Of a DNA stretch of 64,000 nucleotides, positions 1-64,000 are shown one piece after another. Made by a program: the position numbers and the translations under genes. Within the stretch, counting starts at the first letter, position 1. Each line of letters begins with the position of its first letter. A model generated the notes under the pieces. It worked only from the letters and a program-made list of their open reading frames with translations, did no database searches and had not been told where the DNA came from. Source of the stretch: Roseobacter weihaiensis (GTDB taxonomy: Bacteria > Pseudomonadota > Alphaproteobacteria > Rhodobacterales > Rhodobacteraceae); assembly GCF_020622345.1 (NCBI RefSeq), contig NZ_JACNMO010000029.1, positions 1 to 64,000 of the forward strand, given 5' to 3'.

Positions 1-1
1 G

Positions 2-127
2 GGCGACAACGTGAGCTTTGGCGTTGAGCTGATCGCGCCGATTGCGATGGAGAACGGTCTGCGCTTTGCGATCCGCGAAGGCGGCCGCACGGTCGGCGCC
101 GGCGTTGTCTCCAAGATCACCGAGTAA
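2..127 (+). CDS. tuf: Elongation factor Tu, C-terminal end (partial)
   Basis: This is the last 41 codons of translation elongation factor Tu, the GTPase that delivers aminoacyl-tRNA to the ribosome. The visible tail includes the family-typical [20 protein letters not shown] stretch of domain 3 and ends in SKITE followed by TAA. The 5' part lies outside the window. A strong intrinsic terminator follows 42 bp after the stop, so this tuf transcript appears to end before rpsJ. The reading frame is certain; which tuf copy this is cannot be told. Confidence 0.95.
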
Positions 128-169
128 GGAGACCCGGGCGGACCTCAAACGTCGCCCGACCAACCCAAA

Positions 170-196
170 GGCCGCAGCAAAACTGCGGCCTTTTTT
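170..196 (+). terminator. Intrinsic terminator after tuf
   Basis: Eight-base perfect stem GGCCGCAG/CTGCGGCC (170-177, 183-190) with a short loop, followed directly by six T. It closes the tuf transcription unit. Confidence 0.9.
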
Positions 197-632
197 GCGC
201 CCAGATCCCGCATCGCCCCCTCAGGCAATACAAACAAACCGCCGGAAATCTGGGTGCCGCTTTTCCTTGAGCGCTTTCTTTCATGAGGGCAGATCGCCGA
301 TCGTCACTCGGGTTTTTCTATCGCAAAACCATCTGAATAATGCAGTGGTCTTTGCCGTTTGATCTTGCATCTCGACGGCGCTTTGGTTGCGTGGAAATGA
401 CAGTTTGGTTGCCAAAACTTCAGATTCTAGTATTGCCGCCGTCGGCCAGAATTCCCACCGGTGTTGCGCAAATGATCTGGCACTATGCGCTTTAATGCGT
501 AGTATGGGCGCAATAAGAGTATAGAAAGAAACGTGTTTTCCGCGATGGCGACCTCAAGATTTTTCGTCGGCAATACGCCGCCCTGCAAAAAACCTAGATC
601 TCGTGCTCCGGAAATCTACCGGGATAATTGCG
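197..632. other. Intergenic region, nothing recognised
   Basis: The 436 bases between the tuf terminator and the PagL-like gene contain no ORF with coding character, no tRNA and no clear repeat. The promoter for the downstream gene presumably lies here, but I could not pick out convincing -35/-10 boxes. Confidence 0.4.
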
Positions 633-1187
633 ATGACGACAAAAGAACGTCTGGCCTCAGATCAGGGTACATCTGCACGGCTGATTGGAAAGCGTGTGTT
701 TTTTCTCCTGATCGGGGTCTTTGCCTTGGCGATGATCGCAGCAGTGCCTCAGGCTACCGCGTCCGATTTGATTCTAGGTATCGGCCAAGACAATATCGAT
801 AGCGATCAGTCCTCCGCGACGACTCTTCAGGTGGAATATCATGCAAACCCGTTGCGGGAATACACATGGGGGCAGGTTTCACCTTTGGCGGTCATCGACA
901 TTGACAGCGACGGCGATGGCTATGCGGGCATTGGGCTGGCGGCCTTGTGGAACACTTCTGAGAAATGGTTTGTCGAGGGAAGCGTTGCAGCAGGGTATTA
1001 CGACAGGGGCAGTGACGGCGTGAATCTGGGCGGCAATCTGCAGTTCAGAACACTGGTGGGTTTTGGCTTTCGCACATCGGTGTCCTCACGGGTGTCCGTG
1101 GCGGTCGATCATTTGTCAAATGCCGGGCTGAACGACATCAACCCCGGACGAAATGCGATCACGGTTCGCTACGCCAGATCCTTTTGA
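633..1187 (+). CDS. PagL-like acyloxyacyl hydrolase (lipid A 3-O-deacylase family)
   Basis: The predicted 184-residue protein begins with a signal peptide (hydrophobic residues about 22-40, cleavage near ATA-SD). The rest is short alternating beta strands ending in an aromatic residue, as in small outer-membrane barrels. Near the C-terminus the motif DHLSNAG places His160 and Ser162 where PagL has its catalytic His-x-Ser, followed by NPGRNAI. PagL enzymes remove the 3-O-linked acyl chain of lipid A in the outer membrane. The ATG at 633 is preferred over one at 603 because it leaves a normal-length signal peptide. It sits alone between tuf and rpsJ, an unusual place. Confidence 0.75.
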   Translation: MTTKERLASDQGTSARLIGKRVFFLLIGVFALAMIAAVPQATASDLILGIGQDNIDSDQSSATTLQVEYHANPLREYTWGQVSPLAVIDIDSDGDGYAGIGLAALWNTSEKWFVEGSVAAGYYDRGSDGVNLGGNLQFRTLVGFGFRTSVSSRVSVAVDHLSNAGLNDINPGRNAITVRYARSF

Positions 1188-1402
1188 TCGCATTCCGCCG
1201 CCGGGCTCTATAAGACAGTGCAGCGGGGACAAAAAAACATAAACCCCATTGCCTTTTGTCGCGACTCCCCCTAAACGCACGACAGTTCTTGAAAGGGTGC
1301 GTCTCGGCGCGCCCTTATCAGTTCTTAAAAGACGCGATGAAGGTGTGCGATGAGCGTTCATCTTCCTCTCCGATCTGAGCCCTTACCAAGGGATGATGAC
1401 AT

Positions 1403-1723
1403 ATGGCCGTACAAAGCCAAAACATCCGTATTCGCCTCAAGGCGTTTGACTATCGGGTGCTGGATGCCTCCACACAAGAAATCGTCAACACTGCCAAGCG
1501 CACCGGCGCGTCTGTTCGCGGCCCGATTCCGCTGCCGAACAAGATCGAGAAATTCACCGTTCTGCGTGGTCCTCACGTGGACAAGAAATCCCGTGACCAG
1601 TTCGAAATCCGCACGCACAAGCGTCTGCTGGACATCGTCGATCCGACCCCCCAGACCGTGGACGCGCTGATGAAGCTCGACCTGGCCGCTGGTGTGGACG
1701 TCGAGATCAAGCTGCAATCATAA
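1403..1723 (+). CDS. rpsJ: 30S ribosomal protein S10
   Basis: S10 binds the 30S head and also acts as NusE in transcription antitermination. The 106-residue product matches the family over its full length, with the typical [14 protein letters not shown] start and the GPIPLP loop. It is the first gene of the S10 operon and is followed after 19 bp, with a strong AGGAGGG site, by rplC. The 215 bp upstream should hold the operon promoter. Confidence 0.97.
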
Positions 1724-1742
1724 GCTTCAGGAGGGTAATATC

Positions 1743-2618
1743 ATGTTGCGCTCAGGCGTTATTGCAAAAAAGGTCGGGATGACCCGGCTGTTCATGGAAG
1801 ACGGCAAGCAGATCCCTGTAACCGTTCTTCAACTCGACAAGCTGCAGGTCGTGGCCCAGCGGACCGTTGAAAAGGATGGCTACACAGCTGTTCAACTCGG
1901 TGCGGGTGTTGCCAAAGCCAAGCGGACATCTCAGGCCATGCGCGGTCACTTCGCTTCCGCGAAGGTGGAACCCAAGCGCAAGGTTGCGGAATTCCGCGTG
2001 GACGAAGAGAACCTGATCGGGGTCGGCGAAGAGATCATCGCGGATCACTACTTCGAAGGTCAGTTCGTTGATGTGGCCGGCACCTCCATCGGTAAGGGCT
2101 TTGCCGGTGCGATGAAGCGTCACAACTTCGGTGGCCTGCGCGCCTCGCACGGGGTGTCGATCTCTCACCGGTCGCACGGCTCCACCGGTCAGTGTCAGGA
2201 TCCGGGCAAGGTTTTCAAAGGCAAGAAAATGGCCGGTCACATGGGCGCTGCCCGTGTCACCACGCAAAACCTGCAGGTTGTGCGCACGGATACAGACCGT
2301 GGTCTGATCATGGTGAAAGGCGCTGTCCCCGGCTCCAAAGGCGGTTGGGTGACGGTCAAGGATGCGGTAAAAAAGCCGTTTCCTGAGAATGCGATCCTGC
2401 CTGCAGCCCTGAAATCCGCAGCCGAAGAAGCCGCGAAAGCCGCTGAGGAAGCCGCCGCAGCGGCAGCCGCGGAAGCCGAAGCCGAAGCCAAGCGCCTGGC
2501 CGAAGAGCAAGCCGCGCAAGAAGCCGAGGCGCTGAAGGCAGCCGAAGCCGATATTGAAGCAGAAAAGTCTGATGACGCGCCTGCCGCGGAAGAAGACAAG
2601 AAAGAAGGTGACGCATGA
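1743..2618 (+). CDS. rplC: 50S ribosomal protein L3 with long Ala/Glu-rich tail
   Basis: L3 is an early-assembling 23S rRNA-binding protein near the peptidyl transferase centre. Start ATG 1743 follows the ribosome binding site AGGAGGG at about 8 bp spacing. Residues 1-210 are ordinary L3, including the GGLRASHG and HRSHGSTGQ segments. About the last 75 residues are almost only A, E, K and D and are predicted to be one long charged helix. Total length is 291 residues against about 210 in E. coli. Similar extensions are known in Rhodobacterales. The stop overlaps the rplD start (ATGA). Confidence 0.96.
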
Positions 2619-3232
2619 AACTCGATGTCATCAAACTCGACGGCAAGAAGGCCGGTTCGGTAGATTTGGACGAAGCTCTGTTCGGTCTCGAACCCCGTGC
2701 CGACATCCTGCACCGCGTCGTGCGCTGGCAGCGCAACAACGCGCAGGCCGGCACGCATAAGGTCAAGACCCGGTCCGAGGTCAGCTATTCGACCAAGAAG
2801 ATCTACCGCCAGAAAGGCACCGGTGGCGCACGCCATGGCGCACGTTCTGCCCCGATCTTCCGCGGCGGTGGCGTCTACAAGGGCCCGAAAGTCCGCAGCC
2901 ACGGCCACGAGCTGACCAAGAAGTTCCGCAAGCTGGGCCTGTGCCATGCGCTCAGCGCCAAGATGAAAGCGGGCGAGCTGGTCATCATCGACGAGGCCTC
3001 CTCCGAAGGCAAAACCGCCGCTCTGGCCAAGCAGGTTGCAAACCTGGGCTGGAAACGCGCGCTGGTCATCGACGGGGCGTCCGTGGACGAGGGTTTCGCC
3101 CAGGCCGCGCGCAACATCGACGGTCTGGATATCCTGCCGACGATGGGCGCAAACGTATATGACATCCTCAAGCGTGACACCCTGGTGATCACGAAGGCGG
3201 GTGTCGAAGCACTGGAGGCTCGTTTGAAATGA
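2615..3232 (+). CDS. rplD: 50S ribosomal protein L4
   Basis: L4 lines the peptide exit tunnel and, in enterobacteria, also represses the S10 operon. The 205-residue product has the family-typical [11 protein letters not shown] loop, which reaches into the tunnel, and the GPKVRSHG segment. It starts inside the last codons of rplC (ATGA overlap) and ends in a second ATGA overlap with rplW, so rplC-rplD-rplW are translationally coupled. Confidence 0.97.
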
Positions 3233-3525
3233 ACGCCAAGGCAGAACATTACGATGTGATCCGCAAGCCGATCATCACCGAGAAAGCCACCATGTCGTCC
3301 GAGAATGGCGCCGTGGTGTTCGAAGTGGCGATCGACAGCAACAAACCCCAGATCAAGGAAGCTGTCGAGGCGCTCTTTGGTGTGAAGGTCAAAGCGGTCA
3401 ACACCACGATCACCAAAGGCAAAGTGAAGCGCTTCCGTGGCCAGCTTGGCAAACGGAAAGACGTCAAGAAAGCCTATGTGACGCTGGAAGCTGGCAACAC
3501 GATTGACGTGTCCACCGGGCTTTGA
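3229..3525 (+). CDS. rplW: 50S ribosomal protein L23
   Basis: L23 sits at the tunnel exit and docks trigger factor and SRP. The product has 98 residues, with the usual [10 protein letters not shown] start and the KGKVKRFRG loop. It is coupled to rplD by an ATGA overlap. In most bacteria rplB follows at once. Here an intrinsic terminator comes 25 bp after the stop, and a hydrolase gene separates L23 from L2. Confidence 0.97.
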
Positions 3526-3549
3526 ACCGGAGGACCTGCGAACAAGGAA

Positions 3550-3576
3550 GGCTCTCGCGGAAGCGGGGGCCTTTTT
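3550..3576 (+). terminator. Intrinsic terminator after rplW
   Basis: Nine-base stem (3550-3558 with 3563-3571, two G-U pairs), GGAA tetraloop, then five T. It cuts the S10 operon after the first four genes, so rplB onward needs its own promoter. Confidence 0.85.
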
Positions 3577-3668
3577 AGTGGGATCTGACAAAATCCGTTG
3601 TCTTCTTTTGCGGTGGGCCAGAGAAATCCATATCTGGCGATACTCCGCAAACAGTCTTAGTGTGTCAT

Positions 3669-4400
3669 ATGCCGGATGTGATTGATCAGGGGACAGGACC
3701 GGTTGTGGTTTTTCTGCATGGTGCCGGAGTTGACAACAGGCTCTGGGATCCCCAGGTCGCCGCTTTTGAGCAGACCCACAGGGTCATTGTGCCGAATTTG
3801 CCGGGGCATGGTGGGGTTCCCGCGGTCACGGACGTGACCCAGATGGCAGATCATGTCAGAGCGGTGCTGAAGGACCTTGGGATTACGCGTTATGCTGTTG
3901 TCGGCCTATCCCTTGGGGGCATGGTCGCATTGGATATGGCGGGCCGATGGCCAGAGGAAGTGACCCATCTTGCCATGATCGAATCCGTTCCCATTGTGAC
4001 GGACCATCCCGCGTTGCGTGCTTTTGGAAAGCTGGTGATCGGAATGTTTCGTTTCGTACCGCCCAAGCTTCTGGCCAAGCTGCCGGCTCGGCAGATGGGT
4101 GCTGAGTCAACCGATGCGGCCAGGTATCTCAAACAAGCGCTCTCCAAAGGCACCGCGCATAACACATACCAAGTATTGCGTGCTGCTCTGGCTTATGACG
4201 GGCGTGCGTATCTGCCAATGATCCAAATGCCAACGATGGTTCTCGTGGGTGAAAGGAACAAGGCCACGCATGCGCGGGCGCAGGGCATGTGTGATGTGAT
4301 CGTGCATTCCGAGTTTTTCGTCGTGCCGGCTGCGGGGCATATTGCCAATCTTGACGCGCCGGAGTTTGTCACCACCCGCTTGAAAGTGCTGCTGACTTAA
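3669..4400 (+). CDS. Alpha/beta hydrolase
   Basis: The 243-residue product has the alpha/beta-hydrolase fold signature. There is an oxyanion loop at HGAG (His17-Gly18), the nucleophile elbow GLSLGG with Ser81, and a C-terminal catalytic His224 in AAGHIANLDAP. The acidic member is probably the Glu in LVGERN rather than the more usual Asp. The best match by eye is the 3-oxoadipate enol-lactonase/haloperoxidase-like group, but the substrate cannot be named. ATG 3669 is chosen over an in-frame GTG at 3660. The gene interrupts the S10 operon between rplW and rplB and is preceded by a terminator. Confidence 0.85.
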   Translation: MPDVIDQGTGPVVVFLHGAGVDNRLWDPQVAAFEQTHRVIVPNLPGHGGVPAVTDVTQMADHVRAVLKDLGITRYAVVGLSLGGMVALDMAGRWPEEVTHLAMIESVPIVTDHPALRAFGKLVIGMFRFVPPKLLAKLPARQMGAESTDAARYLKQALSKGTAHNTYQVLRAALAYDGRAYLPMIQMPTMVLVGERNKATHARAQGMCDVIVHSEFFVVPAAGHIANLDAPEFVTTRLKVLLT

Positions 4401-4495
4401 ATCTGGCGTGACGGTGTTGTTGGGGGCTTTGCGTATTTCGCGCACTAGCGCCTTGACCCTCACCTATTGCTCCCCTAAACGAACGCATCGGTAAG

Positions 4496-4515
4496 GCCCC
4501 GGATTCGTCCGGGGC
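4496..4515 (+). promoter_or_regulatory. UUCG-capped hairpin in the rplB leader
   Basis: A perfect 8-bp GC-rich stem (4496-4503 with 4508-4515) is closed by a TTCG tetraloop and flanked by AAGG/CCTT that could extend pairing. It lies about 100 bp before rplB. There is no clean T tract, so it may be a terminator of the hydrolase gene, or a leader structure for the L2-L16 transcript. Confidence 0.5.
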
Positions 4516-4615
4516 TTCGCCTTTGTCCATATGGACATCCAAGTCGGGCACCTACGGGGGCCTTTATACCATAGGCGTCGCGAGGCGCCGCACAGCAAAA
4601 CGGAAGACAGACAAC

Positions 4616-5458
4616 ATGGCACTCAAGTCGTATAAACCGACGACGCCGGGCCAGCGTGGGCTGGTACTGATCGACCGTTCGGAGCTCTGGAAAGGCCGCC
4701 CGGTCAAAGCCCTCACGGAAGGCTTGACCAAGCATGGCGGACGGAACAACACCGGACGGATCACGATGCGCCGCAAAGGCGGCGGGGCCAAGCGCCTCTA
4801 CCGGATCGTTGACTTCAAACGGAACAAGATGGATGTGACGGCCACGGTCGAGCGCATCGAATATGACCCCAACCGCACAGCTTTCATCGCCCTCGTGAAA
4901 TACGAAGATGGCGAGCAGGCCTATATCCTGGCACCACAGCGTCTGGCCGTGGGTGACACAGTGATTGCGTCGCAAAAAGCGGACATCAAGCCCGGCAATG
5001 CGATGCCCTTCTCTGGCATGCCGATCGGGACGATTATCCACAACATCGAGATGAAGCCCGGCAAAGGCGGTCAGATCGCCCGTGCCGCCGGCACCTACGC
5101 CCAGTTTGTGGGCCGCGACGGGGGCTACGCTCAGATCCGTCTGAGCTCCGGCGAACTGCGTCTTGTGCGTCAGGAATGCATGGCCACTGTTGGTGCCGTG
5201 TCTAACCCCGACAACTCGAACCAGAACTACGGCAAAGCGGGCCGCATGCGCCACAAGGGCATCCGCCCGTCGGTGCGTGGTGTCGTGATGAACCCGATCG
5301 ATCACCCGCACGGTGGTGGTGAAGGCCGGACCTCTGGTGGTCGTCATCCGGTGACCCCCTGGGGCAAGCCGACAAAGGGTGCAAAAACCCGTAACAAGAA
5401 AAAAGCGTCCAGCAAGCTCATACTGCGCTCGCGGCACGCCAAGAAGAAGGGGCGTTAA
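4616..5458 (+). CDS. rplB: 50S ribosomal protein L2
   Basis: L2 is a primary 23S rRNA binder needed for subunit joining and peptidyl transfer. The product has 280 residues. The catalytically important His lies in the [14 protein letters not shown] segment near the C-terminus. The ATG at 4616 gives the canonical [15 protein letters not shown] start; upstream in-frame codons are not conserved-looking. rpsS follows after 3 bp. Confidence 0.97.
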
Positions 5459-5461
5459 TTT

Positions 5462-5740
5462 ATGTCTCGTTCAGTATGGAAAGGTCCTTTTGTCGACAGC
5501 TACGTGTTGAAAAAGGCCGAAGCGTCTCGCGAGAGCGGCCGCAACGAAGTGATCAAGATCTGGTCACGCCGCTCGACGATCCTGCCCCAGTTCGTGGGCC
5601 TGACGTTTGGTGTGTACAACGGTCACAAGCACATCCCCGTGAACATTTCCGAGGACATGATCGGTCAGAAGTTCGGGGAATATTCGCCCACGCGGACCTA
5701 CTATGGTCACGCCGCTGACAAGAAGGCGAAACGCAAATGA
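5462..5740 (+). CDS. rpsS: 30S ribosomal protein S19
   Basis: S19 binds 16S rRNA in the 30S head, next to the A-site finger. The 92-residue product has the invariant SVWKGPFVD start and the [14 protein letters not shown] segment. It begins 3 bp after rplB and overlaps rplV by 4 bp (ATGA). Confidence 0.97.
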
Positions 5741-6117
5741 GCAAGGATAAGAATCCCCGCCGCGTGGCGGACAACGAAGCAATGGCAAAGCTGCGCATGC
5801 TTCGCACAAGCCCGCAGAAACTGAACCTCGTCGCCGCAATGATCCGCGGCAAGAAGGTGGACAAGGCCCTGACGGACCTGACCTTCTCCAAGAAACGGAT
5901 CGCACTGGACGTGAAGAAATGCCTTCAGTCCGCGATTGCGAATGGCGAAAACAATCACAACCTGGACGTGGACGAGCTGGTCGTCGCAGAGGCTTACGTG
6001 GGTAAGAACCTGACAATGAAACGCGGTCGTCCACGGGCACGTGGCCGGTTCGGCAAGATCATCAAGCCGTTCTCGGAAATCACGATTGTCGTACGCCAAG
6101 TTGAGGAGCAAGCCTAA
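5737..6117 (+). CDS. rplV: 50S ribosomal protein L22
   Basis: L22 contributes the beta-hairpin at the narrowest point of the peptide exit tunnel. The product has 126 residues, with the typical [12 protein letters not shown] segment and the hairpin [11 protein letters not shown]. It is coupled to rpsS (ATGA overlap) and to rpsC (TAATG overlap). Confidence 0.97.
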
Positions 6118-6824
6118 TGGGTAACAAAGTCAATCCGATTGGCATGCGCCTGCAGGTGAACCGCACCTGGGACAGCCGCTGGTATGCCGACACGAAGGAT
6201 TACGGGGACCTCCTGCTGGAAGACCTCGCGATCCGTGAATTCATCAAGAAAGAATGTCATCAGGCCGGTGTGGCCCGTGTGATCATCGAACGCCCGCACA
6301 AGAAGTGCCGCGTCACGATCCACACAGCCCGCCCCGGTGTCATCATCGGCAAGAAAGGTGCAGACATCGAAGGTCTGCGCCAGAAGATTGCCAAGATGAC
6401 CGACAGCGAGCTGCACCTCAACATCGTTGAAGTGCGCAAGCCCGAACTGGACGCGGCATTGGTCGGTGAGAGCATTGCACAACAGCTGGAACGCCGGGTG
6501 TCTTTCCGCCGCGCCATGAAGCGTGCGGTGCAGAACGCCATGCGTATGGGGGCCCTGGGCATCCGTGTGAACGTCGCAGGCCGCCTTGGCGGTGCCGAGA
6601 TCGCGCGGACCGAATGGTACCGTGAAGGCCGCGTGCCTTTGCACACGCTGCGCGCCGACATCGATTACGCACATGTGGAAGCCACGACCGCATACGGGAT
6701 CATCGGGATCAAGACCTGGATCTTCAAAGGCGAGATCATGGAACACGACCCAGCCGCGCGGGATCGCAAAGCCCAGGAACTCCAGGATGGTCCGGCCCCA
6801 CGTGGCGCCGGTGGCCGTCGCTAA
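6117..6824 (+). CDS. rpsC: 30S ribosomal protein S3
   Basis: S3 forms part of the mRNA entry channel helicase with S4 and S5. The 235-residue product begins [12 protein letters not shown] and carries the KH-domain GxxG loop in [16 protein letters not shown]. The start codon overlaps the rplV stop by one base. Confidence 0.97.
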
Positions 6825-6837
6825 GGGGGAATGACAG

Positions 6838-7251
6838 ATGCTACAACCAAAACGCACGAAATTCCGCAAGCAGTTCAAGGGCTCGATCAAGGGTCTGGCG
6901 AAGGGCGGGTCTGACCTGAACTTCGGCACCTACGGTCTTAAGGCACTTGAGCCCGAGCGGGTCACGGCCCGTCAGATCGAAGCGGCACGCCGCGCGATGA
7001 CCCGTCACATGAAACGTCAGGGCCGGGTCTGGATCCGAATTTTCCCGGACGTACCGGTGACGGCCAAGCCCATCGAAGTTCGAATGGGTAAAGGCAAAGG
7101 CTCCGTCGACCGTTGGGCGGCGAAGGTCAAGCCGGGCCGTGTGATGTTCGAGATCGACGGCGTCGGGGATGACGTTGCCCGCGAGGCTCTGCGTCTGGCG
7201 GCGATGAAACTGCCGATCAAGACACGCGTTGTTGTCCGCGAGGATTGGTAA
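6838..7251 (+). CDS. rplP: 50S ribosomal protein L16
   Basis: L16 organises the aminoacyl-tRNA entry site of the 50S subunit. The 137-residue product starts [15 protein letters not shown] and keeps the [20 protein letters not shown] region with the arginine modified in some bacteria. rpmC, the usual next gene, is displaced 3.5 kb downstream; an intrinsic terminator follows rplP. Confidence 0.97.
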
Positions 7252-7288
7252 GCAGCGGGATTTCTGTTGCTACGTGAGCAGATGACGA

Positions 7289-7318
7289 AGCCCCGATCCA
7301 TCCAGGTCGGGGCTTTTT
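7289..7318 (+). terminator. Intrinsic terminator after rplP
   Basis: Eight-base perfect stem AGCCCCGA/TCGGGGCT (7289-7296, 7307-7314) followed by a run of T (7314-7318). It ends the L2-L16 transcript before the inserted genes. Confidence 0.9.
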
Positions 7319-7353
7319 CTATGCAGCCGTTTCCATATCCCGCCCACCTACTG

Positions 7354-7677
7354 TCAGGTGCCGGCACTCAGAAGGGCGGAGTTGTGATCTGCACGGTCTC
7401 CTATCGCATAGGAGCTATGGGACACCTGCCAGCATTCGCCATTGAATTTGAGGATTGAAAACACGGCAAAAGGCGCCTGCGTGATGACATTCCTGCTGAT
7501 GAGCCGTGTTTCATGGGTCGCAGCAACCGTGTTGGCGTCTTTGAAACGGGCCTCGACGCAATGTCGCGCCATGTCTGTGACCCCGCATCTGTCGTAATGC
7601 GCCAGAACTGCCTGAAAGACCTGCCGCAGCTCTTCAACCGTGTTGATTGTCCGATGCCCATCAAAGGTCTCCAACAC
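7354..7677 (-). CDS. SnoaL/NTF2-like small protein, start uncertain
   Basis: This 107-codon frame from a GTG at 7677 has an NTF2-like feel: an ETFDG motif, an RHCVEARF strand and a final SSYAIGD strand. Its function is unknown. The frame reads on upstream with convincing coding character (YLLERTGDALLAKDFESFRP and, further upstream, LHDIAKYDF) to about 7806, giving roughly 150 codons. That extension contains no ATG, GTG or TTG start, and a stop lies in frame at 7867. Either a rare CTG at 7804-7806 is used or the start has been lost by mutation. It lies in the insertion between rplP and rpmC. Confidence 0.5.
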   Translation of the reverse strand: MLETFDGHRTINTVEELRQVFQAVLAHYDRCGVTDMARHCVEARFKDANTVAATHETRLISRNVITQAPFAVFSILKFNGECWQVSHSSYAIGDRADHNSALLSAGT

Positions 7678-7973
7678 CGTCGGCAGCGCGAAATGAGGCC
7701 GAAAACTCTCAAAATCCTTGGCCAGAAGAGCATCACCAGTCCGTTCGAGTAGATATTCAGAAACGTCTCGCGCGGTCTCGAAGTCGTATTTTGCTATATC
7801 ATGCAGGACGCTCTCCGTCTCATGCCGTAGGTCTGGGCAACAACCTCCTTGGAAAAACCTTGCAAATCAAGTCTATGCTACAGATCGTGTGTCAAATCGG
7901 TCGAATATTGCCCGACTTTTCGCCCAGGTGGCGGTCTTGAGCCCGATCGCTGGCGACGATCCCGTCAGGCACA

Positions 7974-8594
7974 TTAAGCCCAGGCGTAGTTGAAGCTGAC
8001 GCTGATGCGTTCATCCTCGGCCATGTTGACGGGCACCTCATGGCGCAACCAGCTTTCCCACAGCAAGACATCGCCTGGTGCGGGTTGTTGGTAGTGAAAG
8101 CTCTGCAACTCTCTGCGGGCGCTCTTGAGCCGCGGCGGCGCAGCCATCATCATCTGCAGCCGGGGATCCTCGAACTTGATGGCACTGGCGCCATCCGGAA
8201 CCGCCACATAGGTCGTACCGCTAATCACTGAATGGGGATGTATGTGGGAGGTATGCACACCGCCTGTGGGCAGGATGTTGATCCAGATGTCTTCTAACAC
8301 CAGTTTGCGACCGTCGAGGTCAAGCTCCAGATCCTTGGCGAAGATCCTGACGTGTTTGTTCAGCACCTTCACCAGATCTTTGAAGATCGGGAACCGGTAG
8401 GGCAGGTCGGTCAGCGAAGCGTAGCTGGTATATCCAGGGTAGCCGTTTTCATCGCACCAGTTCTGACCCGCTTCATCGTCTTGGGCGATGGACCAGCAAG
8501 AGGCTTCAAGATCGGAGGTATCCATTGGCTTGCCTTGTTCCGCCAAGGCCGCGCGATAGATCCGGGTGACAAAGAGGGATTCGATACTGGACAT
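7974..8594 (-). CDS. Putative 2OG-Fe(II) oxygenase, TIGR02466 family
   Basis: The 206-residue product matches the TIGR02466-type group of putative 2-oxoglutarate/Fe(II) dioxygenases. It has a metal-binding segment with HTSHIHPHS followed by a strand SGTTYVAVP, a distal RHEVPVN that would give the third metal His, and RISVSFN with the Arg expected to bind 2-oxoglutarate. The protein is cytoplasmic (no signal peptide). The natural substrate of the family is unknown. It lies on the strand opposite to the ribosomal genes that surround it. Confidence 0.75.
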   Translation of the reverse strand: MSSIESLFVTRIYRAALAEQGKPMDTSDLEASCWSIAQDDEAGQNWCDENGYPGYTSYASLTDLPYRFPIFKDLVKVLNKHVRIFAKDLELDLDGRKLVLEDIWINILPTGGVHTSHIHPHSVISGTTYVAVPDGASAIKFEDPRLQMMMAAPPRLKSARRELQSFHYQQPAPGDVLLWESWLRHEVPVNMAEDERISVSFNYAWA

Positions 8595-8777
8595 GGGATT
8601 GTCTTACCGGAGCCATCGGATCAACGCGAGGCCTGTCTTTCGATCCGATACAGTCGATGTGGCTAGGCTGCTGCTGTCCATACTCTTGAACAAATGGAAC
8701 CGAAAACGGGGGATTTCTTGACTCTGAGCGTGTCAACGTTAACAATTATTAATATTTGGTTAACAGGTGATAGTTTA

Positions 8778-9614
8778 ATGCGCTACCTTTTCCCGTCTTT
8801 ATTGATGATTTTCGTTTTTGTAGGTGCGACTGCTGTAACAGCCGCAACTTACACTTATAAATATACTGGTCAGGCTTTCAGCACGGAGGGATTGAAGCCC
8901 TGGGAGATTGCCTTTCTGAACAACGCGTACACCGGCGATGGTCCGACGGCGGGGCGCCTGTCGTTTGAGATCGAAGTGAACTGTGGCGATAATGATATTC
9001 TTTGCTCGAATACCACAATGGATAGCGGGTGGACCGACAACTATGACTACACCGACCTCAGGGCGGTGAATTTTTTAGATTCCGGTGGCTTCTGGCCGGG
9101 TCAGACAGATGTATATCTGTCTTTTGACCGCCACGGCATGATCAAGTCATGGGGCCTGACAGGCCACGAGGCCGGGTTTCTGGGAGACTATGCCTCGTCC
9201 ACTTCCGGTGACAGCTTTTCGTGGTTCGAGTTTGCGGTGGATGATTGGGATAGCACCCGCGCCTTCTATTGCCATCACGTCTTTGGCGAGCGTCTCTACG
9301 GCAACAGTGGCGGCGGGTCAGGTCGCACCTGCGAGAATGGTGAGGTGGCCGAGTATTTTCGCGGGCAAGGCGGCTTGCTTTCTGTTGAAACGGGTCCGGG
9401 GTCTTGGGCGCGATATGACGAGAATGGGGTGCTGAGCCAACCGCTCCCGTCGGTGCCGCTCCCGGCTTCGGGCTTGTTGCTGGTGTTTGGGTTTGCCGTT
9501 TTTGGCTATGTCGGGAAGGGTATAAGGCCCCGGAACGAGCCTTTGGCTATTTCTCTAAAGGAAAGAGGCCAAATTCGATGTCGCTGTCACGTCGGTGCTT
9601 GCGGAGGTGCTTGA
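8778..9614 (+). CDS. Secreted protein with VPLPA-CTERM-like sorting signal
   Basis: The ATG at 8778 is followed by a clear signal peptide (hydrophobic LLMIFVFVGATAVTAA). The approximately 220-residue mature domain is rich in G, D, Y and W, contains several cysteines and is not recognised. Near the C-terminus comes VPLPAS, a 16-18 residue hydrophobic helix and a basic patch (GKGIRPR). This is the layout of VPLPA-CTERM proteins of Rhodobacterales, which are handled by an exosortase. An extra 20-residue Cys-containing tail after the basic patch is unusual. An in-frame ATG at 8694 would bury the signal peptide, so it was not used. Confidence 0.7.
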   Translation: MRYLFPSLLMIFVFVGATAVTAATYTYKYTGQAFSTEGLKPWEIAFLNNAYTGDGPTAGRLSFEIEVNCGDNDILCSNTTMDSGWTDNYDYTDLRAVNFLDSGGFWPGQTDVYLSFDRHGMIKSWGLTGHEAGFLGDYASSTSGDSFSWFEFAVDDWDSTRAFYCHHVFGERLYGNSGGGSGRTCENGEVAEYFRGQGGLLSVETGPGSWARYDENGVLSQPLPSVPLPASGLLLVFGFAVFGYVGKGIRPRNEPLAISLKERGQIRCRCHVGACGGA

Positions 9615-9891
9615 GTGGATTTGCGGGTTACGAGGGCATGCGGCGGGAAAGATTGATGAGGGGTGAATATTTGACACCGAAGTATGGGGTCCATTCGGAA
9701 GATCGTTTATGCTGCCAAACGCGGAACGCCTCCTCTGGAGGCCAAGCCGCAGCTGAATGATGTCATGGATTCGCGAACCCTGTTAACCAAGTCAAACAGA
9801 CATCACGCTGATCGTCGGCTCCGCACTTGCAATCTGCAAGCGCGGGCACCATCGTCAGTCCAATTGATAAGATAGATTTGCAGGTTATTCT

Positions 9892-10431
9892 ATGTGCGCG
9901 CATTTGGTACGACTTTCGTTGGTTTTGTGTTTTGCTATGGCGGTCAATCCCGCCGCAGCACAAAGGTTAAGTTCCCTTCAAATCGACGACAGCTTCGTGG
10001 TCACCCCGTTTGGCCCAGGCGATAAAGCCGGGGGACAACAGACTTACGTCATGCTTGCACTGCATAAAGTCGTTAATTTTGATGGCCGGACTTTTGTTTG
10101 CGGCGGCCTTTACGGGACAGCACTCCTGAATAAAAAATTCATCCAGCAGGCACAAATCATTGCCTCAGACGGTACGAGGATCAAGCAAGGCCTGACCCGC
10201 TTGTCGAGGCTTTCGCAAACAAATGAACAGAGGGCGGAAGTGCAACGTGGCGTCAGACCAACTGGGTCGCTGACAGATATTCTCATGAGACCTATCACGC
10301 CCGGCGCGAACCAGTTTTCTGGCCAAGAGGCAAAGTGCATAAGGAGCTGGAAGTCTTGGCGCGCTGTTTTTGGCGATGGGAAGTCGGTATTCACCATGCC
10401 GTCCAGAGTTCTTGTCAGGGTACCAGATTGA
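9892..10431 (+). CDS. Hypothetical secreted protein
   Basis: The 179-residue product has an N-terminal signal peptide (cleavage likely after AAAQ near residue 24) and no transmembrane segment afterwards. Three cysteines in the mature part could form disulfides in the periplasm. No family is recognised. It is the last gene of the four-gene insertion between rplP and rpmC, and it lies 360 bp before rpmC. Confidence 0.6.
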   Translation: MCAHLVRLSLVLCFAMAVNPAAAQRLSSLQIDDSFVVTPFGPGDKAGGQQTYVMLALHKVVNFDGRTFVCGGLYGTALLNKKFIQQAQIIASDGTRIKQGLTRLSRLSQTNEQRAEVQRGVRPTGSLTDILMRPITPGANQFSGQEAKCIRSWKSWRAVFGDGKSVFTMPSRVLVRVPD

Positions 10432-10792
10432 CGTAACCGCTGGAGCACTTCTTATCGAAAGCCCCAAATTTAGTCTTCCGACTGTTCCGTTCTTTGTCGA
10501 GGCCGTGCTTTTTTGAGGATGGCTCCCGTCCGGGCGAAAAAATCTTCGATGAAGTCCGAAACACTCGTCTTCGTCAGTCCGCGGGCATCGCGCCGACACG
10601 GCAAAGATGGTTCCGGCGCGGGTCGGTGTCCGGAGGATTTGGCAAAGTTTCCGGGCGGAAGCTTTTCCCAAAGGAATAAGGGCTTGCCATAGGCCGGTAA
10701 CCCTCCTATACGGCCCCTTCATCATGGACTCCACGAGAATCAGGGTGACGCATTTGCTGCGGCCTACTCGTGATGTTGAAAGGAATAGGGCG
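10432..10792. other. Region upstream of rpmC, promoter expected
   Basis: These 361 bases hold no gene. Because rplP is followed by a terminator and three unrelated genes, the spc-type genes from rpmC onward must be transcribed from here. I could not identify promoter boxes with confidence. Confidence 0.35.
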
Positions 10793-10999
10793 ATGGACGC
10801 CAAGGAATTGCATGACAAAACGCCGGACCAGCTGCGTGAAGAGCTGGCCAATCTGAAGAAAACCTCCTTTAACCTGCGTTTTCAACAAGCGACAGGCCAG
10901 TTGGAGAACCCTGCACAGATCCGCAAGGCGCGCCGGGATGCGGCGCGTGTGAAAACTGTGTTGAACCAAAAAGCAGCCCAAGCTGCTGCGTCCGAGTAA
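10793..10999 (+). CDS. rpmC: 50S ribosomal protein L29
   Basis: L29 sits at the tunnel exit beside L23. The product has 68 residues, two helices, with the typical [14 protein letters not shown] start and [13 protein letters not shown] core. ATG 10793 is preceded by AAAGGAATAGGG. It is followed closely by rpsQ; the pair restarts the interrupted operon after a 3.5 kb insertion. Confidence 0.96.
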
Positions 11000-11010
11000 G
11001 GAGAGCCCCC

Positions 11011-11250
11011 ATGCCAAAGCGTATTCTGTCCGGCGTCGTGACCTCCGATGCTAACGCTCAAACCGTGACCGTCAGCGTTGAGCGCCGTTTCACGCACCCG
11101 GTTCTGAAAAAGACCATCCGTAAGTCCAAGAAGTACCGGGCACACGATGAGAAGAACACGTTCAAAGTGGGCGACAGCGTCCGCATCATTGAATGTGCAC
11201 CGAAGTCCAAGACCAAACGTTGGGAAGTGCTGGAAGCCGCTGAGGCCTAA
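11011..11250 (+). CDS. rpsQ: 30S ribosomal protein S17
   Basis: S17 is a primary 16S rRNA binder of OB fold. The product has 79 residues, with the canonical LSGVVTSD start and the [10 protein letters not shown] and [10 protein letters not shown] segments. A GGAGA site precedes the ATG, 11 bp after rpmC. Confidence 0.97.
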
Positions 11251-11321
11251 GCACCAACCGCTTAATCGAAACCCTGGGGATATGGCCACGCATCGGTCCC
11301 CCAAAGGTCGGGAGAAACCAA

Positions 11322-11690
11322 ATGATCCAGATGCAGACCAACCTGGATGTTGCTGACAACAGCGGCGCACGCCGTGTTCAGTGCATCAAGGTCCTGGGTG
11401 GTTCCAAGCGTAAATACGCCTCCGTCGGCGACGTCATCGTCGTGTCGGTCAAGGAAGCCATCCCCCGCGGTCGTGTGAAGAAAGGGGACGTGCGCAAGGC
11501 CGTCGTCGTTCGCACCGCCAAGGAAGTGCGCCGTGAAGACGGCACCGCGATCCGCTTTGATCGCAACGCTGCCGTCATCCTCAACAACAACAACGAGCCG
11601 ATCGGGACACGTATCTTTGGCCCGGTTGTGCGTGAGCTGCGCGCCAAGAACTTCATGAAAATCATCTCGCTCGCGCCGGAGGTGCTGTAA
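11322..11690 (+). CDS. rplN: 50S ribosomal protein L14
   Basis: L14 contacts 16S rRNA across the subunit interface. The 122-residue product starts [19 protein letters not shown] and is conserved through the final PEVL. rplX starts 2 bp after the stop. The 71-bp gap before it is the longest inside this run. Confidence 0.98.
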
Positions 11691-11692
11691 TC

Positions 11693-12004
11693 ATGGCTGC
11701 TAAGCTGAAAAAAGGTGACAAGGTCATCGTACTGGCCGGCAAGGACAAGGGTAAGACAGGGACAATCTCCTCTGTTGATCCGCAGGCCCGCAAGGCGATT
11801 GTGGAGGGTGTGAACATCTCGATCCGCGCCACGCGCCAGTCTCAGACAACCCAGGGCGGCCGCATTCCCAAGGCGATGCCGATTGACCTGAGCAATCTTG
11901 CCTATGTGGATGCCAACGGCAAAGCCACGCGGGTTGGGTTCAAAATGGAAGGCGACAAGAAAGTGCGCTTTGCCAAGACGACAGGGGACGTGATCGATGC
12001 TTGA
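11693..12004 (+). CDS. rplX: 50S ribosomal protein L24
   Basis: L24 initiates 50S assembly through its KOW motif ([18 protein letters not shown]). The product has 103 residues. Its last 8 bases overlap the start of rplE, which couples the two. Confidence 0.97.
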
Positions 12005-12560
12005 TAGTGCAACCTACACCCCCCGCCTCAAGACCGCGTATAAGGATACGATCCGCCCCGCGCTGAAAGAAGAGTTCGGCTACAAGAACGACATGCAGAT
12101 CCCGCGTCTGGACAAGATCGTCCTGAACATCGGCTGCGGTGCCGAGGCCGTGCGCGACAGCAAGAAGGCGAAATCAGCGGTCGAAGATCTGACGCTGATT
12201 GCAGGTCAGAAGGCGTTGACCACAACAGCCAAGAAATCCATCGCGGGTTTCCGTGTACGTGAAGAAATGCCATTGGGGGCCAAGGTGACCCTGCGTGGTG
12301 ACCGCATGTATGAATTCCTCGACCGTCTTATCACGATTGCGATGCCTCGTATCCGCGACTTCCGCGGTGTTTCAGGGCAAAGCTTTGATGGTCGTGGCAA
12401 CTATGCCATGGGCCTCAAAGAGCATCTCGTGTTCCCCGAGATCGACTTCGACAAGATCGATGAGAACTGGGGAATGGATATTGTGATCGCCACAACGGCG
12501 CAAACCGACGCTGAAGCAAAGAGCCTGTTGAAAGCCTTCAACATGCCTTTCAATTCATAA
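11997..12560 (+). CDS. rplE: 50S ribosomal protein L5
   Basis: L5 binds 5S rRNA and the P-site tRNA elbow. The product has 187 residues, with the typical RFRNFRG-like IRDFRGVS segment and the closing [14 protein letters not shown]. It overlaps rplX by 8 bp. Confidence 0.97.
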
Positions 12561-12579
12561 GCGCGGGAAGGATTTAGAT

Positions 12580-12885
12580 ATGGCTAAGAAATCTATGATC
12601 GCACGTGAGAAGAAGCGCGAACGTCTGGTGGCGAAATATGCCGCCAAGCGCGCCGAACTCAAAGCAATCGTGAACGACCAGGAAAAGCCGATGGAAGAGC
12701 GTTTCCGCGCCTCCCTGAAGCTGGCGAAACTGCCGCGCAACTCCAGCGCTGTGCGTCTGCACAACCGCTGCCAGCTGACCGGTCGTCCGCATGCTTATTA
12801 TCGTAAACTCAAAATTTCGCGGATCGCGCTACGGGATCTTGGCTCGAACGGCCAGATCCCCGGCATGGTCAAGTCGAGCTGGTAA
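12580..12885 (+). CDS. rpsN: 30S ribosomal protein S14
   Basis: S14 binds the 30S head near the decoding site. The 101-residue form lacks the four-Cys zinc ribbon and so belongs to the zinc-independent long class found in most proteobacteria. It keeps [15 protein letters not shown] and ends GMVKSSW. Confidence 0.97.
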
Positions 12886-12899
12886 AAGGAGCGCATCAC

Positions 12900-13292
12900 A
12901 TGAACGATCCCATCGCAGATATGCTGACACGCATCCGGAACTCGCAACTGCGCGGCAAATCCACCGTCATGACCCCGGCGTCGAAGCTGCGGGCATGGGT
13001 GCTGGATGTGCTGGCGGACGAGGGCTACATCCGCGGCTATGAGAAGGTCACGGGCGCTGACGGGCACCCAGGCCTGGAGATCAGCCTGAAGTATTACGAA
13101 GGCGAACCTGTCATTCGCGAGCTCAAGCGGGTCTCCAAGCCCGGGCGCCGCGTCTACATGGGCGTCAATGACATTCCGGTGGTCCGTCAGGGCCTCGGTG
13201 TGTCGATAGTCTCCACCCCCAAGGGTGTGATGTCGGACCAAGCAGCACGCAGCGCCAACGTTGGTGGCGAAGTGCTCTGCACCGTCTTCTAA
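12900..13292 (+). CDS. rpsH: 30S ribosomal protein S8
   Basis: S8 binds the central domain of 16S rRNA and, in E. coli, its own spc mRNA. The 130-residue product starts [14 protein letters not shown] and carries the [10 protein letters not shown] loop. It lies 14 bp after rpsN and 10 bp before rplF. Confidence 0.98.
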
Positions 13293-13302
13293 GGAGGGGC
13301 TT

Positions 13303-13836
13303 ATGTCTCGTATTGGTAAAAAACCGGTCGACCTGCCCAGCGGTGTTTCCGCCTCCGTGAGCGGTCAGACCATCGAAGTGAAGGGCCCCAAGGGCACCCG
13401 CAGCTTCAAGGCCACGGATGACGTGACCCTGAAGGTCGAGGACAACGTGATCAACATCGAGCCGCGTGGCAAATCCAAGCGCGCGCGCCAGCAGTGGGGC
13501 ATGTCCCGCACACAGGTGCAAAACTGCGTGACCGGCGTGACGACAGGCTTCAAGAAAGAGCTGGAGATTCAGGGTGTGGGCTACCGGGCGCAGATGCAGG
13601 GTAATACGCTCAAGCTGAACCTCGGTTTGTCCCATGACGTGGACTACACTGCGCCCGAGGGTGTGACTGTGACCGCGCCGAAACAGACCGAGATTGTGGT
13701 GGAAGGCATCGACGAACAGCTTGTTGGTCAGGTTGCCGCGAACATTCGCGCTTGGCGCAAGCCCGAGCCCTACAAGGGCAAAGGCATCCGCTACAAGGGC
13801 GAGTTCATCTTCCGCAAAGAAGGCAAGAAGAAATAG
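13303..13836 (+). CDS. rplF: 50S ribosomal protein L6
   Basis: L6 lies at the base of the L7/L12 stalk near the sarcin-ricin loop. The 177-residue product starts MSRIGKKPV after a strong AAGGAGG site and ends in the usual GKGIRYKGE region and Lys-rich tail. Confidence 0.98.
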
Positions 13837-13846
13837 GAACGCGACA

Positions 13847-14206
13847 ATGGCAAACAGCAAAAGACAACTGTTCATCAAACGCCGCTTGCGCGTTCGGAAC
13901 AAACTGCGCCGCACCAATGCAGGCCGTATGCGCCTGAGCGTGCACCGCTCCAACAAGAACATCTCCGTTCAGCTGATCGACGATGTGGCGGGCAAAACCT
14001 TGGCATCGGCGTCTTCGCTCGAAAAAGCTTTGGGCGTCGTGGGCAAAAACAACATCGAAGCGGCCACAAAAGTGGGTGCAGCCATCGCGGAACGCGCGAA
14101 AAAGGCCGGTGTTGAAACCGCCTATTTCGACCGGGGCGGTTTCCTCTTTCACGGCAAGGTGAAGGCTGTTGCCGACGCCGCGCGTGAAGGCGGTTTGAAG
14201 ATCTAA
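13847..14206 (+). CDS. rplR: 50S ribosomal protein L18
   Basis: L18 binds 5S rRNA. The product has 119 residues, with an [11 protein letters not shown] start and [11 protein letters not shown] core. ATG 13847 is chosen because upstream in-frame codons overlap rplF and are not L18-like. A hairpin follows the stop. Confidence 0.97.
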
Positions 14207-14213
14207 GACTTGT

Positions 14214-14236
14214 AGGTCGCCCGGACTGGGCGACCT
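14214..14236 (+). other. Hairpin between rplR and rpsE
   Basis: Nine-base perfect stem AGGTCGCCC/GGGCGACCT with a 5-base loop lies 7 bp after rplR. No T tract follows, so an mRNA-processing or stabilising structure, or partial attenuation, is more likely than full termination. The rplR-rpsE gap is 130 bp, long for this operon. Confidence 0.5.
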
Positions 14237-14336
14237 CGATGATCCGGGGGCGCGTCCAAAGATCGGGCGGCCCACCTGGATTGAAATAACCGGGCGTCCT
14301 GTTCCAAATCGGGCCCAAAAACAGAGGATGTTCTCA

Positions 14337-14915
14337 ATGGCAGAACGTGAAAACCGTCGCGGCCCCCGCCGTGACCGTGACGAAGCACCGGAATTCGCCG
14401 ACCGTCTGGTCGCGATCAACCGCGTGTCCAAGACCGTTAAAGGTGGTAAGCGCTTTGGCTTTGCAGCTCTTGTGGTTGTGGGGGATCAGAAGGGCCGTGT
14501 GGGCTTTGGCAAGGGCAAGGCGAAAGAGGTGCCCGAGGCCATTCGCAAAGCCACTGAGCAGGCCAAGCGCCAGATGATCCGCGTGCAGCTGCGCGAAGGT
14601 CGGACGCTGCACCACGACATGGAAGGCCGTCACGGCGCTGGTAAAGTGGTCATGCGCACAGCGCCTGAAGGGACGGGGATCATCGCCGGTGGTCCGATGC
14701 GGGCCGTCTTCGAGATGCTGGGCGTCAAGGACGTTGTGTCCAAATCCATCGGCTCGCAGAACCCCTACAACATGATCCGCGCCACCATGGATGGGTTGCG
14801 CAAAGAGTCGAGCCCGCGGTCTGTTGCGCAACGTCGCGGCAAGAAAGTGGCCGACATCCTGCCCAAGCGTGAGGATGCTGTCGATACATCCGCACAAGTG
14901 GCTGAGGAGGCTTGA
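14337..14915 (+). CDS. rpsE: 30S ribosomal protein S5
   Basis: S5 helps to unwind mRNA and controls translational accuracy. The 192-residue product has the double-stranded-RNA-binding-like N-terminal part ([17 protein letters not shown]) and the C-terminal part with [20 protein letters not shown]. Two ATGs are possible (14328, 14337). The second has better spacing to ACAGAGGA. Confidence 0.97.
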
Positions 14916-14917
14916 GC

Positions 14918-15106
14918 ATGGCCAAGACACTCGTGATCAAGCAGATCGGCTCCCCGATCCGTCGCCCCGCCAAGCAGCGCGCTACGCTGATCGGCCTGGG
15001 CCTGAACAAGATGCACAAGACCCGCGAGCTGGAAGACACACCTTCCGTGCGAGGCATGATCAACTCCATCCCACATATGGTGGAGATCGTGGAAGAGCGC
15101 GACTGA
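14918..15106 (+). CDS. rpmD: 50S ribosomal protein L30
   Basis: L30 is a small ferredoxin-like 23S rRNA binder. The product has 62 residues, with [22 protein letters not shown] and the [11 protein letters not shown] motif. It starts 2 bp after rpsE. An intrinsic terminator follows, and rplO is displaced by an inserted minus-strand gene. Confidence 0.97.
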
Positions 15107-15129
15107 GCGTTCCCCGAATATTTTTGAGA

Positions 15130-15159
15130 GCGCCCTGCAGGAAATTGTGGGGCGTTTTT
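15130..15159 (+). terminator. Probable intrinsic terminator after rpmD
   Basis: CGCCC/GGGCG stem (15131-15135, 15150-15154, extendable by a T-G pair) with a 14-base loop, followed by five T. It also lies at the 3' end of the convergent minus-strand gene. Confidence 0.6.
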
Positions 15160-15160
15160 G

Positions 15161-16192
15161 TTAGAAAAGGCGGCTCTGATCAGTAAAGACCTCAATCGAG
15201 TTGAAAGAGCCCAGAACGATTTCTAGTTCCTCGGAACTCAACTCTTCCGATAGAGTTTCATCGTTGAATTCTAGCACCCTCAAAACACGGCGGTTCTTGG
15301 GACGGCCATTTGAAATTTGATAAGCCCACTGAACTTTTAGGCGATCTAGAACATTTACGCTTAGGTCATTGTCGCGGACGTGACTCCAGAATTTGTCGTC
15401 TTCAATAATGAAGTAACAATCCTTACGAATTGAATCCTTTCCTTTCCAATGTCGGGCCAGTTGATCATTTTTGTCCCAGTTTGGTGATGTGACATAGATG
15501 TTCTCGACATCTATAATCCAGGGTTGCTCTTTCTCTTCATCGATTTTTCGGGTGCCCCGAATTGCCCTTTCAGGAAAACGGTTTCTCGGTATTGGAAAAT
15601 CATGTTCGGGGGCGAAACCGACGCCTCTTACATCCGAATCTTGCATGCAAGCTTCGTAAAACTCGCTCCTCGCGTCTAGAGCATCGTCTGGACCGATATT
15701 CTGTAGCCCGGTACTTTCCAAGTCATCGCGACTAATTTCAAGAAGCCCCTTGGTCATTTGAATCACTAGCTGCGAACAAATTTTGTTTTCTGTTGGGTCC
15801 CGAGCGCTCATGCCCTTCAGATTAACATCTTCGAGATACTCCGCATGGCTTTCCCCGATCTGTTCCGTCCATTGTGAAGGATCTTGACCTGTAAGTCCGC
15901 GAAAGTAGGCTTTTCCCATATCGCTTTCTAGGAAGGCAAAGACGGATACGACTCCCCCCGACGCCCACAAAGCGAGCTTCTTTAGGAAACTCCCTTCCTC
16001 CGATGCCAGAACAACCAACTCATAATGCAGTTCGCCGTCGAATAACTCGTGATTTAACGCTGCAATGATTTTCTGAGCACTGGCCGCGGAGGCCAAAAAG
16101 GTTTGGAGTCTGATGTGGTGCTCAGGAACGTCAAAGTGAATATACAGAATGTCCGAATCCGCCTCAGACAAAATCAACTCTGATACGTCCAT
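15161..16192 (-). CDS. Hypothetical protein inserted in the spc operon
   Basis: The predicted 343-residue protein starts at ATG 16192, downstream of GGGGGTAGC. It has one possible membrane segment at about residues 75-95 (LALWASGGVVSVFAFL). The rest is charged and rich in D, E, N and I, with no cysteine cluster or catalytic motif that I recognise. Codon use and base composition are visibly more AT-rich than the ribosomal genes on either side (AAT, AAA and GAT codons common), which points to horizontal gain. It is transcribed against the operon and separates rpmD from rplO. The family is not recognised. Confidence 0.65.
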   Translation of the reverse strand: MDVSELILSEADSDILYIHFDVPEHHIRLQTFLASAASAQKIIAALNHELFDGELHYELVVLASEEGSFLKKLALWASGGVVSVFAFLESDMGKAYFRGLTGQDPSQWTEQIGESHAEYLEDVNLKGMSARDPTENKICSQLVIQMTKGLLEISRDDLESTGLQNIGPDDALDARSEFYEACMQDSDVRGVGFAPEHDFPIPRNRFPERAIRGTRKIDEEKEQPWIIDVENIYVTSPNWDKNDQLARHWKGKDSIRKDCYFIIEDDKFWSHVRDNDLSVNVLDRLKVQWAYQISNGRPKNRRVLRVLEFNDETLSEELSSEELEIVLGSFNSIEVFTDQSRLF

Positions 16193-16308
16193 GCTACCCC
16201 CTATGAAAAATAGAGGTAGCATAGAACCAAAGGAGAGCGATACTCAATGAATTGTGCGGGTATCAGACAGCACTTGATCCAAACTAGACTCCCGTCTATA
16301 CGCCAACG

Positions 16309-16326
16309 GTCACCTCATGAGGTGAC
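16309..16326. promoter_or_regulatory. 18-bp perfect palindrome upstream of rplO
   Basis: GTCACCTCATGAGGTGAC is fully self-complementary and lies 69 bp before rplO and 117 bp upstream of the divergent hypothetical gene. It has the form of a binding site for a dimeric regulator. No matching regulator is evident in the window. Confidence 0.45.
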
Positions 16327-16394
16327 AGAATCGAAATGCCGTGTTTGCCCGCTCCCGTCGCTGGGGGGTACATCCGGCCAAAGGAGAAGCGACA

Positions 16395-16877
16395 ATGAAA
16401 CTGAATGAACTGTCTGACAACGCAGGCGCCACCAAGAAACGCAAGCGCGTGGGTCGTGGCCCCGGTTCCGGCACCGGTAAGATGGGTGGCCGTGGGATCA
16501 AAGGTCAGAAATCCCGCTCGGGCGTGGCGATCAACGGGTATGAAGGCGGGCAGATGCCGCTCTACCAACGTCTGCCGAAGCGGGGCTTCAACAAGCCGAA
16601 CCGCAAGCAATATGCCGTCGTGAACCTCGGGTTGATCCAGAAATTCATCGACGCCAAGAAGATCGACGCCAAAAAAGCGATCACCGAAGATGTGCTGGTC
16701 GAAAGCGGCCTTGTGCGCCGCAAGCGGGACGGCATCCGCATCCTGGCCAAGGGCGAGGTGACGGGCAAACTCACCCTTGAGGTCACAGGGGCGTCGAAAT
16801 CTGCTATTGAAGCGGTCGAAAAAGCGGGTGGGTCATTGACCGTGGCGGCACCCGTCGCGGAAACGTCAGAGGCCTAG
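16395..16877 (+). CDS. rplO: 50S ribosomal protein L15
   Basis: L15 is a late-assembly protein that fills the 50S core. The 160-residue product carries the Gly-rich N-terminal region [19 protein letters not shown] and the [18 protein letters not shown] segment. An AAGGAGA site precedes ATG 16395. The gene is cut off from rpmD by the inserted minus-strand gene. Confidence 0.97.
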
Positions 16878-16940
16878 GCCCAAGATCAGGCTTGTGGGCG
16901 GCGGCTGCGCCGCTTACATACGTCTACAAGTTTTCCATGA

Positions 16941-16972
16941 CGCCGCCCCGCCGGAAAACGGCTCGGGCGGCG
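16941..16972 (+). other. GC-rich hairpin between rplO and secY
   Basis: CGCCGCCC/GGGCGGCG stem (16941-16948, 16965-16972) with inner CCG/CGG pairing, followed by CATTTTGTT. A smaller hairpin (16898-16913) precedes it. This is a weak terminator or attenuator that would lower secY-adk expression relative to the ribosomal genes. Confidence 0.5.
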
Positions 16973-16998
16973 CATTTTGTTACGAAAGAGAGCCCTTC

Positions 16999-18363
16999 AT
17001 GGTTTCTGCTGTCGAGAGCATGGCTGCCAACACCAGCTGGTCTGCGCTGGGTAAAGCCACCGACCTGCGCAATCGCATCCTTTTCACGCTTGGCCTGTTG
17101 ATCGTCTACCGGCTGGGGACATTCATCCCCGTGCCGGGCATCGACGGTGTCGCGCTGCGCCAGTTCATGGAGCAGGCGGGGCAGGGCATCGGCGGGATGG
17201 TCAGCATGTTCACCGGCGGTGCCTTGGGGCGGATGGGTATCTTTGCCCTGGGGATCATGCCGTACATCTCGGCTTCGATCATCGTGCAGCTGATGACGGC
17301 CATGGTGCCCAAGCTTGAGCAACTCAAGAAAGAGGGCGAGCAGGGTCGCAAGAAGATCAACCAATACACGCGCTATGGTACGGTTTTCCTCGCGACGCTG
17401 CAGGCGTATGGTCTGGCTGTTAGCCTTGAGGCGGGCGATATCGTCACCGATCCGGGGATGTTCTTCCGGGCGTCCTGCGTGATTACTCTGGTGGGCGGCA
17501 CGATGTTCCTGATGTGGCTGGGCGAGCAGATCACGGCCCGCGGCATTGGTAACGGCATCTCGCTCATCATCTTTGTGGGCATTATCGCCGAAGTGCCGGC
17601 CGCGATGGCGCAATTCTTTGCCTCCGGCCGCTCCGGCGCGATCAGCCCCGCGGTCATCATCGCCGTGATCGTGATGGTCATCGCGACGATCATGTTCGTG
17701 GTCTTTATGGAACGGGCGCTGCGCAAGATCCACATCCAGTATCCGCGCCGTCAGGTCGGCATGAAGGTCTATGACGGGGGCTCCAGCCACCTGCCGGTCA
17801 AGGTCAACCCCGCAGGCGTGATCCCGGCGATCTTTGCCTCCTCGCTCTTGCTGCTGCCGGTGACGATCAGCACCTTTTCGGGGAATTCAACCAATCCGGT
17901 CATGTCTTGGCTGCTGGCGAACTTTGGCCCCGGTCAGCCGCTCTATCTGGCCTTCTTCACCACGATGATCGTGTTCTTCACGTATTTCTACACCTTCAAC
18001 GTCAGCTTCAAGCCAGACGATGTGGCAGATAATCTCAAGAACCAGAACGGGTTCATCCCGGGAATTCGTCCGGGCAAGAAAACATCTGAGTATCTTGAAT
18101 ATGTGGTCAATCGCGTGCTGGTGCTGGGCTCTGCCTATCTTGCGGCGGTTTGTCTGCTGCCCGAGATCCTGCGCGGCGAATTTGCCATTCCGTTCTACTT
18201 CGGCGGCACGTCGGTCCTGATTGTGGTCTCGGTGACCATGGATACGATCCAGCAAGTGCAAAGCCATCTTTTGGCCCACCAATACGAAGGTCTGCTTGAA
18301 AAGTCTCAGTTGCGCGGTAAAAGCGGTAAGGGTCGGAAGAAACGGAGCCCCGTGCGTCGATGA
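16999..18363 (+). CDS. secY: Protein translocase subunit SecY
   Basis: SecY is the channel-forming subunit of the SecYEG translocon in the inner membrane. The 454-residue product has the expected ten hydrophobic segments and the family motifs [12 protein letters not shown] near the first helix and [17 protein letters not shown] 16999 is chosen over upstream codons, which run back through the hairpins. The stop overlaps the adk start (ATGA). Confidence 0.97.
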
Positions 18364-19004
18364 ATATAATACTTTTGGGGCCACCCGGTGCCGGGAAAGG
18401 CACTCAGGCCCGCATGCTGGTTGAAAAACGCGGCATGGTGCAGCTGAGCACGGGCGACATGCTGCGTGAAGCCAAGGACAGCGGAACCGAAATGGGCCAG
18501 ATCGTCGCGGATGTGATGGCACGCGGGGCGCTGGTCACAGACGAGATCGTGATTGGCCTCATCAAGGAAAAGCTTGAGACGGTCAAAGCCAACGGTTTTA
18601 TCTTTGACGGGTTTCCGCGGACGCTGGCGCAGGCGGATGCGTTGGGCGACCTGCTCGAGGCGGAGGGGCAGACCCTGGACAAGGTTGTCGAGATGCGCGT
18701 GGATGACGAGGCGCTCGTGGCACGGATCACTGCCCGGTCCACCTGCGCGGCCTGCGGTGAGGTCTATAACGATCAGACAAAACCGATCCCGGCAGACGGC
18801 AAATGCAGTAACTGTGGTGCGACGGAGTTCAAACGCCGGGCGGATGACAACGAGGAGAGCCTCAAGACCCGCCTGATGGAATACTACAAACAGACGTCAC
18901 CGCTGATCGGGTATTATTACGCCAAGGGCGTGCTGTCCCGCGTCGACGGTCTGGGCGCGATCGCGGCTGTGCAGGGCGAGATCAAGGCCGTTCTGGAGAC
19001 CTAA
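18360..19004 (+). CDS. adk: Adenylate kinase
   Basis: Adenylate kinase interconverts AMP and ATP with two ADP. The 214-residue product has the P-loop [10 protein letters not shown] at its start. Its long LID domain contains four cysteines (CAACGEVY...CSNC), the zinc-binding form typical of Gram-positives but also of many alphaproteobacteria. It is coupled to secY. Confidence 0.97.
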
Positions 19005-19010
19005 TCATCG

Positions 19011-20033
19011 TCAGTCGTAGTATTTGACCTCGTCGGCGTTGCGCAGAAGCGGTGCGAGATGGTTCAGGTGCCGTACCACAAAGTTGTAGAACATCTGGTT
19101 GCGCGCTCGCACATCCGCAATATCGCTGACCAGCTTGACGCCCTGTCGCAGTTTCAACATATCCGCATTGGTGATGCGCATTTGTGTACCGATGCCGCGC
19201 GACGGGTGTGTGCTCGTCACCTGACCCGCCTGATTGACCATGATCTCGAACAGTTTGACCTGTGTGTTGGCCGTATCCGTTTCCTCAGGTGCGGCATCAG
19301 TGGGGGTGTGGATCACCGTGATCCAGGCGGGCAGGGTCGCGGGTGTGCTATTGGCGAGGGTTTCCACCAGAAAGCGTTTGTAGGTGGACCAAAGCTGGTC
19401 CCGGGGGACGGTGCCGCGTGGATGGGCGACCTCAAATGCGACCTCGGCCTGATCGTGATCGATATTGAGCTGTAACGTCCGGCCCGGGTCGTGCCGTTCT
19501 TCGGTGGGGCCGCCGCCATGGGTGGTGCGCACCCGGCCGCCATCGAAATAGATGCTGCCGATCTTGCCATCGACCATGCTGACCATCACCGTTTTTTCGG
19601 CCTGAAGAAATTCCTGCACCGCCCAGAGGCGCGGGCCATTCGCCGGGTCGCGCGCGTCGCGTGCCGTTGTTGGTGTGGTGAAATCGCGATTCAACAGCGG
19701 TGTTCTGTCCACAGCGCCGGTTTTGCCTTTACCGGATTTGTAGTCGTCCTTGGCCCAATCCGCTACGCCTGTCCTGTCCTTTTTCTCCCAACCAGCCTTT
19801 TCGTCTTGTGCATAGTCTGGCAGGAATGGGCTGGTGGAGGTGTCGATCTCGCGCTGGACCACACCAATGGCGCGCCGTTGCAGGGCGTCCAGCGCGCCGG
19901 TGGCGGGGCTTTGATCAGCCTTGGCCTGCAGTGCGCTCGATGCAGGACTGGTTTTGCCGCCTGTCTGGATGGGCCGGGGTGCCGTGTTTTTTCTACGCTC
20001 AGAAGGAGTACGGGCGGTGGCGAATTTTGACAT
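19011..20033 (-). CDS. Large protein with DUF4157/eCIS-cargo-like N-terminus
   Basis: The 340-residue product has no signal peptide. Residues 1-60 form a disordered basic/Pro region holding SALQAKADQSPATGALDALQ followed by RRAIGVVQRE. This repeated 'LQAKADQSP...VVQR' pattern is typical of proteins encoded near DUF4157 genes and of cargo of extracellular contractile injection systems. The C-terminal approximately 240 residues are mixed alpha/beta without a motif I know. No injection-system genes are visible here. The gene stands convergent to adk, ending 6 bp after it, and separates adk from rpsM. Confidence 0.65.
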   Translation of the reverse strand: MSKFATARTPSERRKNTAPRPIQTGGKTSPASSALQAKADQSPATGALDALQRRAIGVVQREIDTSTSPFLPDYAQDEKAGWEKKDRTGVADWAKDDYKSGKGKTGAVDRTPLLNRDFTTPTTARDARDPANGPRLWAVQEFLQAEKTVMVSMVDGKIGSIYFDGGRVRTTHGGGPTEERHDPGRTLQLNIDHDQAEVAFEVAHPRGTVPRDQLWSTYKRFLVETLANSTPATLPAWITVIHTPTDAAPEETDTANTQVKLFEIMVNQAGQVTSTHPSRGIGTQMRITNADMLKLRQGVKLVSDIADVRARNQMFYNFVVRHLNHLAPLLRNADEVKYYD

Positions 20034-20343
20034 CGGGTTCCCTTATTGGCAAACGGGCACACTACAACCTAGCCAGGAGATATTGTGGGGTCTATACCCG
20101 CGTGGGCTGTTGTCACCCGGCGAAGTTTGGCCGCCTGAAATGACATCGCATCGGCGGGTTGACGCCTGCGCCAAAACCCCATAACACGCGCTATCTCTAA
20201 CGAGAATCAATTTGTCTCAACGGTCGCTCCCGCGAGGCAAGATCACCTGATCAGCTGACGCCCGATGCCGTGAAACGCTTCGGGCTTACGTTGTGAAAAA
20301 AGGGTCTGGCATTACGGATCCGCAACGAAAAGGAAATGCACAC
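20034..20343. other. Divergent intergenic region before rpsM
   Basis: These 310 bases separate the minus-strand gene from rpsM and must hold promoters in both directions. An in-frame ATG at 20293 could extend rpsM by 17 codons, but the conserved protein begins at 20344. No tRNA or repeat is seen. Confidence 0.35.
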
Positions 20344-20712
20344 GTGGCACGTATTGCCGGCGTCAATATCCCGACTGCAAAGCGGGTTCCCATCGCCCTC
20401 ACATATATCACCGGTATCGGCAACTCTTCGGCGCAGGCCATCTGCGAAGCGGTCGGCATCGATGCGGCCCGCCGGGTCAATGAATTGTCCGACGCAGAGG
20501 TGCTTGCCGTACGCGAGCACATCGACGCCAACTACACCGTCGAAGGGGATCTGCGCCGCGAAGTGCAGATGAACGTCAAGCGCCTGATGGACCTGGGCTG
20601 CTACCGTGGCCTGCGTCACCGTCGTAACCTGCCGGTCCGCGGTCAGCGCACCCACACCAATGCTCGTACCCGCAAAGGCCCCGCAAAGGCCATTGCCGGT
20701 AAGAAGAAGTAA
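20344..20712 (+). CDS. rpsM: 30S ribosomal protein S13
   Basis: S13 sits at the top of the 30S head and bridges to L5. The 122-residue product begins V(M)ARIAGVNIP at a GTG preceded by AAAGGAAA, which is preferred to an upstream ATG because the family starts exactly here. The [25 protein letters not shown] tail binds tRNA. Confidence 0.95.
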
Positions 20713-20727
20713 GGGAGGGTCTGACAG

Positions 20728-21117
20728 ATGGCACGTGACAAGACACGCACGAAACGTAAGGTCTCCAAGAACATCGCGGCAGGCGTTGCCCATGTGAATT
20801 CGTCCTTCAACAACACCAAGATCCTGATCTCGGATGTGCAGGGCAATGCGATCTCCTGGTCGTCTGCGGGCACCATGGGCTTCAAGGGCTCGCGGAAATC
20901 CACGCCCTATGCCGCGCAGATGGCTGCCGAGGATGCGGGTCGCAAGGCACAGGAGCACGGTGTGAAAACGCTGGAAGTTGAAGTCCAGGGTCCCGGATCC
21001 GGCCGTGAGAGCGCGCTGCGCGCTCTGGCCGCTGCGGGGTTCAACATCACATCGATCCGCGACGTGACGCCGATGGCGCACAACGGATGCCGCCCGCCAA
21101 AGCGTCGCCGCGTCTAA
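20728..21117 (+). CDS. rpsK: 30S ribosomal protein S11
   Basis: S11 lies at the 30S platform near the mRNA exit. The product has 129 residues, with [10 protein letters not shown] and the conserved [11 protein letters not shown] tail. It starts 15 bp after rpsM; a 113-bp gap to rpoA follows. Confidence 0.98.
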
Positions 21118-21230
21118 CGCTTTTTACCTTTGCGGGGTTGCGTGTTTTCGCGCGGCCCCCATCCGCCTTTTAGAAACCTCGAGCGTCTGCACCTTTCGGA
21201 CATGGGGCGCAGACAAGAATGGAGGGACGC

Positions 21231-22247
21231 ATGATCCACAAGAATTGGGCTGAATTGATTAAGCCTCAGCAACTAGACGTCAAACCCGGCAACGATCCTG
21301 CCCGCCAGGCCACGGTGACCGCCGAGCCGCTGGAGCGCGGTTTTGGTCTGACCATGGGCAACGCGCTGCGCCGTGTGCTGATGTCTTCGCTGCAAGGCGG
21401 GGCAATCACCTCCGTGCAGATCGACAATGTGTTGCACGAGTTCTCATCCGTGGCTGGTGTGCGCGAAGACGTGACCGATATCATCCTGAACCTCAAGGGT
21501 GTGTCGATCCGCATGGAAGTCGAAGGACCTAAGCGGTTGTCGATCTCTGCCAAGGGACCAGGCGTTGTGACGGCAGGCGATATCTCTGAATCCGCCGGGA
21601 TCGAGGTTCTGAACCGCGATCATGTGATCTGCCACCTTGATGACGGGGCGGACGTCTACATGGAACTGACTGTCAATCAGGGCAAAGGTTACGTCTCGGC
21701 TGAGAAGAACAAACCCGAAGATGCGCCTATTGGTCTGATTCCGATCGACGCGATCTATTCGCCGGTCAAGAAGGTCAGCTATGACGTACAACCGACCCGT
21801 GAAGGTCAGGTGCTCGATTATGACAAGCTGACCATGAAGGTCGAAACCGACGGCTCCATTACGCCGGATGACGCCGTGGCTTTTGCCGCACGCATCCTGC
21901 AGGATCAGTTGGGTATCTTCGTGAACTTCGACGAGCCCGAGTCCGCCTCTCGCGCGGATGAAGACGATGGTCTTGAGTTCAACCCGCTTCTGCTCAAGAA
22001 AGTGGACGAGCTGGAGCTCTCCGTGCGGTCTGCCAACTGTCTGAAAAACGACAATATTGTCTACATCGGCGATCTGATTCAGAAAACCGAAGCGGAGATG
22101 CTGCGCACGCCGAACTTTGGCCGCAAATCGCTCAACGAGATCAAGGAAGTGCTGTCGGGCATGGGTCTGCACCTCGGGATGGACGTGGAAGACTGGCCGC
22201 CAGACAACATCGAGGATCTGGCCAAGAAATTCGAAGACTCCTTCTAA
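21231..22247 (+). CDS. rpoA: DNA-directed RNA polymerase subunit alpha
   Basis: The alpha subunit nucleates RNA polymerase assembly and binds UP elements and activators. The product has 338 residues. The N-terminal domain contains [18 protein letters not shown], and the C-terminal domain contains [17 protein letters not shown] and [15 protein letters not shown] 21231 follows GGAGGG at proper spacing. Confidence 0.98.
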
Positions 22248-22310
22248 GGGGGTCTTCAGACATGCCCGCACCTGGCGGGGACGATCCGGGCCTCACGGCC
22301 CCAAGGAGAG

Positions 22311-22332
22311 CCGGGTGACACGCATCACCCGG
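22311..22332 (+). other. Hairpin between rpoA and rplQ
   Basis: Perfect 8-bp stem CCGGGTGA/TCACCCGG with a 6-base loop in the 132-bp rpoA-rplQ gap. There is no T tract, so it probably adjusts message stability between the two genes rather than terminating. Confidence 0.45.
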
Positions 22333-22379
22333 TCAGACAAAGCAAAACCGCCCGTAGAGGGCAACTTAGGAGAAGATAA

Positions 22380-22802
22380 ATGCGTCACGCACGTGGATAC
22401 CGCCGCCTGAACCGCACACATGAGCACCGCAAGGCGCTCTGGGCGAATATGGCGGGCTCGCTCATCGAGCATGAGCAGATCAAGACGACCCTTCCAAAAG
22501 CGAAGGAATTGCGCCCGATCATCGAGAAGATGATCACGCTCGCAAAACGTGGCGACTTGCATGCGCGCCGTCAGGCGGCATCGAAGCTGAAGCAGGATCA
22601 ATATGTCGCCAAGCTCTTTGACGTGCTGGGTCCGCGCTACAAGGACCGCCAGGGCGGTTACGTGCGCGTGCTGAAGGCGGGCTTCCGCTATGGCGATATG
22701 GCTCCGATGGCGATCATCGAATTCGTCGATCGCGACCGCGATGCCAAAGGGGCCGCTGACAAGACGCGCCTGGCTGCGGAAGAAGAGGCCGGCGCAGAAT
22801 AA
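22380..22802 (+). CDS. rplQ: 50S ribosomal protein L17
   Basis: L17 lies near the tunnel exit. The 140-residue product starts [25 protein letters not shown] and ends with a short acidic/Ala tail. It is the last gene of the alpha operon and is followed by a terminator. Confidence 0.98.
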
Positions 22803-22828
22803 GTCTGAGCGATCAGACCCGAAATTTG

Positions 22829-22859
22829 ACCCCTCGCTGGAGATCGGCGGGGGGTTTTC
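22829..22859 (+). terminator. Intrinsic terminator after rplQ
   Basis: Nine-base stem ACCCCTCGC/GCGGGGGGT (22829-22837, 22847-22855, one wobble pair) followed by TTTTC. End of the ribosomal superoperon. Confidence 0.8.
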
Positions 22860-22980
22860 TTTTGCGCCGCATGCCCCTTGGCACCACGAATTGCTGAAAC
22901 CGGGTGACACTTGCAATCAAACCCCGTGCGCGGCATGTCAGGAGGCGCGACGCGTCGCAGGGGCCGGGAGAGCCGCAGGG

Positions 22981-24291
22981 ATGACAGATCTTTTTGATGA
23001 CATCGAAAAAGACGCGACACCAGGTGGTCATCGACCCTTGGCCGACAGGTTGCGCCCCAAGACCTTGCAGGAGGTGATCGGACAGGTGCAGGTTCTCGGC
23101 CCGGACGCGCCCTTGGGCACCATGCTGGCGTCGGGGACTTTGGGATCTTTGATCTTTTGGGGGCCGCCGGGGGTGGGCAAAACCACCATTGCGCGGCTCC
23201 TGGCGCAGGAAACCGACTTGCATTTCGTGCAGATCAGCGCGATCTTTACCGGGGTACCTGACCTGCGCAAGGTCTTTGAAGGCGCAAAAATCCGACGTCA
23301 GAACGGGCAGGGCACGTTGCTTTTCGTGGATGAAATCCACCGCTTCAACAAGGCCCAGCAGGATGGGTTTCTGCCACATATGGAAGATGGCACGATCCTT
23401 TTGGTGGGGGCGACCACCGAAAACCCGTCATTTGAACTGAACGCGGCGGTGTTGAGCAGGGCGCAGGTGCTGGTGTTGGAGCGGTTGCCGCTCAGCGATC
23501 TGGAGCGATTGGCGCAGCGGGCCGAGACCGAGTTGGGGCGACCCCTGCCGCTGGACGGGACTGCGCGGGAAGCCCTGCTTGAGATGGCGGATGGTGATGG
23601 TCGGGCGCTGCTCAACCTGATCGAGCAGGTGATGGCATGGACCATCGATGGCAAGCTGGATGCGACCGCCCTGGGCGCGCGGCTGATGAAGCGGGCGGCG
23701 CAATACGACAAATCGGGCGACGCGCATTACAACCTGATTTCGGCGCTGCATAAATCGGTGCGCGGGTCTGACCCGGATGCGGCTCTTTACTGGTTTGCCC
23801 GCATGCTGGAAGGGGGCGAAGACCCGCGTTATCTCGCCCGGCGCCTCACGCGCATGGCGGTCGAGGACATTGGCCTTGCCGATCCACAGGCGCAGGCCGT
23901 CTGCCTGCAAAGCTGGGAAACCTTCGAAAGGCTGGGCAGCCCGGAGGGCGAGTTGGCGCTGGCGCAGGCGGTGAGCTATCTGGCGCTCGCCCCGAAATCC
24001 AACGCAGCCTATGTCGCCTATAAGGCGGCCCGTGCGGCGGCAAAACAGACCGGGTCCGAACCGCCGCCCAAGCATATCCTGAATGCGCCCACGTCAATGA
24101 TGAAAGAGCAGGGCTACGGCGCGGATTATGCCTATGACCATGATGCCGAAGACGGGTTTTCGGGCCAGAACTATTTCCCGGAGGGCATGGCGAGGGCCAC
24201 GTTTTATCAGCCGGTAGAGCGCGGCTTCGAGCGGGACCTGAAAAAGCGGCTGGCGTATTTCACCCGCCTCAGGGCCAAGCGCGAAACTTGA
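22981..24291 (+). CDS. rarA: Replication-associated recombination protein A (MgsA family ATPase)
   Basis: RarA is a clamp-loader-like AAA+ ATPase that acts at stalled replication forks. The 436-residue product has a Walker A GPPGVGKTT, a Walker B FVDEIHR and the sensor-1 region VGATTENPSFELN. The C-terminal tetramerisation part carries the AARAA and PEGM-type segments. ATG 22981 starts MTDLFDD; upstream codons overlap rplQ and its terminator. crcB follows after 31 bp. Confidence 0.95.
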   Translation: MTDLFDDIEKDATPGGHRPLADRLRPKTLQEVIGQVQVLGPDAPLGTMLASGTLGSLIFWGPPGVGKTTIARLLAQETDLHFVQISAIFTGVPDLRKVFEGAKIRRQNGQGTLLFVDEIHRFNKAQQDGFLPHMEDGTILLVGATTENPSFELNAAVLSRAQVLVLERLPLSDLERLAQRAETELGRPLPLDGTAREALLEMADGDGRALLNLIEQVMAWTIDGKLDATALGARLMKRAAQYDKSGDAHYNLISALHKSVRGSDPDAALYWFARMLEGGEDPRYLARRLTRMAVEDIGLADPQAQAVCLQSWETFERLGSPEGELALAQAVSYLALAPKSNAAYVAYKAARAAAKQTGSEPPPKHILNAPTSMMKEQGYGADYAYDHDAEDGFSGQNYFPEGMARATFYQPVERGFERDLKKRLAYFTRLRAKRET

Positions 24292-24322
24292 CATTGCCCG
24301 CCCGACGCGTGAGAGACCGCGC

Positions 24323-24706
24323 ATGATGAAGTCATTGATCCTTGTGGCCTGCGGTGGGGCTCTGGGCGCGTCGCTGCGCTATCTGTGGAGTGCTTGGGTG
24401 TACCGCCTGACCGGCGGCCCGTCCGAGTTTCCGGTGGCGATCATGGGGGCCAATATCCTCGGTTCCTTCCTGATGGGGGCCTTTGTGGTTCTGGCCGCAC
24501 AGCGTGGGCTGACGGACATGAGCCCCTTCGTGATGACCGGGCTTTTGGGCGGCTTTACGACCTTTTCCGCCTTCTCGCTCGAGACCGTGACCCTGATTGA
24601 GCGTGGCGAGCTCTGGCAGGCCGGGGCGTATATTGTGCTGTCGGTGGTGCTGTCCGTGTTGGGCTTGATGGCAGGTCTTTGGCTGATGAGAGGTGTTCTG
24701 ATATGA
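24323..24706 (+). CDS. crcB: Fluoride ion channel CrcB (Fluc)
   Basis: Fluc proteins export fluoride as a dual-topology dimer in the inner membrane. The 127-residue product has four hydrophobic helices and the family motifs GGALGASLRY, NILGSFLMG and GLLGGFTTFSAFS (central sodium-binding break). No fluoride riboswitch was recognised upstream. The stop overlaps rluC (ATGA). Confidence 0.95.
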   Translation: MMKSLILVACGGALGASLRYLWSAWVYRLTGGPSEFPVAIMGANILGSFLMGAFVVLAAQRGLTDMSPFVMTGLLGGFTTFSAFSLETVTLIERGELWQAGAYIVLSVVLSVLGLMAGLWLMRGVLI

Positions 24707-25743
24707 GCCGCGTACAAATGGTGACGGTTGCCGTCGATGATGCCGACCAGCGCCTCGACCGCTGGTTCAAGCGGCAGTTTCCGCAGATCAGCCAGGGCCG
24801 GATCGATAAGATGTGCCGCAAGGGCGAAATCCGTGTCGACGGCGGCCGTGTAAAGGGGGCGACCCGGCTTGAGGCGGGCCAGCAGGTCAGGGTGCCGCCG
24901 CTGCCCGATACCCAAGCGCCCGCGCCAAGCGCCCGGCCCAAGGTGTCGGCGGCGGATGCCAGGCTTATCCAGTCCTGTGTGCTCTACCGCGACGATCATG
25001 TTATCGCGATCAACAAGCCTGCGGGGCTGCCGACGCAGGGCGGATCGGGTCAGACACGCCATGTGGACGGCTTGGCAGAAGCACTCAAGTTCGGATTTGA
25101 AGAAAAGCCGCGCCTTGTGCACCGGCTGGACAAGGACACATCAGGCGTCTTGCTGCTGGCGCGAACCCGCCTCGCGGCCAAGGCGCTGACAGCCTCGATG
25201 CGGCACAAGGAAACCCGCAAGATTTACTGGGCATTGGTGGCAGGTGTGCCCACCCCCTATCTGGGGGAGATCAGATACGCTCTGGTCAAGGCGGCAGGCC
25301 GGGGCAGCGGCGGCGAAGGCGAAAAGATGATCGCCATACCGCCGCGCGAGGTGGACGAGACGCCGGGCGCCAAACGTGCCCATACGCTTTACGCGACGCT
25401 CTTTCGCGTTGGATCGCGGGCCGCCTGGGTCGCGATGGAGCCCATCACGGGACGCACCCACCAGTTGCGCGCCCACATGGCCGAGATTGGTCATCCCATC
25501 ATCGGGGACGGCAAATACGGCGGGTCCGGTCAGGAAAACCTCGGTGATGGTTGGGGCGCGCAACTGGGGGGGATCATTTCCAAGAAACTGCACCTGCATG
25601 CGCGGATGATGCGGTTTGAACATCCTGACACGCGCAAGGAAATCACCGTCACCGCGGAGCTGCCGGATCACATGTCGCAAAGCTGGGAGACCTTTGGCTG
25701 GACAGACGATCTGGCTGCCGAAGACCCGTTCGAGGTCCTGTGA
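24703..25743 (+). CDS. rluC: 23S rRNA pseudouridine synthase, RluC/RluD family
   Basis: The enzyme isomerises uridines in 23S rRNA. The 346-residue product has an N-terminal S4 RNA-binding domain (QRLDRWFKRQFPQISQGRIDKM) and a catalytic domain with HRLDKDTSGVLLLAR, in which the Asp is the nucleophile. The later EPITGRTHQLRAHM is also typical. It is coupled to crcB and to the following HAD gene. Assignment to RluC rather than RluD rests on length and S4 placement. Confidence 0.9.
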   Translation: MSRVQMVTVAVDDADQRLDRWFKRQFPQISQGRIDKMCRKGEIRVDGGRVKGATRLEAGQQVRVPPLPDTQAPAPSARPKVSAADARLIQSCVLYRDDHVIAINKPAGLPTQGGSGQTRHVDGLAEALKFGFEEKPRLVHRLDKDTSGVLLLARTRLAAKALTASMRHKETRKIYWALVAGVPTPYLGEIRYALVKAAGRGSGGEGEKMIAIPPREVDETPGAKRAHTLYATLFRVGSRAAWVAMEPITGRTHQLRAHMAEIGHPIIGDGKYGGSGQENLGDGWGAQLGGIISKKLHLHARMMRFEHPDTRKEITVTAELPDHMSQSWETFGWTDDLAAEDPFEVL

Positions 25744-26420
25744 TGGGCGGGCCGCTCCGGTTGGTGATCTTTGACGTGGATGGCACGCTGGTGGACAGTC
25801 AGCGCGATATCGTGGCCGCCATGACCCGAGCGTTCGAGGGCGACGGTCTACAGGCTCCCGCAGCCTCTGACATCCTTGGGATCGTGGGGCTGTCGCTTCC
25901 CGTGGCGATGGAACGGCTGCTGCCCGATGCCCCGGCGACCCTGCGAACCCGCCTCGTGGAGGGCTATAAATCCGCCTATATCGGCATGCGCGCGGAAGTC
26001 GGCGCGGCACAATCCAGCCCGCTCTACCCCGGCGCGCGGGATATCCTGGAGGAATTGCATGCCGTACCGGATCTCCTGCTTGGTGTGGCCACGGGTAAAT
26101 CCAAACGTGGCCTCGACAAGCTGATGGAAGCCCACAGGCTGGATCATTTCTTTTTTACGCAGCAGGTTGCGGATTTCCATCCCTCCAAACCGCATCCTTC
26201 CATGCTGTTGCAGGCGATGGCGGAAGCCGGGGTCGATGCGGGCGACACCGTGATGATCGGTGACACCAGTTTTGACATGGAGATGGCGGAGGCCGCCGGA
26301 GTGCATGCAGTCGGTGTGGACTGGGGCTATCACCCTGTCTCTGCCCTCGGTCAAGCGGCGCATGTCCTCGATGATTTTGCCGGGCTGCCGGGGGTGTTTG
26401 ACAAGCTTTGGGGCAGCTAG
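25743..26420 (+). CDS. HAD-superfamily hydrolase, phosphoglycolate-phosphatase-like
   Basis: The 225-residue product shows the HAD motifs: I, DVDGTLVDS with the nucleophile Asp; II, VATGKS; III/IV, GDTSFDMEMAEAAG. The cap after motif I is of the helical C1 type, as in Gph-like phosphatases. The substrate is unknown. The ATG overlaps the rluC stop by one base; an alternative GTG lies one codon upstream. It forms a conserved Rhodobacterales block with rluC and the ATP12 gene. Confidence 0.88.
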   Translation: MGGPLRLVIFDVDGTLVDSQRDIVAAMTRAFEGDGLQAPAASDILGIVGLSLPVAMERLLPDAPATLRTRLVEGYKSAYIGMRAEVGAAQSSPLYPGARDILEELHAVPDLLLGVATGKSKRGLDKLMEAHRLDHFFFTQQVADFHPSKPHPSMLLQAMAEAGVDAGDTVMIGDTSFDMEMAEAAGVHAVGVDWGYHPVSALGQAAHVLDDFAGLPGVFDKLWGS

Positions 26421-26423
26421 ACC

Positions 26424-27152
26424 ATGAGTGAGTGGACTGCAAAAAGGTTCTGGACCGAGGTGAGCCTGCGCGATGAGCCTGCAGGATTTGGCATATCGCT
26501 TGACAGCCGCCCGATCAAAACACCGGCAAAGCAGCCGTTGATTGCACCGACACGGGCGTTTGCAGAGGCGATTGCCGCTGAATGGGAGTCGCAATCAGAC
26601 AAGATCGATCCGGCCTCGATGCCCTTTACGCGTAGTGCAAATGCCGCGCTGGATAAGGTGGTGCGGCAACACAGGGAGGTTGCAGATATGCTCGCAGCTT
26701 ATGGGGACAGCGATCTTTTGTGCTACCGGGCCGACCGTCCGCAGTCGCTGGTTGACAGGCAGGCGGCACAATGGAATCCGTTTCTGGAGTGGGGGGCAGA
26801 GGTGCTGGAGGCCCGCCTGGAACCACGCACCGGTGTCATGCATGTGCCACAGGCCGAGCCTGCTCTGGCAACACTCCGCGCCCGTGTTCACGCGATGTCA
26901 CCCTTCGAGCTGGCGGGCTTTCATGATCTTGTCTCTCTGTCGGGTTCACTGATTCTCGGCTTTGCCGCAACCTTTGATTTACGGACCCCCAAAGCGATTT
27001 GGGATATTTCGCGACTGGATGAAATCTGGCAGGCTGAAGAGTGGGGGGCGGATGAAGACGCCGAAGCGGCCGCCCTGGTCAAGGAGCACGCATTCATTCA
27101 CGCAAAGCAGGTGTTTGATCTATCACGGAATAGTGAGATGCCTTTGGTTTGA
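26424..27152 (+). CDS. ATP12-family F1-ATPase assembly chaperone
   Basis: ATP12 binds the F1 alpha subunit during ATP synthase assembly; bacterial homologues occur in alphaproteobacteria. The 242-residue product has the family-typical RFWTEVSL, GFGISLDSRPIKTPAKQPL and AIAAEWESQSDKIDPASMPFT regions. It lies 3 bp after the HAD gene and ends the crcB-rluC-HAD-ATP12 operon. Confidence 0.88.
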   Translation: MSEWTAKRFWTEVSLRDEPAGFGISLDSRPIKTPAKQPLIAPTRAFAEAIAAEWESQSDKIDPASMPFTRSANAALDKVVRQHREVADMLAAYGDSDLLCYRADRPQSLVDRQAAQWNPFLEWGAEVLEARLEPRTGVMHVPQAEPALATLRARVHAMSPFELAGFHDLVSLSGSLILGFAATFDLRTPKAIWDISRLDEIWQAEEWGADEDAEAAALVKEHAFIHAKQVFDLSRNSEMPLV

Positions 27153-27293
27153 GCGTGCAGGCCTGCGGTGAAAAACTTGTACCGATTTTGGCAAACCTGC
27201 CCTTGACCTCAATGGGGTATTCCTAACAGTATTGGTGCCACTTGAGGCACGTAAGTGCTTTAACATTACTACCGGTTAGAAAATCCGGTCGAA

Positions 27294-27307
27294 CCGCTTA
27301 AAAGCGG
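27294..27307 (+). promoter_or_regulatory. Inverted repeats in the bztA leader
   Basis: CCGCTT-AA-AAGCGG is a perfect small palindrome 22 bp before the bztA start, just upstream of its AGGAAGAGG ribosome site. A second imperfect pair, ACCGG...CCGGT, lies at about 27271-27289. Together they may be an operator or a leader structure controlling the transporter. Confidence 0.4.
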
Positions 27308-27328
27308 AAAATCAGGAAGAGGTAAAAA

Positions 27329-28351
27329 ATGAAAAAATCAGTACTCCTCGGTGCGCTGACGATTGCTGGCCTATCGGCTGGTGCGGCGGCAGCCAGTACT
27401 TTGGAAGACGTAAAAGCACGCGGCACGCTGAACTGCGGTGTGGTAACAGGTCTGGTTGGCTTTGGTGCGCCGGACGCGAACGGCGAATGGGTTGGCTTCG
27501 ACGTTTCTGTCTGCCGCGCTGTTGCAGCAGCGGTTCTCGGCGACGCGAACGCTGTGGAGTTCGTGCCGACCACGGGTAAGACCCGTTTTACGGCTCTGGC
27601 CTCCGGCGAGATCGACATGCTGGCGCGCAACACCACTTGGACGTTCTCGCGTGATGTGGACCTCAAGTTCACGTTCGTTGGGGTGAATTATTACGATGGC
27701 CAGGGCTTCCTTGTGCCAAAAGCGCTGGGCGTCTCTTCGGCCAAGGAACTGGATGGTGCGACTGTATGTATTCAGACCGGGACAACCACAGAGCTGAACC
27801 TTGCGGATTTCTTCCGGTCGAACAACATCAGCTACGAACCTGTGCCCGTTGAAACAAATGCGGAAGGTCAGCAACAATATCTCGCAGGGGCCTGCGATGT
27901 GTATACAACCGATGCGTCCGGTCTTGCCGCAACACGCGCTGCATTCGAAAATCCGAGCGATCACGTTCTGTTGCCTGAGATCATCTCTAAAGAGCCACTC
28001 GGCCCGCTTGTCCGTCATGGCGACGACGAATGGAGTGATGTCGTACGGTGGACGCTGAATGCGTTGATCACGGCTGAAGAACTGGGTGTCACATCCGCGA
28101 ATGTCGCCTCTCTCGCGGCAGAGCCCAACCCGGAAACACCGGAGATCAACCGCCTGCTGGGCACCGAAGGCAACCTGGGCGAAATGCTTGGGCTTGATGC
28201 CGACTGGGCACAAAGAGCGATTGCCAGCCAGGGCAACTACGGCGAGATCTTTGCCAAGAACATCGGGGAAGAAACACCGATCGGTCTGGCGCGCGGTCTG
28301 AACGCACAATGGACAAACGGCGGTCTGATCTACTCGCCTCCGTTCCGCTAA
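27329..28351 (+). CDS. bztA: General amino acid ABC transporter, periplasmic binding protein
   Basis: This is the periplasmic solute receptor of a BztABCD/AapJQMP-type system, which takes up glutamate, glutamine, aspartate and related amino acids. The 340-residue product has a signal peptide (cleavage near AAAS), the family start TLEDVKARGTLNCGVVTGLVGFG, the GKTRFTALASGEIDMLARNTTWTFSRD segment and two cysteines that probably pair. A hairpin separates it from the permease genes, as usual when the receptor must be made in excess. Confidence 0.9.
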   Translation: MKKSVLLGALTIAGLSAGAAAASTLEDVKARGTLNCGVVTGLVGFGAPDANGEWVGFDVSVCRAVAAAVLGDANAVEFVPTTGKTRFTALASGEIDMLARNTTWTFSRDVDLKFTFVGVNYYDGQGFLVPKALGVSSAKELDGATVCIQTGTTTELNLADFFRSNNISYEPVPVETNAEGQQQYLAGACDVYTTDASGLAATRAAFENPSDHVLLPEIISKEPLGPLVRHGDDEWSDVVRWTLNALITAEELGVTSANVASLAAEPNPETPEINRLLGTEGNLGEMLGLDADWAQRAIASQGNYGEIFAKNIGEETPIGLARGLNAQWTNGGLIYSPPFR

Positions 28352-28363
28352 GGACCACATCGC

Positions 28364-28391
28364 AAGGGCGCAGGGTACAACCTGCGCCCTT
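28364..28391 (+). promoter_or_regulatory. mRNA hairpin after bztA
   Basis: Eleven-base perfect stem AAGGGCGCAGG/CCTGCGCCCTT with a 6-base loop, 13 bp after the bztA stop. There is no T run. Such structures protect the upstream receptor message and partly block read-through into bztBCD. Confidence 0.75.
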
Positions 28392-28480
28392 CGATCTTTG
28401 AACGACAAAACCATTTCCCGGCCCACAGAGTCGCTGAAGCGTCCGTTTAAACAAAGGCCGGAACCACGGGGAACACACTC

Positions 28481-29695
28481 ATGACAGTAATGACGGACCC
28501 GCCACGGGGGTCGTTCCGGCTATCCATGCTGATAAACGACACGCGCTATCGGTCGATGACCTTTCAGGCGATAGCGCTTCTGATGCTCATTATCGCCATT
28601 GCCTATCTTGCCAATAACCTGCTGACGAACCTCGCCGCACAGGGTCTCAACATCGCTTATGACTTCCTGGGAGATCCTGCAGGCTATGACATTAACCAAC
28701 GCCTGGTGGAGTACAACAGCCAGTCGAGCCACGCGCGGGCATCCCTTGTCGGTATCCTCAACACGCTGCTGGTGGCCTTTCTCGCCTGCATCACAGCCAC
28801 GTTTTTTGGGGTGATTGCCGGTGTCCTGCGGCTGTCAAACAACTGGCTTGTCGCCAGGCTGATGTCCTTTTACGTCGAGATCTTCCGCAACATCCCCGTG
28901 CTGATCTGGATCATCATCATCTTCACGATCATGACTGCCGTGATGCCTGCGCCCCGCGCCTTTCGCGGGGATGAACCTGATGCCACAATGCTTCTTGGGG
29001 CCTTCGCCTTTACGAACCGGGGGGTCTATATTCCCGCGCCGATCTGGGGGCCGGGATCCATCGTCGTGGTGCTGACGTTCCTTGCGTCCGTTGTTGGTGT
29101 CATCGCCTACCGGCGCTATGCGACTAACCTGCTTTACGCGACGGGTAAGCTGCTGCCCACCGGCTGGCCCAGCCTTGCGATCTTCTTCCTGCCGACGATC
29201 TTGATGTTTTTCATCATGGGGCGTCCGATCAGCCTGGACTATCCGGAGCTGGGTGGATTTAACTTCAGAGGCGGTATCCAGATCGGGGCTCCGCTGATCG
29301 CTTTGTGGTTTGCCCTGTCCATCTATACCGGCGCCTTCATCGCAGAGAACGTGCGCGCCGGTATTCAGGCGGTTTCCAAAGGCCAGACAGAGGCGGCCTC
29401 GGCCCTTGGTCTGCGCCCCAACCGGGTCATGAATCTCGTCGTCCTGCCGCAGGCCCTGCGGGTCATCATCCCGCCACTGATTTCCCAATATCTCAACATC
29501 ACCAAGAACTCTTCTTTGGCGATTGCCGTGGGCTATGCGGACATCACCGCGACGCTGGGGGGGATCACGCTGAACCAGACCGGCCGCGCAATCGAATGCG
29601 TGCTCCTGCTGATGCTGTTCTACCTCACCATCTCGCTGTCGATTTCCGCGGTGATGAATGTCTACAACAAATCCGTAGCCCTGAAGGAGCGCTGA
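28481..29695 (+). CDS. bztB: Amino acid ABC transporter permease BztB/AapQ
   Basis: One of two inner-membrane subunits of the transporter. The 404-residue product has an N-terminal anchor helix and a large loop, then the HisM-type permease core with ENVRAGIQAVSKGQTEAASALGL, the EAA loop that contacts the ATPase. Its length of about 400 residues is typical of Bzt/Aap permeases. It ends 3 bp before bztC. Confidence 0.92.
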   Translation: MTVMTDPPRGSFRLSMLINDTRYRSMTFQAIALLMLIIAIAYLANNLLTNLAAQGLNIAYDFLGDPAGYDINQRLVEYNSQSSHARASLVGILNTLLVAFLACITATFFGVIAGVLRLSNNWLVARLMSFYVEIFRNIPVLIWIIIIFTIMTAVMPAPRAFRGDEPDATMLLGAFAFTNRGVYIPAPIWGPGSIVVVLTFLASVVGVIAYRRYATNLLYATGKLLPTGWPSLAIFFLPTILMFFIMGRPISLDYPELGGFNFRGGIQIGAPLIALWFALSIYTGAFIAENVRAGIQAVSKGQTEAASALGLRPNRVMNLVVLPQALRVIIPPLISQYLNITKNSSLAIAVGYADITATLGGITLNQTGRAIECVLLLMLFYLTISLSISAVMNVYNKSVALKER

Positions 29696-29698
29696 TCC

Positions 29699-30997
29699 AT
29701 GTCAGATACACATGAACATTCCGTCTCTTTCGTGCGTACCGAAAGCATCGCTGAGCGGGACCCCCCCTATGCCGCATCCGGACCGGTCAAATGGATGCGC
29801 GACAACCTCTTTGCGACGCCTGCAAACAGCGTGCTCACACTCGTGTCGCTGTACTTCATCTATCTGATTCTGACCGCGACGCTGCCCTGGATTCTGAATG
29901 GGCTGTGGAACACCAGCAGTCTGGCAGAGTGCCGTCAGGTGCTTGATGGCGCTGTCGGCGCCTGTTTTTCTGTCCTGACCGAACGCTGGAACCAGCTTCT
30001 CTTTGGTTTTCAATACCCGAACGAGCTTTACTGGCGTCCGACGCTGGCGCTGGTTCTGTTCTTTGTCGCCGCAGCCCCGGTGCTGTTTTTCGACCTGCCG
30101 CGCAAGCTGCTGATCTTTACCGCGCTTTACCCGTTTATCGCTTACTATCTCATCTGGGGAGGGGCGCTGGCGGTGCCCTTTGTGGCGCTGGGAGGCTGCA
30201 TCGCCGGTGGTTTTATCTACCAGCGTTTCGTGGCGGGCAGCTTCGCACTGGGTTTTTTCGGTGGTGTCGTTGCAGCCTTGGTTTTCTGGTACGTGGGCGG
30301 CATGCTGATCCCCGAAAACGCCAATGGTACGGCCATGATGACGGCGGTCCCGAGCCGGGATCTCGGGGGCTTCATGCTCAACATGATGCTGGGGGTCACC
30401 TGTGTGTCGCTGTCAATCCCATTGGGCATCGCCCTGGCGCTGGGGCGTCAGTCCAGCATGCCGCTCATCAAGTGGATCTGCGTCGTCTTCATCGAGTTCA
30501 TTCGCGGGGTGCCGCTGATCACGCTGCTGTTCGTGGCGTCGGTGATGCTGGCCTATTTCTTCCCGCCGGAATCGCAGGTGGATCTTTTCCTGCGCGTGGT
30601 CATCATGATAACGATGTTCTCGGCGGCCTATATCGCCGAGGTGATCCGCGGTGGTCTGGCAGCCTTGCCCAAGGGGCAGTACGAGGCGGCCGACAGCCTG
30701 GGGCTCGATTACCCGCAGGCGATGCGGCTCATCATCCTGCCGCAGGCGCTCAAGATATCCATTCCGGGGATCGTGAACGTCGCCGTGGGTCTTTTCAAGG
30801 ACACCACGCTGGTGTCGGTGATCTCGATGTTCGATCTCGTTGGCATGATCCGGGGTCCGATCCTCGCCTCGACCGAATGGAACGGCGTCTACTGGGAGCT
30901 GCTGGGCTTTGCGGCACTGCTTTTCTTTGTCGTCTGTTACGGCATCTCACAATACTCGCAATGGCTCGAGCGTCGTCTCGCAACCGATCATCGATAA
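29699..30997 (+). CDS. bztC: Amino acid ABC transporter permease BztC/AapM
   Basis: The second permease subunit, 432 residues. The N-terminal half has extra helices and a long periplasmic part; the C-terminal half has the canonical core with EVIRGGLAALPKGQYEAADSLGL (EAA loop). It probably pairs with BztB to form the heterodimeric channel. bztD follows after 48 bp. Confidence 0.92.
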   Translation: MSDTHEHSVSFVRTESIAERDPPYAASGPVKWMRDNLFATPANSVLTLVSLYFIYLILTATLPWILNGLWNTSSLAECRQVLDGAVGACFSVLTERWNQLLFGFQYPNELYWRPTLALVLFFVAAAPVLFFDLPRKLLIFTALYPFIAYYLIWGGALAVPFVALGGCIAGGFIYQRFVAGSFALGFFGGVVAALVFWYVGGMLIPENANGTAMMTAVPSRDLGGFMLNMMLGVTCVSLSIPLGIALALGRQSSMPLIKWICVVFIEFIRGVPLITLLFVASVMLAYFFPPESQVDLFLRVVIMITMFSAAYIAEVIRGGLAALPKGQYEAADSLGLDYPQAMRLIILPQALKISIPGIVNVAVGLFKDTTLVSVISMFDLVGMIRGPILASTEWNGVYWELLGFAALLFFVVCYGISQYSQWLERRLATDHR

Positions 30998-31045
30998 CAT
31001 ACCCTCAAGCCGCGAACGCGATAGGGTATAGGAAGGAGCCTGACC

Positions 31046-31816
31046 ATGGCTGAACAAGCAACTCAAATGCAGATCTCGGACGAGATCGCGATCACCATCA
31101 ACAAGATGAACAAGTGGTACGGGGCCTTTCACGTGCTGCGGGACATCGACCTGACCGTGAACCGGGGTGAGCGGATCGTGATCTGCGGGCCTTCGGGGTC
31201 AGGAAAATCCACGCTCATCCGCTGCATCAATGCGCTGGAAGAGCACCAGCAAGGCTCCATCGAGGTGGATGGCACGCTGTTGTCCTCGGACCTCAAGAAT
31301 ATCGACAAGGTCCGGTCGGAGGTTGGCATGTGCTTTCAGCACTTCAATCTGTTCCCGCATCTGACGATCCTTGAGAACTGCACGCTGGCGCCGATCTGGG
31401 TGCGCAAGACACCCAAGAAAGAAGCTGAAGAGACAGCGATGCATTTCCTGGAGAAGGTCAAGATCCCCGAGCAGGCCGACAAATATCCCGGTCAGCTGTC
31501 AGGCGGACAGCAGCAGCGGGTGGCGATTGCCCGGTCGCTCTGTATGCGCCCGCGTATCATGCTCTTTGACGAGCCGACCTCGGCGCTCGATCCGGAGATG
31601 ATCGCAGAGGTGCTGGACACGATGATCCAGCTTGCCGAAGAGGGCATGACCATGCTCTGTGTAACCCATGAAATGGGATTTGCGCGCAAAGTGGCAAACC
31701 GCGTGATCTTTATGGATGAAGGCCAGATCGTGGAGCAGAACGAACCTGAGGCGTTTTTCAACAACCCGCAGTCCCCTCGGACCAAGCTGTTCCTGAGCCA
31801 GATCCTCGATCACTGA
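31046..31816 (+). CDS. bztD: Amino acid ABC transporter ATP-binding protein BztD/AapP
   Basis: The ATPase of the importer. The 256-residue product has Walker [11 protein letters not shown]-loop [10 protein letters not shown], signature [15 protein letters not shown], Walker [13 protein letters not shown] and H-loop VTHEMGF. It belongs to the polar amino acid (HisP/GlnQ) class. It is the last gene of the operon. Confidence 0.95.
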
Positions 31817-31878
31817 ATACCGTTTCTTTTGACGTCAGGAGTCGCCCTTGCCGGGTGGCGCCTTTCTCGTTGACACGG

Positions 31879-32376
31879 TCAGGACTGCAGCTCGCGTGGG
31901 ACAACGAAATCAACAACCCGGCCTTGGGCCCAGTCCACATCCATCCAGGTCGACGTGTCGAAATCACAGACCAGCGTCGCCCCCGTCGGGTAGTCGTGGA
32001 ACCGGTCGTGAGCGGGGGGCTTATCCACCAGCCGGTTGGCCAGTTCGCAGATGCCCGGGTTATGACCAAGTATCAGAACGCAGGGTGTGGTTGCCCGGTT
32101 GAGCACTTCCAGGATGACCCGTGCCTCGGCAAGATAGAGTGTTCGTGTGAAAGAGGTCCGCGGTGCGGGTGTCAACGCCAGTCCCCGCAGCGTTTGCCTC
32201 GTGCGTTCGGCAGAAGAGCAGAGCACCTCCTCCGGCGCATGGTCGTTGTGTCGCAACCAGTTGCCCAAGACCTCGGCAGCACCGCGCCCGCGCTTGTTCA
32301 GAGGGCGGTCGTGATCTGTCAGACCAGTATGGCTCCAATCAGATTTGGCATGCCTCATCAGGATCAACCGGCGCAT
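31879..32376 (-). CDS. SixA-type histidine phosphatase family protein
   Basis: The 165-residue product has the phosphohistidine nucleophile motif RHAKSDW at its start, CSSAERTRQT and the second His in LILGHNPG. SixA dephosphorylates phospho-histidine on HPt-domain or PTS proteins. The substrate in this organism is not known. It is convergent with bztD. Confidence 0.88.
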   Translation of the reverse strand: MRRLILMRHAKSDWSHTGLTDHDRPLNKRGRGAAEVLGNWLRHNDHAPEEVLCSSAERTRQTLRGLALTPAPRTSFTRTLYLAEARVILEVLNRATTPCVLILGHNPGICELANRLVDKPPAHDRFHDYPTGATLVCDFDTSTWMDVDWAQGRVVDFVVPRELQS

Positions 32377-32380
32377 GGGA

Positions 32381-33031
32381 TCAGCCTTTGAAAATAGTCA
32401 TGTGATAGGCCGATTGCGCGACGGTGCGCGGATGGCGGGTCGACACCGGGCAGGCCCGCCTTGCCCGGCACCCTTCGGTCATGCAGTCCTGTCCCGCCTC
32501 TGTGTCGAGATAGCTTTTGCATGCGGGGACATCATAGTTTTTCCCGTCCAGCGCACCCACCGGGCAGGCGCTGCGACAGGGCTGCGCCGGGCATGTCAGA
32601 CAGGGGTTGTCAGGAGGGGTAGGCAGGTCGATGTAGGTTTGCAGCGCGAGCGCCCCGCGAAAAGAAACAAAGAGCCCGGCGCTGTCGTGCACCAGCAACA
32701 TGATCGGAGAGGCATGAATGCGTCCCGTCCGCTGAGCCCATGAAAAGAACGGCAAGAATGGCGGCCCTCCAAACGGATAGAGGGCCTGGGCCTGCAGGCT
32801 GTCCGCCCAAGCACCGATCACCCGCGTTGACCAGCGATCCATCGGGTCAGGCTGCCCGTCCTGCCATTCAGGCGTGGCGGTGAACGCGGGCCAAAAGCTC
32901 GGCTCAAACGGCCCCAGCAGAAGCAACGTTTTGCAGGCCTTTGGGGCTTGATCCTCCGGTCCGGGGTGGAAACCGCCGAGGATCGTCAGATGGCGCGCTT
33001 CGGCCTGGGTTTGCAATTCGGCATAGGTCAC
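32381..33031 (-). CDS. Ferredoxin-like 4Fe-4S protein
   Basis: The 216-residue product has two C-terminal cysteine clusters. The first is CLTCPAQPCRSACPVGAL; the second is a Cys-rich CRARRACPVS region with CMTEGC before it. This layout suits one or two [4Fe-4S] clusters, as in QueG-like and small ferredoxin-domain proteins; the N-terminal part is not recognised. I prefer the GTG at 33031, which forms a GTGA overlap with the stop of the upstream desaturase gene, over an ATG at 33091 that would overlap it by 64 bp. Confidence 0.75.
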   Translation of the reverse strand: MTYAELQTQAEARHLTILGGFHPGPEDQAPKACKTLLLLGPFEPSFWPAFTATPEWQDGQPDPMDRWSTRVIGAWADSLQAQALYPFGGPPFLPFFSWAQRTGRIHASPIMLLVHDSAGLFVSFRGALALQTYIDLPTPPDNPCLTCPAQPCRSACPVGALDGKNYDVPACKSYLDTEAGQDCMTEGCRARRACPVSTRHPRTVAQSAYHMTIFKG

Positions 33032-33822
33032 TTGCGCGAAAAGGGCAGGGCGAGCGACCACCCCAGTTTGCTTGGCCGGGTGTCCTGCCATTCGAGCCCG
33101 ACCAGCATGTCGTCATGTCCGGCCTTTGGTTGCGCGATATAGGTACCGAACATCTTGTCCCAGATTGACAGCGAAAAGCCGTAGTTGCTGTCGTGCTCGT
33201 GGCGATGCACGGAATGATGGACCCGGTGCATGTCAGGGGTGACCAGAACCAGCCGGACGATGCGATCAAGCCATGCGGGCAGGGCAAGGTTCGAGTGGTT
33301 GAACATCGCCGTGCCATTCAGGATGATCTCAAACAAAACCACCGCGATGGCGGCGGGCCCCAAAAGATACACCAGCCCGATTTTCAGCAGCATCGACAGC
33401 GCGATCTCTACCGGGTGGAAGCGGATTGCCGTGGTCACATCCATATCCACATCCGCGTGGTGCACCCGGTGCAACCGCCAGAGCAGCGGCACCTTATGTG
33501 TCACAAGATGCTGGAGCCAGATCGCAAAATCCATGATGAGGACAACGATCACCACCTCGAGCCAGAGCGGTAGCGCAATCGCATTAAAAAGCCCCCAACC
33601 CTGCGCCTCTGCATCCAATGCGGCCCCCACGGCGAGCAGCGGCAAGGCAAAGGCCAACGCCCGAAGCGTAAGGGTGTTCACAACCGTCACGCTCCAGTTT
33701 GTCACCCAGCGGGTGCTGCGCGGCTGGCTGCGCGCCCGTCTCGGGGCCAGCGCTTCGAGCGTGGCCAAAAGCGCAAAGAGACCCAGGAACACGCCAAAAC
33801 GGATGATCGTTTCATTTTCCAT
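33028..33822 (-). CDS. Sterol desaturase/fatty acid hydroxylase family protein
   Basis: The 264-residue integral membrane protein has several hydrophobic helices and the di-iron histidine motifs of the family: HLVTH, HRVHHAD and, later, HRVHHSVHRHEHD. Members hydroxylate or desaturate lipids at the inner membrane. The substrate (ornithine lipid, carotenoid or fatty acid) cannot be predicted. It is coupled to the downstream ferredoxin-like gene, which may supply electrons. Confidence 0.9.
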   Translation of the reverse strand: MENETIIRFGVFLGLFALLATLEALAPRRARSQPRSTRWVTNWSVTVVNTLTLRALAFALPLLAVGAALDAEAQGWGLFNAIALPLWLEVVIVVLIMDFAIWLQHLVTHKVPLLWRLHRVHHADVDMDVTTAIRFHPVEIALSMLLKIGLVYLLGPAAIAVVLFEIILNGTAMFNHSNLALPAWLDRIVRLVLVTPDMHRVHHSVHRHEHDSNYGFSLSIWDKMFGTYIAQPKAGHDDMLVGLEWQDTRPSKLGWSLALPFSRK

Positions 33823-33878
33823 ATCTGTAACCTAGACCAGCGCGCTGTCAGCACAAGCGGCAGCATGACACATCTACG

Positions 33879-34727
33879 TTAGTCTGCGCGGATGATCGAT
33901 CCGGCCCCATGTTCGGTAAAAAGCTCCAGCAGGCAGGCATTTGGCGCGCGCCCGTCCAGGATCACGGCGGCCCGGACACCGCCCTCCAGCGCCTTGAGCG
34001 CTGTTTCGGTTTTGGGGATCATACCGCCTGCGATTGTCCCGTCAGCGGTCATATCGCGAATCTGCGCAGCGCTGAGTTCTGTGAGCACCTCCCCTGCGGC
34101 ATTCTTCACCCCTGCGACATCCGTGAGCAACAGCAACCGGTCTGCCTTCAGCGCCGCAGCAACGGCCCCTGCGGCCGTGTCACCGTTGATGTTGAAAGTT
34201 TCACCGGCAGCGCCCGACCCCAAAGGGGCGATGACGGGGATGTATTCCTTTTCAGCCAGATCGCGCAGCAGACGTGGGTTGATCTTTTCCGGTGTGCCGA
34301 CAAACCCAAGGTCCGGGTTCGTCTGCGTGCAGCGTATCAGCCCCGCATCTTTGCCGGAAATCCCGACGGCACATCCGCCCTGACCATTGATGGCCTGCAC
34401 GATGCGCTTGTTGACCAGCCCGCTGAGCACCATCTCGACAACTTCCACGGTGGCGGGGTCTGTCACGCGTTTGCCATCTACGAACTCAGAGGTGATCTGC
34501 AGCTTGTCCAGCATCGCGTTGATCATGGGGCCACCGCCATGCACGATCACCGGATTGACACCAACCTGCCGCATCAACACGACATCGCGGGCAAATTCGT
34601 CCATCGTCTCATCGCTGCCCATGGCGTGGCCGCCCAGCTTTATCACAACGGTCGCATTTGCATAGCGTTGCAAAAACGGGAGCGCTTTGTTCAGGGTGCT
34701 TGCTGTCGAGATCCAGTCGCGGTTCAT
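33879..34727 (-). CDS. argB: Acetylglutamate kinase
   Basis: ArgB phosphorylates N-acetylglutamate in arginine synthesis. The 282-residue product shows [23 protein letters not shown], the [19 protein letters not shown] segment and [14 protein letters not shown] 34727 gives MNRDWIST, the usual alphaproteobacterial start. It is the last gene of the minus-strand yidC-MOSC-engB-argB run. Confidence 0.96.
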
Positions 34728-34786
34728 ATCTTGGGTCTTCACTCGGGGGCCGGTGGGTTGGGGAAAGCAGGTCAAAGGGACCTGCG

Positions 34787-35437
34787 TTATTCAAGTGTCG
34801 CTATTATGGCGCGCAACGCCGCGATGCCCCAGCCCTTTTCGCTGGAGGTGACGACAAGTTCGGGAAAGGCGGCGGGGTGCTTGGACAGGGCCCCCCGCAC
34901 TTGATCGAGAACCTTGGCGCGGTCGGTTTCCTTTACCTTATCCGCCTTGGTCAGAACAACCTGGAAGGTGACAGCGGCACTGTCGAGCAGGGCAAGGATC
35001 TCTTCATCCACCTTTTTCACGCCGTGGCGTGCATCGATCAGCACAAAGGCGCGGCGCAGGGTCTGGCGGCCGGAGAGATACTGTTTCAGCAGGCGTTGCC
35101 ATTTTTCGACAACCGGCACCGGTGCATTGGCATAGCCATAGCCGGGCAAGTCCACGAGATAGTGATCGTCGCCTGCGGTGAAGTAATTGATCTCCTGCGT
35201 GCGGCCCGGCGTGTTGGACGCGCGCGCGAGGCCCTTGCGGCCTGTCAGCGCATTGATGAGGGATGATTTACCGACATTCGACCGCCCGGCGAAACACACC
35301 TCCAGCCGGCCGGCCGGCGGCAAGCCGGACATCGCCACGACGCCTTTGACAAACTCCGTCTCCCCGGCAAAGAGCAGACGGCCCTCTTCAAGCATCTCGG
35401 GGGCAGGGTCCTCAGCGATGGGAAAGGGCAGTTGCAT
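34787..35437 (-). CDS. engB: Ribosome biogenesis GTPase EngB/YihA
   Basis: EngB is a small TRAFAC GTPase needed for 50S assembly. The 216-residue product has G1 [10 protein letters not shown]2 NTPGRTQ, G3 DLPGYGYA and G4 TKADK. ATG 35437 overlaps the MOSC gene stop by one base and gives the normal length. A longer frame upstream is only overlap. Confidence 0.96.
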
Positions 35438-36177
35438 CACAACAGTTCCACCCCATCGCCAAGACACACCGGGCCCCCGGTCTTGACCTCTGCCCGGACG
35501 GAGAAATCCTGATGTCCCCAGCTTTCCAGCACCGAAAGCGTGTCGGCATCGCGTTGGCCGGTTTCCGGGTTGGCCGTGGTGGCGAGACAGCGGTCCGTGC
35601 GTTCCCGCAGGGTCAGGACACATCCGCCAACGCGTACATCCCGGCCCATCCAGTCAAACTCCACCCAGGGCAGATCGCTGTCGAACCAGATGTTTCCCCG
35701 CCAGCGGTGGATCGACAGTTTACGCCGCATCTTTTCCTCAACCGCCCGGTGGGAGGCCATGTTGCAAAGTGTGACGGAGGGAAAATCACTGTCCGTGAAC
35801 CCTCGTCCGGCCAGTTTGACAATCCTGTCCGGCAAGGCCCTGTTCTGAGGCACCAGTGGTGTCACCCACTGCAGAAACGCTTTGACATCCGTGTCGGGAT
35901 CAAAGGTCAGATCGGCTTTCGCCGGATGGGAGAGCGTCAATTGCCCGGTTTCACTGTCATACCGGGATGATATTGCCATCAGCGCCGGTGCCTTGGAGAC
36001 CCGGCTGAAATTCACGCAAGGTACCCAGATGGAGCCATCGGCGGTCGAGGCATCATGGGCCACGGCCCAAATCCGATCAAACGGCATCGCCTCGCCTGCA
36101 ATCAGGTCGACCTGCTCCAATGCTTCCCGCCCGTGACTCTTGAGCGGATAGCGCAGGATCCGGGTGACGCGTGTCAT
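35437..36177 (-). CDS. MOSC domain-containing protein
   Basis: The 246-residue product has a MOSC N-terminal beta-barrel (RILRYPLKSHGREALEQVDLIAGEAMPFDR) and a C-terminal MOSC domain with the conserved Cys in RTDRCLATTANPETGQRD. MOSC proteins bind molybdenum cofactor or move sulfur. Coupling at both ends (ATGA with yidC, TGATG with engB) fixes its borders. Confidence 0.9.
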   Translation of the reverse strand: MTRVTRILRYPLKSHGREALEQVDLIAGEAMPFDRIWAVAHDASTADGSIWVPCVNFSRVSKAPALMAISSRYDSETGQLTLSHPAKADLTFDPDTDVKAFLQWVTPLVPQNRALPDRIVKLAGRGFTDSDFPSVTLCNMASHRAVEEKMRRKLSIHRWRGNIWFDSDLPWVEFDWMGRDVRVGGCVLTLRERTDRCLATTANPETGQRDADTLSVLESWGHQDFSVRAEVKTGGPVCLGDGVELL

Positions 36178-37994
36178 TTTGCGTCCGGCTTTGACTTTTT
36201 CGAGAAGCTGCCGAGGATATTGCCGAACACATCCGGTTTATACCCCTGGCTGCGCATGATCATATACTGCTGCATGAAAGTGATCGTGTTGTTGGCAATC
36301 CAGTATACGACAAGCCCGCTGGCAAATCCGCCGAGCATGAACATGAACACCCACGGCATCCAGGCAAAGATCATTTGCTGGGTCGGATCAGTAGGGGCGG
36401 GGTTCAGTTTCTGCTGGAGCCACATGGAAATGCCCAAGAGCAGTGGCAAAATCCCGATAAAGATCAGCGCCATGATCGAGCCCGGTTCGGGGCTATCGAA
36501 GGGCAGCAGACCAAACAGGTTGATGAAGGAGGTCGGATCAGGCGCGCTGAGGTCCTGGAACGGACCAAAGAACGGCGCATGACGCAATTCGATTGTGACA
36601 AAGATCACCTTGTAGAGCGAAAAGAAGATCGGAATCTGTAATAGGATCGGCAGGCAGCCTGCCGCTGGGTTGACCTTTTCCCGCTTGTAAAGCTCCATCA
36701 TCCCTTGTTGCAGTTTCTGACGGTCGTCGCCGGCCTCTTCCTTGAGCTTTTCCATTTGCGGCTGAAGCTCTTTCATTTTTGCCATCGAGACGTATGACTT
36801 GAAGGCCAACGGCAGCAGGATGGCTTTGATGATCAACGTCAGGCCAATGATCGCCCATCCCATGTTGCCAATAATCTGGTTGAGGTAATGCAGCAGCCAG
36901 AAGATCGGCTTGGTCAGGAAGAAGAACCAGCCCCAGTCGATGCTGTCGATGAAGCGGTCCACGCCACCAGACTGATAGTTGCGGATCGTTTCCCATTCTT
37001 TGGCCCCTGCAAAAAGCTGTGTCGTGGCGGTGATGGTTGTCCCCGGCGCAACTGTTTGCGCAGGCAGCACTGTTTCTGCTTGGTAGATGTCGCGGCGTTC
37101 GTCGTATTTCGCAACGGATTTGAACGCGCTGCCGGGGGCCGGGATCAGCGTCGACATCCAGAAATGATCTGTGAACCCGATCCAGCCGTTCTGTTCGACT
37201 TGGGTCACCTCTGCGCGGGCGCCCTCGCGTTCGGAAAAGACAAAGTCGGGCATGTCATCCCAATTCGTTTCCGTCAGTTCGCCATCTGCCATTGCGACCA
37301 CACCTTCATGCAGGATGAAGAAGTTCTTGAGGTCTGTGGGTTCGCCGTGGCGGGCCAGAATGCCGTAAGGCGCCATGCTCACCGTTGCATTCGACGTGTT
37401 GGCCACCGATTGAGTGATTGAGAACATGTAGTTCTCGTCGATTTCGATCTGCCGCGTAAAGGACAGGCCTGCACCGTTGTCCCAGGAAAGGGTTATGGGC
37501 GCGCCGACACCGAGAACGCTGCCGTTGGTCAATGACCATTCGGTGTTCGGGCCGGGGACAGCCGTTGGGTCGACGCCTGCCCCGGCGGCCCAGCCGTAAA
37601 GCGCGTAATAGGCTTCGGGACTTCCGACAGGTGAAAGCATTGTTACGATTTCGGCGTCTTCCTCTTGTGTTTCGCGGTACCCCTTAAGGGACAGATCATC
37701 AATCCGGCCGCCCAGCAAAGAGATAGAGCCGCTCACGCGGTCAGTGGAAATTTCGACGCGCGGTGCGGCCTCCAGCGCGGCTTCACGGGTATTGGTATCT
37801 GTGGTGACTGCATCCGGTACATCAGACGTCACCGAAGGCAGGCTACCGGTGGTCGCGCCCGGTGTCAGCTCAGCGGAGCTGTCTGTATCCAGTTGGACTT
37901 CAGGTTCAGGCGGTGGAAAAAGAACAAACCACACCAAGATGACGATGAAGCTGAGTGCTGTTGCAAGAATAAGGTTCTTGTTCTGATCGTCCAT
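36174..37994 (-). CDS. yidC: Membrane protein insertase YidC
   Basis: YidC inserts and folds inner-membrane proteins. The 606-residue product starts MDDQNKNLILA with the first helix, has a large periplasmic beta domain of about 300 residues, and then the five-helix core with the conserved MKELQPQMEKLKEEAGDDR coiled loop. An ATG four codons upstream (38006) is also possible. The gene is separated from rpmH-rnpA-yidD by ttcA, an EAL gene and a + strand lipoprotein gene. Confidence 0.96.
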   Translation of the reverse strand: MDDQNKNLILATALSFIVILVWFVLFPPPEPEVQLDTDSSAELTPGATTGSLPSVTSDVPDAVTTDTNTREAALEAAPRVEISTDRVSGSISLLGGRIDDLSLKGYRETQEEDAEIVTMLSPVGSPEAYYALYGWAAGAGVDPTAVPGPNTEWSLTNGSVLGVGAPITLSWDNGAGLSFTRQIEIDENYMFSITQSVANTSNATVSMAPYGILARHGEPTDLKNFFILHEGVVAMADGELTETNWDDMPDFVFSEREGARAEVTQVEQNGWIGFTDHFWMSTLIPAPGSAFKSVAKYDERRDIYQAETVLPAQTVAPGTTITATTQLFAGAKEWETIRNYQSGGVDRFIDSIDWGWFFFLTKPIFWLLHYLNQIIGNMGWAIIGLTLIIKAILLPLAFKSYVSMAKMKELQPQMEKLKEEAGDDRQKLQQGMMELYKREKVNPAAGCLPILLQIPIFFSLYKVIFVTIELRHAPFFGPFQDLSAPDPTSFINLFGLLPFDSPEPGSIMALIFIGILPLLLGISMWLQQKLNPAPTDPTQQMIFAWMPWVFMFMLGGFASGLVVYWIANNTITFMQQYMIMRSQGYKPDVFGNILGSFSKKSKPDAK

Positions 37995-38166
37995 CGGGAC
38001 AGCCACCTGATCTGTTGATTATCAGCGTGGTTCAACAGAGTGTGGCGCCAAAGGTCAAGTGGAATCGGGGTTTTCAGGCGTTTCTGCTTCCCTTGGTCGC
38101 TTTTGTCCGATCGCGTTCATGTCGGAGCGTTTTCAAGCGGTTTCCTTCAAGCCTGGACGACACCGT

Positions 38167-39714
38167 TCAGGAGAACTTGTTACCCAGTATGCGAGGAGTA
38201 GCCTGCAGTTTTGCGTTGTGCTTGGTGATCCAATCGAGCGTCTGATCGAAAGGCATTGGTTTGCCAATGCCGAACCCTTGAACATGGTCGCAACCGAGCT
38301 GTGCCAGCAGAGCATGCTCTCCAACGCTTTCCACACCTTCTGCAAGTGTTTCTACCTGCAGGCGTTCCGCCATCGTCAGAATGGCGCTGATCATCTTTTG
38401 TTGTTCTGGATCCCGATCTGATTTGATGACAAAAGAGCGATCAATCTTGATCCGGCTGACGGCAAATCGGCGGATAGACGAAATTGATGCATGTCCGGTG
38501 CCAAAGTCGTCAAGGTCGATCCTGCATCCCAGTTTTCCCAACCCGTTGATATTTCTTGTGATCGTATCATCCGGCGCCCCCGCAACAACGGTTTCCAGCA
38601 CTTCTACGGCAAGGCGGTCCGGCGACAGCGAAAAGCGGTCAAGTTCCCATTTTACTTTGTCGACAAGACGTGGGTTGCTCAATTCTGGCCCCGCAAAATT
38701 CACGCCCACCTGCGGGACTGATACGCCGGCGCTATCCCAGGCCTTCAGGGCGGTGAAGGCATGATACATCATCACCTCCGCGAGGCGTTCCAGCATCCCG
38801 GCCTGTTCAATGGCGGGCAGGAATGCACTCGGTGAGACCATACCGCGGTTGGGGTGGTTCCAGCGTGCCAGTGCCTCAAACCCGGTAACGAGACCTGTAT
38901 CCGTCGATATCTGCGGTTGGAACCAAGGCTGAATCTGGCCTTTCTCAAGCGCTGTCGCAACCTCTTCACGCAACTCAGCGCGCGTTTCTGACTTGCGTCG
39001 CATTTCATCAGAATAGGCGCGGATCGCATTTGGGCCGTTGTGTTGCGCCTCCCGCAGGGCATGACCTGCGGCGTCCATCCAAGCCTCGCCGTTTTTCGTG
39101 ATCATGCGCGTTTGCTGGCAAAACCCTACACAACTGGTGACATAGACAGAGATACCATCGATGGCGATTGGTTCTTCCAGGGCGGCCTGCATCCGACCGG
39201 CGAGTTGAATGCACAACTCAAGGTCCAATTGTCTGATTGGGGAAAGGCAAATTGAAAACCGAAAGTCGCCGGTTTGTGCCACAGCATCCCCATCGCGCAT
39301 GACAGCAACCAGCCGTTCGCCAGTCACCGCCACAACACGATCCGCAGCGGCCTGACCATGTTGTTCAATCAGGTCGGCGTGATGGTCGATCTCTATCTGA
39401 AAGGCAACAGACTTCAATCCACTTTCGCGCGCGTCCTTGAACACCTCCTGTACGATTTCCTTGAACCCATCGCGCTGCATCATCCCAATCACGGCATCGC
39501 GGGAAATCGCTTTCATCGGGCGCGGCCCGCCTGCACCCAGTAGGAGATAAAGACCGGGAAAGACAAGCGCAGTGGCGACAAGAGCGGTCTGGCCCCAAGC
39601 CAAGTAAAACCCAAGACAAATGGCGGGTATCAGGGCCAGGCACATCGGGCTTTTCAGGCAGGCTACCGCGAAGATCCGTGATCTGATCCAGCCCTCAGCC
39701 ATTTTCTTAAACAT
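38167..39714 (-). CDS. EAL-domain c-di-GMP phosphodiesterase with degenerate GGDEF
   Basis: The 515-residue product has two N-terminal hydrophobic helices, a GGDEF-type domain in which the active loop reads TGDFRF (so no cyclase activity is expected), and a C-terminal EAL domain. The EAL domain keeps the metal and catalytic motifs (EALARWN, VEVLET, DLDDFGTGHASIS, KIDRSFV, AEGVES), so hydrolysis of c-di-GMP is likely. ATG 39714 gives MFKKMAEGW; a longer start at 39759 lacks support. Confidence 0.88.
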   Translation of the reverse strand: MFKKMAEGWIRSRIFAVACLKSPMCLALIPAICLGFYLAWGQTALVATALVFPGLYLLLGAGGPRPMKAISRDAVIGMMQRDGFKEIVQEVFKDARESGLKSVAFQIEIDHHADLIEQHGQAAADRVVAVTGERLVAVMRDGDAVAQTGDFRFSICLSPIRQLDLELCIQLAGRMQAALEEPIAIDGISVYVTSCVGFCQQTRMITKNGEAWMDAAGHALREAQHNGPNAIRAYSDEMRRKSETRAELREEVATALEKGQIQPWFQPQISTDTGLVTGFEALARWNHPNRGMVSPSAFLPAIEQAGMLERLAEVMMYHAFTALKAWDSAGVSVPQVGVNFAGPELSNPRLVDKVKWELDRFSLSPDRLAVEVLETVVAGAPDDTITRNINGLGKLGCRIDLDDFGTGHASISSIRRFAVSRIKIDRSFVIKSDRDPEQQKMISAILTMAERLQVETLAEGVESVGEHALLAQLGCDHVQGFGIGKPMPFDQTLDWITKHNAKLQATPRILGNKFS

Positions 39715-39833
39715 CACGGTTCCCTCGTAAGCACATCGCTGGCAGAAACTACCACGCAAAAACTAGTCTCTAAGAGGTGATGTCTCGGTTAACGGCCAGA
39801 AGATTTCTTGCTCTGACTTAGATAAAACTTGAA

Positions 39834-40658
39834 CTATTTGAGCGACAGAGCCGCAAAATCGAAAAGCTTGGGGTCCAGAAGATGCGAGGGCCGTGCGTTT
39901 GTTAAGGCCCGGAACATAACCTGTCTGCGACCGGGGCTGTTTTTCTCCCAGGCGTCCAGGATCGCCTTGACTTGCTGACGTTGTAACCCGTCCTGACTGC
40001 CGCAGAGATCGCAGGGAATGATGGGATACTCCATTGCTTGCGCAAACTTTTCGCAATCAATCTCAGCGACATGTGCCAAGGGACGGTACAAAAACAAATC
40101 CCCCTCTTCATTGACCAGCTTAGGTGGCATCGTGGACAGCCGACCGCCATGAAACAGATTCATGAAAAAAGTTTCCAGAATGTCATCACGGTGATGGCCC
40201 AGCACCACCGCAGAGCAGCCTTCCTCGCGGGCGATGCGGTAGAGATGTCCGCGCCGCAGACGTGAGCAGAGCGCGCAAAAAGTCCGCCCCTGCGGGATCT
40301 TATCCATGACGATTGAATAGGTGTCCTGATATTCGATCCGGTGCGGGACCTGCATCTTCTGCAGAAACGCCGGCAGCACTTTTCCGGGAAAACCGGGTTG
40401 ACCCTGGTCCAGATTGCACGCCAGCAGATCGACGGGGAGCAACCCGCGCCATTTCAATTCGTACAAAACCGCCAGCAGGGTGTAGCTGTCTTTGCCCCCC
40501 GACAGACACACCAGCCAGCGTGCGTCCCTTTCGATCATGCCGTAGTGCTCAATGGCTTCGCGCACTGATCGCACGATGCGTTTGCGCAGCTTGCGAAACT
40601 CGGTTGTTTTTGGCGCACCGGAAAAGAGCGGGTGAATGTCGTCGTTGGAATCCAGCAT
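39834..40658 (-). CDS. ttcA: tRNA 2-thiocytidine biosynthesis protein TtcA
   Basis: TtcA thiolates C32 of tRNA using an Fe-S cluster and ATP. The 274-residue product has the PP-loop [12 protein letters not shown] and the two CxxC pairs ([10 protein letters not shown] and CDLCGSQ). The ATG at 40658 ([12 protein letters not shown]) is preferred over a longer reading that runs antisense through the neighbouring lipoprotein gene. Confidence 0.94.
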
Positions 40659-40757
40659 GATCGGGTCCTGCGATAGAGTTGCCTCTCTATAGTCCCAGAT
40701 GATGTGAACCAAAAGCCCGATGCCCGCGTATCTTTCCCAAAAAGGGAATTGAAGGAC

Positions 40758-41285
40758 ATGCGTTTCGTGGTGGCGGTTTTGGTGGGGTTTGTTCTGGCGG
40801 GATGCGTTGGCAAACCGTCGCTTGACGACCCAAAGTTGTCTGATCGCGAATTCAATCTGGAGGAGTTCTTTGAAGGGCAGATTGTCGCCACCGGTCAGTT
40901 CCAAGATGTATTTGGCACGGTCAGGCGTCGGTTTGATGTGGTGATCGAGGGGACCTGGGACGGCGAGACGTTGCGGTTGGTCGAGGATTTTTCTTATGCG
41001 GACGGGACATTCGAGCAACGCATCTGGACGTTGCAGAAAACAGGGCCGCAAAGCTGGCGCGGAACGGCCCCTGGTGTGATCGGTGAGGCTGAGGGTGTTG
41101 AGGACGGGGATAGTTTCAACTGGAAATACCAGATTGATTTGCCGGTACCCGATGGCACGTTGCGCGTCCGTTTCGACGACTGGATGTGGCAGTTGAACGA
41201 CACGCAGGTGTTGAACCGTGCCTATATGAAAAAGTTCGGTGTCGATATCGGTGAAGTCATCATTCTGTTTGACAAGAAGTCCTGA
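40758..41285 (+). CDS. DUF3833 family lipoprotein
   Basis: The 175-residue product starts at ATG 40758 after GAAGGA and has a lipobox LAGC with the lipidated Cys near residue 16. The mature domain contains [17 protein letters not shown] and [20 protein letters not shown], as in DUF3833 proteins. The function is unknown. It is divergent from ttcA and convergent with yidD. Confidence 0.82.
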
Positions 41286-41300
41286 TCGCCGAACTAGACC

Positions 41301-41537
41301 CTAGTCTGGAGGGAGCCGGTCGGGCACCGGGTCATACCCGCTGTTGCCCCATGGATGACATCGGCAGAGACGACGGACCGTGAGCCATCCGCCGCGCCAC
41401 GCCCCATGCTTTTCCAGCGCTTCCAGCGCATAGACACTGCAGGTCGGCTGGTAGCGGCAATTATGTCCGACCCAGGGGCTGAAGAGCACACGGTAGAGGC
41501 GGACGGGCAGGGCCAGCAGGTGGGCCAGAGGCGTCAT
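41301..41537 (-). CDS. yidD: Membrane protein insertion efficiency factor YidD
   Basis: The 78-residue product has the family pattern [37 protein letters not shown] and RLCRCHPW, with the three conserved cysteines. It overlaps rnpA by 4 bp. Confidence 0.95.
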
Positions 41538-41947
41538 TGGGTCCGATCATGGAGTTTTGCGAGCGACCGTATCAGGTCAGCGCGCAGATCACAAAAAGCG
41601 CGAGAGGCCGTGACCTTTGCACGACCGATCAGCACATAGTCCATGCCCTCGCGCCCATGTTCTGGCAGCACCAGCCGGGCGATTTCGCGCAGACGGCGTT
41701 TTGCCCGATTGCGCGCGACCGCGTTGCCAACCTTCTTTGAGCAGGTAACGCCGATGCGAATGCCCTCTGCCTCGCCAGCAGACCGCGCCCGCATTTGCAG
41801 AACGAAACCGGGTGTTACAACGCGCGGCGCGCGGGCGGCGCGCAAAAAGTCGACGCGTTTGGTAAGCGTGCTTAAACACAAAGAAGCCGCAGCAGGCGGG
41901 GTCCCGTCGGCAGCGGTGCCGTTGGGAAGAGCTTGCGGCGGCGTCAT
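41534..41947 (-). CDS. rnpA: Ribonuclease P protein component
   Basis: RnpA binds the RNase P RNA and tRNA precursor 5' leaders. The 137-residue product has [11 protein letters not shown] and the RNR motif in [15 protein letters not shown]. The ATG at 41947 is one of several possible starts; the first 30 residues are not conserved, so the true start may lie further in. It lies between rpmH and yidD. Confidence 0.93.
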
Positions 41948-41972
41948 GTCTGGCAGACCACGGGGGGTCAGC

Positions 41973-42107
41973 TTACGCGCTGAGGGATTTCCGGCCCTGC
42001 GCGCGGCGTGCATTGATGATCTTGCGGCCCGCTTTTGTGGCCATGCGCGCGCGGAAACCGTGACGCCGCTTGCGCACGAGGTTCGAGGGTTGATAGGTGC
42101 GTTTCAT
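41973..42107 (-). CDS. rpmH: 50S ribosomal protein L34
   Basis: The 44-residue product starts [19 protein letters not shown] and has the [15 protein letters not shown] tail. It is the first gene of the rpmH-rnpA-yidD group. Confidence 0.97.
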
Positions 42108-42409
42108 CGCTCCGTCTCCATACTGGGCTTCGGACAAAGGCGGAATCGGCCGATGTCCGGTCATATTCGAAGCCCGTGCTCTAAAGCGCATCCCGCCGCA
42201 AGTCAAACCCCCTTGGGCCGCAAAATGCACTGTTTTGCAATATTTGCCGCATAATCTCCCGGTGGATGTTTCAGGAACCGCCCGGACATAGGGTAAAAGC
42301 CAGCCTTTGCGTCACAGGCGTTCAAGGGCGCGTGATCCCCCTATCGCGCGCACCGCGCAGCCGTCATGTAATGTGTCAATTGCAACCCCTGCCCGGAAAG
42401 GCGACAGTG
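42108..42409. other. Divergent promoter region rpmH/TVP38 gene
   Basis: This 302-bp gap must carry promoters for both directions. No gene, repeat or unmistakable promoter box was found. Confidence 0.3.
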
Positions 42410-43141
42410 ATGTCAGACATGACCCAAACCGAAAAACCAGGCTGGATGCGCCGGCTGCCTCTTTTTGTCATTCTGGCGGTCGCGGCCATCGGGGCCTTCG
42501 CGCTCAAGGATTACTTTACCTTTGAAGCCTTGCGCGACAATCGCGAAACCCTGATTTCCTTACGTGACAACAATCTGATCTTGGCAGTGTCGGTTTTTGT
42601 CCTGGCCTATATCGTGATCGTTGCGTTTTCCCTGCCGGGCGCGCTGATTGCAACGCTCACGGGGGGGTTCTTGTTCGGAACCCTCGGGGGCTCGCTGCTC
42701 AGCGTGACAGCGGCCACCATCGGGGCCACGGTGATCTTTCTCGCCGCGCGTCACGGGTTCGGCGAACGGTTGAAGGAGCGGATGGATGCCTCTGCCGGGA
42801 CCGTCGGCAAGATCAAAAAGGGGATCGATGAAAACCAGTGGTCGATGCTGTTTTTCATGCGGCTCGTGCCTGTTGTCCCGTTCTTTGTCGCGAACCTTGT
42901 GCCCGCGTTCCTTGCGGTGCCTGTGTACCGCTATGTGGTCTCAACCTTCCTCGGGATCATTCCCGGCTCGCTTGTCTATTCTTCGGTCGGGGCGGGCCTG
43001 GGGGAGGTTTTCGCCCGCGGTGAGACGCCGAACCTTGGCCTGATCTTTGAACCTCACATCCTGCTGCCGATCCTGGGGCTGAGCCTGCTGTCGGTGATGC
43101 CGGTCCTCGTCAAAGCCATCACCGGCAAGAAAGACCTGTAA
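42410..43141 (+). CDS. TVP38/TMEM64 family membrane protein
   Basis: The 243-residue product has five to six hydrophobic helices and the SNARE-associated (VTT) domain region GALIATLTGGFLFGTLGGSLLSVTAATIGATVIFLAARHGFG, followed by FFMRLVPVVPFFVANLVPAFLAVP. VTT proteins are lipid scramblase-like. Start ATG 42410 follows AAAGGCGAC. The next gene, a flavin reductase, begins 1 bp after the stop, a pairing common in alphaproteobacteria. Confidence 0.88.
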   Translation: MSDMTQTEKPGWMRRLPLFVILAVAAIGAFALKDYFTFEALRDNRETLISLRDNNLILAVSVFVLAYIVIVAFSLPGALIATLTGGFLFGTLGGSLLSVTAATIGATVIFLAARHGFGERLKERMDASAGTVGKIKKGIDENQWSMLFFMRLVPVVPFFVANLVPAFLAVPVYRYVVSTFLGIIPGSLVYSSVGAGLGEVFARGETPNLGLIFEPHILLPILGLSLLSVMPVLVKAITGKKDL

Positions 43142-43142
43142 C

Positions 43143-44561
43143 ATGAAACGTTTGAAAACAGATGTCCTGATCCTTGGTGCGGGATCGGGCGGATTATCGG
43201 TGGCCGCAGGCGCGGCACAGATGGGGGCGGATGTGGTCCTACTTGAAGGCCACAAAATGGGCGGTGACTGTCTGAACTACGGCTGCGTTCCCTCCAAGGC
43301 GCTGATTGCAAGTGGCAAGGCGGCCTACGCCCAACAGCATGCCGGTCAATACGGCGTGGCGGATGCGCCCGGTGCCGCGGATTACGCCGCCGCCAAGGAT
43401 CACGTGCAGGAGGTGATTGCCCAGATTGCACCCGTTGACAGTCAGGAACGCTTCGAGGGTTTTGGCGTCACGGTGATCCGGGAATTCGGTCACTTTATCT
43501 CTCCGACCGAAGTGCAGGCTGGCAAGACCGTCATCACCGCCCGACGGATCGTGATCGCCACGGGCTCCTCGCCGCTTGTCCCGCCGATCCCCGGTCTCGA
43601 TCAAGTCCCGTTCGAGACCAACGAGACACTGTTCGAACTGCGCGAAAAACCCGACCACCTGCTGATCGTCGGCGGCGGACCCATCGGGATGGAGATGGCG
43701 CAGGCGCATATTCGCCTCGGCTCCAAGGTGACGGTGATCGAAGGCGCCAAGGCGCTTGGCAAGGATGACCCGGAACTGGCCACAGTGGTGCTGGACAGCC
43801 TGCGCGACGAAGGCGTTGTCATCGAGGAAGATGCCAAGGCCGCCGAGATCAAGGGCAAAGCGGGCGCGATCGAAGTGCTGACCGAGGACGGCCGGTCGAT
43901 CAAGGGCTCGCATCTGCTGATGGCGGTGGGGCGCAAGGCCAATATCGACAAGCTGGGGTTGGCGGCCGCAGGCGTCAAGACTAGGGGCAACGGGATCGAG
44001 GTGGATGCGGGCCTGCGGACAACCAATCGCAAGGTCTATGCCATCGGTGACGTCGCGGGGGGCCTGCAGTTCACCCATGTGGCGGGCTACCACGCCGGGG
44101 TGATTATCCGCTCCATGCTCTTTGGTCTGCCTTCCAAAGCCAGGACAGCCCATATTCCCTGGGCCACTTATACCGATCCGGAGCTGGCGCAGGTCGGCCT
44201 CACCGAGGCGCAGGCCAGGAAAGAGCATGGCATAAATCTGGAGGTTGTGCGCTTTCATTACGAACACAACGACCGCGCCATTGCCGAGCGCAAGACCAAG
44301 GGCTTCATCAAGGTGATGGTCTACAAAGGGCGGCCTGTCGGCGCGTCGATTGTCGGCTATCAGGCGGGTGAGCTTATCAACCTCTGGGCGCTGGCGCTGG
44401 CCAACAGAATGAAGATGAGCCAGATCGCCGCCATGGTCGCCCCTTACCCGACGATCGGAGAGGTTAACAAGCGCGCGGCAGGGGCCTATTTCAGCCCGCG
44501 GCTTTTTGAAAATCCGACCGTGAAAAGAGTTGTAGGGCTTGTCCAGCGCTTTGTCCCGTGA
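43143..44561 (+). CDS. FAD-dependent disulfide oxidoreductase, mercuric reductase-like
   Basis: The 472-residue product has the FAD dinucleotide motif LGAGSGGLSVAAGA, the redox-active pair GGDCLNYGCVPSK, the NAD(P) motif IVGGGPIGMEMAQ and the second FAD motif YAIGDVAGG. In lipoamide dehydrogenase and glutathione reductase the C-terminal interface has His-Pro-Thr; here it reads APYPTIGE, with Tyr in place of the catalytic His, as in some mercuric reductase-like proteins. The substrate is unknown. It is coupled to the TVP38 gene. Confidence 0.87.
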   Translation: MKRLKTDVLILGAGSGGLSVAAGAAQMGADVVLLEGHKMGGDCLNYGCVPSKALIASGKAAYAQQHAGQYGVADAPGAADYAAAKDHVQEVIAQIAPVDSQERFEGFGVTVIREFGHFISPTEVQAGKTVITARRIVIATGSSPLVPPIPGLDQVPFETNETLFELREKPDHLLIVGGGPIGMEMAQAHIRLGSKVTVIEGAKALGKDDPELATVVLDSLRDEGVVIEEDAKAAEIKGKAGAIEVLTEDGRSIKGSHLLMAVGRKANIDKLGLAAAGVKTRGNGIEVDAGLRTTNRKVYAIGDVAGGLQFTHVAGYHAGVIIRSMLFGLPSKARTAHIPWATYTDPELAQVGLTEAQARKEHGINLEVVRFHYEHNDRAIAERKTKGFIKVMVYKGRPVGASIVGYQAGELINLWALALANRMKMSQIAAMVAPYPTIGEVNKRAAGAYFSPRLFENPTVKRVVGLVQRFVP

Positions 44562-44572
44562 AACGCTGAGAC

Positions 44573-45985
44573 ATGTTTAATTCGCTTTCAGGTCGGCTGC
44601 TTATCCTGACAACCATCTTCGTGATGATTGCAGAGGTGCTGATCTTTGTGCCCTCCATCGCGCGGTTCCGCGAAGACTATCTGACCAACCGGCTGGAGCG
44701 GGCGCAGATTGCCTCGCTGGCGCTGCTGGCGGACGATATGATCGACAGCGACCTTGAAAACGAGCTGCTGGAGAACGCAGGCGTCTTCAACGTGGTTCTG
44801 CGACGCGACCAGGTCCGGCAACTTATGCTATCGTCCGAAATGCCGCAGCCTATCGCCGCGACCTATGACATGCGGGAGAACAACGCGGTCGTGCTTATTC
44901 GGGATGCGCTCAGCCGTCTTGTCTCGCCACAAAACGAGGTGATCCGGGTGATGGGTGCGCCAGTGCGTGACGCTGGATTGCTGATCGAGATCACCATGGA
45001 GACCGCCCCCTTGAGGATGGCGATGATCGACTATGGCATTCGCATTCTGATCCTGTCGGCGGTCATCTCGATCATCACGGCGGTGTTGCTGTTCATCGCG
45101 ATCCGCGCCTTGTTGCTGAAGCCGATCAAGCGGGTGGTGGGGCACATGCAGAACTACGCCGCCGCCCCAGAGGACGCGCGCCGCATCATCACCCCGACGG
45201 CCAGTGTCACGGAGTTGCGCGAGGCCGAGGATGCGTTGCAAAAGCTTGAAACGGATCTGACGCAGGCGCTGCGGCAAAAGGATCGCCTGGCACAGCTTGG
45301 CAGTGCGGTCAGCAAGATCAGCCATGACTTGCGCAACATTCTGACCTCGGCGCAGCTGTTCACGGACCGGATCGAGATGAGCGAGGACCCCACCGTCAAG
45401 CGGATGGCCCCCAAGCTTGTCGGTTCCATCACCCGGGCGGTGCATCTTTGCGAAAGCACACTGGCGTTCGGCAAGGCCGAAGAACCGAGCCCCACGTTGA
45501 CCATGGTGCAGTTGCGGGATCTTGCGGATGAGGTCATCGAGGGCGAGATTTTGGCGATTGGTGATTTCGAACTCGATATCAGTTGTGATGTGCCCTTGAT
45601 GATGGCCGTGCGCGCCGACCCGGAACAGCTCTACCGCGTGATTGCCAATCTGGTGCGCAATGCCCGGCAGGCGATTGTGGCGACCGGACAACCCGGCGAG
45701 ATTTGCCTGGCAGCTTTTGAAGATGAAGACGCGTGGTGGATCAGTATCAGCGACACTGGTCCTGGATTGCCACTGAAGGCGCGCGAGTTTTTGTTCACGC
45801 CGTTTCAGGGCGGGGCGCGAAAGGGGGGCTCTGGATTAGGGCTCGCGATCTCGGCCGAGCTGATCCGCGGGCATGGCGGAACGCTGGAACTGACGGAAAC
45901 CGGCGACAACGGGACACGATTTACGATCTGCTTGCCCAAGGGCGATGGTACAATGCCCGCCCGGACAGGCGCTGCGGTCGCATAG
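44573..45985 (+). CDS. Sensor histidine kinase
   Basis: The 470-residue product has a first helix (residues 8-28), a periplasmic sensor of about 130 residues, a second helix near residues 160-180, a HAMP-like linker, the phosphoacceptor His near residue 250 in SKISHDLRN, and a HATPase domain with NLVRNARQAI (N box), DTGPGL (G1) and GSGLGLAI (G2). No response regulator gene is adjacent, so its partner lies elsewhere. It ends the three-gene run with the TVP38 and reductase genes. Confidence 0.9.
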   Translation: MFNSLSGRLLILTTIFVMIAEVLIFVPSIARFREDYLTNRLERAQIASLALLADDMIDSDLENELLENAGVFNVVLRRDQVRQLMLSSEMPQPIAATYDMRENNAVVLIRDALSRLVSPQNEVIRVMGAPVRDAGLLIEITMETAPLRMAMIDYGIRILILSAVISIITAVLLFIAIRALLLKPIKRVVGHMQNYAAAPEDARRIITPTASVTELREAEDALQKLETDLTQALRQKDRLAQLGSAVSKISHDLRNILTSAQLFTDRIEMSEDPTVKRMAPKLVGSITRAVHLCESTLAFGKAEEPSPTLTMVQLRDLADEVIEGEILAIGDFELDISCDVPLMMAVRADPEQLYRVIANLVRNARQAIVATGQPGEICLAAFEDEDAWWISISDTGPGLPLKAREFLFTPFQGGARKGGSGLGLAISAELIRGHGGTLELTETGDNGTRFTICLPKGDGTMPARTGAAVA

Positions 45986-46113
45986 GGCGCCTGTAGGGGG
46001 CATGCCGTCGCGATCCAGGACAGGCTGGCTGAGAGCCGTTTTCCTATTTCCCCGATAAATTCGCGTCTTTAGGCTTGCATAAGAAGCCTCTCAGCACTAA
46101 ACCCCGGCGCAGT

Positions 46114-46190
46114 GGACCGATAGCTCAGCTGGATAGAGTACTTGACTACGAATCAAGGGGTCGGGGGTTCGAATCCTCCTCGGTCCGCCA
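46114..46190 (+). tRNA. tRNA-Arg(ACG)
   Basis: Acceptor stem GGACCGA/TCGGTCC, D-arm TAGCTCAGCTGGATAGAG, anticodon stem CTTGA/TCAAG with loop CTACGAA (anticodon ACG, read as ICG after deamination), T-arm GGGGGTTCGAATCCTCC, discriminator G and encoded CCA. The transposon-like element starts 9 bp after the CCA, so this tRNA is the probable attachment landmark. Confidence 0.97.
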
Positions 46191-46193
46191 CTT

Positions 46194-46664
46194 AATCTCT
46201 GTCGAACGTCAGATGACTTTGACCTTTGCGTCATAAACTGACCTGATCCGCTGCCACGGCCCATTTGGGTTGTTTCGTTTGATCCCGTTTCCCAGCCGGA
46301 AAATCGGGGGCGATTTGAAGGTCAGACGGCGCAGCCGCCTGTTCCTGCAAATCTGCCACGTGGCGAACGCGGAAGGGGGCGAGACAGGACAAATCGACGA
46401 GGTTGGTGCGGCCCGCAGCGGAGCGAGGACACGGCCTTGTCTATTTGTCTTGTCCGAGGGGGAGGGCGGCGCCCTCACCCTGACGGCGCAGGGCGTTTGG
46501 CTTGCCCAAATCCCCTAAGCCAAAGAAAGAGAAGCGACGCGGGACTGGCCGCGTCTCAGTTCAGTGATCGGTGACGGATGAAGAGCCATCGTTGATGCGT
46601 CGCCCGACGACGGCGTCGGGAGAGCCCAATGACAGTGATGCGCAGATAGCGCCCTTTGCAAAGT
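46194..46664 (+). repeat. 470-bp repeat, copy 1 (inverted partner at 58700-59169)
   Basis: The segment from AATCTCTGTCGAACG to the TTTGCAAAGT motif is nearly identical, in reverse complement, to 58700-59169, with a few substitutions and about one indel. It covers the left end of the 46200 transposon, the conserved stem-loop and two perfect hairpins (46536-46555 and 46603-46620). Short frames within it exist in both copies but look like by-products of structure, not genes. Confidence 0.9.
46383..46454 (+). ncRNA. Candidate structured RNA/DNA element, copy A
   Basis: A 12-bp stem (46383-46394 with 46443-46454, one wobble) encloses a 48-nt loop containing GGTGCGGCCCGCAG and GAGGACACGGCC and ending in TTGTCT. 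Within the loop GACA/TGTC can pair. It lies 183 bp inside the TGT end. The same loop, with a stem of unrelated sequence, is found at 49939-50012. A GAGGGCG/CGCCCTC hairpin (46462-46476) and the box TCCCCTAAGCC follow downstream. The transcribed strand is not known. Confidence 0.6.
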
Positions 46665-46716
46665 CGCGGCATCTGCCAGTCGGATGGCATTCCAATGCTG
46701 CACGAGCAACGAATGG

Positions 46717-46812
46717 AGCAGACCTTCGCCGCAGGTGCAGCCACCAAACGTCCCCGAACTGGAAGTCGGCGGGACTCTGCTGCCCTGCGTGGGCTAAGCT
46801 CGAAGGTCTGCT
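46717..46812. repeat. 96-nt element bounded by 12-bp perfect inverted repeats
   Basis: AGCAGACCTTCG (46717-46728) and CGAAGGTCTGCT (46801-46812) are exact reverse complements enclosing 72 nt. Outer ATGG/CCAT can extend the pairing. It overlaps the 3' end of the SDR gene. Its length and form resemble two other elements at 47801-47895 and 48606-48702. Confidence 0.6.
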
Positions 46813-47690
46813 ATCCATCGGGAGGTCGGTTCGGCGAAGTCAATGAATCGTGGTTGCCAGCAAACGGCAGACTGCAGTTTCCGCGCCGACATTTGCTGAT
46901 CGAGGGTCGGGCCTTTCGCCCACGTCCCGTTCTCTTTCACAGCCTCATCCACGGTCCGGATCACAGGTTCTGTTGGAGACCCGAAGGCTTCGGAGATGAC
47001 GGAAGTGATCCTGCCAACGGTGACACCTTCTTCAGCAACCGCATTGAAGTACCCCACAAGGTCAGAGCGTTCCACGAGGTCGCAATAGGCTCGGGCTAAA
47101 TCTGAGCTTTCGATGAGGGGCCAGCGCGTCGCCAGACTCCCCCAGATTTCAATTCTTTGACCGGTCTTCGCAGCGGACAAGAAGCGAAAGAACACTCCAC
47201 CGTCTCGCGTGTCATATACCATCGCCGGATGGACAATCGCCGTGCGCAGTTGAGGCGCGTCGAGGAGCATCTGGGCATGCGTAACCATCCAAGAAAACGC
47301 GGGAAGAGGGTTAAATGGTCGGTCTTCCATTGCGATCTCGTCGCCAGTTTCACCGTAGAGCCAGCATCCCCCAGTATAGATTAGGCGGGTCGGGGCGCTC
47401 CGAGTTTCTGCCGCCTGCGCCAAGGCTTTCATCGCTTTGGCGTCCACATCGCCCATATCTTCACCAAACGTCGCAGCAGCCTGAATGATCGCGTCGGATG
47501 AGACAGCCACATCTGCCCAGCTATTAGGTTCTGTAAGGTTGCCTCTGAAAGGCGTCGCGCCAGCGGACATGAGTAGTTTGTCGGACTTTTCCGAGCGGCT
47601 TAAAGCCAAAACTTGATGGTTTCGGCTTACCAGTTCCGCAACGACAGCCGTTCCGATTGTACCTGTACCACCCAATATGAATACTTGCAC
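46794..47690 (-). CDS. NAD(P)-dependent epimerase/dehydratase (extended SDR)
   Basis: The 298-residue product starts with the Rossmann motif FILGGTGTIGTAVV and keeps the SDR N-terminal strand-turn pattern. The active-site Tyr of the YxxxK motif is not clear: the region around GGCWLYGETGDE and WMVTHAQMLL replaces it, so it may be an atypical NmrA/epimerase-like member. The GTG at 47690 is chosen because GGAGG lies at the right distance; a TTG eight codons upstream is less likely. It is cargo of the 46200-49751 element. Confidence 0.8.
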   Translation of the reverse strand: MQVFILGGTGTIGTAVVAELVSRNHQVLALSRSEKSDKLLMSAGATPFRGNLTEPNSWADVAVSSDAIIQAAATFGEDMGDVDAKAMKALAQAAETRSAPTRLIYTGGCWLYGETGDEIAMEDRPFNPLPAFSWMVTHAQMLLDAPQLRTAIVHPAMVYDTRDGGVFFRFLSAAKTGQRIEIWGSLATRWPLIESSDLARAYCDLVERSDLVGYFNAVAEEGVTVGRITSVISEAFGSPTEPVIRTVDEAVKENGTWAKGPTLDQQMSARKLQSAVCWQPRFIDFAEPTSRWIADLRA

Positions 47691-47800
47691 CAATTGTCCT
47701 CCAACTCGAGACAAATCGAACGTTTACAACCTCAACCTAGGTTGAGATCAAGCACTAATTTTACAGAAACGGACCTTCGCGCGCGCCGCAGCATTCGGAG

Positions 47801-47895
47801 GTTTGGGCTCACTGCCGCCTTGCGGCGGTGCAGTAGCGGTGTTGCGGCGAAACCCGTGGAAGAGATCCCCGCCTGATGACACAGCCAGCCCAAAC
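47801..47895. repeat. 95-nt palindromic repeat R1
   Basis: GTTTGGGCT and AGCCCAAAC close a 95-nt unit. The interior shares GGGCTCACTGCCG-CTTGCGGCGGTGC with the unit at 48606-48702. R1 and R2 lie on either side of the deaminase-like gene, like the borders of a cassette. Confidence 0.6.
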
Positions 47896-48189
47896 TCGAC
47901 ATTCATGCAAGGCTAAGCGAAGACTATGCTGCACGAGCGAAAGACTTCCCGGAAGCGGACCTTCGATTCTGTTCTACTGGCCAGCGTGACGCTGCGTCGC
48001 GTCAAAACGGGAGCGAAGCGCAGATAGAGAACTTTGCAAACTCGGACGGTTGACGCAACGAGCCATGGTTTTGTGCTGCGGCGCAGCCCGCCGTTCCTGC
48101 CGTTCGCTGCGACTGCGAGGCTCTGGAACCGGTAAACTTACACAGTGCGGGACATTGCTGCCGTTCGGTGCTTAATGTAAATCTACTCC

Positions 48190-48597
48190 ATGACACTTGA
48201 AGAACAGATTCACAGGTCAGCTGTTGAACTTGCTGAACAGCGTTATCCGACTGGATGGGCTGGCGCAGCAGCGATTAGGCTAGAAAGCGGCGAAATTGTA
48301 ACAAGTGTTGCGCCGGATACTGATTTAGATGCGTTGTCACTCTGTATGGAAGTCGGCGGCATGCTTGAAGCGCACAAGCAAAACAAGGCTGTTACGCACA
48401 GTCTTTGTGTATTTAGAGATGATGAGAAAGCGGCATTCAAGTTTCTGACACCGTGCGGGATTTGCCAAGAAAGACTACGCTATTGGGGGCGTGATGTATT
48501 GGTCGCTGTTACAAACATGAACAATGAACTTGTTTTCAAGCGGCTTGGAGAATTGCAGGAATTCCATTGGTCGATGGCCTACGAGAAACCAACTTGA
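48190..48597 (+). CDS. Cytidine deaminase-like protein
   Basis: The 135-residue product has the zinc-deaminase layout: Cys52-Met-Glu54 (LCMEVG, where the Glu would shuttle the proton) and PCGICQERL with Cys89 and Cys92. The first motif normally reads C/H-A-E; Met in the middle position is unusual. Spacing fits the free-nucleoside cytidine/blasticidin deaminase family. It could act on a nucleoside or on a modified base. It is flanked by the R1 and R2 repeats. Confidence 0.75.
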   Translation: MTLEEQIHRSAVELAEQRYPTGWAGAAAIRLESGEIVTSVAPDTDLDALSLCMEVGGMLEAHKQNKAVTHSLCVFRDDEKAAFKFLTPCGICQERLRYWGRDVLVAVTNMNNELVFKRLGELQEFHWSMAYEKPT

Positions 48598-48605
48598 GTA
48601 GTCTG

Positions 48606-48702
48606 CACTATTGGGCTCACTGCCGACTTGCGGCGGTGCGGCAACAGGATTGCAGCGGAACCGCGAGCCATGGCTGCCGCCAGATGACGCCAGCCGATAG
48701 TG
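48606..48702. repeat. 97-nt palindromic repeat R2
   Basis: CACTATTGGGCT and AGCCGATAGTG are complementary apart from one bulge and one wobble. The interior is similar to R1 (TTGGGCTCACTGCCG-CTTGCGGCGGTGC). The stem tips differ from R1 but are again self-complementary. It starts 9 bp after the deaminase-like gene stop. Confidence 0.6.
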
Positions 48703-48793
48703 ATGTAAATCGCTTTTTAAAAGTATGTTGTTGTTCCAGTCGCCACCTGATGCAGCGGTTTCATCTCCGTCAGCACATATTGCAGATGGACTA

Positions 48794-49309
48794 TCAGTCC
48801 TCAAGAAAATCGTGAACTCGACCGAGTGTTCCAACAAGTCCATCGAAAAAACCCGGAGCGGTGACGTTTACAAGACCCTCTGGTTCTGCCACGTCGCCCT
48901 CTTCAAAATAATGCTCACCCGGCTGCTTAATGTTAAATGGCAGATCGGTAGCGTTGCATAACTCTTCGTAGCTCCCTCCGCACCCATGTTTCAGCACATT
49001 TACCGCCAAGTAATAGTGCCAGATATCGTCCGCGAGTTCTGATTGACCTGAGCCCACCAGATGTTTCTTCAACTTTTTGAAAAACGAGCCGTTCTGAAAA
49101 TGGTGCTTCATCCTCGCTTCGAAGAGAGAGAACACACCGACAGCAGCGATCTCTACCTGAACCGTTGCCATTCGTAGACCGTTAATAAAAACGGTTTGCC
49201 CGCCTTGTTTATCCATTAACTCGAGCAATTCAGAAACATGCTCGTCGAACCGTCGTGCTGATACCGCTGCCGCTGAGAGTAGCAACGGCACACCATCTAT
49301 CGCTCCCAT
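48794..49309 (-). CDS. Hypothetical protein
   Basis: The 171-residue product starts at ATG 49309 with a good GGAGA site. It is mostly helical in character, with HHFQNGSFFKKLKKHL and DIWHYYLAVNVLKHGCGGSYEEL. The second stretch, with an (A)VNVLKHG core, recalls small HEPN-like or MAE_28990-type helical domains, but I cannot assign a family. It lies near the right end of the 46200-49751 element. Confidence 0.6.
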   Translation of the reverse strand: MGAIDGVPLLLSAAAVSARRFDEHVSELLELMDKQGGQTVFINGLRMATVQVEIAAVGVFSLFEARMKHHFQNGSFFKKLKKHLVGSGQSELADDIWHYYLAVNVLKHGCGGSYEELCNATDLPFNIKQPGEHYFEEGDVAEPEGLVNVTAPGFFDGLVGTLGRVHDFLED

Positions 49310-49648
49310 CGATTTTCTCCTGTAGTTTGCGGTGCTGAGACCATTGTCAATCTTGGAAAATACTCAAACACGAAAGGGCTCGAAATCGCCGTTAGGTGCT
49401 CATAGCCTGAAGGTTCGCTTTCAGGAATAGCCAGACTTTGCAAAGATCGCTTACTGCGTATGATTGCCCCTCGTGTAAAGCGCAGCATCAGCAAAGGCTG
49501 CGGCGTGCCGTTGAATGGCTGCTTCCGGGAAAATAACTTAAACTCTTCGCACACGCAGCGGAGCGGGATTTGCACCCTATACGAATGTCGGCTTTGGGCT
49601 CAAAACCGTCATTCTCTGCCTAAACGACGAATGGCCACTTTATAGGCT

Positions 49649-49688
49649 GGGTCAGAAATGCTTGACGTTTGGGTCAGAATTGCGTGAC
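49649..49688. repeat. Two 18-bp direct repeats near a transposon end
   Basis: GGGTCAGAAATGCTTGAC (49649-49666) and GGGTCAGAATTGCGTGAC (49671-49688) recur with a 22-bp period, about 60-100 bp from the ACA end at 49751. A related GGGTCAGTTTATGAC occurs near the ACA end at 59163. They look like transposase (TnsB-type) binding sites. Confidence 0.55.
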
Positions 49689-49751
49689 ATAGTTCGTCTG
49701 TTTCCTCAGGCTTTCGAGATCAATTGAGTCAAAGATTTGTGACGTTCCACA

Positions 49752-49825
49752 ATCTCTGTAAGGCGACACATAGTTCTTCCTTTTGCGACAGAACCTTTCC
49801 TTTGCCGACGCATAGCTTTGCTTTT
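49752..49825 (+). mobile_element. Second Tn7-like transposon end (reading right)
   Basis: Directly after the shared ATCTC (49752-49756) comes TGTAAGGCGACACATAGTTC, followed by two more similar units (TTGCGACAGAACCTTTCC from 49783 and TGCCGACGCATAGCTTTGC from 49803) with a spacing of about 21 bp. This is the layout of a Tn7-like end: a TGT terminus plus repeated TnsB sites. The matching opposite end is not in the window. Confidence 0.65.
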
Positions 49826-49865
49826 GATGAGTAGGGGCTGGCGGGTCAGACTTCCCCTCTCAAAA

Positions 49866-49910
49866 CAGGTTTTGAGCGAAGCCCTTCAGGGCGCTCGTCT
49901 CTAAAACCTG
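49866..49910 (+). other. Long hairpin before structured element B
   Basis: CAGGTTTT/AAAACCTG (49866-49873, 49903-49910) with inner GAGC/GCTC and GCCC/GGGC stems and a TTCA loop. It precedes the conserved stem-loop by 28 nt and may belong to the same transcript. Confidence 0.5.
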
Positions 49911-49938
49911 CTCCCGGCGAGGGTAGGGGGGTAGCAAG

Positions 49939-50012
49939 TGCAACTCAATTCGATAGGGTAGGTGCGGCCCGCAGGCAGAGCCGAGGACACGGCCCTGTCT
50001 AATTGAGTTGCA
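49939..50012 (+). ncRNA. Candidate structured RNA/DNA element, copy B
   Basis: TGCAACTCAATT and AATTGAGTTGCA form a perfect 12-bp stem around a 50-nt loop that matches copy A at over 80 percent of positions (GGTGCGGCCCGCAG...GCCGAGGACACGGCCCTGTCT). The stem sequence shares nothing with copy A, yet pairing is kept. It starts 182 bp inside the TGT end at 49757. It is followed by a GGGGAC-GAA-GTCCCC hairpin (50020-50034) and TAGCCC. Confidence 0.6.
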
Positions 50013-50058
50013 GGCGCGTGGGGACGAAGTCCCCTAGCCCTTCACTAATAAAAAGGCG

Positions 50059-51601
50059 GGCGTATTTCGTTGAAAAACTCGCCCTTGATCGGCGGGTAAG
50101 TCGCTGATTGAATTCTGTTAACGAGCGGGAGAATTGGCGATGATGGGACCTAGGCAGGAAGCTCAGGCGGCGCTGTTTTACGAGTTCTCGCTCGATGACC
50201 ACGTCCCTCAGGATCACCTGCTGCGGTCGATTGATCGGTTCGTCGATCTCGACGGTATTCGCACCCATCTTGCCCACTTCTACAGCCACACAGGGCGACC
50301 CTCGACCGATCCCGAACTGCTGATCCGTATGCTAATCGTCGGCTACTGCTTCGGCATCCGGTCCGAGCGTCGGCTCTGCGAGGAGGTGCACTTGAACCTC
50401 GCATATCGATGGTTCTGTCGGCTCGACTTGGCCGACCGCGTTCCCGACCATTCCACCTTTTCCAAGAACCGGCATGGGCGTTTCCGCGAGAGCGAACTGC
50501 TGCGCCATCTCTTTGAGACCACTGTCGCGCGGTGCATCGCGGAGGGTCTCGTCAGCGGTCAGCGCCTTGCGGTGGACGCCAGCCTGATCGAGGCGGACGC
50601 GAACAGGCAGTACTCGGCACCGAAAGAGGACTGGGACGTCGCGCGGATTGATGCGGACGCGGCCCCGCGCGCGGTTCGCGAGTATCTCGACACGCTGGAC
50701 GAGGCCGCATTCGGAGCGGCGACACCGGTCGAACCGAAGTTCACGTCCTATTCCGATCCGGCCAGCCAGTGGACGGCTGCCAGGAAAGGCCCTGCGTTCT
50801 TTGCCTATTCCGACAACTACCTGATCGACACGGATCACGGCGTGATCCTCGACGTGGAAGCGACGCGCTCTATCCGTCAGGCCGAGGTCGGATCGACGAA
50901 GACGATGCTGAACAGGGTCAGAGAGAAGTTCGAACTGCGCCCGGAACGGTTGATCGCCGACACGGCCTATGGGTCGGGTCCGATGCTCGGATGGTTGGTC
51001 GACGAAAAGATCGCGCCGCACATCCCAGTGATCGACAAGGCCGGCCGCACCGACGGCACCTGGTCCAGGGCAGACTTCGAATGGGACGCCGAGAACAACC
51101 AGTACATCTGCCCGGAAGGGGAAGCTCTGAAGCAGTTCCGCCGAAACTACTCGGACCCCAATCGCGGCCCAACCGGCAAGGGCGTGGCCAAGTACCAGGC
51201 GCTGAAGAACACCTGCCAAACCTGTCCGTCCAAGCCGAAGTGCTGCCCGAACGCCGATGCCCGAAAGATCACCCGTGAGCAACATGAGGATGCTCGCGAC
51301 ATCGCTCGCGCGATCGCCAAAACGCCGCAATACAAAATCTCGATGAAGCTCAGAAAGAAGGTCGAGATGCTCTTCGCGCACCTCAAGCGCATTCTCGGTC
51401 TGGGACGGCTCCGATTACGCGGTCCATGCGGCGCCAACGACGAATTCCTCCTCGCCGCCACCGCCCAGAACCTCCGCAAACTGGCGAAGCTCTTTCCTGC
51501 ACCGCAGCATTCGCGAAAAGCGTGACGGAAGAACGGCTTGTAGCCCTCCAAAGTCTGCGACCAGGCACCGTCCAACGCGTTGTTTTTACACAGAATCGGC
51601 G
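50059..51601 (+). mobile_element. IS1182-family insertion sequence
   Basis: The transposase gene is bracketed by imperfect inverted repeats: TTCGTTGAAAAACTCG near 50066-50081 and, inverted, TTCTGTGTAAAAACAACG near 51578-51595. Exact ends and the target duplication could not be fixed by eye. It lies in the second Tn7-like element, just after structured element B. Confidence 0.7.
50140..51525 (+). CDS. IS1182-family transposase
   Basis: The 461-residue DDE transposase has the N-terminal DUF772-type domain (DHLLRSIDRFVDL and the GRPSTDPELLIRMLIVGYCFGIRSERRLCEEV signature), a first catalytic Asp in LAVDASLIEADA, the second in ERLIADTAYGSG, a Cys-rich zinc-like segment (CQTCPSKPKCCPN) and the Glu in KKVEMLFAHLKRILGLGRLRLRG. 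It appears intact. ATG 50140 follows GGGAGA. An in-frame TTG two codons upstream is less likely. Confidence 0.92.
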   Translation: MMGPRQEAQAALFYEFSLDDHVPQDHLLRSIDRFVDLDGIRTHLAHFYSHTGRPSTDPELLIRMLIVGYCFGIRSERRLCEEVHLNLAYRWFCRLDLADRVPDHSTFSKNRHGRFRESELLRHLFETTVARCIAEGLVSGQRLAVDASLIEADANRQYSAPKEDWDVARIDADAAPRAVREYLDTLDEAAFGAATPVEPKFTSYSDPASQWTAARKGPAFFAYSDNYLIDTDHGVILDVEATRSIRQAEVGSTKTMLNRVREKFELRPERLIADTAYGSGPMLGWLVDEKIAPHIPVIDKAGRTDGTWSRADFEWDAENNQYICPEGEALKQFRRNYSDPNRGPTGKGVAKYQALKNTCQTCPSKPKCCPNADARKITREQHEDARDIARAIAKTPQYKISMKLRKKVEMLFAHLKRILGLGRLRLRGPCGANDEFLLAATAQNLRKLAKLFPAPQHSRKA

Positions 51602-51699
51602 GAGAGCTGACTTTAGCTGCGGTGCTTAGATCGCTTGCGTGACGAACTAAAGCGGACATTCGAGGTTCCAATCGAACTCACCGTCAGCAGGACTTCAAG

Positions 51700-54600
51700 T
51701 CACTGACCTCCCGAGGCAGCTTCAACCTGCGCTTCGTACAACCCCATCAGAAAGTGGCCGCGCAGCCAGCCGGCGACGTAGCTGGTCACATCTGGATCAT
51801 CAGCCCAACGGGTAAAAGAGTTCACTATATCTTTGAGTTGAACATTATCAAAACGGATCAAGTTTCTGAGTATCTGGCCGGTGGCTGTTGACGCTTTTTG
51901 GTGCATATGCCTTCTGGAAAACGCCAATGACGCGAACGCTGCCGCAGTCTTGACGTGGCTCCTGACATCTCCGCCAGTCCGTCCGAAGTATTCCGCTACC
52001 TGAGCGAAGCGGATCAACCCCTCACTCTCGTCAATCTCAAGCATTTTAACCAACGTTGGCGCGGTGAGGCCGATGTAAGAGTGCCGCAATTCAGCAAGAG
52101 TAAGCAGGGCTTCGGCTTTTTCTTCGTCTGTGATCAAGCAATGTTCAAGTAGATGCTCCAATAGGGCGTCCAAACCGAACGCATCTGTTTCCATCACTCC
52201 CACTGCAATTTGCCTTAGGCGCAAGTCCGCACTGAGCAAAGACGCACCCTCACGGCGTGCCACGCTTAACGTATCAAACTGCGTTCCGAGAAATTCAGAT
52301 AACTGCCTGATCTCGGTGGATACATCGTCTGAAGCCTCGATTCCGACAACCGAAGCGTTTTTTCTGATGTCCGCAACAACGTCCGAAAAATCTGCCACGT
52401 AAGCATCAATGACCTCGGCGGATTGATGAATAGGTACCAGCTCATCACCCTCAGAACTTGCGGTGATACGCCCATCCTCGTGTTTCCTCAGGTCTTCAAT
52501 CTTCGCAGCGAGTTCATCCAAAAGTGATGCTGGTGCGATCACGCGTTGAAAGGCCTGTGCGGTTGCGCCAAGAAGCCGGAGCTTGCTAAGAACCCACGCC
52601 GTATAAGTATCTAAAACCACCCCCTTTTCTGCGGCCTGCTTTGCACGAGCCATCTCAACACTTGCATCCTGGGTAAGGCCGGTTGCGCTGAATACCTGTT
52701 GCCCGCTTTGCGCCATATGTAACGCGAAATCGATTGCGTCCCCACCTCCTGTCGAGGCAACAGCTGCGAGCGGCATCGGGTTCTCTCGATAGAGCTTTTC
52801 GACCCTCTCAACTTCTGCGCGACGCGCCTTAACAGTCTCAAGAATTGGCGTAAGGTCGTTGTCCACAATCGTTAGGGAATAGAATGAGCCGTTCTCTGGG
52901 AAACGATCTTGAATCGAGCGCGACAGATCATGAAACAGGTGCAGGTATTTGGACTTAACCTCTTCAACGCGCCAGCGAAAACGGCTTGGACCGCTTTCCG
53001 TTTCGAACTCATCGCCGACCTGCAATCCGAGCGTTCTAGATACAATCTGGTGATCTTCAGCAAGGTGACTTGGCAGATCTTGCGATTCAGAATCGATGAC
53101 AAACTGCATGGGGTCACCGCTCTCACGGGACAGGCGAACGAAGCTATCAGGCACGACCGTCACACTTTCGGGCATAGGCGGTGCTTTGGAGCCGAAAGCG
53201 TCGCCTAGGAGCAGCCCAACATAGGACAGGCAAACCCCTAGGTCGTGCTGATTGCGGACAGCGATTTCATAGGCGTGGTCCAAAGCGTCACTTCGGCCAC
53301 TGCGCCACATCAACTGCGCGAGATCCATCTGGTCCCTGAGCCCGCCTGTCAGCTGACTCAGGACCACATCTGAAAGTAGACTCTCCGCTTGCGCGACCTT
53401 GCCGGCTCTGGAAAGTGCCTGCCAGAGTGCAAGATACGTTTGCGCCCGTTTCGGGTCGGCCGCGATCGCGCGGCGGAACCACGGTACTGCCTCGTCCGGT
53501 CTACGCCGATTCAAATGGAAGTGTCCACCAGCCCTTTGAATTTCTTCATCCGCGTTCGCCGCCTTCCGAACTTCACTGAAGAAGTTCACGCCGGTCGCGA
53601 GCGGCACTGAAGTGCTGGCATAGGCAAGGGCGAGAGCTCGCCGTTCAGATGTGGCTGTGCGGGTGTCGACATGGCCCTCCAAAAGCTCCACCGCGCGTTC
53701 TGGTATGTCACGGTTCATGCATTCAAAAGCAAGCCGGATCCTCGCATCGTGATCGTTCGCGAGATCCGCTGTTAGTGCCCGTTCGAAGGCTCTTTCTGAA
53801 GCCGCCTCTTCTCCGACACTTCGGGCAAGTCGGCTTAGGACAAGATCTGCGTGCGCATCAGGATCGGTATTATGCAGGACTTTAGCAAAAGCATCGTCGC
53901 GCTTGTCGTCTGGTTCAAGCGCTGCACGCAGCATTTCTGCCATGTAGTCCGAAGCAATTCTGCTTTGCCCCTCGAGTTGATCACCATCCAACTCAAGGAT
54001 TTCCAAAGCTTCGACCCAGCTTTCGGACCGCAGCGCGTTTTCTAACCTTGGAGCCGAGTCTCCAGGAAACCGATCCGCCAGCGCAGCTTCGAGAAGGTCA
54101 TCGTCGTCGGTGTCTATCGCGAAAATCGCTACCGCACGACGCGCGCTATTGTCTTGAAAAGCGATGCTCTTATTCGCGTTGATCAGCCGTTTCCCTTCGT
54201 CACTGCGCCCGCAGAAATGCAGCGCCATCAACGTGTTTTGAAACAGGACGATATCGGGAGCTGCTACAAAGGCCTCTGAAGTAGCGTGATCCTGCCATTG
54301 CGCGAGTAACACTTTAGCCGCGTCCTGCGTCCGCGGTTGAGCCAGAGCAAGTTCCCGTGCGGCTACGCTGCCATTTTGCTTCAGTTGTACAGCATCATCT
54401 ATGTCGGCTTCTGCGACAGCGCGCGAAAGGCCTTTTGAGTCCGGATTAAGTGCCAATGAAGATCTTGCGATCCGCTTCCAACGCAGATCATCATGTGCTC
54501 GCAACGTGACAACCCGGGCGAGACTGACATCCACATGCTGAAGAAACTTCGCGGGAACATCGTCGTCGGGCACGATCTCACCCATAGCACTTCTGGCATA

Positions 54601-55419
54601 GATAAGATTTGCCCAATGCATGGGGTTTTCCGGTTCATCTGCGACTAACTGAGTGACCGTTTCGACAGCTGAAGCAGGGTAGTCCAAAATTAGATGGGCA
54701 ACAACAGAATTGCCCCGGTGCTTGATATTCTCCGGATCAAGCTTGAGTGCATCCAAGAAATGCTCAGCAGCAGATCGATCATCGCCCAAGCCCTTCAGGC
54801 AGATAGCCTTCAAAGACTGAGCACGGGCTCGCGTATGCTCTTTAATGCATGGATCTTGGTCAAACCTGCTCGTTAGAAGGGTCAGCGCGGTCTGAAACTT
54901 CTCTTGATCCACCAACTGGCGATAGATCGCAAACTCCCCGTCGAATGGGTCGGCTTCGATAACGCCGGTGCCCTCGTCCTTTGACAACTTGCTGACTTGA
55001 TCGACGGTTGCCTCAACGGTTTCCTTGAGTTTTTCTTGCTCAAGTCCCAGCTCGCGAGTTTTATTTTCCTGAACGTTGATTGCTTCACTGTTGCGGTTAA
55101 CAGTTTTGCTGACTTCAGCGCGCCATTCCGAAGTTTTTTTGTCTCGCTCGGAAGGAAGGGCGTGCCGCCCAAGATTCGCTAGCGCGCCCCCGGCGACAGG
55201 AATCATGGAGACTCCAGCGTCTAGGAGATTGCGATTTGCTTCGCTGGCAAATGTACCCTTTTCAGGCGGTTCAATTTTTTGGGGTTTGTCCGCTGCCTCC
55301 TGTGGAGCTGGCACAGGAAGACCTTCCGGCTCAATCACTGCGGGTAAATTTTGAGCTTCAGGAAGCTTAATGGCTTCATTTTCGGGTTTCGTGTCACTCC
55401 GGTCGGTCACGCGTGTCAA
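51700..55419 (-). CDS. Large TPR protein with C-terminal PIN-like nuclease domain
   Basis: The product is about 1239 residues, with possible starts TTG 55419 or GTG 55410 and no strong ribosome site. Order of parts: Pro/Glu-rich head (1-55), a hydrophobic Gly-rich segment (62-84), a coiled coil (95-150), a long TPR-like solenoid (about 155-730), a beta-rich middle domain with VGDEFETESGPSRFRW (about 790-870) and a C-terminal PIN-like fold. In that fold Asp937 (VVLDTYTAW), Glu969 (LLDELAAKI), Asp1065 (LLSADLRLRQ) and Asp1084 have the PIN acidic spacing. A PIN RNase held by a TPR sensor suggests a defence or stress effector. It is transcribed after the membrane protein gene, 50 bp apart. Confidence 0.75.
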   Translation of the reverse strand: MTRVTDRSDTKPENEAIKLPEAQNLPAVIEPEGLPVPAPQEAADKPQKIEPPEKGTFASEANRNLLDAGVSMIPVAGGALANLGRHALPSERDKKTSEWRAEVSKTVNRNSEAINVQENKTRELGLEQEKLKETVEATVDQVSKLSKDEGTGVIEADPFDGEFAIYRQLVDQEKFQTALTLLTSRFDQDPCIKEHTRARAQSLKAICLKGLGDDRSAAEHFLDALKLDPENIKHRGNSVVAHLILDYPASAVETVTQLVADEPENPMHWANLIYARSAMGEIVPDDDVPAKFLQHVDVSLARVVTLRAHDDLRWKRIARSSLALNPDSKGLSRAVAEADIDDAVQLKQNGSVAARELALAQPRTQDAAKVLLAQWQDHATSEAFVAAPDIVLFQNTLMALHFCGRSDEGKRLINANKSIAFQDNSARRAVAIFAIDTDDDDLLEAALADRFPGDSAPRLENALRSESWVEALEILELDGDQLEGQSRIASDYMAEMLRAALEPDDKRDDAFAKVLHNTDPDAHADLVLSRLARSVGEEAASERAFERALTADLANDHDARIRLAFECMNRDIPERAVELLEGHVDTRTATSERRALALAYASTSVPLATGVNFFSEVRKAANADEEIQRAGGHFHLNRRRPDEAVPWFRRAIAADPKRAQTYLALWQALSRAGKVAQAESLLSDVVLSQLTGGLRDQMDLAQLMWRSGRSDALDHAYEIAVRNQHDLGVCLSYVGLLLGDAFGSKAPPMPESVTVVPDSFVRLSRESGDPMQFVIDSESQDLPSHLAEDHQIVSRTLGLQVGDEFETESGPSRFRWRVEEVKSKYLHLFHDLSRSIQDRFPENGSFYSLTIVDNDLTPILETVKARRAEVERVEKLYRENPMPLAAVASTGGGDAIDFALHMAQSGQQVFSATGLTQDASVEMARAKQAAEKGVVLDTYTAWVLSKLRLLGATAQAFQRVIAPASLLDELAAKIEDLRKHEDGRITASSEGDELVPIHQSAEVIDAYVADFSDVVADIRKNASVVGIEASDDVSTEIRQLSEFLGTQFDTLSVARREGASLLSADLRLRQIAVGVMETDAFGLDALLEHLLEHCLITDEEKAEALLTLAELRHSYIGLTAPTLVKMLEIDESEGLIRFAQVAEYFGRTGGDVRSHVKTAAAFASLAFSRRHMHQKASTATGQILRNLIRFDNVQLKDIVNSFTRWADDPDVTSYVAGWLRGHFLMGLYEAQVEAASGGQ

Positions 55420-55469
55420 ACCAAATTTGAAGAAACTGCATAATATTCATTCGGCCTTCAGTCCTTAAG

Positions 55470-56696
55470 CTAGTCTGCCGAGGGAGCCTTTGATACGTCA
55501 TGTCCCTCTGCCTCCACTTGGTCAGCCAAGTTGTTGGCTATTTCTCTTAGAATTTCTGCAATGGCTGCGTCTGCGGCTCTATCCTGTTCTGTAGCCGCCT
55601 CCTGTATTTCATTCATGTGCTGCAACTGCGCTGCCATTTCATCGAAGGACTGCTGCATCTGCAACACTGCTTCAGTGTTCTTGCGCACCGCATCATCATC
55701 ATCTGCGAGCCGATTCTCGATGTTTAGCGCCACGGTCATAAAAAACATCAAGACGTTGACAATGGTGGCAAGCGTTACCATCCGCCGATTGAAACGAGCT
55801 TCCGTTTTGGCGTCAGCCGAGCTTTCTCGATACTCCGCTAGCATAGCCTCTTGCGCTGCAAGGCTACGGGCCAACAAGCTTTCAATGGCATCGGTCAAAT
55901 CCGATGGGAACATGGCGTCCCGCAATGCCTGAGCTGCAGTTAGCCCCTCGATGTGTCCGCCGAGTGATGAAGTGATTTCGCGCATTTGGGCGTCGTAATC
56001 CGATCCCAAACCAAGCGACTGATAAACGTTTGCTGCACCGAATGCATCCGCTATGCGTCCGATGCCCAACGATTCCATTATGTCCAAACGCGGCAATACC
56101 ATCGCCTCAATCGATTGGTGGATATCAGCTATGGCTCCACTTTGAATGCCAGCGAACGCACTGACAGGTTCGAGATAAACAGCTTGCTGTCTGCGCATTT
56201 CTTCCGCCAGACGGGACGCAGCGGAGAGACCGTAAACGTCGCCCCACGGCTCGGGCAGAGCGGTAATAGCTCCCAAAGCACTCTGTATCGCAGACGTATG
56301 CGCGGCATAGTCAGGCAAGCCAACGAAGGCAGATGAATGTGCTTGAATGTCGGGTAGAAGATCTCGCATCCGTTCTTGAACCGCAAGCATCTCAGAGAAC
56401 GCGCCACGACCTGTTATCGCGTCGATCTGGTCTTGGATTCTTCCAAGCCCACTCGCATTAATTGCGTCTTGCAAGCCATTGGCGGATCGCATGGCTTTCT
56501 TGACTGCGGTCAGCCCGCCGATACCCTGCAAAGCTGGTGTCAGCATAGCCTCGCCGTCGGCTAATTCCTCGAACTGTTCTTTTAGTCGTTCACCCGCTGC
56601 CGCGCGCCTGTCATCGCTCATTTCCGCATCAAATTTGGAAATGTCGAAACCTTTGGACTTCTGCTCGTCAGAATCGTCTTCGCTCATCCTATACAT
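55470..56696 (-). CDS. Membrane-anchored coiled-coil protein, partner of the TPR-PIN gene
   Basis: The 408-residue product (start ATG 56696 after GAAGG; 56687 is an alternative) has a long helical, Ala/Leu-rich N-terminal part, one transmembrane helix at about 306-326 (VTLATIVNVLMFFMTVALNI) and a C-terminal coiled coil of about 65 residues rich in E, Q and A. No enzymatic motif is seen. The same-strand position 50 bp before the TPR-PIN gene argues for one operon. A membrane sensor or scaffold for the PIN protein is an inference only. Confidence 0.7.
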   Translation of the reverse strand: MYRMSEDDSDEQKSKGFDISKFDAEMSDDRRAAAGERLKEQFEELADGEAMLTPALQGIGGLTAVKKAMRSANGLQDAINASGLGRIQDQIDAITGRGAFSEMLAVQERMRDLLPDIQAHSSAFVGLPDYAAHTSAIQSALGAITALPEPWGDVYGLSAASRLAEEMRRQQAVYLEPVSAFAGIQSGAIADIHQSIEAMVLPRLDIMESLGIGRIADAFGAANVYQSLGLGSDYDAQMREITSSLGGHIEGLTAAQALRDAMFPSDLTDAIESLLARSLAAQEAMLAEYRESSADAKTEARFNRRMVTLATIVNVLMFFMTVALNIENRLADDDDAVRKNTEAVLQMQQSFDEMAAQLQHMNEIQEAATEQDRAADAAIAEILREIANNLADQVEAEGHDVSKAPSAD

Positions 56697-57058
56697 CTTG
56701 CCTTCATACCGTCGCAATGCACACAATATAGTGATCTTGGCTGATAGATACTAGAAGTGACGACGTAGCAGAGACGGTCGACGGCATCGCTGAAACGACC
56801 AGCAGCTGCTGGTCGCTTGCCCTTAGTAGATTTGGCATCGCGGGGATGAGCCCTCATGGATACCAAGTCAAGTGTTATGGGTGCATTACAATCGCCAGCT
56901 TCCGACAGGTAAGAAGTCGGCATTTACTGCTGCACCGCATGACGGCTAGGCAGTATCGTCTGACGTCTGTTTCGAAGAGGCTACGTAGTTGTTCACCTCA
57001 ATGCCCAGTAAGGGCCGGATGCCAGTTTGAATGCTCACGCAACCGGCTTGTTCGCTTC
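56697..57058. promoter_or_regulatory. Upstream region of the TPR-PIN operon with a 20-bp palindrome
   Basis: This 362-bp gap contains CGACCAGCAGCTGCTGGTCG (56796-56815), a perfect 20-bp palindrome 100 bp before the membrane-protein gene. It may be an operator, or a hairpin ending the upstream HEPN-like gene, which is transcribed toward it. Nothing else was recognised. Confidence 0.4.
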
Positions 57059-57661
57059 CTAGGCGTTCGCGAGGCTACGCAAATAGCCATCCGTTCCGTT
57101 GAAATAGCCAAACACCCCATCCATCACGTCCTTGAGTGTTACTAAGTTCATGCGATCCTGAACAAGCGGAATGGGATTTCCCAAGCGGTCACACGGGTAT
57201 CGATGGGAAAACGAGCCAGGATCGACATTGCCGAACTGTGCGATAACGCCGCCAACAATCTGATCGGCGCGATCAGGGTCATCAGTACCAAATCCGTCAA
57301 GCACCTCCAGAAAGCGGGGCCAAAGCACATTGAAGTTATGCGAATTCCATACGGGCTCAATGCCAACTTGGTGGCCGTATACGTTAATAATGTACTTCAG
57401 GTTCAGCTCCAAAGCGTGGCGATACAAGAACAGGATCGGATAAATTAAGAAATCTGCCTCTCTCCAGTCATCGAGTGCACAGGCTACAAGAGCATCAGCT
57501 GACTTGCGGTAGCCCTCAAACATTAACACGAAACGCGTGAAGTCGTTTTCTGCTAGCGCCGCTTGATCCCCGCTTTCATCAACGTCGAATGGGTCATCTC
57601 CAGGTTGGGGCCAGCGAAACTCCTTACCCAGCAATTCCTCAAAGGTCAGCCGCTTGGCCAT
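57059..57661 (-). CDS. HEPN-like hypothetical protein
   Basis: The 200-residue product starts at ATG 57661, preceded by TGGAGATT. It contains DFLIYPILFLYRHALELNLKYII, a helix with the R-H-x-x-E pattern seen in HEPN-type helical bundles of toxin and defence proteins, although the catalytic R-x4-6-H is not plain. Function is unknown. It is on the same strand as, and 360 bp upstream of, the membrane/TPR-PIN operon. Confidence 0.6.
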   Translation of the reverse strand: MAKRLTFEELLGKEFRWPQPGDDPFDVDESGDQAALAENDFTRFVLMFEGYRKSADALVACALDDWREADFLIYPILFLYRHALELNLKYIINVYGHQVGIEPVWNSHNFNVLWPRFLEVLDGFGTDDPDRADQIVGGVIAQFGNVDPGSFSHRYPCDRLGNPIPLVQDRMNLVTLKDVMDGVFGYFNGTDGYLRSLANA

Positions 57662-57792
57662 TTGAATCTCCATTTTCCACGGTTCGTTTCCTACCAAAAC
57701 CCCATCATCTGACACTGGGGAATGCTGCATAATGCACGAATGTCATTGAGCACAAAGAATAGCCGCCTTCAATTGGACCGAAGAATACCCAT

Positions 57793-58587
57793 ATGTATTA
57801 TCATCCAGGGCGAAGGTGTCGTGGTGTTCTAGTTAAGCGAATTGAATTGCTGAGCGGTATGCAAGATATTGAATTTGTAAAGAAACTCTTAGAATCCGAC
57901 TATAGATTTCATCTTCCCAAGGAGTATCCGTATCCTGACTTGGAGCAGCTGATATCCCGAACTGTTTTTGACTTTCCAACGGGAACCGTCGCCGGGGCGC
58001 GGGACAACGGTGCCTACAATCGTGATGAGATTGGCTATCAGTACTTTCCAGATAGCAATAAGCGGATACTGGTACATCGCTTCATAGTGGCGGTCGCCTT
58101 AGGAAAATGGCCGCCACGAGATCTTGATGTACACCACATCAACGATAAGCCCGATGATAACCGACCGACAAATTTAGAACTGGTAACCCGAAGAGACAAC
58201 AACTCTGTTCGTCGAGCTCCACTCAAGAAGGTCGCTGACCTTACGAAAGCAAACAAGTGGGTCAATGAGATCCCAAAAGTTGAAAAACAGACAATAAAGA
58301 AGAAGTCCAAACCCACGGCACAGACACCCGTTGAGGAGTTTGCTCGTGCTAGAGACAACGAAGACAGTAGGGCCGAGCAATCCTGGCGTGGCGAGACCTT
58401 CCAGCCGATTTTGCCTCATATGTACTCTCCATTGCCTGACGGCAGAAGAGTCCCGTCGATCGAAGAAACGCTGAGAAAATACTATTCGATCCCCGAGGGC
58501 ACATCTTGGACTGGTCGACGTAAAGGTAAGAACGATTGTTACTGGGAAGCTACCACAGGTATTTGGTACTATAGAAAGCCAACATAA
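57793..58587 (+). CDS. HNH endonuclease-like protein
   Basis: The 264-residue product has an HNH signature in the middle: VHRFIVAVALGKWP followed by DLDVHHINDKPDDNRPTNLELV and TRRDNN, the order found in homing-type and phage HNH nucleases. The C-terminal part holds GRRKGKNDCYWEATTGIWYYRKP, possibly a NUMOD-like DNA-recognition segment. Base composition is AT-richer than the core genes. It is divergent from the HEPN-like gene. Confidence 0.75.
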   Translation: MYYHPGRRCRGVLVKRIELLSGMQDIEFVKKLLESDYRFHLPKEYPYPDLEQLISRTVFDFPTGTVAGARDNGAYNRDEIGYQYFPDSNKRILVHRFIVAVALGKWPPRDLDVHHINDKPDDNRPTNLELVTRRDNNSVRRAPLKKVADLTKANKWVNEIPKVEKQTIKKKSKPTAQTPVEEFARARDNEDSRAEQSWRGETFQPILPHMYSPLPDGRRVPSIEETLRKYYSIPEGTSWTGRRKGKNDCYWEATTGIWYYRKPT

Positions 58588-58699
58588 AAGGACGTTGGTG
58601 CGAAGGTCTGCTTTGTGGTCTGCGACTGCAGCATTGTCGATGGGTGCCGGATGTCGGCTCTGGGCCGGTCATACTTTTTGTGCCGATGTTGCGTCCCAT

Positions 58700-59169
58700 A
58701 CTTTGCAAAGGTCGCTTTCTGCGCACCACTGTCATTGGGCTCTCCCGACGCCGTCGTCGGGCGACGCATCAACGATGGCTCTTCATCCGTCACCGATCAC
58801 TGAACTGAGACGCGGCCAGTCCCGCGTCGCTTCTCTTTCTTTGGCTTAGGGGATTTGGGCAAGCCAAACGCCCTGCGCCGTCAGGGTGAGGGCGCCGCCC
58901 TCCCCCTCGGACAAGACAAATAGACAAGGCCGTGTCCTCGCTCCGCTGCGGGCCGCACCAACCTCGTCGATTTGTCCTGTCTCGCCCCCCTCCGCGTTCG
59001 CCACGTGGCAGATTTGCAGGAGCAGGCGGCTTCGCCGTCTGACCTTCAAATCGCCCCCGATTTTCCGGTTGGGAAACGGGATCAAACGAAAAACCCCGAG
59101 GGGTCATGGTTGGGAATTGGGTCAGTTTATGACGCAAAGGTCAAAGTCATCTGACGTTCGACAGAGATT
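58700..59169 (-). repeat. 470-bp repeat, copy 2 (inverted relative to 46194-46664)
   Basis: Reverse complement of the 46194-46664 repeat. Its outer end reads CTGACGTTCGACA (59151-59163), then GAGAT, then the TGT of the next transposon end. A third exact-sequence copy of the conserved stem-loop lies in it at 58910-58981. Confidence 0.9.
58910..58981 (-). ncRNA. Candidate structured RNA/DNA element, duplicate of copy A
   Basis: On the minus strand this is base for base the same stem-loop as 46383-46454 and arose with the 470-bp repeat, so it is not independent evidence for the structure. Confidence 0.55.
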
Positions 59170-59280
59170 GTGGGGCGACACATAGTTTTTCCATTACCAC
59201 GGTGCTAAGTCATTGATTTTACTTCCCCCAGAATTCTCAGTAACGCACCAATTTTACCTTTTGCGACTCAAAGATCTTCC
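59169..59280 (+). mobile_element. Third Tn7-like transposon end (reading right)
   Basis: TGTGGGGCGACACATAGTTT starts at 59169, next to ACA-GAGAT, and a second site TTGCGACTCAAAGATCTTCC lies at 59261-59280. The first 17 bases resemble the Tn7 terminus as I remember it (TGTGGGCGGACAAAATAG). With the tnsA-tnsB pair to the right pointing back toward it, this is likely the left end of the element that carried them. Confidence 0.6.
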
Positions 59281-59309
59281 ATCATATTGGTCTAACTCAA
59301 TCGCCGCCG

Positions 59310-59525
59310 TTGGCCACAAGCGCAGAAAAAAACCGGAATGAGCACACTTCGACCGATACTGCTCGCCGCGCGAATGTCAGCTTGGGCCGTACACCAACAT
59401 TTTTGCTAGAGGTCATTTCTGGATTAGCGGTTATTGGGTTTGGTTGTCTTCCTCTCATTGTTCCTGGCGCGTATGCTAGGCCAACTGAGTCTTTTCCAAC
59501 CAGAAGCAGAGTGAGGGCCGCATGA
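59310..59525 (+). CDS. Short membrane protein fragment upstream of the sugar dehydrogenase
   Basis: A 71-codon frame from TTG 59310 has one hydrophobic stretch (LLEVISGLAVIGFGCLPLIV) and ends in an ATGA overlap with the next gene. Sorbosone dehydrogenase genes are often preceded by a DUF2231-type membrane gene; this may be the tail of one cut by the nearby transposon end. No good start is present. Confidence 0.4.
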   Translation: MATSAEKNRNEHTSTDTARRANVSLGRTPTFLLEVISGLAVIGFGCLPLIVPGAYARPTESFPTRSRVRAA

Positions 59526-60811
59526 GCTTGCTTGCGAAAGCAACGTCGATCGTTGGGGGAACAGTGGCGGCGATGCGACGTCGAAACTCTCCTGAAGAAC
59601 AAGCAATGGGCGAAGAGCCAAAGATCCCGCTTGCTCAGAGCCAAGGAATTATGACGCTCAAGATGCCGGTCGCGGAAGGTTGGAAAGATGGGCGTCTGCC
59701 AACCTGTGCCGAAGGACTGGACGTGAATGTCTTCGCATCGGGCCTTGATCACCCTCGTTGGATCGAGGTGTTGCCCAATGGCGATGTTTTGGTGGCGGAG
59801 TCCAAAGAGCAGGCTGGTCCGCCTAAAACACTAATGGATCACGCCGCGCAAGCTACGATGCGCCGCGTGAAGGCTATTGGGAAAAGCGCGAATCGTGTCA
59901 CCTTGTTTCGGGACGAGGATGGCGATGGAATCGCAGAAACGCAGCATGTTTTCGTAGAGAACCAGAACCAACCCTTTGGCATGGCGCTGATTGATGATCG
60001 GTTTTATCTTGGCAATACCGACGGGATAAAGGTGTTCGACTATGTCACTGGGGCGACCAGACTTGAGGGAAATGGTCAAACCCTGGTCGACTTCAAGCCG
60101 CATGGGCATTGGACAAGAAGCCTTCTTGTGTCGCCGGATCAGACAAAGATCTACGCTGGCGTCGGCTCACTCACCAACATCGCTGACCAAGGTATGGAGG
60201 TTGAGGAAGGTCGCGCTGCCATCTGGGAACTCGATGTCGTCACGCACACGGCACGTGTCTTTGCCACCGGGCTGCGCAATGCGGTTGGCATGGCATGGGA
60301 GCCAACGAAGCAAACACTTTGGACAGTGGTCAACGAACGCGACGGGCTGGGCGATGAGACGCCTCCAGACTACCTGACTTCAGTCGTCGAGGGCGGTTTC
60401 TACGGATGGCCTTACAGCTATTGGGACAGGATTGTTGATGACCGGGTCGTTCAAGATGCAGCCAAGGTCGCGGATTCCATTGTTCCGGACTATGCGCTTG
60501 GTGGGCATACAGCGTCGTTGGGATTGTGCTGGATGCCAAGCGGTACGCTGCCAGGATTTGGCAATGGCATGGTGATCGGCCAGCACGGATCGTGGAACCG
60601 GTCGACTCTCAGCGGTTACAAGCTGATCTTTGTTCCATTTTCAGATGGAAGGCCGAGCGGCGCCCCCCGTGATATTCTGACTGGATTTTTGTCAAAGGAT
60701 GAAAAGCTTGCGTATGGGCGTCCTGTTGGAGTGACGCTTGGCGCAGATCGCAAGAGCCTACTGATGGCGGATGACGTGGGAGATGTCATTTTCCGGGTAA
60801 GCGCAGGTTGA
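59522..60811 (+). CDS. PQQ-dependent sugar dehydrogenase, sorbosone dehydrogenase-like
   Basis: The 429-residue beta-propeller protein shows the family features AEGLDVNVFASGLDHPRWIEVLPNGDVLVAESK, FRDEDGDGIAETQHVFVENQNQPFGMAL, GLRNAVGMAWEPTKQTLWTVVNERDGLGDETPPDYLTSV and GFYGWPYSYW. Such soluble quinoproteins oxidise aldoses or sorbosone. No Sec signal is clear at the N-terminus, which is short and basic. It is translationally coupled to the short upstream frame. It is probable cargo of the third Tn7-like element. Confidence 0.88.
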   Translation: MSLLAKATSIVGGTVAAMRRRNSPEEQAMGEEPKIPLAQSQGIMTLKMPVAEGWKDGRLPTCAEGLDVNVFASGLDHPRWIEVLPNGDVLVAESKEQAGPPKTLMDHAAQATMRRVKAIGKSANRVTLFRDEDGDGIAETQHVFVENQNQPFGMALIDDRFYLGNTDGIKVFDYVTGATRLEGNGQTLVDFKPHGHWTRSLLVSPDQTKIYAGVGSLTNIADQGMEVEEGRAAIWELDVVTHTARVFATGLRNAVGMAWEPTKQTLWTVVNERDGLGDETPPDYLTSVVEGGFYGWPYSYWDRIVDDRVVQDAAKVADSIVPDYALGGHTASLGLCWMPSGTLPGFGNGMVIGQHGSWNRSTLSGYKLIFVPFSDGRPSGAPRDILTGFLSKDEKLAYGRPVGVTLGADRKSLLMADDVGDVIFRVSAG

Positions 60812-61095
60812 ATGATGACGGGCCACTCAAAACTGATAAGGGCTTTCTAGAACTGGTTCCCGCCGTGCACACAGAGAATGACGCCGCAACCGCACATGCG
60901 CTTGCCAGTAGGATGACCACTACGAGCTGTCGATAACACGCAACGATGCTGCAGCAGGTCGTGTGTTCAGCCGCGCGGGCCTCAATGACTTCTGAGTGCA
61001 CGAAGTCACTCGTGCTTCAACCTTCTCAACGGTAACAGTGCGGTTTGCGGACGCGGCACTTGCAGCCCATCCGCCAAACTGCAACCAAAGGCTGC

Positions 61096-61263
61096 TTACA
61101 TGAGGTGCACCGTCACGGCCACAAAGAAGACGCAGGACGCCACCAACACGAATATGTGCCATATGGTGTTATGAAACGGCAGTTTCTCCCACAGGTAAAA
61201 AACCACGCCTGCGGTATAGAGCAAGCCGCCCGCGAATATCCTCGACAAAACCGCCTTCTCCGA
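61096..61263 (-). pseudogene. Hemolysin III (HlyIII/PAQR) C-terminal fragment
   Basis: In one minus-strand frame 55 codons read IFAGGLLYTAGVVFYLWEKL...PFHNTIWHIFVLVASCVFFV and end HLM-stop, the last two helices of HlyIII-family membrane proteins with the conserved His residues. The first helices are missing: upstream the sequence runs, in another frame, into the tnsB remnant. A deletion appears to have joined the two. Confidence 0.7.
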
Positions 61264-62176
61264 GACGGAGCGTCAGATCGTCTTGATGACAAATAACCGT
61301 TTGAACGGCTGCGAATACTGCATGGCTGCCCATTCCACGATCTCGCAAATGGCGGGCGTCGATCCTCATGTCGTCGACCCCATGTCGGTGCACATAGGTA
61401 TAATAGGGATCAAGCCGAGAGATCGCACGCTCAACCGAACGCCGTGACGGTATCGACAAAGTTGGTTTGCCCTGCCCGGCTCTCTCTTCATTGACACGGC
61501 GAAAGCGGTCCCGGCACAGGTCAGAAACCTGCTTCTTGGAAAGCCGCTGGCGCGTCAGATATGCTCCCATGCACTCTCCCAAAATACGCGTGGTCTCGAG
61601 ACAAAATCGACCATCGCGATTGCCCGACCGATGCGTTCGCGGGACAAGTGCGAGAGGTGAACAATCCGCATCTTCGAACCGCTTTACCCAAGTCCTCAAG
61701 GTCTTTGCGCACGGTGGGTCGCGAAACTGGTTCTTTCGACCAGCACGCGGGTTCTGCCACTTACTTTGCGCCGCCCGTGCCTGCGCGTTCACATGCGCTT
61801 CAATCCTCGGGAGTATCGCGGCAATAGAGTCATCCGTCTTTCGGACAACACCTTGCGCCGCAAAGTCTAGATACCCAGTTACAAACGCATGGCGCCAAAC
61901 GACCTCCGCCTGCTTGTCTTCAGGCAGACATCCAACGGCGATCACATTGGAGGACTGGCGAACATCTGTCCGGCCCTTGAGGAAGTGGCCTGGTTCGAAG
62001 GACACGTCTGATCTCAAGAACAGAGCGTCGAGTTCTTCAAACGTGTAGCTGATTTGGCGGTCTGACCTGGCCACCTCTTCGAACAGGTAACCAGAACTGG
62101 TTTGAGCAGAGAGACGGTAGGCTGTTCTCTTCACGACCAAGCGGTCCGCACTGGTGATGCGCATGCGTTTACTCAT
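61169..62176 (-). pseudogene. Truncated TnsB-like (Mu/Tn7) transposase
   Basis: The 335-codon frame keeps only the N-terminal part of a TnsB-type transposase, normally about 600-700 residues. HTH-type segments CAKTLRTWVKRFEDADCSPLALVPRT and SIPSRRSVERAISRLDPYYTYVHRHG are present. The catalytic DDE core that should follow is absent. After about residue 290 the frame runs out of phase through HlyIII-derived sequence. It overlaps tnsA by 4 bp (ATGA), the usual tnsAB order. It is not expected to be active. Confidence 0.75.
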
Positions 62177-62916
62177 AGCCCACCTCCCCGGCGCACTAAG
62201 GTGTCGTGATCGATTTCCTGTGTGACATCAGCGGCTAGCAGCCCCTCGTAAATCGCAATGAATATAGCTCGAAAACCCTCGGGCCCCGCGCCGAGAGCCA
62301 TTTGCACGTCTTGGAACTTTTGGGGGAACCGCAACGTCACGATCACAGCCAGCAGGTGGCGCATAAGGTGTTCGTTTCGGTTTTTTCGGAACGCAATGTA
62401 GCGTTCTGCATTCATGGCTTCCGCCCTGCCGAAGTCCCGATCTGTGATGAGGATCACGTCATCAGCAAAATCCTTCGTCATCGCGGCGCGAATAGCCGAA
62501 AGCTCCTGTGCGAAGCACGTGTTGATGACTCGTTTAGCCGGCTTGACGACAACGGCAAGTCGTCGCCCCGACCTCAACGTTACAAGAAAATCGAAGACAT
62601 GGTGTCGCCGACGCCCCCGGGCATCGTGATAGATGAACGCTTCGGGTTGCTCGCGCACATCCCAAGTGGATCGTTTGGCGAGCAGGAGAAACAACACGCG
62701 TTGTTCAAGTTTGCTCTCAAAGTACATGATCCTGCTATGATCATCTGCGGGCAAATCGACAACGATCCCACCCCTTGAACTCGCTCTCGACCTTTTTGCG
62801 ATCTCTCGCGTCGATCGGCTTTTAGCAGGCGCGACCAGTCCAGCGCCTTTGTCTTTTTCTTCGTGCATTCTTGTCTTGAAGAGCGCTGTCCACAGCTGGG
62901 ACAGCGTGGTCTCCAC
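62173..62916 (-). CDS. tnsA: TnsA-like transposon endonuclease
   Basis: TnsA cuts the 5' ends of Tn7-type transposons. The 247-residue product has the restriction-like core: a Glu in YFESKLEQR (Glu67 or Glu71), Asp109 in HHVFDFLVTLRSGRRL and Lys125 in AVVVKPAKRV. The E-D-K spacing matches TnsA. The C-terminal part (HLLAVIVTLRFPQK...) would bind TnsC. Start GTG 62916 is possible; ATG 62868 is an alternative. tnsC and tniQ are not found nearby. Confidence 0.78.
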   Translation of the reverse strand: METTLSQLWTALFKTRMHEEKDKGAGLVAPAKSRSTREIAKRSRASSRGGIVVDLPADDHSRIMYFESKLEQRVLFLLLAKRSTWDVREQPEAFIYHDARGRRRHHVFDFLVTLRSGRRLAVVVKPAKRVINTCFAQELSAIRAAMTKDFADDVILITDRDFGRAEAMNAERYIAFRKNRNEHLMRHLLAVIVTLRFPQKFQDVQMALGAGPEGFRAIFIAIYEGLLAADVTQEIDHDTLVRRGGGL

Positions 62917-62953
62917 CTTCTTCTGAGATCGGGTACGGCAAAGCCGCTCCTGT

Positions 62954-63075
62954 CACGTTCTTCGACGCAAGAACGTGGCGGTTGACTTTGTGCTCATGTC
63001 AGGGGATGAAGGTGTATCGGTTCTGCAATCGATACGTTCAAAGGCCTCGATGGGTTGCCGCCCATTGGGGCTTTT
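62954..63075 (+). ncRNA. Candidate small RNA upstream of tnsA
   Basis: On the + strand, with no gene before it, the sequence shows CACGTTCTT/AAGAACGTG (perfect 9 bp, 62954-62977), GTATCG/CGATAC, and a terminator ending in TTTT. This order suggests a transcript of about 120 nt antisense to nothing annotated. A promoter could not be identified. Confidence 0.4.
63044..63075 (+). terminator. Strong intrinsic terminator
   Basis: Eleven-base stem (63044-63054 with 63061-63071, two wobble pairs), 6-base loop and TTTT. On the minus strand it also follows the Ner-like gene with a weaker T tract, so it may work in both directions. Confidence 0.7.
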
Positions 63076-63103
63076 CCTTTTCCCGAAAAGGAAGCTTATC
63101 CGG

Positions 63104-63340
63104 TCATGGCTCACCTCCAGCCCTATGGCGATCCGGCCAAAGCTCTTCAGGCGTCATCTGCATGACGTCTGCGATGGCTTTTTCGATCCTGCGTGACCGG
63201 TGCTTGCCCAGGCTGACGAGCGACATCGAGGTACCGGACACACCCAGATCTCGCGCCAACTGAGCCAGAGACGTCCCCCGAACCTTGAGCTCAGCCTTAA
63301 GCCGTTCATGCGCAATGCGCGTTTCATCAGTGACGGCCAT
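63104..63340 (-). CDS. Ner/Nlp-like helix-turn-helix regulator
   Basis: The 78-residue product (MAVTDETRIAHERLKAEL start) has one helix-turn-helix, GTSLAQLARDLGVSGTSMSLVSLGKHRSRRIEKAIADVM, ending in MTPEELWPDRH. This is the pattern of phage Mu Ner and Nlp proteins, small repressors of transposition genes. ATG 63340 is preferred over longer frames. It is divergent from the next HTH gene and upstream of tnsA on the same strand. Confidence 0.8.
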   Translation of the reverse strand: MAVTDETRIAHERLKAELKVRGTSLAQLARDLGVSGTSMSLVSLGKHRSRRIEKAIADVMQMTPEELWPDRHRAGGEP

Positions 63341-63452
63341 CCGCTCACTCCTTAGCAACAAAATCCGATGCAAAGCAGAGGATTTCCAGTGAAACCTAAA
63401 GTCGTAAGCCTCTGTTTTGCAATCTAATATTGACAGTCTGCCGAAATATGGT

Positions 63453-63495
63453 GGTTGGGGCCAAATGTTCCTATCGGGGGTCAAATAGCCCCTCT
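63453..63495. promoter_or_regulatory. Two 20-bp-spaced direct repeats in a divergent promoter region
   Basis: GGGGCCAAATGTTCC (63457-63471) and GGGGGTCAAATAGCCCC (63476-63492) place CAAAT exactly 20 bp apart, two DNA turns, between the divergent Ner-like and HTH genes. They are plausible operator or transposase sites. Confidence 0.4.
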
Positions 63496-63573
63496 GAACC
63501 TAACCGTTTGTGTTGAATAGCTTTTGACGGTTACAAACAACCAATCAACGACAATCCTCTAAAGACCAAGACT

Positions 63574-64000
63574 TTGAGAGACCCAGATCTGTCCTCCTTT
63601 GAAGACAAATATCGAGCCGAGATTGCTCCAAAGCTTGTCGAATACCGGAACCGAGTGCGACTCAGCCAGCAGTCAGTTGCTGACCATCTGGGGATAGATA
63701 TCAAGACATACCTGAGCTACGAGAAGGCTAAGCGAAGTTTTCCAGCGCATTTGACTCGGCCGTTCTATGAACTGACCGGAGGAGACCTAAGGCCGGAGCT
63801 TCCAAGAGATCCCTCCCCCGAGTTCATACATTTGCGGCAATTCTCTACGATCCGTGCATTTCTGGTCTTGCGCCAGCGCATAGGGCAATCCTTCGACGCT
63901 TACTACAAAACGTCACGATCGCTCATTGGCCAACGATCCCGCAAACCCGTTGACGTTGCTCTTTCAGCAACGGCAATTTGGGTATTCTTCCGACCCTTCC
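63574..64000 (+). CDS. HTH (XRE-like) protein, 5' part, runs off the window
   Basis: An open frame from TTG 63574 (no ATG available) to the window edge reads 142 codons. Residues about 18-60 contain KLVEYRNRVRLSQQSVADHLGIDIKTYLSYEKAKRSFPAHL, a Cro/C1-type helix-turn-helix. A second region, FLVLRQRIGQSFDAYYKTSR, follows. The C-terminus is outside. It is divergent from the Ner-like gene, so the two may form a small switch. Confidence 0.6.
   Translation, partial: MRDPDLSSFEDKYRAEIAPKLVEYRNRVRLSQQSVADHLGIDIKTYLSYEKAKRSFPAHLTRPFYELTGGDLRPELPRDPSPEFIHLRQFSTIRAFLVLRQRIGQSFDAYYKTSRSLIGQRSRKPVDVALSATAIWVFFRPF

Follow-up and report, generated by a model that had tools for sequence, protein, structure and literature searches.

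Promoters that work on single-stranded DNA (ssDNA) allow plasmid genes to act ahead of host defenses, and few of them are known. Among phages, the minus-strand origin of M13/f1 is primed by RNA polymerase, and the complementary-strand origins of G4 and phiX174 depend on DnaG and PriA, respectively. For conjugative plasmids, one study describes Frpo transcripts that act both as mRNA and as primer (PMC7736820). Surveys of Frpo/ssi elements have proceeded by BLAST, one in 2024 with five Frpo/ssi sequences and new candidates (PMC11541004) and another with 18 sequences (PMC12826799); a paper on zygotic induction in RP4 reports that no ssDNA promoter had been identified for the induced RP4 genes (PMC7314908).

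Here we describe a hairpin family of the Pseudomonadota that consists of a conserved core (GGTGCGGCCCGCAG...CGAGGACACGGCC), an apical mini-hairpin with a GNA triloop, and a compensating outer stem. Three copies lie in the window (the whole 64,000-nucleotide stretch of Roseobacter weihaiensis DNA that was analyzed), among the following features:

46114..46190, plus strand: tRNA-Arg(ACG), adjoining the E1 insertion
46195..46199, plus strand: ATCTC, left target-site duplication of E1
46200..49751, plus strand: element E1, 3.55 kb, with TGT...ACA ends
46312..46353, plus strand: upstream hairpin A of the first end, GATTTG...CAAATC with inner CGGC-GCA-GCCG, read from the sequence
46383..46454, plus strand: hairpin copy 1, with a conserved core and a 12-bp outer stem that includes one G.T pair; covariance model 68.0 bits
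within 46383..46454, plus strand: apex of copy 1, a GC(GGA)GC mini-hairpin
49752..49756, plus strand: ATCTC, right target-site duplication of E1, directly before the next end
49757..49938, plus strand: left end of a second element (TGTAAGGCGACACATAG...), as far as hairpin 2
49868..49908, plus strand: counterpart of hairpin A in the second end, likewise upstream, GGTTTT...AAAACC, read from the sequence
49939..50012, plus strand: hairpin copy 2, perfect 12-bp outer stem and conserved core; covariance model 69.1 bits
within 49939..50012, plus strand: apex of copy 2, GGC(AGA)GCC
58910..58981, minus strand: hairpin copy 3, nearly the same as copy 1, in an inverted element end; covariance model 68.0 bits
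58982..59163, minus strand: left end of a third element, inverted, as far as hairpin 3

The two hairpins with differing yet self-complementary 12-bp arms that the sequence-only reading had described are real: the arms of copy 1 (46383-46394/46443-46454) pair with one G.T, and those of copy 2 (49939-49950/50001-50012) pair fully. The segment between the arms (48 and 50 nt), described there as more than 80 percent identical, agrees in 42 of 50 aligned columns, and the distances from the TGT to the first stem base, 183 nt for copy 1 (from 46200) and 182 nt for copy 2 (from 49757), were verified together with the ends themselves (TGT...ACA, ATCTC duplication). Searching the window for CGAGGACACGGCCYTGTCTA with up to 3 mismatches gave 3 matches against 0.00 expected; the third, on the minus strand, is copy 3, which the earlier reading lacked, and the element end that holds it equals the end holding copy 1 at 446 of 465 aligned positions. 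The whole genome of R. weihaiensis contains six copies, two of them on contig C27. Hairpin A of the first end (folded as 46309-46350) does only modestly better than shuffles (z -1.55; 18 of 200 shuffles as good); by eye, similar folds also precede the start codons of plasmid ArdC genes.

The suggestion of a selected structure with a freely varying stem holds across the family. In an alignment of 34 diverse sequences (A2), 75 double-change cells were counted against 32.6 after shuffling, and pairing reached 79.7% against 60.6%, values that 0 of 500 shuffles attained in either case; structures slid along the same alignment were at most 48.1% paired. Alignment A2 took in three other copies beyond the picked representatives and omitted two that had been picked (L039 and L045), whose pairing is poor outside the inner stem. 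With both added (36 sequences) and the outer stem considered by itself, 214 of 288 cells are paired and 63 double changes stand against 29.6 in shuffles (0/500). The stem of the apical mini-hairpin also varies with its pairing kept, and a C(GNA)G triloop, which is very stable in DNA, caps it in 118 of 140 distinct contexts; 25 of 144 contexts do not exceed the 95th percentile of shuffled pairing, and both tallies count L081, a likely chance match. When folded as DNA, the hairpin strand is more stable than its complement in all four pairs compared, by 0.7 to 10.9 kcal/mol, and the complement folds too. Of the three options offered by the sequence-only reading, that of a single-stranded DNA folding site is supported. 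A double-stranded regulatory palindrome (a repressor or partition site) that resembles a hairpin by chance would suit the palindromic outer stem and the ParB and ArdC genes nearby, and in one type a promoter-like TTGACG-N16-TACAGT reads away from the genes; we consider such a site quite improbable, however, as the core is orientation-specific and not palindromic, the phages and plasmids that share the hairpin have no evident common regulator, and the stem changes in sequence but retains its pairing, something that a protein reading double-stranded sequence would not need.

Copies of the hairpin were found in ssDNA phages, on plasmids (including plasmids of 2.3-3.0 kb), beside DUF932/ParB genes, and at transposon ends. 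A first family scan with 17 bases (matches in 52 of 295 genomes) was too loose, as the full motif was present in only 8 of the 30 loci examined; one covariance model detects the motif in Alpha-, Beta- and Gammaproteobacteria, and a motif of this kind would let leading regions, anti-defense genes and ssDNA-phage origins be mapped by sequence. One query matched 337 PLSDB plasmids, 214 of which are typed as conjugative; Burkholderia cenocepacia pBCJ2315, a plasmid that carries a DUF932/ParB/methyltransferase region, gave no significant match. A literature search for the core strings gave papers with unrelated titles, and no report of the core was among the matches listed for Frpo, ssi, complementary-strand and Tn7-like topics.

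At transposon ends the hairpin has a preferred place. Element E1 has the TGT...ACA ends with a 5-bp duplication that characterize Tn7/Tn5053-like elements; its cargo is epimerase-like and weakly deaminase-like, and no transposase gene was seen within it. Elsewhere in the window, 62176-62916 encodes a TnsA-like N-terminal domain (28.9 bits against a Pfam cut-off of 26.5, and under the NCBIfam cut-off), and the neighboring ORF matched no family. A search with the left-end repeats gave matches at 10 places in 7 of 248 genomes: one is a left end not found before (L216), where the hairpin is present, as it is at four places already known (L214, L215, L218, L222); L217 is cut off by the end of its contig, and no hairpin was seen at L213, L219, L220 and L221, which look like right ends or weak matches. 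The fixed distance proposed from the window is supported: among 26 transposon-linked copies (those of Rhodobacteraceae transposons, measured from TGT to core inside the left end), it is 204-206 nt in 16, and 193-224 nt in 7 or 292-293 nt in 3. This spacing would favor an element specific to transposons (a target record, an RNA guide or an end structure), an explanation to which we give very little credence, even if a secondary use of that kind could remain, since many copies have no such end and the window holds no other match to the stems. The transposon-specific feature that the sequence-only reading had proposed fails by the refuting condition set there, a loop away from transposon ends: such loops occur in phages, on plasmids and beside DUF932/ParB genes, and 135 of 174 rows have neither of the two module types seen at these ends. 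The idea that the stem records or specifies a target is also unsupported: with up to 1 mismatch allowed, the window contains the two stem 12-mers nowhere but in the hairpin arms, and different genera share stems of one subfamily. An element confined to transposons was rejected as a general account, given the copies in phages, plasmids and DUF932/ParB loci.

In plasmid-type copies, genes begin at a regular distance. ArdC starts 160-226 nt from the hairpin, on its 5' side and on the opposite strand, wherever it lies within 400 nt (7 loci), and likewise in L226 (for L211, one alternative estimate of the start is 370 nt); DUF932 lies on the opposite strand and 5' side in 61 of 61 cases, mostly of one lineage, at 211-224 nt among the 40 listed. 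More broadly, among 69 distinct flanks, with phages and recognized transposon ends set aside, a Shine-Dalgarno sequence with a start pointing away was found 51 times on the 5' side against 23 times on the 3' side. The corresponding counts on the 5' side are 1 of 12 at transposon ends and 3 of 12 in phages, in both no more than on the 3' side. Plasmid-type copies, unlike those at transposon ends, sit on the template strand ahead of leading-region genes. A -35-like box, TTGAY, is directional: the 3' arm contains it in 31 of 49 distinct flanks (clusters) and lacks it in 18, where shuffles give 3.5, and the 5' flank contains it in 5 of 49; RTCAA is present in the 5' flank in 30 clusters. Across 31 clusters, offsets 18-22 from TTGAY hold TANNNT 10 times, and the remaining 39 offsets together hold it 4 times. 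This count and later tallies exclude L081, L192 and L203 (likely chance matches that lack a stem), duplicates of the window's loci and matches too near a locus end. Only the Burkholderiales/Pseudomonas type has a clear strong promoter pair (TTGACG-N16-TACAGT), and a -10-like box is missing in most phage types.

The strand with respect to transfer is mixed. With oriT placed by the position of the relaxase, 8 plasmid hairpins agree with the transferred strand (the ArdC hairpins of L180 and L226; L171, L181 and L186; one of the two in L183; and L175 and L185, for which the relaxase position is a guess), and 7 disagree (L173, L179, L184, L225, the other hairpin of L183, and the second hairpins of L180 and L226). 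In the leading region of F, ssb, ParB, psiB and DUF932 are all on one strand. Eight plasmids, not counting those of the RepL type, carry an annotated rep gene, and in 5 of them (L175, L176, L177, L185, L186) the hairpin lies opposite the rep strand, 0.65-1.2 kb past the 3' end of rep; L178, L183 and L184 are arranged differently, L183 having two hairpins in inverted orientation. It is here that a primase or primosome-loading site, of the G4 or phiX type in function, deserves weighing: DnaG or PriA would read the core, and the place upstream of genes would be secondary. Such a site fits the ssDNA phages, the tiny mobilizable plasmids and the copies beside rep genes, the five rep plasmids being arranged as for priming beside an origin, and also the inverted pair of L183; it leaves unaccounted for the directional TTGAY and the start codons that plasmid-type copies have 150-225 nt away on their 5' side, and the G4 and phiX174 sites match the hairpin neither by covariance model nor by alignment. 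On balance we think it unlikely.

In phages, the viral strand carries the hairpin in all 12 loci where the strand can be read (microviruses and Zot-type filamentous phages, several of them related; L199 is uninformative), and in two filamentous phages (L156, L157) it closely follows a Zot-type gene. The sense of the hairpin is here that of the capsid, Rep or Zot genes, as would be expected of an RNA element, a small RNA or leader, transcribed in that sense. RNA folding is strong as well, with z -6.2 for 46380-46460 and z -5.5 for 49935-50045, each better than 200 of 200 shuffles, and to this extent the transposon-encoded RNA of the earlier reading keeps some appeal; the strand pattern is badly explained by it, as the ArdC and DUF932 genes of plasmid-type copies run the opposite way on the 5' side. 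Nor did the hairpins match any Rfam family at gathering score in a scan of the whole window, or a credible weaker one in 46300-46600 at E values of 5 or less (the best match scored 15.2 bits, where the gathering score is 46.6). We consider an RNA element improbable.

We propose that the hairpin is probably an ssDNA initiator of host-driven synthesis, most likely by sigma-70 RNA polymerase, with a mode of action like that of Frpo and of the minus-strand origin of M13; from predicted structure, covariation, strand and position we infer that it folds in vivo, which enzyme acts on it, that it is transcribed or primes synthesis, and any use that transposons make of it. When the carrying strand is single-stranded (the incoming strand in conjugation, the viral strand of a phage, or a rolling-circle intermediate), it would fold into the GNA-capped hairpin, exposing the conserved core in the upper half, with a stem that imitates a DNA duplex. 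The host enzyme docking on this fold would most likely be the sigma-70 RNA polymerase; it would make RNA complementary to the hairpin strand, towards its 5' side, and the product would be the mRNA of establishment genes (ArdC, DUF932, ParB), a primer for the complementary strand, or both. In the left ends of Rhodobacteraceae transposons, the module faces outwards across the end. More tentatively, and with the balance slightly against it, a common ssDNA code (TTGGTGCGGCCCGCAG - GNA mini-hairpin - CGAGGACACGG) might start the reading or copying of ssDNA across unrelated mobile elements of Pseudomonadota, Tn7-like ends included. The elements sharing this code would be microviruses, filamentous phages, small mobilizable plasmids, conjugative plasmids and integrative elements. 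That ssDNA phages and plasmids have this hairpin in common, although unrelated, suggests a single host enzyme that reads every one of them. A Tn7-like left end might then carry a portable outward zygotic promoter or primer, a possibility we hold just as loosely, by which the incoming end would be read or made double-stranded first.

Several known systems resemble the hairpin family in part. The Gram-positive sso (for example, of ICEBs1) is similar in serving second-strand synthesis of a conjugative element (PMC4595007), but belongs to another phylum. Tn7/Tn5053-like left ends are similar in the TGT...ACA ends, the 5-bp duplication and the insertion beside a tRNA gene. To our knowledge, a hairpin module inside such an end is no part of the known anatomy of these transposons. 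The complementary-strand origins of G4 and phiX174 are likewise viral-strand stem-loops of microviruses, and the F-G region of phiX174 also contains GCGAAGC. The M13/f1 minus-strand origin is likewise a viral-strand hairpin in filamentous phages, and neither alignment nor the covariance model found sequence similarity to the hairpin in the M13 intergenic region. Frpo/ssi, from the leading regions of F and ColIb-P9, shares a hairpin on ssDNA whose stem contains a -35-like box, a place on the template strand upstream of establishment-type genes, and the possibility of more than one copy per replicon (here two on contig C27). Alignment and a covariance-model scan found no similarity to the hairpin in the F leading region, and by this comparison, which covered the F region, the hairpin appears to be a sequence family separate from Frpo, although it may prove to coincide with one of the surveys' candidates. 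It differs from Frpo/ssi in having its own GC-rich core and GNA apex and a -10 that is mostly unclear, and in occurring also in ssDNA phages and transposon ends.

An observation from the sequence-only reading, that two hairpins with unrelated but self-complementary arms lie at matching distances inside two transposon ends, was borne out: the arms of copy 1 (46383-46394 with 46443-46454) pair with one G.T and those of copy 2 (49939-49950 with 50001-50012) perfectly, their inner segments agree at 42 of the 50 columns of their alignment, and from the TGT to the stem is 183 nt for copy 1 and 182 nt for copy 2. The features of the window are as follows.

4546-4613, +, L2-Alphaproteobacteria ribosomal protein leader (Rfam RF03142), unremarkable
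46200-49751, element E1, with TGT...ACA ends and ATCTC flanking both sides, shortly past tRNA-Arg(ACG)
46383-46454, +, hairpin copy 1 (TGT at 46200)
49757, +, next left end (TGT), immediately after the second ATCTC
49939-50012, +, hairpin copy 2
50134-51525, +, IS1182-family transposase gene, just inside the second left end
58910-58981, -, third hairpin copy, within an inverted near-identical end
59163, -, left end facing that at 49757
59169-59182, right end of the second type, adjoining the region with the TnsA-like gene
61169-62916, -, TnsA-like gene and adjoining ORF in TnsB-like place (no family match for this ORF)

The facing left ends suggest an inversion or nested insertions. A covariance-model search of the genome found six copies: the three in the window, one on contig C31, and two on contig C27. 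Of the C27 pair, one is 226 nt from ArdC, and a large ParB gene lies 0.7 kb from the other, on the 5' side of that copy.

From its base, the hairpin consists of a variable outer stem, a core with 5' part TTGGTGCGGCCCGCA and 3' part GAGGACACGG, and an apical mini-hairpin whose loop is three bases long. Of 140 distinct contexts, 118 have C(GNA)G at this apex; GNA-type triloops are exceptionally stable in DNA. RNAalifold gives another register, with GGT paired to GCC. When folded as DNA, the named strand was more stable than its complement in all four pairs tested, and the complement folds as well. By eye, a second hairpin (A) is present on the 5' side in Rhodobacteraceae, both at transposon ends and in ArdC leaders. 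In three copies (L170, L183, L202) G replaces C after CACGG and C replaces the T of GGTGCGG, a pair of changes that may reflect contact between these positions.

The pattern GCGGCCCRCAG-N4-9-CGAGGACACGGYC matches at least 117 stretches in a species-genome collection (Pseudomonadota in all of the 80 titles listed) and 18 in viral contigs. One plasmid query of PLSDB matched 337 records, 214 of them typed conjugative, and two further queries matched overlapping sets of 153 and 226; of 120 genomes sampled across the phylum, the genome of the window among them, the covariance model matched 4. In an alignment of 34 copies, chosen for unlike flanks and omitting two poor pairers (L039 and L045), 79.7% of cells pair versus 60.6% when shuffled, double-change cells number 75 versus 32.6, none of 500 shuffles equals either value, and sliding the structure along the alignment gives no more than 48.1% pairing. 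A recount of the outer stem including both poor pairers gave 214 of 288 cells paired (58.7% shuffled) and 63 double changes versus 29.6, again with 0 of 500 shuffles. Of 144 distinct contexts, 119 have flanks that pair with each other better than the 95th percentile of shuffled ones; the other 25 include one likely false match (L081) and short or interrupted stems. A text search of the literature, with subscription papers and supplements outside its reach, found no published description of the hairpin.

Among ssDNA phages, both microviruses and filamentous phages of the Zot type, the hairpin runs in the same direction as the capsid, Rep or Zot genes at 12 of 12 strand-readable loci, several of them related, and therefore lies on the packaged strand. 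One viral contig (L199), with both orientations present, is uninformative for this count; its capsid and Rep matches fall on both strands, possibly through chimeric assembly. Outside these phages, genes on the opposite strand and 5' side include DUF932 (61/61 loci, mostly one lineage), ParB (62/65 match entries, several per locus) and ArdC, whose start lies 160-226 nt away in the seven loci with ArdC within 400 nt, plus L226; at L173 and L009, ArdC is 2.2-2.4 kb off and in the same sense as the hairpin. DUF932, ParB_N, ArdcN and Toprim were confirmed by Pfam in the examples tested. Gene starts that point away from the hairpin were counted wherever a Shine-Dalgarno accompanies the start of an ORF of at least 60 aa. 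Distinct flanks belonging to neither phages nor recognised transposon ends have such a start on the 5' side in 51/69 and on the 3' side in 23/69, the figures being 1/12 and 1/12 at transposon ends and 3/12 and 3/12 in phages.

A promoter-like signal accompanies many of the stems. TTGAY occurs in the 3' arm of 31 of 49 distinct flanks versus 3.5 expected from shuffles (5' flank, 5/49), and 30 of these 31 have RTCAA in the 5' flank. The -35-like TTGAY of the folded strand points to transcription that would leave the foot of the stem and proceed through the 5' flank, the gene side. Across 31 clusters, offsets 18-22 from TTGAY hold TANNNT 10 times, against 4 times for the other 39 offsets together; the box is absent from most phage types. 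The fold predicted for the Burkholderiales/Pseudomonas type ends directly before TACAGT. Three filamentous-phage contigs (L155, L164, L194) share AAGCTCCGG about 20 nt past the stem TTGAC, and several other types have GCT at a similar distance.

At transposon ends, the hairpin-bearing module points outward. A TGT end was recognised by pattern in 26 of 36 distinct matches of two Rhodobacteraceae module types, with a TGT-to-core distance of 204-206 nt in 16, 193-224 in 7 and 292-293 in 3, and a tRNA-Arg motif just outside in 13 of the 26. Two end types occur in combination with the two module types, so position has been kept while parts were exchanged. The module may act as a portable zygotic promoter, or it may prime the end at an early stage.

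Together, family structure, strand, neighbours and promoter-like signal lead us to consider it fairly probable that the hairpin is an ssDNA initiator working like Frpo (the F-plasmid ssDNA promoter and primer) and the M13 minus-strand origin. Predicted structure, covariation, strand and position form the observed basis of this reading, in which the strand would fold in vivo and RNA polymerase would read the folded hairpin on ssDNA. The strands seen in plasmids are mixed and count against a simple conjugation model: eight hairpins lie on the transferred strand inferred from relaxase position (guessed for two) and seven, including that of L225, on the other, and the motif is absent from pBCJ2315. 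The strand in L225, like the two poor pairers of the alignment, slightly lowers the probability of the initiator reading. Hairpins beside rep genes, one arrangement of which is common to 5 of 8 copies, could be priming sites. On a 4.2-kb Paracoccus plasmid (L183), inverted hairpins at 3846-3908 (-) and 3980-4043 (+), about 70 bp apart, are reminiscent of paired initiation sites next to an origin. By sequence, the hairpin does not belong with any of the F, M13, G4 or phiX174 sites compared.
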